Below, in pieces: positions 1 through 13,100 of a stretch of DNA of 13,100 nucleotides (positions are counted from its first letter, which is position 1; every line of letters begins with the position of its first letter). Both the position numbers and the translations under genes were made by a program. Where the stretch lies: the NCBI GenBank assembly GCA_002449595.1, contig DJXE01000040.1, positions 1 to 13,100 of the forward strand. The letters are read 5' to 3'. The DNA comes from Lachnospiraceae bacterium UBA7012 (GTDB taxonomy: Bacteria > Bacillota > Clostridia > Lachnospirales > Lachnospiraceae). A model generated the notes under the pieces. It ran no database searches. It was not told where the DNA came from and saw only the letters and a list, made by a program, of their open reading frames with translations.

Positions 1-232
1 GGCTGTAGGAGATGCCGTTCATTCTTGCAGCAGCGTTGATACGGGTGATCCAGAGAGCGCGCATGTCTCTCTTTCTCTGCTTGCGGCCCGCGAATGCGGA
101 TGCCATCGCGCGCATCACTGACTGCTTCGCGATCCTGTACTGTTTGGATCTCGCGCCCCTGTAGCCCTTCGCGAGCTTCAGGACTCTGTTATGCTTCTTT
201 TTAGCGTTTAAACCGCCCTTGATTCTAGCCAT
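1..232 (-). CDS. rplT: Large-subunit ribosomal protein L20 (bL20), N-terminal part, cut by the window edge
   Basis: L20 binds 23S rRNA early in assembly of the 50S subunit. Only the first 77 residues of a protein usually near 117 are inside the window. The translation begins MARIKGGLNAKKKHNRVLKL and continues with the very basic, arginine- and lysine-rich helical stretch typical of the family (AKGYRGARSK, RKQRKRDMRALWITRINAA). The ATG at 230-232 has a GGAGG ribosome binding site at 241-245 with an 8-base spacer. It is the third gene of infC-rpmI-rplT, 119 bases after rpmI. In Bacillus, L20 is the autoregulator of this operon, so it is the likely effector of the leader seen upstream of infC. 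The identification is secure. Confidence 0.97.
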   Translation of the reverse strand, partial: MARIKGGLNAKKKHNRVLKLAKGYRGARSKQYRIAKQSVMRAMASAFAGRKQRKRDMRALWITRINAAARMNGISYS

Positions 233-240
233 TTTATATT

Positions 241-256
241 CCTCCATTCCGGAGCG
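241..256 (-). promoter_or_regulatory. rplT ribosome binding site with a possible sequestering hairpin
   Basis: On the minus strand the sequence reads CGCTCC-GGAAT-GGAGG just upstream of rplT. CTCCG (254-250) can pair with TGGAG (246-242) around a GAA triloop, with one G-U pair, and this would cover part of the Shine-Dalgarno GGAGG. Nearly the same string occurs before purA (5241-5257). The stem is only five pairs, so any effect on translation is inference. Confidence 0.35.
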
Positions 257-301
257 GACACATGCGCCCCGGCACAAATCCCGTTATGTTCTCTCACAGA
301 C

Positions 302-326
302 CTCCTGTTCCAAAGCGGACCAGGAG
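302..326 (-). other. RNA hairpin in the rpmI-rplT spacer
   Basis: Within the 119-base spacer the minus-strand transcript can form a stem of CTCCTG with CAGGAG (326-321 with 307-302). After one mismatch, three more pairs (TCC/GGA) follow around a five-base loop. No T-run follows, so it is not an intrinsic terminator. It could be a processing or protein-binding element in the L35-L20 message. The pairing is seen in the sequence; any role is unproven. Confidence 0.3.
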
Positions 327-351
327 CTTTGCAGACTTCAGATGGTCCCGA

Positions 352-549
352 TCAAAGATAAGGAAGGACCTTCTTCATCGTCTTCAGATTCGTCTGGTCG
401 ATCTCGGTCGTCTGTCTGAGATTTCTCTTTCTCTTGGTGGACTTCTTGGTCAGAATGTGGCGCTTGTTCGCCTTAAATCTCATCAGTTTGCCGGTACCGG
501 TAACGGTGAAACGCTTCGCGGCCGACCTCTTTGTCTTCATCTTTGGCAT
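352..549 (-). CDS. rpmI: Large-subunit ribosomal protein L35 (bL35)
   Basis: L35 is a small basic protein of the 50S subunit. The 65-residue length is normal for the family. The start [14 protein letters not shown] and the [20 protein letters not shown] stretch are hallmark L35 sequence. The ATG at 547-549 is preceded by an AAGGAGG ribosome binding site at 558-564 with an 8-base spacer. The gene lies 51 bases after infC and 119 bases before rplT, the standard operon order in Bacillota. There is no sign of damage. Confidence 0.97.
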
Positions 550-600
550 AGCTTTTTCCTCCTTGCTCGCGTCCGGAAGTCCCGGAACAGTTATTTTTGA

Positions 601-1137
601 TCAGCGCTTCTGTGTCATGAACATGGTCATCGTACGGCCTTCGACACGCGGCGCCTTGTCAACGATCGCAATGTCCTGCAGCGCGTTGGCGAAATCTGCG
701 AGGATATGCGCGCTGGAACTCATATGAGCCATCTCCCTGCCGCGGAAGCGGAGCGTCACTTTGACGCGGTCGCCGCGGGTGAGGAACTTTCTTGCGCTGC
801 TGATCTTGGTCGACAGATCGTTCGAGTCGATGTTGGGAGAAAGGCGGATCTCTTTGATCTCCACCGTCTTCTGCTTCTTCTTCGCTTCCTTCTCCTTGCG
901 CGTCTTCTCGTACTTGAACTTGCCGTAATCGATGATGCGGCAGACAGGCGGCACCGCCGTGGGTGACACCTTCACCAGGTCAAGTCCCTCTTCATCCGCG
1001 ATGCGCATCGCTTCCGCAGGGGTCATGATCCCGAGCATCTCACCGTTCGTGCCGATGACGCGGATCTCCTTGTCCCTGATCTGTCCATTGATCTGCTGAC
1101 GGTCATTTCGATCGTACCTGGTGTTATTGATGGCCAT
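601..1137 (-). CDS. infC: Translation initiation factor IF-3
   Basis: IF-3 binds the 30S subunit, prevents early 50S joining and checks the start codon and initiator tRNA. The protein has the N-terminal domain (roughly residues 14-83: INGQIRDKEIRVIG, VSPTAVPPVCRIIDYGKFKYE), a lysine-rich linker (80-90) and the C-terminal domain with the signature KVTLRFRGREMAH (126-138). At 178 residues it has normal length. The open frame continues upstream to 1203, but that stretch is terminator and leader RNA and is not counted as coding. The start is ambiguous. The ATG at 1135-1137 sits only 3 bases after GGAGG (1141-1145), while an in-frame ATC two codons later (1129-1131) has a 9-base spacer. Since infC genes often use rare start codons for autoregulation, the ATC is a real alternative and would give 176 residues. 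The gene is first in the operon with rpmI and rplT. Confidence 0.96.
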   Translation of the reverse strand: MAINNTRYDRNDRQQINGQIRDKEIRVIGTNGEMLGIMTPAEAMRIADEEGLDLVKVSPTAVPPVCRIIDYGKFKYEKTRKEKEAKKKQKTVEIKEIRLSPNIDSNDLSTKISSARKFLTRGDRVKVTLRFRGREMAHMSSSAHILADFANALQDIAIVDKAPRVEGRTMTMFMTQKR

Positions 1138-1166
1138 ATTCCTCCAATAAAATGGGTTTGAACAGC

Positions 1167-1188
1167 CCGCTTTCAATAAAAAAAGCGG
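1167..1188 (-). promoter_or_regulatory. Candidate antiterminator hairpin competing with the infC leader terminator
   Basis: CCGCTTT (1188-1182) can pair perfectly over seven bases with AAAGCGG (1173-1167), leaving an eight-base loop TTTTATTG. The first arm uses the 3' side of the terminator stem and the start of its T-run, so the two hairpins cannot form together. This is the expected geometry of a terminator/antiterminator switch. The pairing is seen directly; which structure a regulator favours is not known. Confidence 0.5.
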
Positions 1189-1203
1189 ATGCAAAGCATC
1201 CAC
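1178..1203 (-). terminator. Intrinsic terminator inside the infC leader (attenuator)
   Basis: On the minus strand GTGGATGC pairs with GCATCCGC (1203-1196 with 1192-1185; one G-U pair) around a TTT loop and is followed directly by seven T residues (1184-1178). This is a textbook Rho-independent terminator, but it lies 41 bases before infC and downstream of the operon promoter. It should therefore act as an attenuator, not as the end of another gene, and no other minus-strand gene lies upstream. Confidence 0.75.
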
Positions 1204-1327
1204 CTGTCACACTGGGGCCCGGAAAACCCGGAACTGTCCCGATATGAACGCCGGAAGCCTTCGCCGCCGGGTGAGAGTGGCACTCTGCTTGGTTGTAGCT
1301 GTCCGCGGCACGCCGCGAACCTTATGT

Positions 1328-1356
1328 AACTTACCATATATTTCGGGATTAGTCAA
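1328..1356 (-). promoter_or_regulatory. Predicted sigma-A promoter of the infC operon
   Basis: The minus strand shows TTGACT (1356-1351), a 17-base spacer and TAAGTT (1333-1328), with a TG one base before the -10 as in extended -10 promoters. The -35 matches five of six consensus bases and the -10 three of six. Transcription should begin near 1321, giving the leader described for infC. Confidence 0.6.
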
Positions 1357-1461
1357 ACATTTTTCCTCACCTTTTCTTTAACGAAATAATGGTTTATCCT
1401 ATTCAGGTACCCGCTCAGTCACATCGCTGCCTGCCGGGATAGAAAGGAAGCCACATTAATT

Positions 1462-2799
1462 ATGAAGCGAACGCTTTCTACCGCTTATCGCAGAAACCCC
1501 TTCCGGCTCATTCTGGCCGGATTTTTCCTGGTCATTCTTCTCGGAGCACTGCTCCTGACGCTCCCTGTTGCCTCGAGGGACGGACTCAGCGCCCCGTTTG
1601 AGGACGCGCTGTTCACCGCCACGAGTGCCGTCTGCGTGACCGGCCTCATCGTGCGGGACACCGCGACCGGATGGTCCGCTTTCGGCCAGACCATCATCAT
1701 TCTGCTCATCCAGATCGGCGGTCTCGGCGTCGTTACCGTCGCGGCCGCGACGCTGCTCCTGACCGGACAGCGGATCGGTATCTTCCAGCGGACGACCATG
1801 CAGGAAGCCGTCGCCGCGCCCAAGCTCGGCGGCATCGTCAGATTCACGAAGTTCATTCTCACGGCGACGTTCACGATCGAGGGCATCGGAGCGCTTCTCC
1901 TGCTGCCCACCTTCCTTCGCGATTACCCTGTCGGCAAGGCGATCTGTTTCAGCCTTTTCCACTCCATTTCCGCATTCTGCAACGCCGGATTTGACCTGCT
2001 CGGCGAAAAGCTGCCGTTCGGGTCCCTCGCGATCTACGCGGACAGCATCCCGGTCAACCTGGTGATCGCGGGCCTCATCATCATGGGCGGCATCGGCTTC
2101 CTCACGATGCAGGACCTCATTCAGAACCGCCTGAACTTTCACCGCCTGCGGCTCCAGACGAAGATCATTCTCATCACGACCGCGCTCCTGATCGCGGTCC
2201 CGACGCTGCTCTTCTTCCTGTTCGAGTTCCAGGATCACCCGCTGAAGGAGCGGATCCTGCTCTCCTTCTTCCAGTCGGTCACCCCGAGGACAGCCGGTTT
2301 CGGCACCTGTGACTACGGCGCGATGTCTGACCGCGGCCTGCTCCTCACCATCCTGCTCATGCTCTCGGGCGGCGCGCCCGGATCCACGGCCGGCGGTATC
2401 AAAGTCACGACCGTCTGGGTCCTCATCGCGGCTTCCGTCGCCTGCCTCAGCCAGAAGCAGGACGTCGACGGCTTCCACCGCCGCGTCGATCCCGAAACCA
2501 TCCGGACCGCGCTCACGCTGTCCTTCCTCTACACCGTCCTTCTGATCGGCGGATCCCTCGTGATCTCCTATCTCGAGGGCGAGACGGTCATCCGGACGTT
2601 GTTTGAATGCGCTTCCGCACTCGCGACCGTCGGCCTGACGGCAGGAATGACGCCGTCCCTATGCGTAGTATCGAAGCTGATCCTGATCGTGTTCATGTAC
2701 TTCGGGCGCGTCGGCGCGCTCACGCTGGCCTACGCGGCGGCCTCCAGGCAGCCCGTGCAGCACATGCGCTATCCTGAGGAAAAGATCATCGTCGGTTGA
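1462..2799 (+). CDS. ktrB: Potassium channel-like membrane subunit of a Ktr/Trk uptake system
   Basis: This is the pore-forming subunit of a KtrAB-type potassium transporter in the cytoplasmic membrane. The 445 residues hold four repeated membrane-pore-membrane units. All four selectivity-filter loops are visible: SAVCVTGL (55-62), SAFCNAGFD (170-178), TPRTAGFGT (274-282) and SALATVGLTAG (385-395). The GGAPGSTAGGIK segment (303-314) corresponds to the flexible intramembrane loop that gates the pore in KtrB. FGRVGALTLAYA (414-425) near the C-terminus is also typical. The length is nearer KtrB (about 450) than TrkH (about 480). The ATG at 1462 follows AAGGAAG at 1444-1450 with an 11-base spacer. 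The regulatory subunit gene ktrA follows 93 bases later. Calling it Ktr rather than Trk rests on length and on the single-RCK partner. Confidence 0.93.
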   Translation: MKRTLSTAYRRNPFRLILAGFFLVILLGALLLTLPVASRDGLSAPFEDALFTATSAVCVTGLIVRDTATGWSAFGQTIIILLIQIGGLGVVTVAAATLLLTGQRIGIFQRTTMQEAVAAPKLGGIVRFTKFILTATFTIEGIGALLLLPTFLRDYPVGKAICFSLFHSISAFCNAGFDLLGEKLPFGSLAIYADSIPVNLVIAGLIIMGGIGFLTMQDLIQNRLNFHRLRLQTKIILITTALLIAVPTLLFFLFEFQDHPLKERILLSFFQSVTPRTAGFGTCDYGAMSDRGLLLTILLMLSGGAPGSTAGGIKVTTVWVLIAASVACLSQKQDVDGFHRRVDPETIRTALTLSFLYTVLLIGGSLVISYLEGETVIRTLFECASALATVGLTAGMTPSLCVVSKLILIVFMYFGRVGALTLAYAAASRQPVQHMRYPEEKIIVG

Positions 2800-2892
2800 T
2801 CAACACTTAATAACCATTCAGGTCATCATTTTATCACAGACGGAGGTGCCGGTCTCCATCCGCGCCCCACGTCGGAAAGGCAGTAAAAAACC

Positions 2893-3537
2893 ATGAAAAA
2901 CGTACTTGTGATCGGCGCCGGCCGCTTCGGCCGCTACACCTGCCAGAAGCTCTATGAGCTCGGCGAGCAGACCGTCCTCATCGATATTCAGGAGGACCGC
3001 ATCGCCAAAGCGCTCGAGTACACGACCACTTCCCTGATCGGGGATGCCACGGACCGCGCGTTCCTCGAGACCATCGGCGTCTCCAACTTCGACCTGTGCG
3101 TCGTCGCGATCGGCGACAACTTCATGAGCTCTCTGGAGACGACATCCCTCCTGAAGGAGCTGGGCGCGAAAAGGGTCGTCTCCCGCGCGGCGGGTACTTC
3201 CCAGGAGAAGTTCCTCCTGCGCAACGGCGCGGACTCCGTCGTCTTCCCGGAGCGGCAGCTGGGCATCTGGACCGCGATCCGCTACAGCTACGACAACATC
3301 TCCAACTACTTCGAACTCGTGGACGGCTACGCCATCTTTGAGCTGAACGTCCCGGATTCCTGGGACGGCATGCGGATTGAGGACATCAGCCCCCGCAGGA
3401 AGTACGGCCTCAATATTCTCGGGATCAAAGAAGGCAGGCTGAACCCCAACGTCGACGGCGACACCGTCCTGCACGCCGGCGTCCCGATCCTCGTTCTCGG
3501 CAACGAAGAACAGGTCCGCAAAGAATTCCGTCTGTGA
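2893..3537 (+). CDS. ktrA: Cytosolic RCK/KTN regulatory subunit of the potassium uptake system
   Basis: The protein forms the cytosolic ring that opens or closes KtrB on nucleotide binding. The 214 residues comprise an N-terminal Rossmann RCK domain with the glycine motif GAGRFG (8-13), the acidic residue D31 after the second strand, and IGDAT (49-53). A C-terminal RCK_C lobe follows (about 135-214). One RCK unit of this size is characteristic of KtrA, whereas TrkA has two. The ATG follows GAAAGG at about 2875 with a rather long spacer, so ribosome loading may depend partly on translation of ktrB upstream. It is in the same direction as ktrB and followed 57 bases later by a small membrane protein gene. 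Family assignment is firm; the trkA name is an acceptable alternative. Confidence 0.94.
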   Translation: MKNVLVIGAGRFGRYTCQKLYELGEQTVLIDIQEDRIAKALEYTTTSLIGDATDRAFLETIGVSNFDLCVVAIGDNFMSSLETTSLLKELGAKRVVSRAAGTSQEKFLLRNGADSVVFPERQLGIWTAIRYSYDNISNYFELVDGYAIFELNVPDSWDGMRIEDISPRRKYGLNILGIKEGRLNPNVDGDTVLHAGVPILVLGNEEQVRKEFRL

Positions 3538-3594
3538 TGGCGACGCCGGAAACTGCTGGCCGCATCCGATCCGCATTTTTAAGAGGGACAAGCT

Positions 3595-3972
3595 ATGAAT
3601 GAAGACCTGAATCCAAACCTCTCCGGGAAGAAAGATACAGCAGAGAAAAAGAGATACACCCCTCTCCAGCGCGCCCTCGCCATTATCGCTATTGCGCTGC
3701 TGGTCGGAATGTACCTCCTGACGCTCGTGTTCGCGCTCCTCTCCTCCCCGTTCGCGGACCGCATGTTCCGCGCCTGCCTCGGCCTCACGATCTTCGTGCC
3801 GCTCGCGGCCTGGATCACGATCTGGGCGGTCGGCGTCCTGACGCACCGCGAGACCATCGCGAGCCCCAAGGTACTGAATTCCAATCCTGAAGAGCGCAGG
3901 AAAATGGAGGCCGCCGCCGCAGCCATGGCGGAGTCTTCGCTTACTTCTTCAGAGGACTCTCCCGGTAAATGA
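3595..3972 (+). CDS. Small protein with two predicted membrane helices, third gene of the potassium module
   Basis: The 125 residues show a charged, lysine-rich N-terminus (1-24), a hydrophobic helix at about 27-50, a short loop, a second helix at about 60-82, and a polar tail rich in alanine, glutamate and serine (98-125). This predicts an integral membrane protein with two passes. The ATG has a good ribosome binding site (GAGGGA at 3583-3588, 6-base spacer). It lies 57 bases after ktrA in the same direction, so it is probably cotranscribed and may be an accessory or unrelated passenger of the potassium system. I do not recognise a named family, though I recall similar small proteins after trkA in Lachnospiraceae. 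Its last 32 bases overlap the 3' end of purA on the other strand. Confidence 0.8.
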   Translation: MNEDLNPNLSGKKDTAEKKRYTPLQRALAIIAIALLVGMYLLTLVFALLSSPFADRMFRACLGLTIFVPLAAWITIWAVGVLTHRETIASPKVLNSNPEERRKMEAAAAAMAESSLTSSEDSPGK

Positions 3973-5236
3973 TATCGTGCCGGGACGGCCCGTTCGAGAT
4001 CATCGTGATCGGGTATCCGATCTGCGCCTCGATGAACTCGATGTAGTTTCTGCAGTTCTCAGGCAGTTCTTCATACTTCTTGATCCCGCGGATGTCGCAC
4101 TTCCAGCCGGGAAGCGTCTGCCACACGGGCTTTGCCTTCGCGAGCTGCCAGGTGACAGGGAATTCCGTCGTCACTTCTCCGTCGATATCGTACCCGACGC
4201 AGACCGGGATCTCATCGAGATAGCCGAGGACGTCCAGGACCGTGAGCGCCACGTCCGTCGCCCCCTGCAGGCGGCAGCCGTACTTGGAAGCGACGCAGTC
4301 GTACCAGCCGACGCGGCGGGGACGTCCCGTCGTCGCGCCGTATTCGCCGCCGTCGCCGCCGCGGTTGCGCAGCTCGTCCGCCTCATCCCCGAAGATCTCC
4401 GAGACGAACTCTCCGGCGCCGACCGCTGAGGAATATGCCTTGTTGACCGTGATGACCTGACGGATCTCATAGGGCGGGATGCCCGCGCCGATCGCGCCGA
4501 ACGCCGCAAGCGTCGAGGACGACGTGACCATCGGATAGATGCCGTGGTCGGGGTCCTTCAGCGTTCCGAGCTGTCCTTCGAGCAGGATCGTCTTGCCCTC
4601 ACGGATCGCTCTCTCCAGGAATTCCGGTACGTTCGCCGCATAGGGGGCGACGATGTCCCGGTACTCGCGCAGCGTCTCCATCAGATCGTCCGGACTGAGC
4701 GGCTCTTTCCCGTAGAGATTCACCAGCATCGTGTTCTTCAGGACGCAGATGTTCTCGACTTTCGCGCGAAGTTCCTTTTCATCCTCAAACAGTTCGCTGA
4801 CCTGGAAGCCGATCTTCGCGTACTTGTCGGAATAGAACGGCGCGATGCCCGACTTCGTCGATCCGTAGGAGCGGCCCGCGAGCCTCTCCTCCTCATACTG
4901 GTCAAAAAGCTTGTGGTACGGCATCACGATCTGGCACCGGTCCGAGATCATGAGCCTGGGAGCCGGCACGCCGCGGCTCTCGATCTCCGCGAGCTCCTCT
5001 CCCACTTTGTGAAGATCCAGGGCGACGCCGTTGCCGATGACGTTCACGATGTTCTGGTGGAAGACCCCGGAAGGGAGCGTGTGGAGTGCGAATTTGCCGT
5101 AATCATTGACGATCGTGTGACCCGCGTTCGCGCCGCCCTGAAACCGGATGACGACCTCCGCCTCATCCGCGAGCATGTCCACGATCTTGCCTTTGCCCTC
5201 ATCTCCCCAGTTTGCGCCGACGACTGCCTTGACCAT
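3941..5236 (-). CDS. purA: Adenylosuccinate synthetase, divergent clostridial type
   Basis: PurA joins IMP and aspartate using GTP, the first step from IMP to AMP. The 431 residues match the family length. WGDEGKGK (10-17) is the GTP phosphate loop with catalytic Asp12; NAGHT (37-41) carries catalytic His40; GATTGRPRRVGW (300-311) is the conserved substrate-loop region; SNGPSRHD (414-421) lies near the guanine-binding end. Several usual signatures are altered: EGQLGTLKDPDHG (220-232) where most enzymes have EGAQGTLLDIDHG, GSTKSGIAPFY (125-135) in place of G[ST]TGRGIGPAY, and AYSSAVGAGEFVSE (267-280) in place of AYTTRVGEGPFPTE. I recall the same changes in other Clostridia, so this is a clade trait. 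The ATG at 5234-5236 has GGAGG at 5242-5246. Upstream in-frame codons to 5383 run through the purB end and are rejected. It follows purB by 73 bases. Confidence 0.95.
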   Translation of the reverse strand: MVKAVVGANWGDEGKGKIVDMLADEAEVVIRFQGGANAGHTIVNDYGKFALHTLPSGVFHQNIVNVIGNGVALDLHKVGEELAEIESRGVPAPRLMISDRCQIVMPYHKLFDQYEEERLAGRSYGSTKSGIAPFYSDKYAKIGFQVSELFEDEKELRAKVENICVLKNTMLVNLYGKEPLSPDDLMETLREYRDIVAPYAANVPEFLERAIREGKTILLEGQLGTLKDPDHGIYPMVTSSSTLAAFGAIGAGIPPYEIRQVITVNKAYSSAVGAGEFVSEIFGDEADELRNRGGDGGEYGATTGRPRRVGWYDCVASKYGCRLQGATDVALTVLDVLGYLDEIPVCVGYDIDGEVTTEFPVTWQLAKAKPVWQTLPGWKCDIRGIKKYEELPENCRNYIEFIEAQIGYPITMISNGPSRHDIIYRESPLKK

Positions 5237-5240
5237 AGTT

Positions 5241-5269
5241 TCCTCCGTTCCGGAGCGATCAGACGCTCC
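5241..5269 (-). promoter_or_regulatory. Alternative hairpins covering the purA ribosome binding site
   Basis: In the purB-purA spacer the transcript has GGAGCG (5269-5264), CGCTCC (5257-5252) and CGGAG (5247-5243, part of the Shine-Dalgarno). CGCTCC pairs perfectly with the upstream GGAGCG over six bases with a six-base loop. Alternatively CTCCG (5255-5251) pairs perfectly with CGGAG around a GAA triloop and hides the ribosome binding site. The two pairings exclude each other. A small translational switch is possible, but both stems are short. Confidence 0.4.
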
Positions 5270-5309
5270 ATACCTCTGTCTTACCTTGCTGTTACAATAT
5301 CGAAATCTC

Positions 5310-6743
5310 TTACACATTGATCTCCGCTTTGACGCCGAGGTCCTCCTGATATCTGTCGAGGATCGGCTGCACCGTCTCCGCAAGGAACCGGTCCACCTGG
5401 TGCGGCGCGCAGCCGACGTAGCGCGCGGGATCCATGGACTTCTCCAGTTCTTCTCTCGTCAGGTGGAACTCCGGATCCGCCGCGATCAGGTCGAGCAGAT
5501 TGTTGTCGAGCCCCTCTTCCTTGACGCGCCGGCCCGCTTCCATCGAGAGCTGGCGGATCTTCTCGTGCATGACCTGGCGGTCCGCCCCTGCCTTCACTGC
5601 GTCCATCATGATGTTCTCGGTCGCCATGAACGGAAGCTCGCTGCGGAGCCTCTTCTCAATGACCTTCGGATAGACCTTCAGGCCGTCGGTGACGTTGAGG
5701 CACAGATCCAGGATGCCGTCCGTCGCGAGGAATCCCTCCGGGACGGACAGGCGCTTGTTCGCGGAGTCATCCAGCGTGCGCTCGAACCACTGCGTGCCGG
5801 ACGTGATCGCGGGATTCAGGACGTCCGCCATCACGTAGCGCGCGAGCGAGCAGATCCGCTCCGACCGCATGGGATTGCGCTTGTACGCCATCGCCGAGGA
5901 ACCGATCTGGTTCTTCTCGAACGGCTCCTCCACTTCCTTCAGGTGCTGGAGCAGCCGGATATCCGTCGCCATCTTCATCGCGGAGGCGGCGATCCCGCCG
6001 AGGCAGTTCAGGACGATCGTGTCGACCTTTCTGGAGTAGGTCTGCCCGGACACGGGATAGCAGCTCGCGAATCCCATCTTCTCCGCGATCATCGGGTCCA
6101 GGCGGTCGACCTTGTCCAGGTCGCCGTCGAACAGCTCCAGGAAGGACGCCTGCGTCCCCGTCGTGCCCTTGCTGCCGAGGAGCTTCAGGGAGCCTTCCAC
6201 ATGTTCCACTTCCTCCAGGTCCAGAAGGAATTCATTCATCCAGAGCGTCGCCCTCTTTCCGACCGTCGTCGGCTGCGCGGGCTGGAAATGCGTGAAGCCG
6301 AGCGTCGGCAGGTCGCGGTAGGCGCGCGCGAATTTCGCGAGCTCCGCGATCACGTTGACGAGCTTGACGCGGACCAGCCGGAGCGCGTCGCGCATCAGGA
6401 TAATGTCCGTGTTGTCGCCGACGTAGCAGCTCGTCGCGCCGAGGTGGATGATGCCTTTTGCCTTCGGGCACTGGACGCCGAACGCGTAGACGTGGCTCAT
6501 CACGTCGTGCCGGACAAGTTTTTCACGCTCCCGCGCGACGTCATAGTTGATGTCGTCCGCATGGGCTTTCATCTCCTCGATCTGTTCCTCCGTGATCGGA
6601 AGGCCGAGTTCCTTTTCCGTCTCCGCGAGCGCGATCCAGAGCTTTCTCCAGGTCCGGAACTTCATGTCGGGAGAAAAGATGAACTGCATCTCCCTGCTCG
6701 CGTACCGCTGTGACAGCGGACTTACATAAATGTCATTAGCCAT
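5310..6743 (-). CDS. purB: Adenylosuccinate lyase, long type resembling animal ADSL
   Basis: PurB splits fumarate from SAICAR and from adenylosuccinate, so it acts both in IMP synthesis and in the IMP-to-AMP branch. The 477 residues belong to the fumarase/aspartase superfamily. [14 protein letters not shown] (about 100-113), [16 protein letters not shown] (about 149-164) and the flexible signature loop [16 protein letters not shown] (about 284-299) are present, and [14 protein letters not shown] follows. The protein is longer than Bacillus PurB (about 430) and, from memory, looks closer to vertebrate ADSL than to Bacillus PurB along its length. The ATG at 6741-6743 is chosen because GGAGGA sits six bases before it; a further ATG at 6755 is itself part of that ribosome binding site. 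It begins 18 bases after the preceding TPR-like gene, so it is probably cotranscribed, and purA follows. Confidence 0.96.
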
Positions 6744-6761
6744 CGGGTCCTCCATTCGTCC

Positions 6762-7601
6762 TTAAAATGCCGTCGCCCTCGAGAGCCGGTACGACTGTTT
6801 CAGTTCTCCGACGACGCGGCCGAGCTCCACCTCGAAGCTCGTCATCCGGTCGCCGTCCAGATATTCCTTTAATTTGGCCGCCTCTTTGCCGAAGGTCGAC
6901 GAGGCGTAGCCCTTCTCCGCTTCTTCCATCCGCTGCTCGAGCGTCAGGGAGTACTCGTAGGCCTCCGGGTGCTCGGAGATGAAGCGGACATATTCCTCCT
7001 GCGGCAGCTCCAGACGGACCGCCGTCAGGTAGTAGAGATAATTCTCCGGGTCGTGCGTCAGCTCATAGGCGCTGTAGAACGCCTCCGCCGCCATATGGAA
7101 CAGGAACAGCCCGCAGTAGAGCCTTCCCTCCTTCTGCAGCGTCCGCGCGCGCAGCTGCACTTCCGCGCCGGGCAGCGCCTCCAGCACCGCGTCGTACTCG
7201 CGGAGCGCCTCGTGCGTCCTCCCGCTGCCGGCGAGATAGTCGGCGTTGCGGATCCGCTTTTCCACAGGAAGAAGGCCGGTCCCCTCCGACACGGTCTGCC
7301 GGACGGACGCCCTGGTCTCCTTCGGCGCGTAGCCGGTGTACTCGAGGATCGTGTTCACGAACTCCGCGAGCTGCCTGCCGTGGCCGAGGTAATGCGAGAG
7401 CACTTCGGCGAGTTCCTTTAAGCCGCACTCCGTATCGAGCCAGCGCACCAGCTCCGGGTCCATGATGTCCGTGTCCAGGAACTGCGCGCTCTGGAGCAGG
7501 GAGTAACACAGCTCCTCCACCGACCAGATATTGCGCTCCATCCTGCGGATGCGGTATGGCTTCTTCGCCAGTTCTCCTGTTGTCAGAATGATCCTTGTCA
7601 T
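6762..7601 (-). CDS. Helical TPR-like protein of unknown function, third member of the DUF5717/DUF5716 cassette
   Basis: The 279 residues lack a signal peptide or membrane segment and look cytoplasmic. An N-terminal part (about 1-90: MTRIILTTGELAKKPYRI, then EELCYSLLQSAQFL and LVRWLDTECGLKELAEVL) is mostly helical. The middle looks like degenerate tetratricopeptide repeats, one around 118-143 (DYLAGSGRTHEALREYDAVL) and one around 163-190 (FLFHMAAEAFYSAYELTHD). The tail (220-279) is charged and probably coiled. The ATG at 7599-7601 overlaps the TGA of the Hsp70-like gene in an ATGA junction, a sign of translational coupling. A GTG at 7622 would add seven residues and is less likely. Tight coupling suggests it binds the Hsp70-like protein. 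I know no function for the family. Confidence 0.85.
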   Translation of the reverse strand: MTRIILTTGELAKKPYRIRRMERNIWSVEELCYSLLQSAQFLDTDIMDPELVRWLDTECGLKELAEVLSHYLGHGRQLAEFVNTILEYTGYAPKETRASVRQTVSEGTGLLPVEKRIRNADYLAGSGRTHEALREYDAVLEALPGAEVQLRARTLQKEGRLYCGLFLFHMAAEAFYSAYELTHDPENYLYYLTAVRLELPQEEYVRFISEHPEAYEYSLTLEQRMEEAEKGYASSTFGKEAAKLKEYLDGDRMTSFEVELGRVVGELKQSYRLSRATAF

Positions 7602-8857
7602 ACTCTCAGTTCTTTCTCCCACCGGATCCCGCTCGAGGGGAAGATCTCCCCGAACCCGAGATCCGCGATCTCAACGAAAAGCCTGTCCACGCCCCTCATG
7701 GAGAACGACGCGCGGATCCTTGTGGTGCGGCTCGGCCTCACCGGGAGCTCATCGAGACGGATCGTGTACTGTGACTTCTCTCCGCCGTTCAGAGGCCGGA
7801 GCGTCAGCGTGATCTCGTTGCCGTCTTCCAGGATGAAGTCCTCGGTGTGCTGTGCCTCATACCAGTTCACGCCCGCGTCCAGGATCGCGTGGTAGCTCTC
7901 CTCCTCGCCGCGCACCGCGAAGAGCCCGATGTTCGTCTTCAGCTTGTTTTCGCCGAGGAAGAAAAACTTTGCTCCCTGCGACGACGGCTTCATCCGCTCA
8001 AGGGCGCCGTAGGCAGCCCCCTTGCTGAACAGGTTGTTGCCCTGGAAGACGCGCCTGCCGCGGCACAGATACGACAGCGAGGTGCGCATCCAGCCGTCCT
8101 TGAAGCCCTCTCCCAGGAGAAAAGCGCTCCCGACCGCCTGGCCGCTGCACTCGCGGTAGAGGATGTCGTAGAACTCCCTGTCCCGGAGCGCCGGATCCTC
8201 CGAGAGCGCCGTGTAGGAGACGTTCTCCACGTAGCCCACGACGGGGACGGTGTGCGGGTTGTAGATGAGCCGCATCTGGTCGATCCTGTCCGGCGCGTTC
8301 TGCTCGAACAGGTACACCTTCTGCGACCGCATGGAATCGTCCTGGTACAGCATGTAGTTGTAGAAGGACGCGCTGTGGTCCTCGAACAGGAGCCGGATGT
8401 CCTTTAAAGCGAGCAGCTCGCCCGCCTCCTGCAGCACTTCCACCATCCGCTCGTCCATGACCGGGGAGGTGAACATGATCGCCGACACCTCGTCGAGCCG
8501 GACCTCCGACTCCAGAAGGGCGAGGCACCTGCGGATGAACAGCGCGAGCAGCGAGACCGCGCTGAAGCGCTCCCCGTCCGCCTCGATCTCCCCTCCGTAG
8601 AGGGCGCTCTCGAGGATGTGCGAGACCAGCTCTCCCTCACCCTCGCCCGCGTGGAACGCGGCGTCCCTGCCGCAGTACCACTGGGAGGTCCCCTGCTTTC
8701 TGCAAAGCAGCGTCGGGATGCTGAACTCCTCCCGGTCGGGCGTCAATGAGAGCGTCACGGGATCCGCTTTTCCAATGCAGTATGAGATCTGGCAGAAGTC
8801 ATCCTGCAGATCGAATCCCACCATATATTTTCGGTCGACTGATTTAATGAACAGCAT
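7598..8857 (-). CDS. Hsp70/actin-fold-like protein, probably DUF5716 family, unknown function
   Basis: The 419-residue cytoplasmic protein follows the order of an Hsp70 nucleotide-binding domain. A first-strand motif VGFDLQDDFCQISY (13-26) sits where Hsp70 has GIDLGTTNS. Next come EEFSIPTLL and YCGRDAA (43-67), then FTSPVMDERMVEVLQEAGEL (129-148) and LFEDHSASFYNYML (157-170), like the VPAxFxxxQRxA and EPTAAAxAYGL stretches. GSAFLLGEGFKDGW (243-256) and NNLFSKGAAYGAL (274-286) resemble the adenosine motif and the VAxGAA helix. The tail (about 298-419, ending GFGEIFPSSGIRW) is beta-rich, like a substrate-binding sandwich. Both phosphate loops are degraded: no GTT, and FEQNAPD in place of DLGGGT. 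It starts 48 bases after the 1211-residue gene and overlaps the next gene by ATGA. The family name is from memory. Confidence 0.85.
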   Translation of the reverse strand: MLFIKSVDRKYMVGFDLQDDFCQISYCIGKADPVTLSLTPDREEFSIPTLLCRKQGTSQWYCGRDAAFHAGEGEGELVSHILESALYGGEIEADGERFSAVSLLALFIRRCLALLESEVRLDEVSAIMFTSPVMDERMVEVLQEAGELLALKDIRLLFEDHSASFYNYMLYQDDSMRSQKVYLFEQNAPDRIDQMRLIYNPHTVPVVGYVENVSYTALSEDPALRDREFYDILYRECSGQAVGSAFLLGEGFKDGWMRTSLSYLCRGRRVFQGNNLFSKGAAYGALERMKPSSQGAKFFFLGENKLKTNIGLFAVRGEEESYHAILDAGVNWYEAQHTEDFILEDGNEITLTLRPLNGGEKSQYTIRLDELPVRPSRTTRIRASFSMRGVDRLFVEIADLGFGEIFPSSGIRWEKELRV

Positions 8858-8870
8858 TCACTACCACCGC

Positions 8871-8885
8871 TCCGGCAAAGCCGGA
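8871..8885 (-). other. Short hairpin between the DUF5717-like and DUF5716-like genes
   Basis: TCCGGC-TTT-GCCGGA forms a six-pair stem with a three-base loop in the 48-base spacer, 13 bases before the ATG of the Hsp70-like gene. No T-run follows, so it should not end transcription. It could tune stability or translation of the second gene, whose ribosome binding site (GGTGGT) is poor. Confidence 0.35.
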
Positions 8886-8905
8886 TAGCCAACAAACAGC
8901 AAAAC

Positions 8906-11900
8906 TTACTCTTTCTTCCACTCGAACAGCGTGTCCGCGAGATACGACAGGCGGCTGTACTCCCGCAGCGCCTGGTACGCTTCACGGCTCTTCTTGAGCG
9001 CCGCGTTCATCGCGATCGAGTTGATCATGCCGAACCGCTGCGTGCTCTGATCCATGACGCGCACGTCCTGGCCGGCCGTGCCGCTCTCGACGATGTTCTT
9101 CTCCTCCGGGTCGTCCGTGATGAAGTAGTGCATCTGCTCCCCGAAGAACAGCAGGAATCCGGTCACGTAGATGCCTTCGTACATCTCCTTCATGACCTGG
9201 GACGTGAAGACGACGCTCTTGTCGTCCTCGTCCATCGCGTAGTGGAAGACGACGTGCTGTCCGCCTCTCCCGCCCGCGTACTCGACGAGCGTCTGGTCCG
9301 CGTATGCCGCGAGCTCCGGCACAAATCCGATGAACTGCCTAAAGAACGGGAAGATGATCTCCTGGCGGAGCAGGTCTCCTAAGAAGAGCCTCACCACTTC
9401 CTCGTCGGAAGGCGAGATCTCTGTGCCGGACTCGGCGCAGTATTTCAGCCACGCGATCCGGCAGATGTCCAGCAGCGGGACGCCCCGCAGACCGAAGGAA
9501 GATGCCATCTCCGCGAGCTGCGGCGGATAAGGGCCGCCTGCCGTCACGTACAGATGCGATACCTGTGCGAGCGCGCCCGCGAGCAGTTCCGTGTCCGCTC
9601 CGCCTTCTCTCGCCCGCAGGATCAGTTCCTCCTGGTGCTCCGTCACCGCGCCGCTGTAGAGGATCTGGATCAGTTCCCGCCGGACGAGCGCGTAGTCGTC
9701 CAGGTCAAATCCGTTCAGGGATCCGCGGATCTGTTCCAGTTCCGATGTGAGTCCCTCGAAGCTGCGGCCCAGGTACCAGAGGGTGTTCTGGTTGTATCTG
9801 CCCGCCTGATATGCGTCAAACGCGATCTGCGCGAATCCGGCGTCGTCCCGGATATCCTGCTGTTCGAGCGCCTGCGTGCACAGGCGGACGAGCGTGTCGC
9901 CGGAGACGCCGTAGGTGCCGTACCGCCTCACCCAGTCGAGGGCCTTCTCGCAGAGCTCCTCCTTCACCAGGTAGCGGATCAGGTCTCCCCGCTGCGCCGC
10001 CGTGAGCTCCTCCGGCCCGACCTGCATCAGGTAGCTGTCCATCTCGCGGAGGCAGTCATTGTCTTCGTAATACTTCAGGAGCCGCATCCGGATGTCCCTG
10101 CGCGTGTCCGGGAGCAGGCGGTCCGACTGCGCGAGCCGCAGGAACCGCGGCGCGTTCTGCGCCGTCACCTCGAACCCGGGGGCGGTCATCCCCGACAGGT
10201 ACATGTCAAAACCGAAATCCGACACGTCATACTGGGCGAGGATCTCAGCGAGTCCCTCCGTGTCCAGCATCCGGTCGAACGTATAGGCACAGCTCTGCGC
10301 GTAGCGCATGCCGTAGTGGTCCTCGAAGAAGATCTGGTTGCGGTCGCCGTAGACCGGGAGGTACGCCGTCCCGTTCTCGAGCGGATACACTTCCTCCCCT
10401 CTGCAGCCCGCGTAGCGCAGGATGACGTTTTTCATCATCGTGCGGTTCGTGCGGACCACGGCGGTGAAAGCGAGCGGCACCGCGCTCTGCGCCGTCGGCA
10501 GGTCGAGCGCGTACGTGCGCAGGAACAGTCCCTGCAGGTATCCGAGGTCGCGCCCGGTCCTTCCGGCCATGATCTGCTCCAGCGCAAACCGCTCGATCTG
10601 CGGCTCATACTGCAGATACAGATCCGGGAACTGCTCTTTCCTGCGGTACACATAGCGGTAGAGCGCCGCCGTCTTTTTCCACGGGAGCGAGCACTGGTAG
10701 GCAAAGTACATCAGCACCATCCGCGGGATCTCGCCCTCGAAGTCCTCAGGGAGCGAGAGCATGAAATACTCGAAGAGACGCGTGATCTGCAGTCCCTCTT
10801 CCACGCCGCGCCGGTACCAGTCGTGATATTCTTCATCGGTCCTGTTTCCCCTGACGAGAAGCGCGCAGATGCTCTCCAGCGTCTCCTTCTTCAGGGAGGG
10901 CGTGCCGCACTGCTCATAGCCGCTGCACAGGATCTTGTAAAGCTTCGTGGAGAACATCCTCTCCCGCCGCGACAGGTTGTTCAGCTGTGTCAGGACAGAC
11001 TCCATGAGGAGTCCCTTCCGCGCCGCGTAGAGCAGCAGCTGGATCGCGAACGAATCCAGTTCCATCAGCATGGAAGGATTCTGGGCGAGCCGGAAGTAGG
11101 CCTCCAGATAGATGACCGGGCTCCTCGAACCGTAGGAGAATTCCTCCGCCATGAGGCGGTACGCCGCGGACGGCCTTCCCGAATACTCCTCCGAATAATA
11201 GAGGAGAAGCCACGCAATGCGCCAGTTCCCCGGCTCCCGCTTGTGGTACTCCTCGAGCAGCGTCGTGACGTCGGCAGTCAGCTGCGCGTCCTCGGGATGG
11301 AGGAGCGACGTCAGGTAGATGCGGTAGCAAAACTCCGCGGACGTCTCCCCCTCGTACTGCAGGAGCGGATCGGCGGAGGCGTCTCCGGAGAGGCGGCGCA
11401 GGAGCTTGTCCAGCGCGGTCTGCGCGCGCTGCGCGTCCCCGTCCGTCACGAGCGCGTGGATCTGGTACAGCACCGGCGCGGGGTCGTCCCGCTCCATGGA
11501 GGATAGGCGCTCCGCGATCTGCGCGGATTCCTTCACCCACTCGGCGCTGCGGATCCTGCGGGAGCGGTACTCCTCGAAGCGCTCCATCAGCTTCCGGTTC
11601 AGTTCCTTCTTCTCTCTGTGGTACAGGCTCGTCGATCCCGGCACGCTGCGCACGGATACGACGACCGGCACGCTGAGTGCCGCAAACGGGGCCAGAAGCA
11701 GGACCTGTCCGTAGTTCTTCCCCGCGTGAAGCTTCGACGTCTCGATCCGGAGGCGGAGCTGGGTGCTGCTTCCGGTGAAGTCGTGCTCCCGGAGGATATT
11801 CTCCGCGGCGCTCAGGAAATCCCCGTGGATCTCCGGCTTCAGGGAGATATATCCCCAGCCGTTCTTGCTGATGCGCAGGACGTATTCGATGGCCTCCTGC

Positions 11901-12541
11901 CCCGTGATCCTCGCGTAGGGCAGGTCCAGGCGGATCTGCTGGACTTCCGAGAGGAACTGGACCGGCTGCTTCTTCTGCGTCGCGATCAGGAACTCCTCGA
12001 CGTTCTGCTCGTTGCCGGCCTGGACGGACAGTCCGTCATACAGTCCCCTCTCCTTTTCTTCCTGTTCTGTGAAAATGTTCCGGAATCCCTCGCTGTAAAA
12101 GAGCTGTACGGCCTCGTGCCAGTTCGCCTTCGCGAGGTTCGCGAAATAAGACAGGGTCGGCACCGGCCCGATCGAGGACTGCAGCGCACCCTGCTGCACG
12201 GAAATATGGTAAGGGAGCGCGTACTCCCCGTTGTTAGAGATGATGCGGAAGCACCCGTCAAGCTCGTCTCCCGCGGAAAACGCGGATGCGTCCGCGCGGT
12301 ACATGACCGTGTCCGAAGCGCCGGAAAACGTCTCCGTCAGGCACTGCACGCAGGCCCTCGACGAGGAGACGAATCCCTCCGCGGCGCGCCCTTCCGGCGC
12401 CGTGATCTGAAAGCTCCCCTCGAGGACTTCCCCCGGCGTGAGCGTCAGGTCGATATGATCTTCGGAAAAAGTCAGCGGCTCATATTTGATATGAAATGCG
12501 TCGCCAGACATCCTCTCGGAAAAAGACTGACTGGAAAACAT
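8906..12541 (-). CDS. Giant multi-module solenoid protein, probably DUF5717 family, unknown function
   Basis: The 1211 residues contain no signal peptide or membrane helix. The N-terminus has two beta-sandwich-like modules, about 20-117 (ending FRIISNNGEYALPYHISV) and about 203-300 (KNGWG, then LHAGKNYGQVLLL), joined by a helical linker with SYFANLAKANWHEAVQLFY (131-149). Residue 305 onward is mostly helical pairs like a TPR or HEAT solenoid. It is interrupted by a strand-rich insert (about 690-750: NGTAYLPVYGDRNQIFFED) and closed by another strand-rich unit (about 1095-1150: YEGIYVTGFLLFFGEQMHYF). A helical tail ends at 1211. The ATG at 12539-12541 has AGGGGA at 12548-12553, spacer six, and a promoter just upstream. 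This looks like a protein-interaction scaffold for the Hsp70-like protein encoded next. No enzyme motif is visible. The family name is recalled, not searched. Confidence 0.87.
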   Translation of the reverse strand: MFSSQSFSERMSGDAFHIKYEPLTFSEDHIDLTLTPGEVLEGSFQITAPEGRAAEGFVSSSRACVQCLTETFSGASDTVMYRADASAFSAGDELDGCFRIISNNGEYALPYHISVQQGALQSSIGPVPTLSYFANLAKANWHEAVQLFYSEGFRNIFTEQEEKERGLYDGLSVQAGNEQNVEEFLIATQKKQPVQFLSEVQQIRLDLPYARITGQEAIEYVLRISKNGWGYISLKPEIHGDFLSAAENILREHDFTGSSTQLRLRIETSKLHAGKNYGQVLLLAPFAALSVPVVVSVRSVPGSTSLYHREKKELNRKLMERFEEYRSRRIRSAEWVKESAQIAERLSSMERDDPAPVLYQIHALVTDGDAQRAQTALDKLLRRLSGDASADPLLQYEGETSAEFCYRIYLTSLLHPEDAQLTADVTTLLEEYHKREPGNWRIAWLLLYYSEEYSGRPSAAYRLMAEEFSYGSRSPVIYLEAYFRLAQNPSMLMELDSFAIQLLLYAARKGLLMESVLTQLNNLSRRERMFSTKLYKILCSGYEQCGTPSLKKETLESICALLVRGNRTDEEYHDWYRRGVEEGLQITRLFEYFMLSLPEDFEGEIPRMVLMYFAYQCSLPWKKTAALYRYVYRRKEQFPDLYLQYEPQIERFALEQIMAGRTGRDLGYLQGLFLRTYALDLPTAQSAVPLAFTAVVRTNRTMMKNVILRYAGCRGEEVYPLENGTAYLPVYGDRNQIFFEDHYGMRYAQSCAYTFDRMLDTEGLAEILAQYDVSDFGFDMYLSGMTAPGFEVTAQNAPRFLRLAQSDRLLPDTRRDIRMRLLKYYEDNDCLREMDSYLMQVGPEELTAAQRGDLIRYLVKEELCEKALDWVRRYGTYGVSGDTLVRLCTQALEQQDIRDDAGFAQIAFDAYQAGRYNQNTLWYLGRSFEGLTSELEQIRGSLNGFDLDDYALVRRELIQILYSGAVTEHQEELILRAREGGADTELLAGALAQVSHLYVTAGGPYPPQLAEMASSFGLRGVPLLDICRIAWLKYCAESGTEISPSDEEVVRLFLGDLLRQEIIFPFFRQFIGFVPELAAYADQTLVEYAGGRGGQHVVFHYAMDEDDKSVVFTSQVMKEMYEGIYVTGFLLFFGEQMHYFITDDPEEKNIVESGTAGQDVRVMDQSTQRFGMINSIAMNAALKKSREAYQALREYSRLSYLADTLFEWKKE

Positions 12542-12577
12542 AAACGATCCCCTGTGGAATGTAGTACTGACGAGGAT

Positions 12578-12606
12578 ATTCTACCAGATTTGCCCGCTCT
12601 GTGCGA
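12578..12606 (-). promoter_or_regulatory. Predicted promoter of the DUF5717-DUF5716-TPR-purB-purA unit
   Basis: The minus strand carries TAGAAT (12583-12578), five of six -10 consensus bases, with TG one base upstream as in extended -10 promoters. A weak -35, TCGCAC (12606-12601), lies 17 bases away. Transcription would start near 12571 and give a leader of about 30 bases. No other convincing promoter was found in the short spacers down to purA, though one inside a coding region cannot be excluded. Confidence 0.5.
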
Positions 12607-12635
12607 GTGCCGCGGGGTACACCGGACGCGCACGC

Positions 12636-12665
12636 AAAGATGCCCCCGGGAGTTCCGGGGGCATC
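12636..12665 (-). terminator. Strong hairpin terminator after the last minus-strand gene
   Basis: A perfect eleven-pair inverted repeat, GATGCCCCCGG with CCGGGGGCATC (12665-12655 with 12649-12639; five-base loop), lies 34 bases after the stop at 12700 and just before the promoter of the next unit. Only three T residues follow, so termination may be incomplete. It separates the two minus-strand transcription units. Confidence 0.65.
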
Positions 12666-12699
12666 CTGTTGTTCATCGAAGGCTGTGCCTTCTTCTGTC

Positions 12700-13100
12700 T
12701 CAGTGCTGCTGGGCAGCATGCTCAGCGGCATCCAGGAATTCCAGAAATCCCTTCGAGGCTGCGAATCTGGCCGCACCGGCGGCCTGTGTCTTGGTATCGA
12801 TCCTCGCGTTCCCAAGGGTATTATCGCGGCCATTTGTGGCGTGGATGTAATACGCCTTCATCGTGTCTTTGAAGCTCTGTTCCGCGATAGCTAAGGTCTG
12901 TTCAGCAGCAGTCACATGGTCCCGGAATTCGCCTTCCGTCATGTGGTTCTGGGAGTAATTATTCGCATACATGGACCTCATCTCATTCCTGATGTTATTC
13001 CGCAGATTAAGGTAGTTCTGAAGCGCATTCTTCGCATTCGTGTAAGTGTTCCCTCGAGTGTATATATGCAGGCGGGATAAATAATCCATGCAGAGACAAA
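12700..13100 (-). CDS. C-terminal part of an unrecognised helical protein
   Basis: The frame is open from the TGA at 12700 to the window edge. The first visible ATG (13087-13089) has no ribosome binding site in the 11 bases before it, so the gene most likely begins outside the window. From that ATG it reads 129 residues, strongly helical and polar: tyrosine- and asparagine-rich at first (SRLHIYTRGNTYTNAKNALQ), then AEQTLAIAEQSFKDTMKAYY and an alanine-rich end (AAGAARFAASKGFLEFLDAA). No membrane helix is visible. Hand counts give about 51% GC across the gene and 42-52% in its upstream half, against about 60% for neighbouring genes. I do not recognise it. It could be the tail of a larger protein, possibly acquired or simply under different codon use. 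A hairpin terminator follows. Confidence 0.6.
   Translation of the reverse strand, partial: CLCMDYLSRLHIYTRGNTYTNAKNALQNYLNLRNNIRNEMRSMYANNYSQNHMTEGEFRDHVTAAEQTLAIAEQSFKDTMKAYYIHATNGRDNTLGNARIDTKTQAAGAARFAASKGFLEFLDAAEHAAQQH

Follow-up and report, generated by a model that had tools for sequence, protein, structure and literature searches.

The window, a stretch of 13 100 nucleotides from Lachnospiraceae bacterium UBA7012, carries three adjacent minus-strand genes encoding a DUF5717 protein, a DUF5716 protein and a small TPR-like protein (Table 1). The open reading frames lie where the preliminary description placed them, and the 48-base spacing followed by a stop/start overlap is as it reported. 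The TPR-like frame as listed opens at an upstream GTG (7622), and its length is counted from the ATG. The purB frame begins 6 bases past the TPR stop, and inspection suggests the ATG at 6741, preceded by GGAGG, as the likely start; because purB lies so close behind, the transcript may include purB–purA. The single promoter proposed for the three genes was not recovered: a scan of both strands gave one promoter-like site, inside the upstream gene (12986–12958, minus strand), with 2.8 expected by chance. The hairpin between this gene and the unit was called as a terminator-like site on the plus strand, its stem reading on both strands. Pfam matches under the cut-off were discarded, namely Peptidase_M6 for the upstream gene (E 0.01), S-adenosylhomocysteine hydrolase (E 0.03) and GpA nuclease (E 0.14).

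Table 1. Features of the locus, in window coordinates
Feature	Position	Strand	Details and basis
Strong G+C-rich hairpin	12639..12665	-	12 pairs; between the upstream gene and the three-gene unit
DUF5717 gene	8906..12541	-	1211 aa; ORF list and Pfam
Two PapD-like/ASH (hydin) sandwiches, helices between	11645..12478	-	DUF5717 residues ~22–299; model and structure matches
Helical solenoid, β insert at residues 693–757	9302..11638	-	DUF5717 residues ~302–1080; model secondary structure
DUF5717/DUF5716 spacer	8858..8905	-	48 bases; small CCGG-loop-CCGG palindrome without a T-run; by inspection
DUF5716 gene	7598..8857	-	419 aa; ORF list and Pfam
Relic phosphate-2 to adenosine-motif position	8123..8317	-	64 residues of DUF5716; motif spacing
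Small TPR-like gene	6762..7601	-	279 aa; ATG overlaps the DUF5716 stop as ATGA
purB	5310..6755	-	Directly downstream of the TPR gene; ORF and profile match

The DUF5717 and TPR-like proteins

The family assignments made earlier for the two large proteins hold: DUF5717 matches PF18984 with 843 bits and PF18983 with 228 bits (cut-off 25 for each) and DUF5716 matches PF18980 with 299 bits (cut-off 34.7), over nearly the full models. The Pfam entries state just 'family of unknown function', and a search of the open-access PMC literature yielded nothing on what either family does, the sole DUF5716 match being an unrelated cancer paper. The AlphaFold2 model of DUF5717 (residues 1–1200; pLDDT 87, pTM 0.64) contains two PapD/ASH-like β-sandwiches, a helical solenoid with a β insert and a C-terminal β region, in agreement with the sandwich modules and solenoid read from the sequence beforehand. 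The solenoid gives weak matches to TPR superhelices (Ski3, Ctr9 and Naa15) and to separase, and the matches of the ASH/hydin-type sandwiches include ciliary central-pair proteins. In a hydropathy scan none of the three proteins showed a hydrophobic stretch at the N-terminus, in line with the signal peptides and membrane helices having been described as absent; in DUF5717 the 19-residue segment of highest hydropathy (score 2.12) sits in a predicted β region, and the DUF5716 peak (1.63) lies within a predicted helix of the nucleotide-binding domain (NBD).

The TPR character suggested for the small protein is weak in the window member itself, with a best TPR match at E 0.047, under the cut-off, and none at 0.01, and shows more clearly in some relatives: TPR_2 matches nine of 27 aligned relatives, and the longer L032 protein of the same cluster at 5e-26. 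This BLAST cluster joins the 279-residue protein with the 382–393-residue TPR protein of the extended operon described below, and the window member is probably a diverged TPR protein.

DUF5716, a lidless relative of Hsp70

DUF5716 consists of an actin-like NBD followed by an SBD-β, the arrangement that defines the Hsp70 superfamily. It has no SBD-α lid, the protein stopping where DnaK residue 503 aligns. Neither the phosphate-1 motif GxDxGTT nor the phosphate-2 motif DxGGGT occurs in the Lachnospiraceae members (0/13), and among 57 relatives GTT[NS] is found near the N-terminus in none and GGGT at the phosphate-2 columns in none (0/57 each; one has GGGT elsewhere). These 57 rows are our own pick from the 120 matches listed of 1444 homologues. 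The Lachnospiraceae rows in the motif and spacing tables number 13 rather than 14 because the L056 DUF5716, which was left out, was masked by an opposite-strand frame in the simple gene caller.

The distance from the phosphate-2 to the adenosine motif is 64 residues in the window protein and 63–89 in the 57 relatives; two DnaKs have 142, and the orthologues of this slot in other families have a median of 144. Judged by motif spacing rather than superposition, DUF5716 has thus apparently lost ~70 residues at the position of NBD subdomain IIB, which in Hsp70s provides the GrpE contact and a nucleotide clamp. Despite the degraded phosphate site, the protein might still bind nucleotide in another mode. 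The description of this protein as an unusual Hsp70 is apt, as phosphate motifs, subdomain IIB length and lid are all missing. Like DnaK, DUF5716 has the NBD and SBD-β fold, and the operon of its relatives encodes intact-motif Hsp70s and a GrpE domain; unlike in the DnaK/GrpE system, the window protein is without phosphate motifs, IIB length and lid, no GrpE gene stands beside it and the operon has no J-protein.

The longer operon and its probable reduction

In related families of the same order the corresponding locus is a unit of seven or eight genes encoding DUF5717, an Hsp70, a GrpE-domain coiled coil, a DUF5716-like Hsp70 (slot 2), a second Hsp70, an Hsp70–VWA fusion (slot 4) and the TPR protein, sometimes with a two-helix membrane coiled coil. 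Three of these Hsp70s, the VWA fusion among them, have intact ATPase motifs; together with the GrpE-domain protein they lend weight to the earlier suggestion of an undescribed chaperone or scaffold system. Already in families with the whole operon, slot 2 has neither of the phosphate motifs. The Lachnospiraceae members examined are without the three active Hsp70s and the GrpE-domain protein, and neither an intact-motif Hsp70 nor a GrpE-domain gene was found in the window unit (ORFs and Pfam); what this family kept is DUF5717, DUF5716 and the TPR protein, with the membrane protein as a frequent fourth member (43 of 100 genomes). In the window genome, which is 63% complete, a membrane coiled coil was looked for and not found. 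The three-gene cassette of the preliminary description was accordingly right as to adjacency and too narrow in extent.

A DnaK tree puts Lachnospiraceae in the midst of families that have the full operon, and reduction is accordingly the best reading of the short form. In this tree the split of Lachnospiraceae versus family f4 is not firm (79/37), several deeper forks fall below 95 and five genomes of the order without any operon part are scattered. A FastTree tree carried long-branch warnings. Ten further Hsp70 places in Lachnospiraceae genomes were drawn from the matches listed, down to ~25 bits: nine match profiles, all nine best with DnaK (a 34-row profile that includes these families) and none with slots 1–4, and the tenth (G000:C106; 26 bits in the first search) has no profile match. 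A search of the class for the Hsp70–VWA fusion gave some match in 117 of 118 genomes; among the matches listed none had both parts in one row: some were of DnaK type and reached no further than model position 495, and the others covered just the VWA part.

Several points bear on how the operon tables are read. L050 was left out of the gene-order and motif tables as its stretch contains no DUF5717; slot 2 of L041 (412 residues), too diverged to join the first clustering, was picked up by profile only (E 9.8e-14); and slot 4 and the TPR gene of L040 are each split into two frames. The PF18980 tally for the order mixes slots, since this model also weakly matches slot 3, and the count of 79 named loci is not fully independent, some being the same contigs as genomes behind the profiles (e.g. 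L068 and L035).

Among the 150 Lachnospiraceae genera sampled, 145 have DUF5716 and 147 have DUF5717, a frequency that marks the remnant as retained rather than decaying. Regular scattering of the genes, which had been named as evidence against the proposed system, was looked for with the two large genes and was not seen: they are same-strand neighbours in 138 of 142 Lachnospiraceae genomes with both placed and lie on different contigs in the other four, a count that uses the first row per genome among the matches listed (144/147 genomes) and omits second fragments of a few genomes. This adjacency is far beyond chance. The loci also share common chromosomal flanks, whose genes we take, from reading the sequence, to be valS and an aminotransferase-like gene.

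A proposed static complex and its alternatives

We favour, at somewhat better than even confidence, the view that an ancestral Hsp70 machine, encoded at this locus, survives in the three genes as a retained core, which would now form a stable scaffold or client-holding complex independent of the ATP cycle with DUF5716 as a pseudo-Hsp70, in its logic comparable to Ssz1 of the yeast ribosome-associated complex (RAC). The trio looks like a surviving frame, in which a dead Hsp70 stands with two scaffold proteins after loss of the ATP-burning parts and the nucleotide-exchange factor. DUF5716 would no longer run an ATP/GrpE cycle and would serve as a binding module that has no lid and is constitutively open. 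DUF5717, with its ASH-type sandwiches and solenoid, and the TPR protein would hold it in one stable complex, which in many species the two-helix coiled-coil protein from the adjoining gene may tether to the membrane. Such a complex could hold a client or partner, or set its position, at no cost in ATP, or pass it on to the housekeeping DnaK/GrpE.

We give somewhat less than even credence to a fuller history, in which an undescribed membrane-associated multi-Hsp70 machine emerged early within one clostridial order, and Lachnospiraceae turned it into an engine-less complex, kept almost without exception, through joint loss of the exchange factor and the subdomain on which it docks. The parallel loss of IIB length and operon GrpE is correlative, belongs to one evolutionary event and does not prove dependence; as the slot 2 phosphate motifs are gone already in full-operon families, slot 2 IIB may never have served the operon GrpE.

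One alternative is a co-chaperone of RAC type, with the trio as an adaptor that catches clients and passes them to housekeeping DnaK as the supplier of ATPase activity, DUF5716 playing the part of Ssz1. Ssz1 still binds ATP, and its partner is the J-protein Zuo1. Pfam found no J-domain in the seven core proteins scanned in the full L032 operon or in the window trio, so the part of RAC that activates DnaK is missing, and the DUF5716 nucleotide cleft appears short of a subdomain. We consider this reading unlikely. A purely structural or cytoskeletal role, in which the Hsp70/actin fold is an architectural element of an envelope-associated structure with no client-binding role, would suit the ASH/hydin-type sandwiches and solenoids, which occur in large scaffolds, the membrane coiled coil as a frequent neighbour and the VWA domain in slot 4 of relatives. 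It seems quite unlikely, as the GrpE and three intact-motif Hsp70s of the longer operon suggest that the system began as a chaperone.

If the fuller history is true, a bacterial Hsp70 system has evolved from an ATP-driven machine to a static scaffold. The retained-core reading offers two uncharacterized families, near-universal in a dominant gut-bacterial family, a definite origin and a mechanism that can be put to the test. Their Pfam descriptions mention neither the Hsp70 operon nor the dead ATPase site nor the missing IIB length. Active Hsp70s, a pseudo-Hsp70 with IIB and a pseudo-Hsp70 without it form a natural before-and-after series, in which one can ask what role is left to an Hsp70 fold that has no ATP cycle, yeast Ssz1 being the precedent used.

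Defence systems are normally patchy in distribution. DUF5716, by contrast, gives a single match in 143 of the 145 genera that have it, all within one family, its loci have common flanks, none of the three proteins has a PADLOC match at E 1, no plasmid match was found and no GTPase was seen among the core proteins scanned. Four human-fecal records named 'Bacteriophage sp.' hold DUF5716 homologues with 23–30% identity; they are unannotated, the one examined is labelled UNVERIFIED, and we treat them as possible bacterial scaffolds rather than as evidence of phage carriage. A defence island was rejected on the lack of PADLOC and plasmid matches and the near-universal presence. A conflict or anti-phage system on the Hsp70/GrpE/FNIII-TPR theme of the GAP1-N2 GTPase systems is thus very improbable, despite a similar list of parts. 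According to the portions of Kaur et al. (2020; PMC7159879) consulted, those systems combine HSP70, GrpE and FNIII fused to TPR or DnaJ, and the likeness extends to an Hsp70 of reduced make-up and a β-sandwich and TPR protein. They differ in that no GTPase was found among the core proteins scanned with Pfam (window trio and L032), in the Hsp70–VWA fusion and in the operon being near-core in one family rather than patchy; its window version, moreover, no longer has the active Hsp70s or the GrpE protein. CoCoNuT systems differ likewise, as no McrB GTPase or nuclease was seen among the core proteins scanned here; in the portions of PMC11090510 consulted, their CnuD has an Hsp70-like domain with degenerate ATPase features and adjoining helical repeats, with VWA-containing TerY-P modules nearby, and so resembles the present locus in placing a degenerate Hsp70-like domain by helical repeats with a VWA domain near.

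The three-gene locus and its distribution

The two large genes of the window are DUF5717 and DUF5716, as the preliminary description had believed, and Pfam now identifies both. For the third protein, which it read as TPR-like, TPR similarity of the window member by itself stays below threshold, and the common promoter it proposed was not demonstrated. The window is the entire contig of 13,100 bases, from a genome of 63% completeness. A strong hairpin lies between DUF5717 and its upstream gene. At the other end, the purB start follows the TPR stop by about 20 bases or less, so that the transcript may read through into purB-purA. This downstream context differs from that of many related genomes, where a membrane coiled-coil gene adjoins instead; the latter is a frequent neighbour in the family (43 of 100 genomes, 42 adjacent).

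Features of the window and of L032, a full-operon locus of a related family
Locus	Feature	Coordinates	Strand	Identification
Window	Unrecognized family, 129 aa, upstream of hairpin	12700-13089	-	Peptidase_M6, sub-threshold only
Window	DUF5717 gene	8906-12541	-	Pfam, N- and C-terminal models
Window	DUF5716 gene	7598-8857	-	Pfam
Window	TPR-like gene	6762-7601	-	TPR similarity below threshold when scanned alone
Window	TPR stop to purB start	6741-6762		
L032	Gene 1, DUF5717			
L032	Gene 2, Hsp70 (slot 1)			PF00012, 5e-76
L032	Gene 3, coiled coil, GrpE at C-terminus			PF01025, 3e-13
L032	Gene 4, DUF5716-like (slot 2)			PF18980, 1.5e-26; HSP70, 1.4e-17
L032	Gene 5, Hsp70 (slot 3)			7e-63
L032	Gene 6, Hsp70-VWA fusion (slot 4)	3497-5572		Hsp70, 4.5e-96; VWA, 2e-10
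L032	Gene 7, TPR protein			5e-26

DUF5716 occurs in 145 and DUF5717 in 147 of 150 sampled genera of the family (f1), which is probably Lachnospiraceae, as many homologues bear that name or Butyrivibrio. The linkage claimed for the two large genes was upheld: of the 142 family genomes in which both could be placed, 138 show them side by side on the same strand, and in the other four they lie on different contigs. The order sample of 146 genomes contains DUF5716 in 71, DUF5717 in 75 and both in 69, the last count being made by comparing the two lists. Beyond the order both are rare, with matches in 6/148 genomes of the class sample (five from the window's family and one weak, of 21 bits) and 4/249 of the phylum sample, all from the window's family. 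DUF5716 homologues of 23-30% identity also occur in the unannotated fecal 'Bacteriophage sp.' records MT835719, MT835486, MT835988 and MT837634, which are possibly bacterial scaffolds.

The longer operon of related families

Neighbourhoods of up to 20 kb were inspected in other families of the order and contain a longer operon. Against the PDB, the sole relative of its GrpE coiled-coil profile is GrpE (4ani, E 0.001). Scanning named genomes with the VWA part gave 79 loci; Defluviitalea phaphyphila Alg1 and Petrocella sp. FN5 are among the genomes concerned. Across these VWA-found loci, many of which stop at contig edges or short of the DUF5717 position, profiles recognised slot 4 in 79/79, slot 3 in 64, slot 2 in 46 and slot 1 in 41. 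The TPR gene was recognised in 50 loci, the GrpE coiled coil in 43, DUF5717 in 31 and the two-helix membrane protein in seven; slot 2 or TPR gave no profile match where expected in some loci (e.g. L140 and L143). Gene order is constant wherever the parts are visible, except for extra Hsp70- or TPR-type matches in L077, L129 and L130. A divergent aminotransferase-like gene lies upstream and, beyond the operon in some loci, a coiled-coil protein with two adjacent hydrophobic segments is followed by a valS-like gene. Three loci of the window's family (L053, L054 and L056) have these same flanks, which argues for one locus with differing content.

The Hsp70-VWA fusion has 16 homologues and carries DTTGSMD, which we take to be a metal-site-like motif; as a single match it is absent from the matches listed in the class sample. 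In four loci of family f22 (L034, L041, L063 and L064) slot 2 is very diverged and DUF5717 is one protein of 931-1006 aa, compared with about 1300 aa in other full-operon loci. In the nearest full-operon relative (L040, genome G003, family f4), two genes, slot 4 and TPR, are each broken into two ORFs, which could be ongoing decay or sequencing error. A coiled-coil gene of cluster C7 (390-482 aa) lies directly 5' of DUF5717 in L033, L039, L043, L045, L046, L048 and L049.

Reduction versus expansion

That the short form is a reduction of the longer operon, and not the longer operon an expansion of it, is well supported. In a DnaK tree rooted on eight genomes from other orders, the 12 family members group with f4, which has the full operon (support 100/99), and f22, with the full operon in two of the three genomes used, is sister to this set (99/92). 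Families f7, f24, f16 and f11 fall outside, with deeper forks less certain, and the separation of the family from f4 is weak (79/37). Five system-free genomes of the order sit at several places in the tree and are read as separate losses. In a tree of Hsp70-like proteins, the family DUF5716 clusters with slot 2 of f4.

The lost genes show no sign of relocation within family genomes: GrpE above the cut-off is present once per genome in 14/14 family genomes and twice in 9/9 full-operon genomes, the slot-4 VWA gave only weak partial matches, in 5/100 family genomes, and all nine further family Hsp70s with a match, among those listed, are best matched as DnaK-type. The retained proteins are shorter than in full-operon loci, with medians of 278 aa (n = 14) versus 387 aa (n = 15) for TPR and 419 aa (n = 13) versus 523 aa (n = 19) for DUF5716 and its slot-2 counterpart. 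Several genomes, both of the family and with the full operon, also encode a second DnaK-type Hsp70, about 563-594 aa long and unlinked to the operon (L184-L188, L190 and L194-L195).

Possible function and precedents

The family DUF5716 has lost its phosphate motifs and the length of subdomain IIB, a GrpE-binding part, and the family lacks the second GrpE. The remaining genes are kept near-universally. DUF5717, DUF5716 and the TPR protein would form one complex, in which DUF5716 would act as a binding module independent of an ATP cycle. A client may then be passed on to the housekeeping DnaK, or the complex may be purely structural. For a putative ATP-cycle-independent DUF5716, the nearest tested precedent is Ssz1 of the yeast ribosome-associated complex, described as lidless and non-hydrolysing but still functional there.

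Both DUF families are already catalogued; a search of the open PMC literature found no paper on their function. Among described assemblies, the GAP1-N2 GTPase systems with their HSP70/GrpE/FNIII-TPR theme come closest (PMC7159879); they differ from this operon in having their own GTPase and in being described as a biological conflict system.
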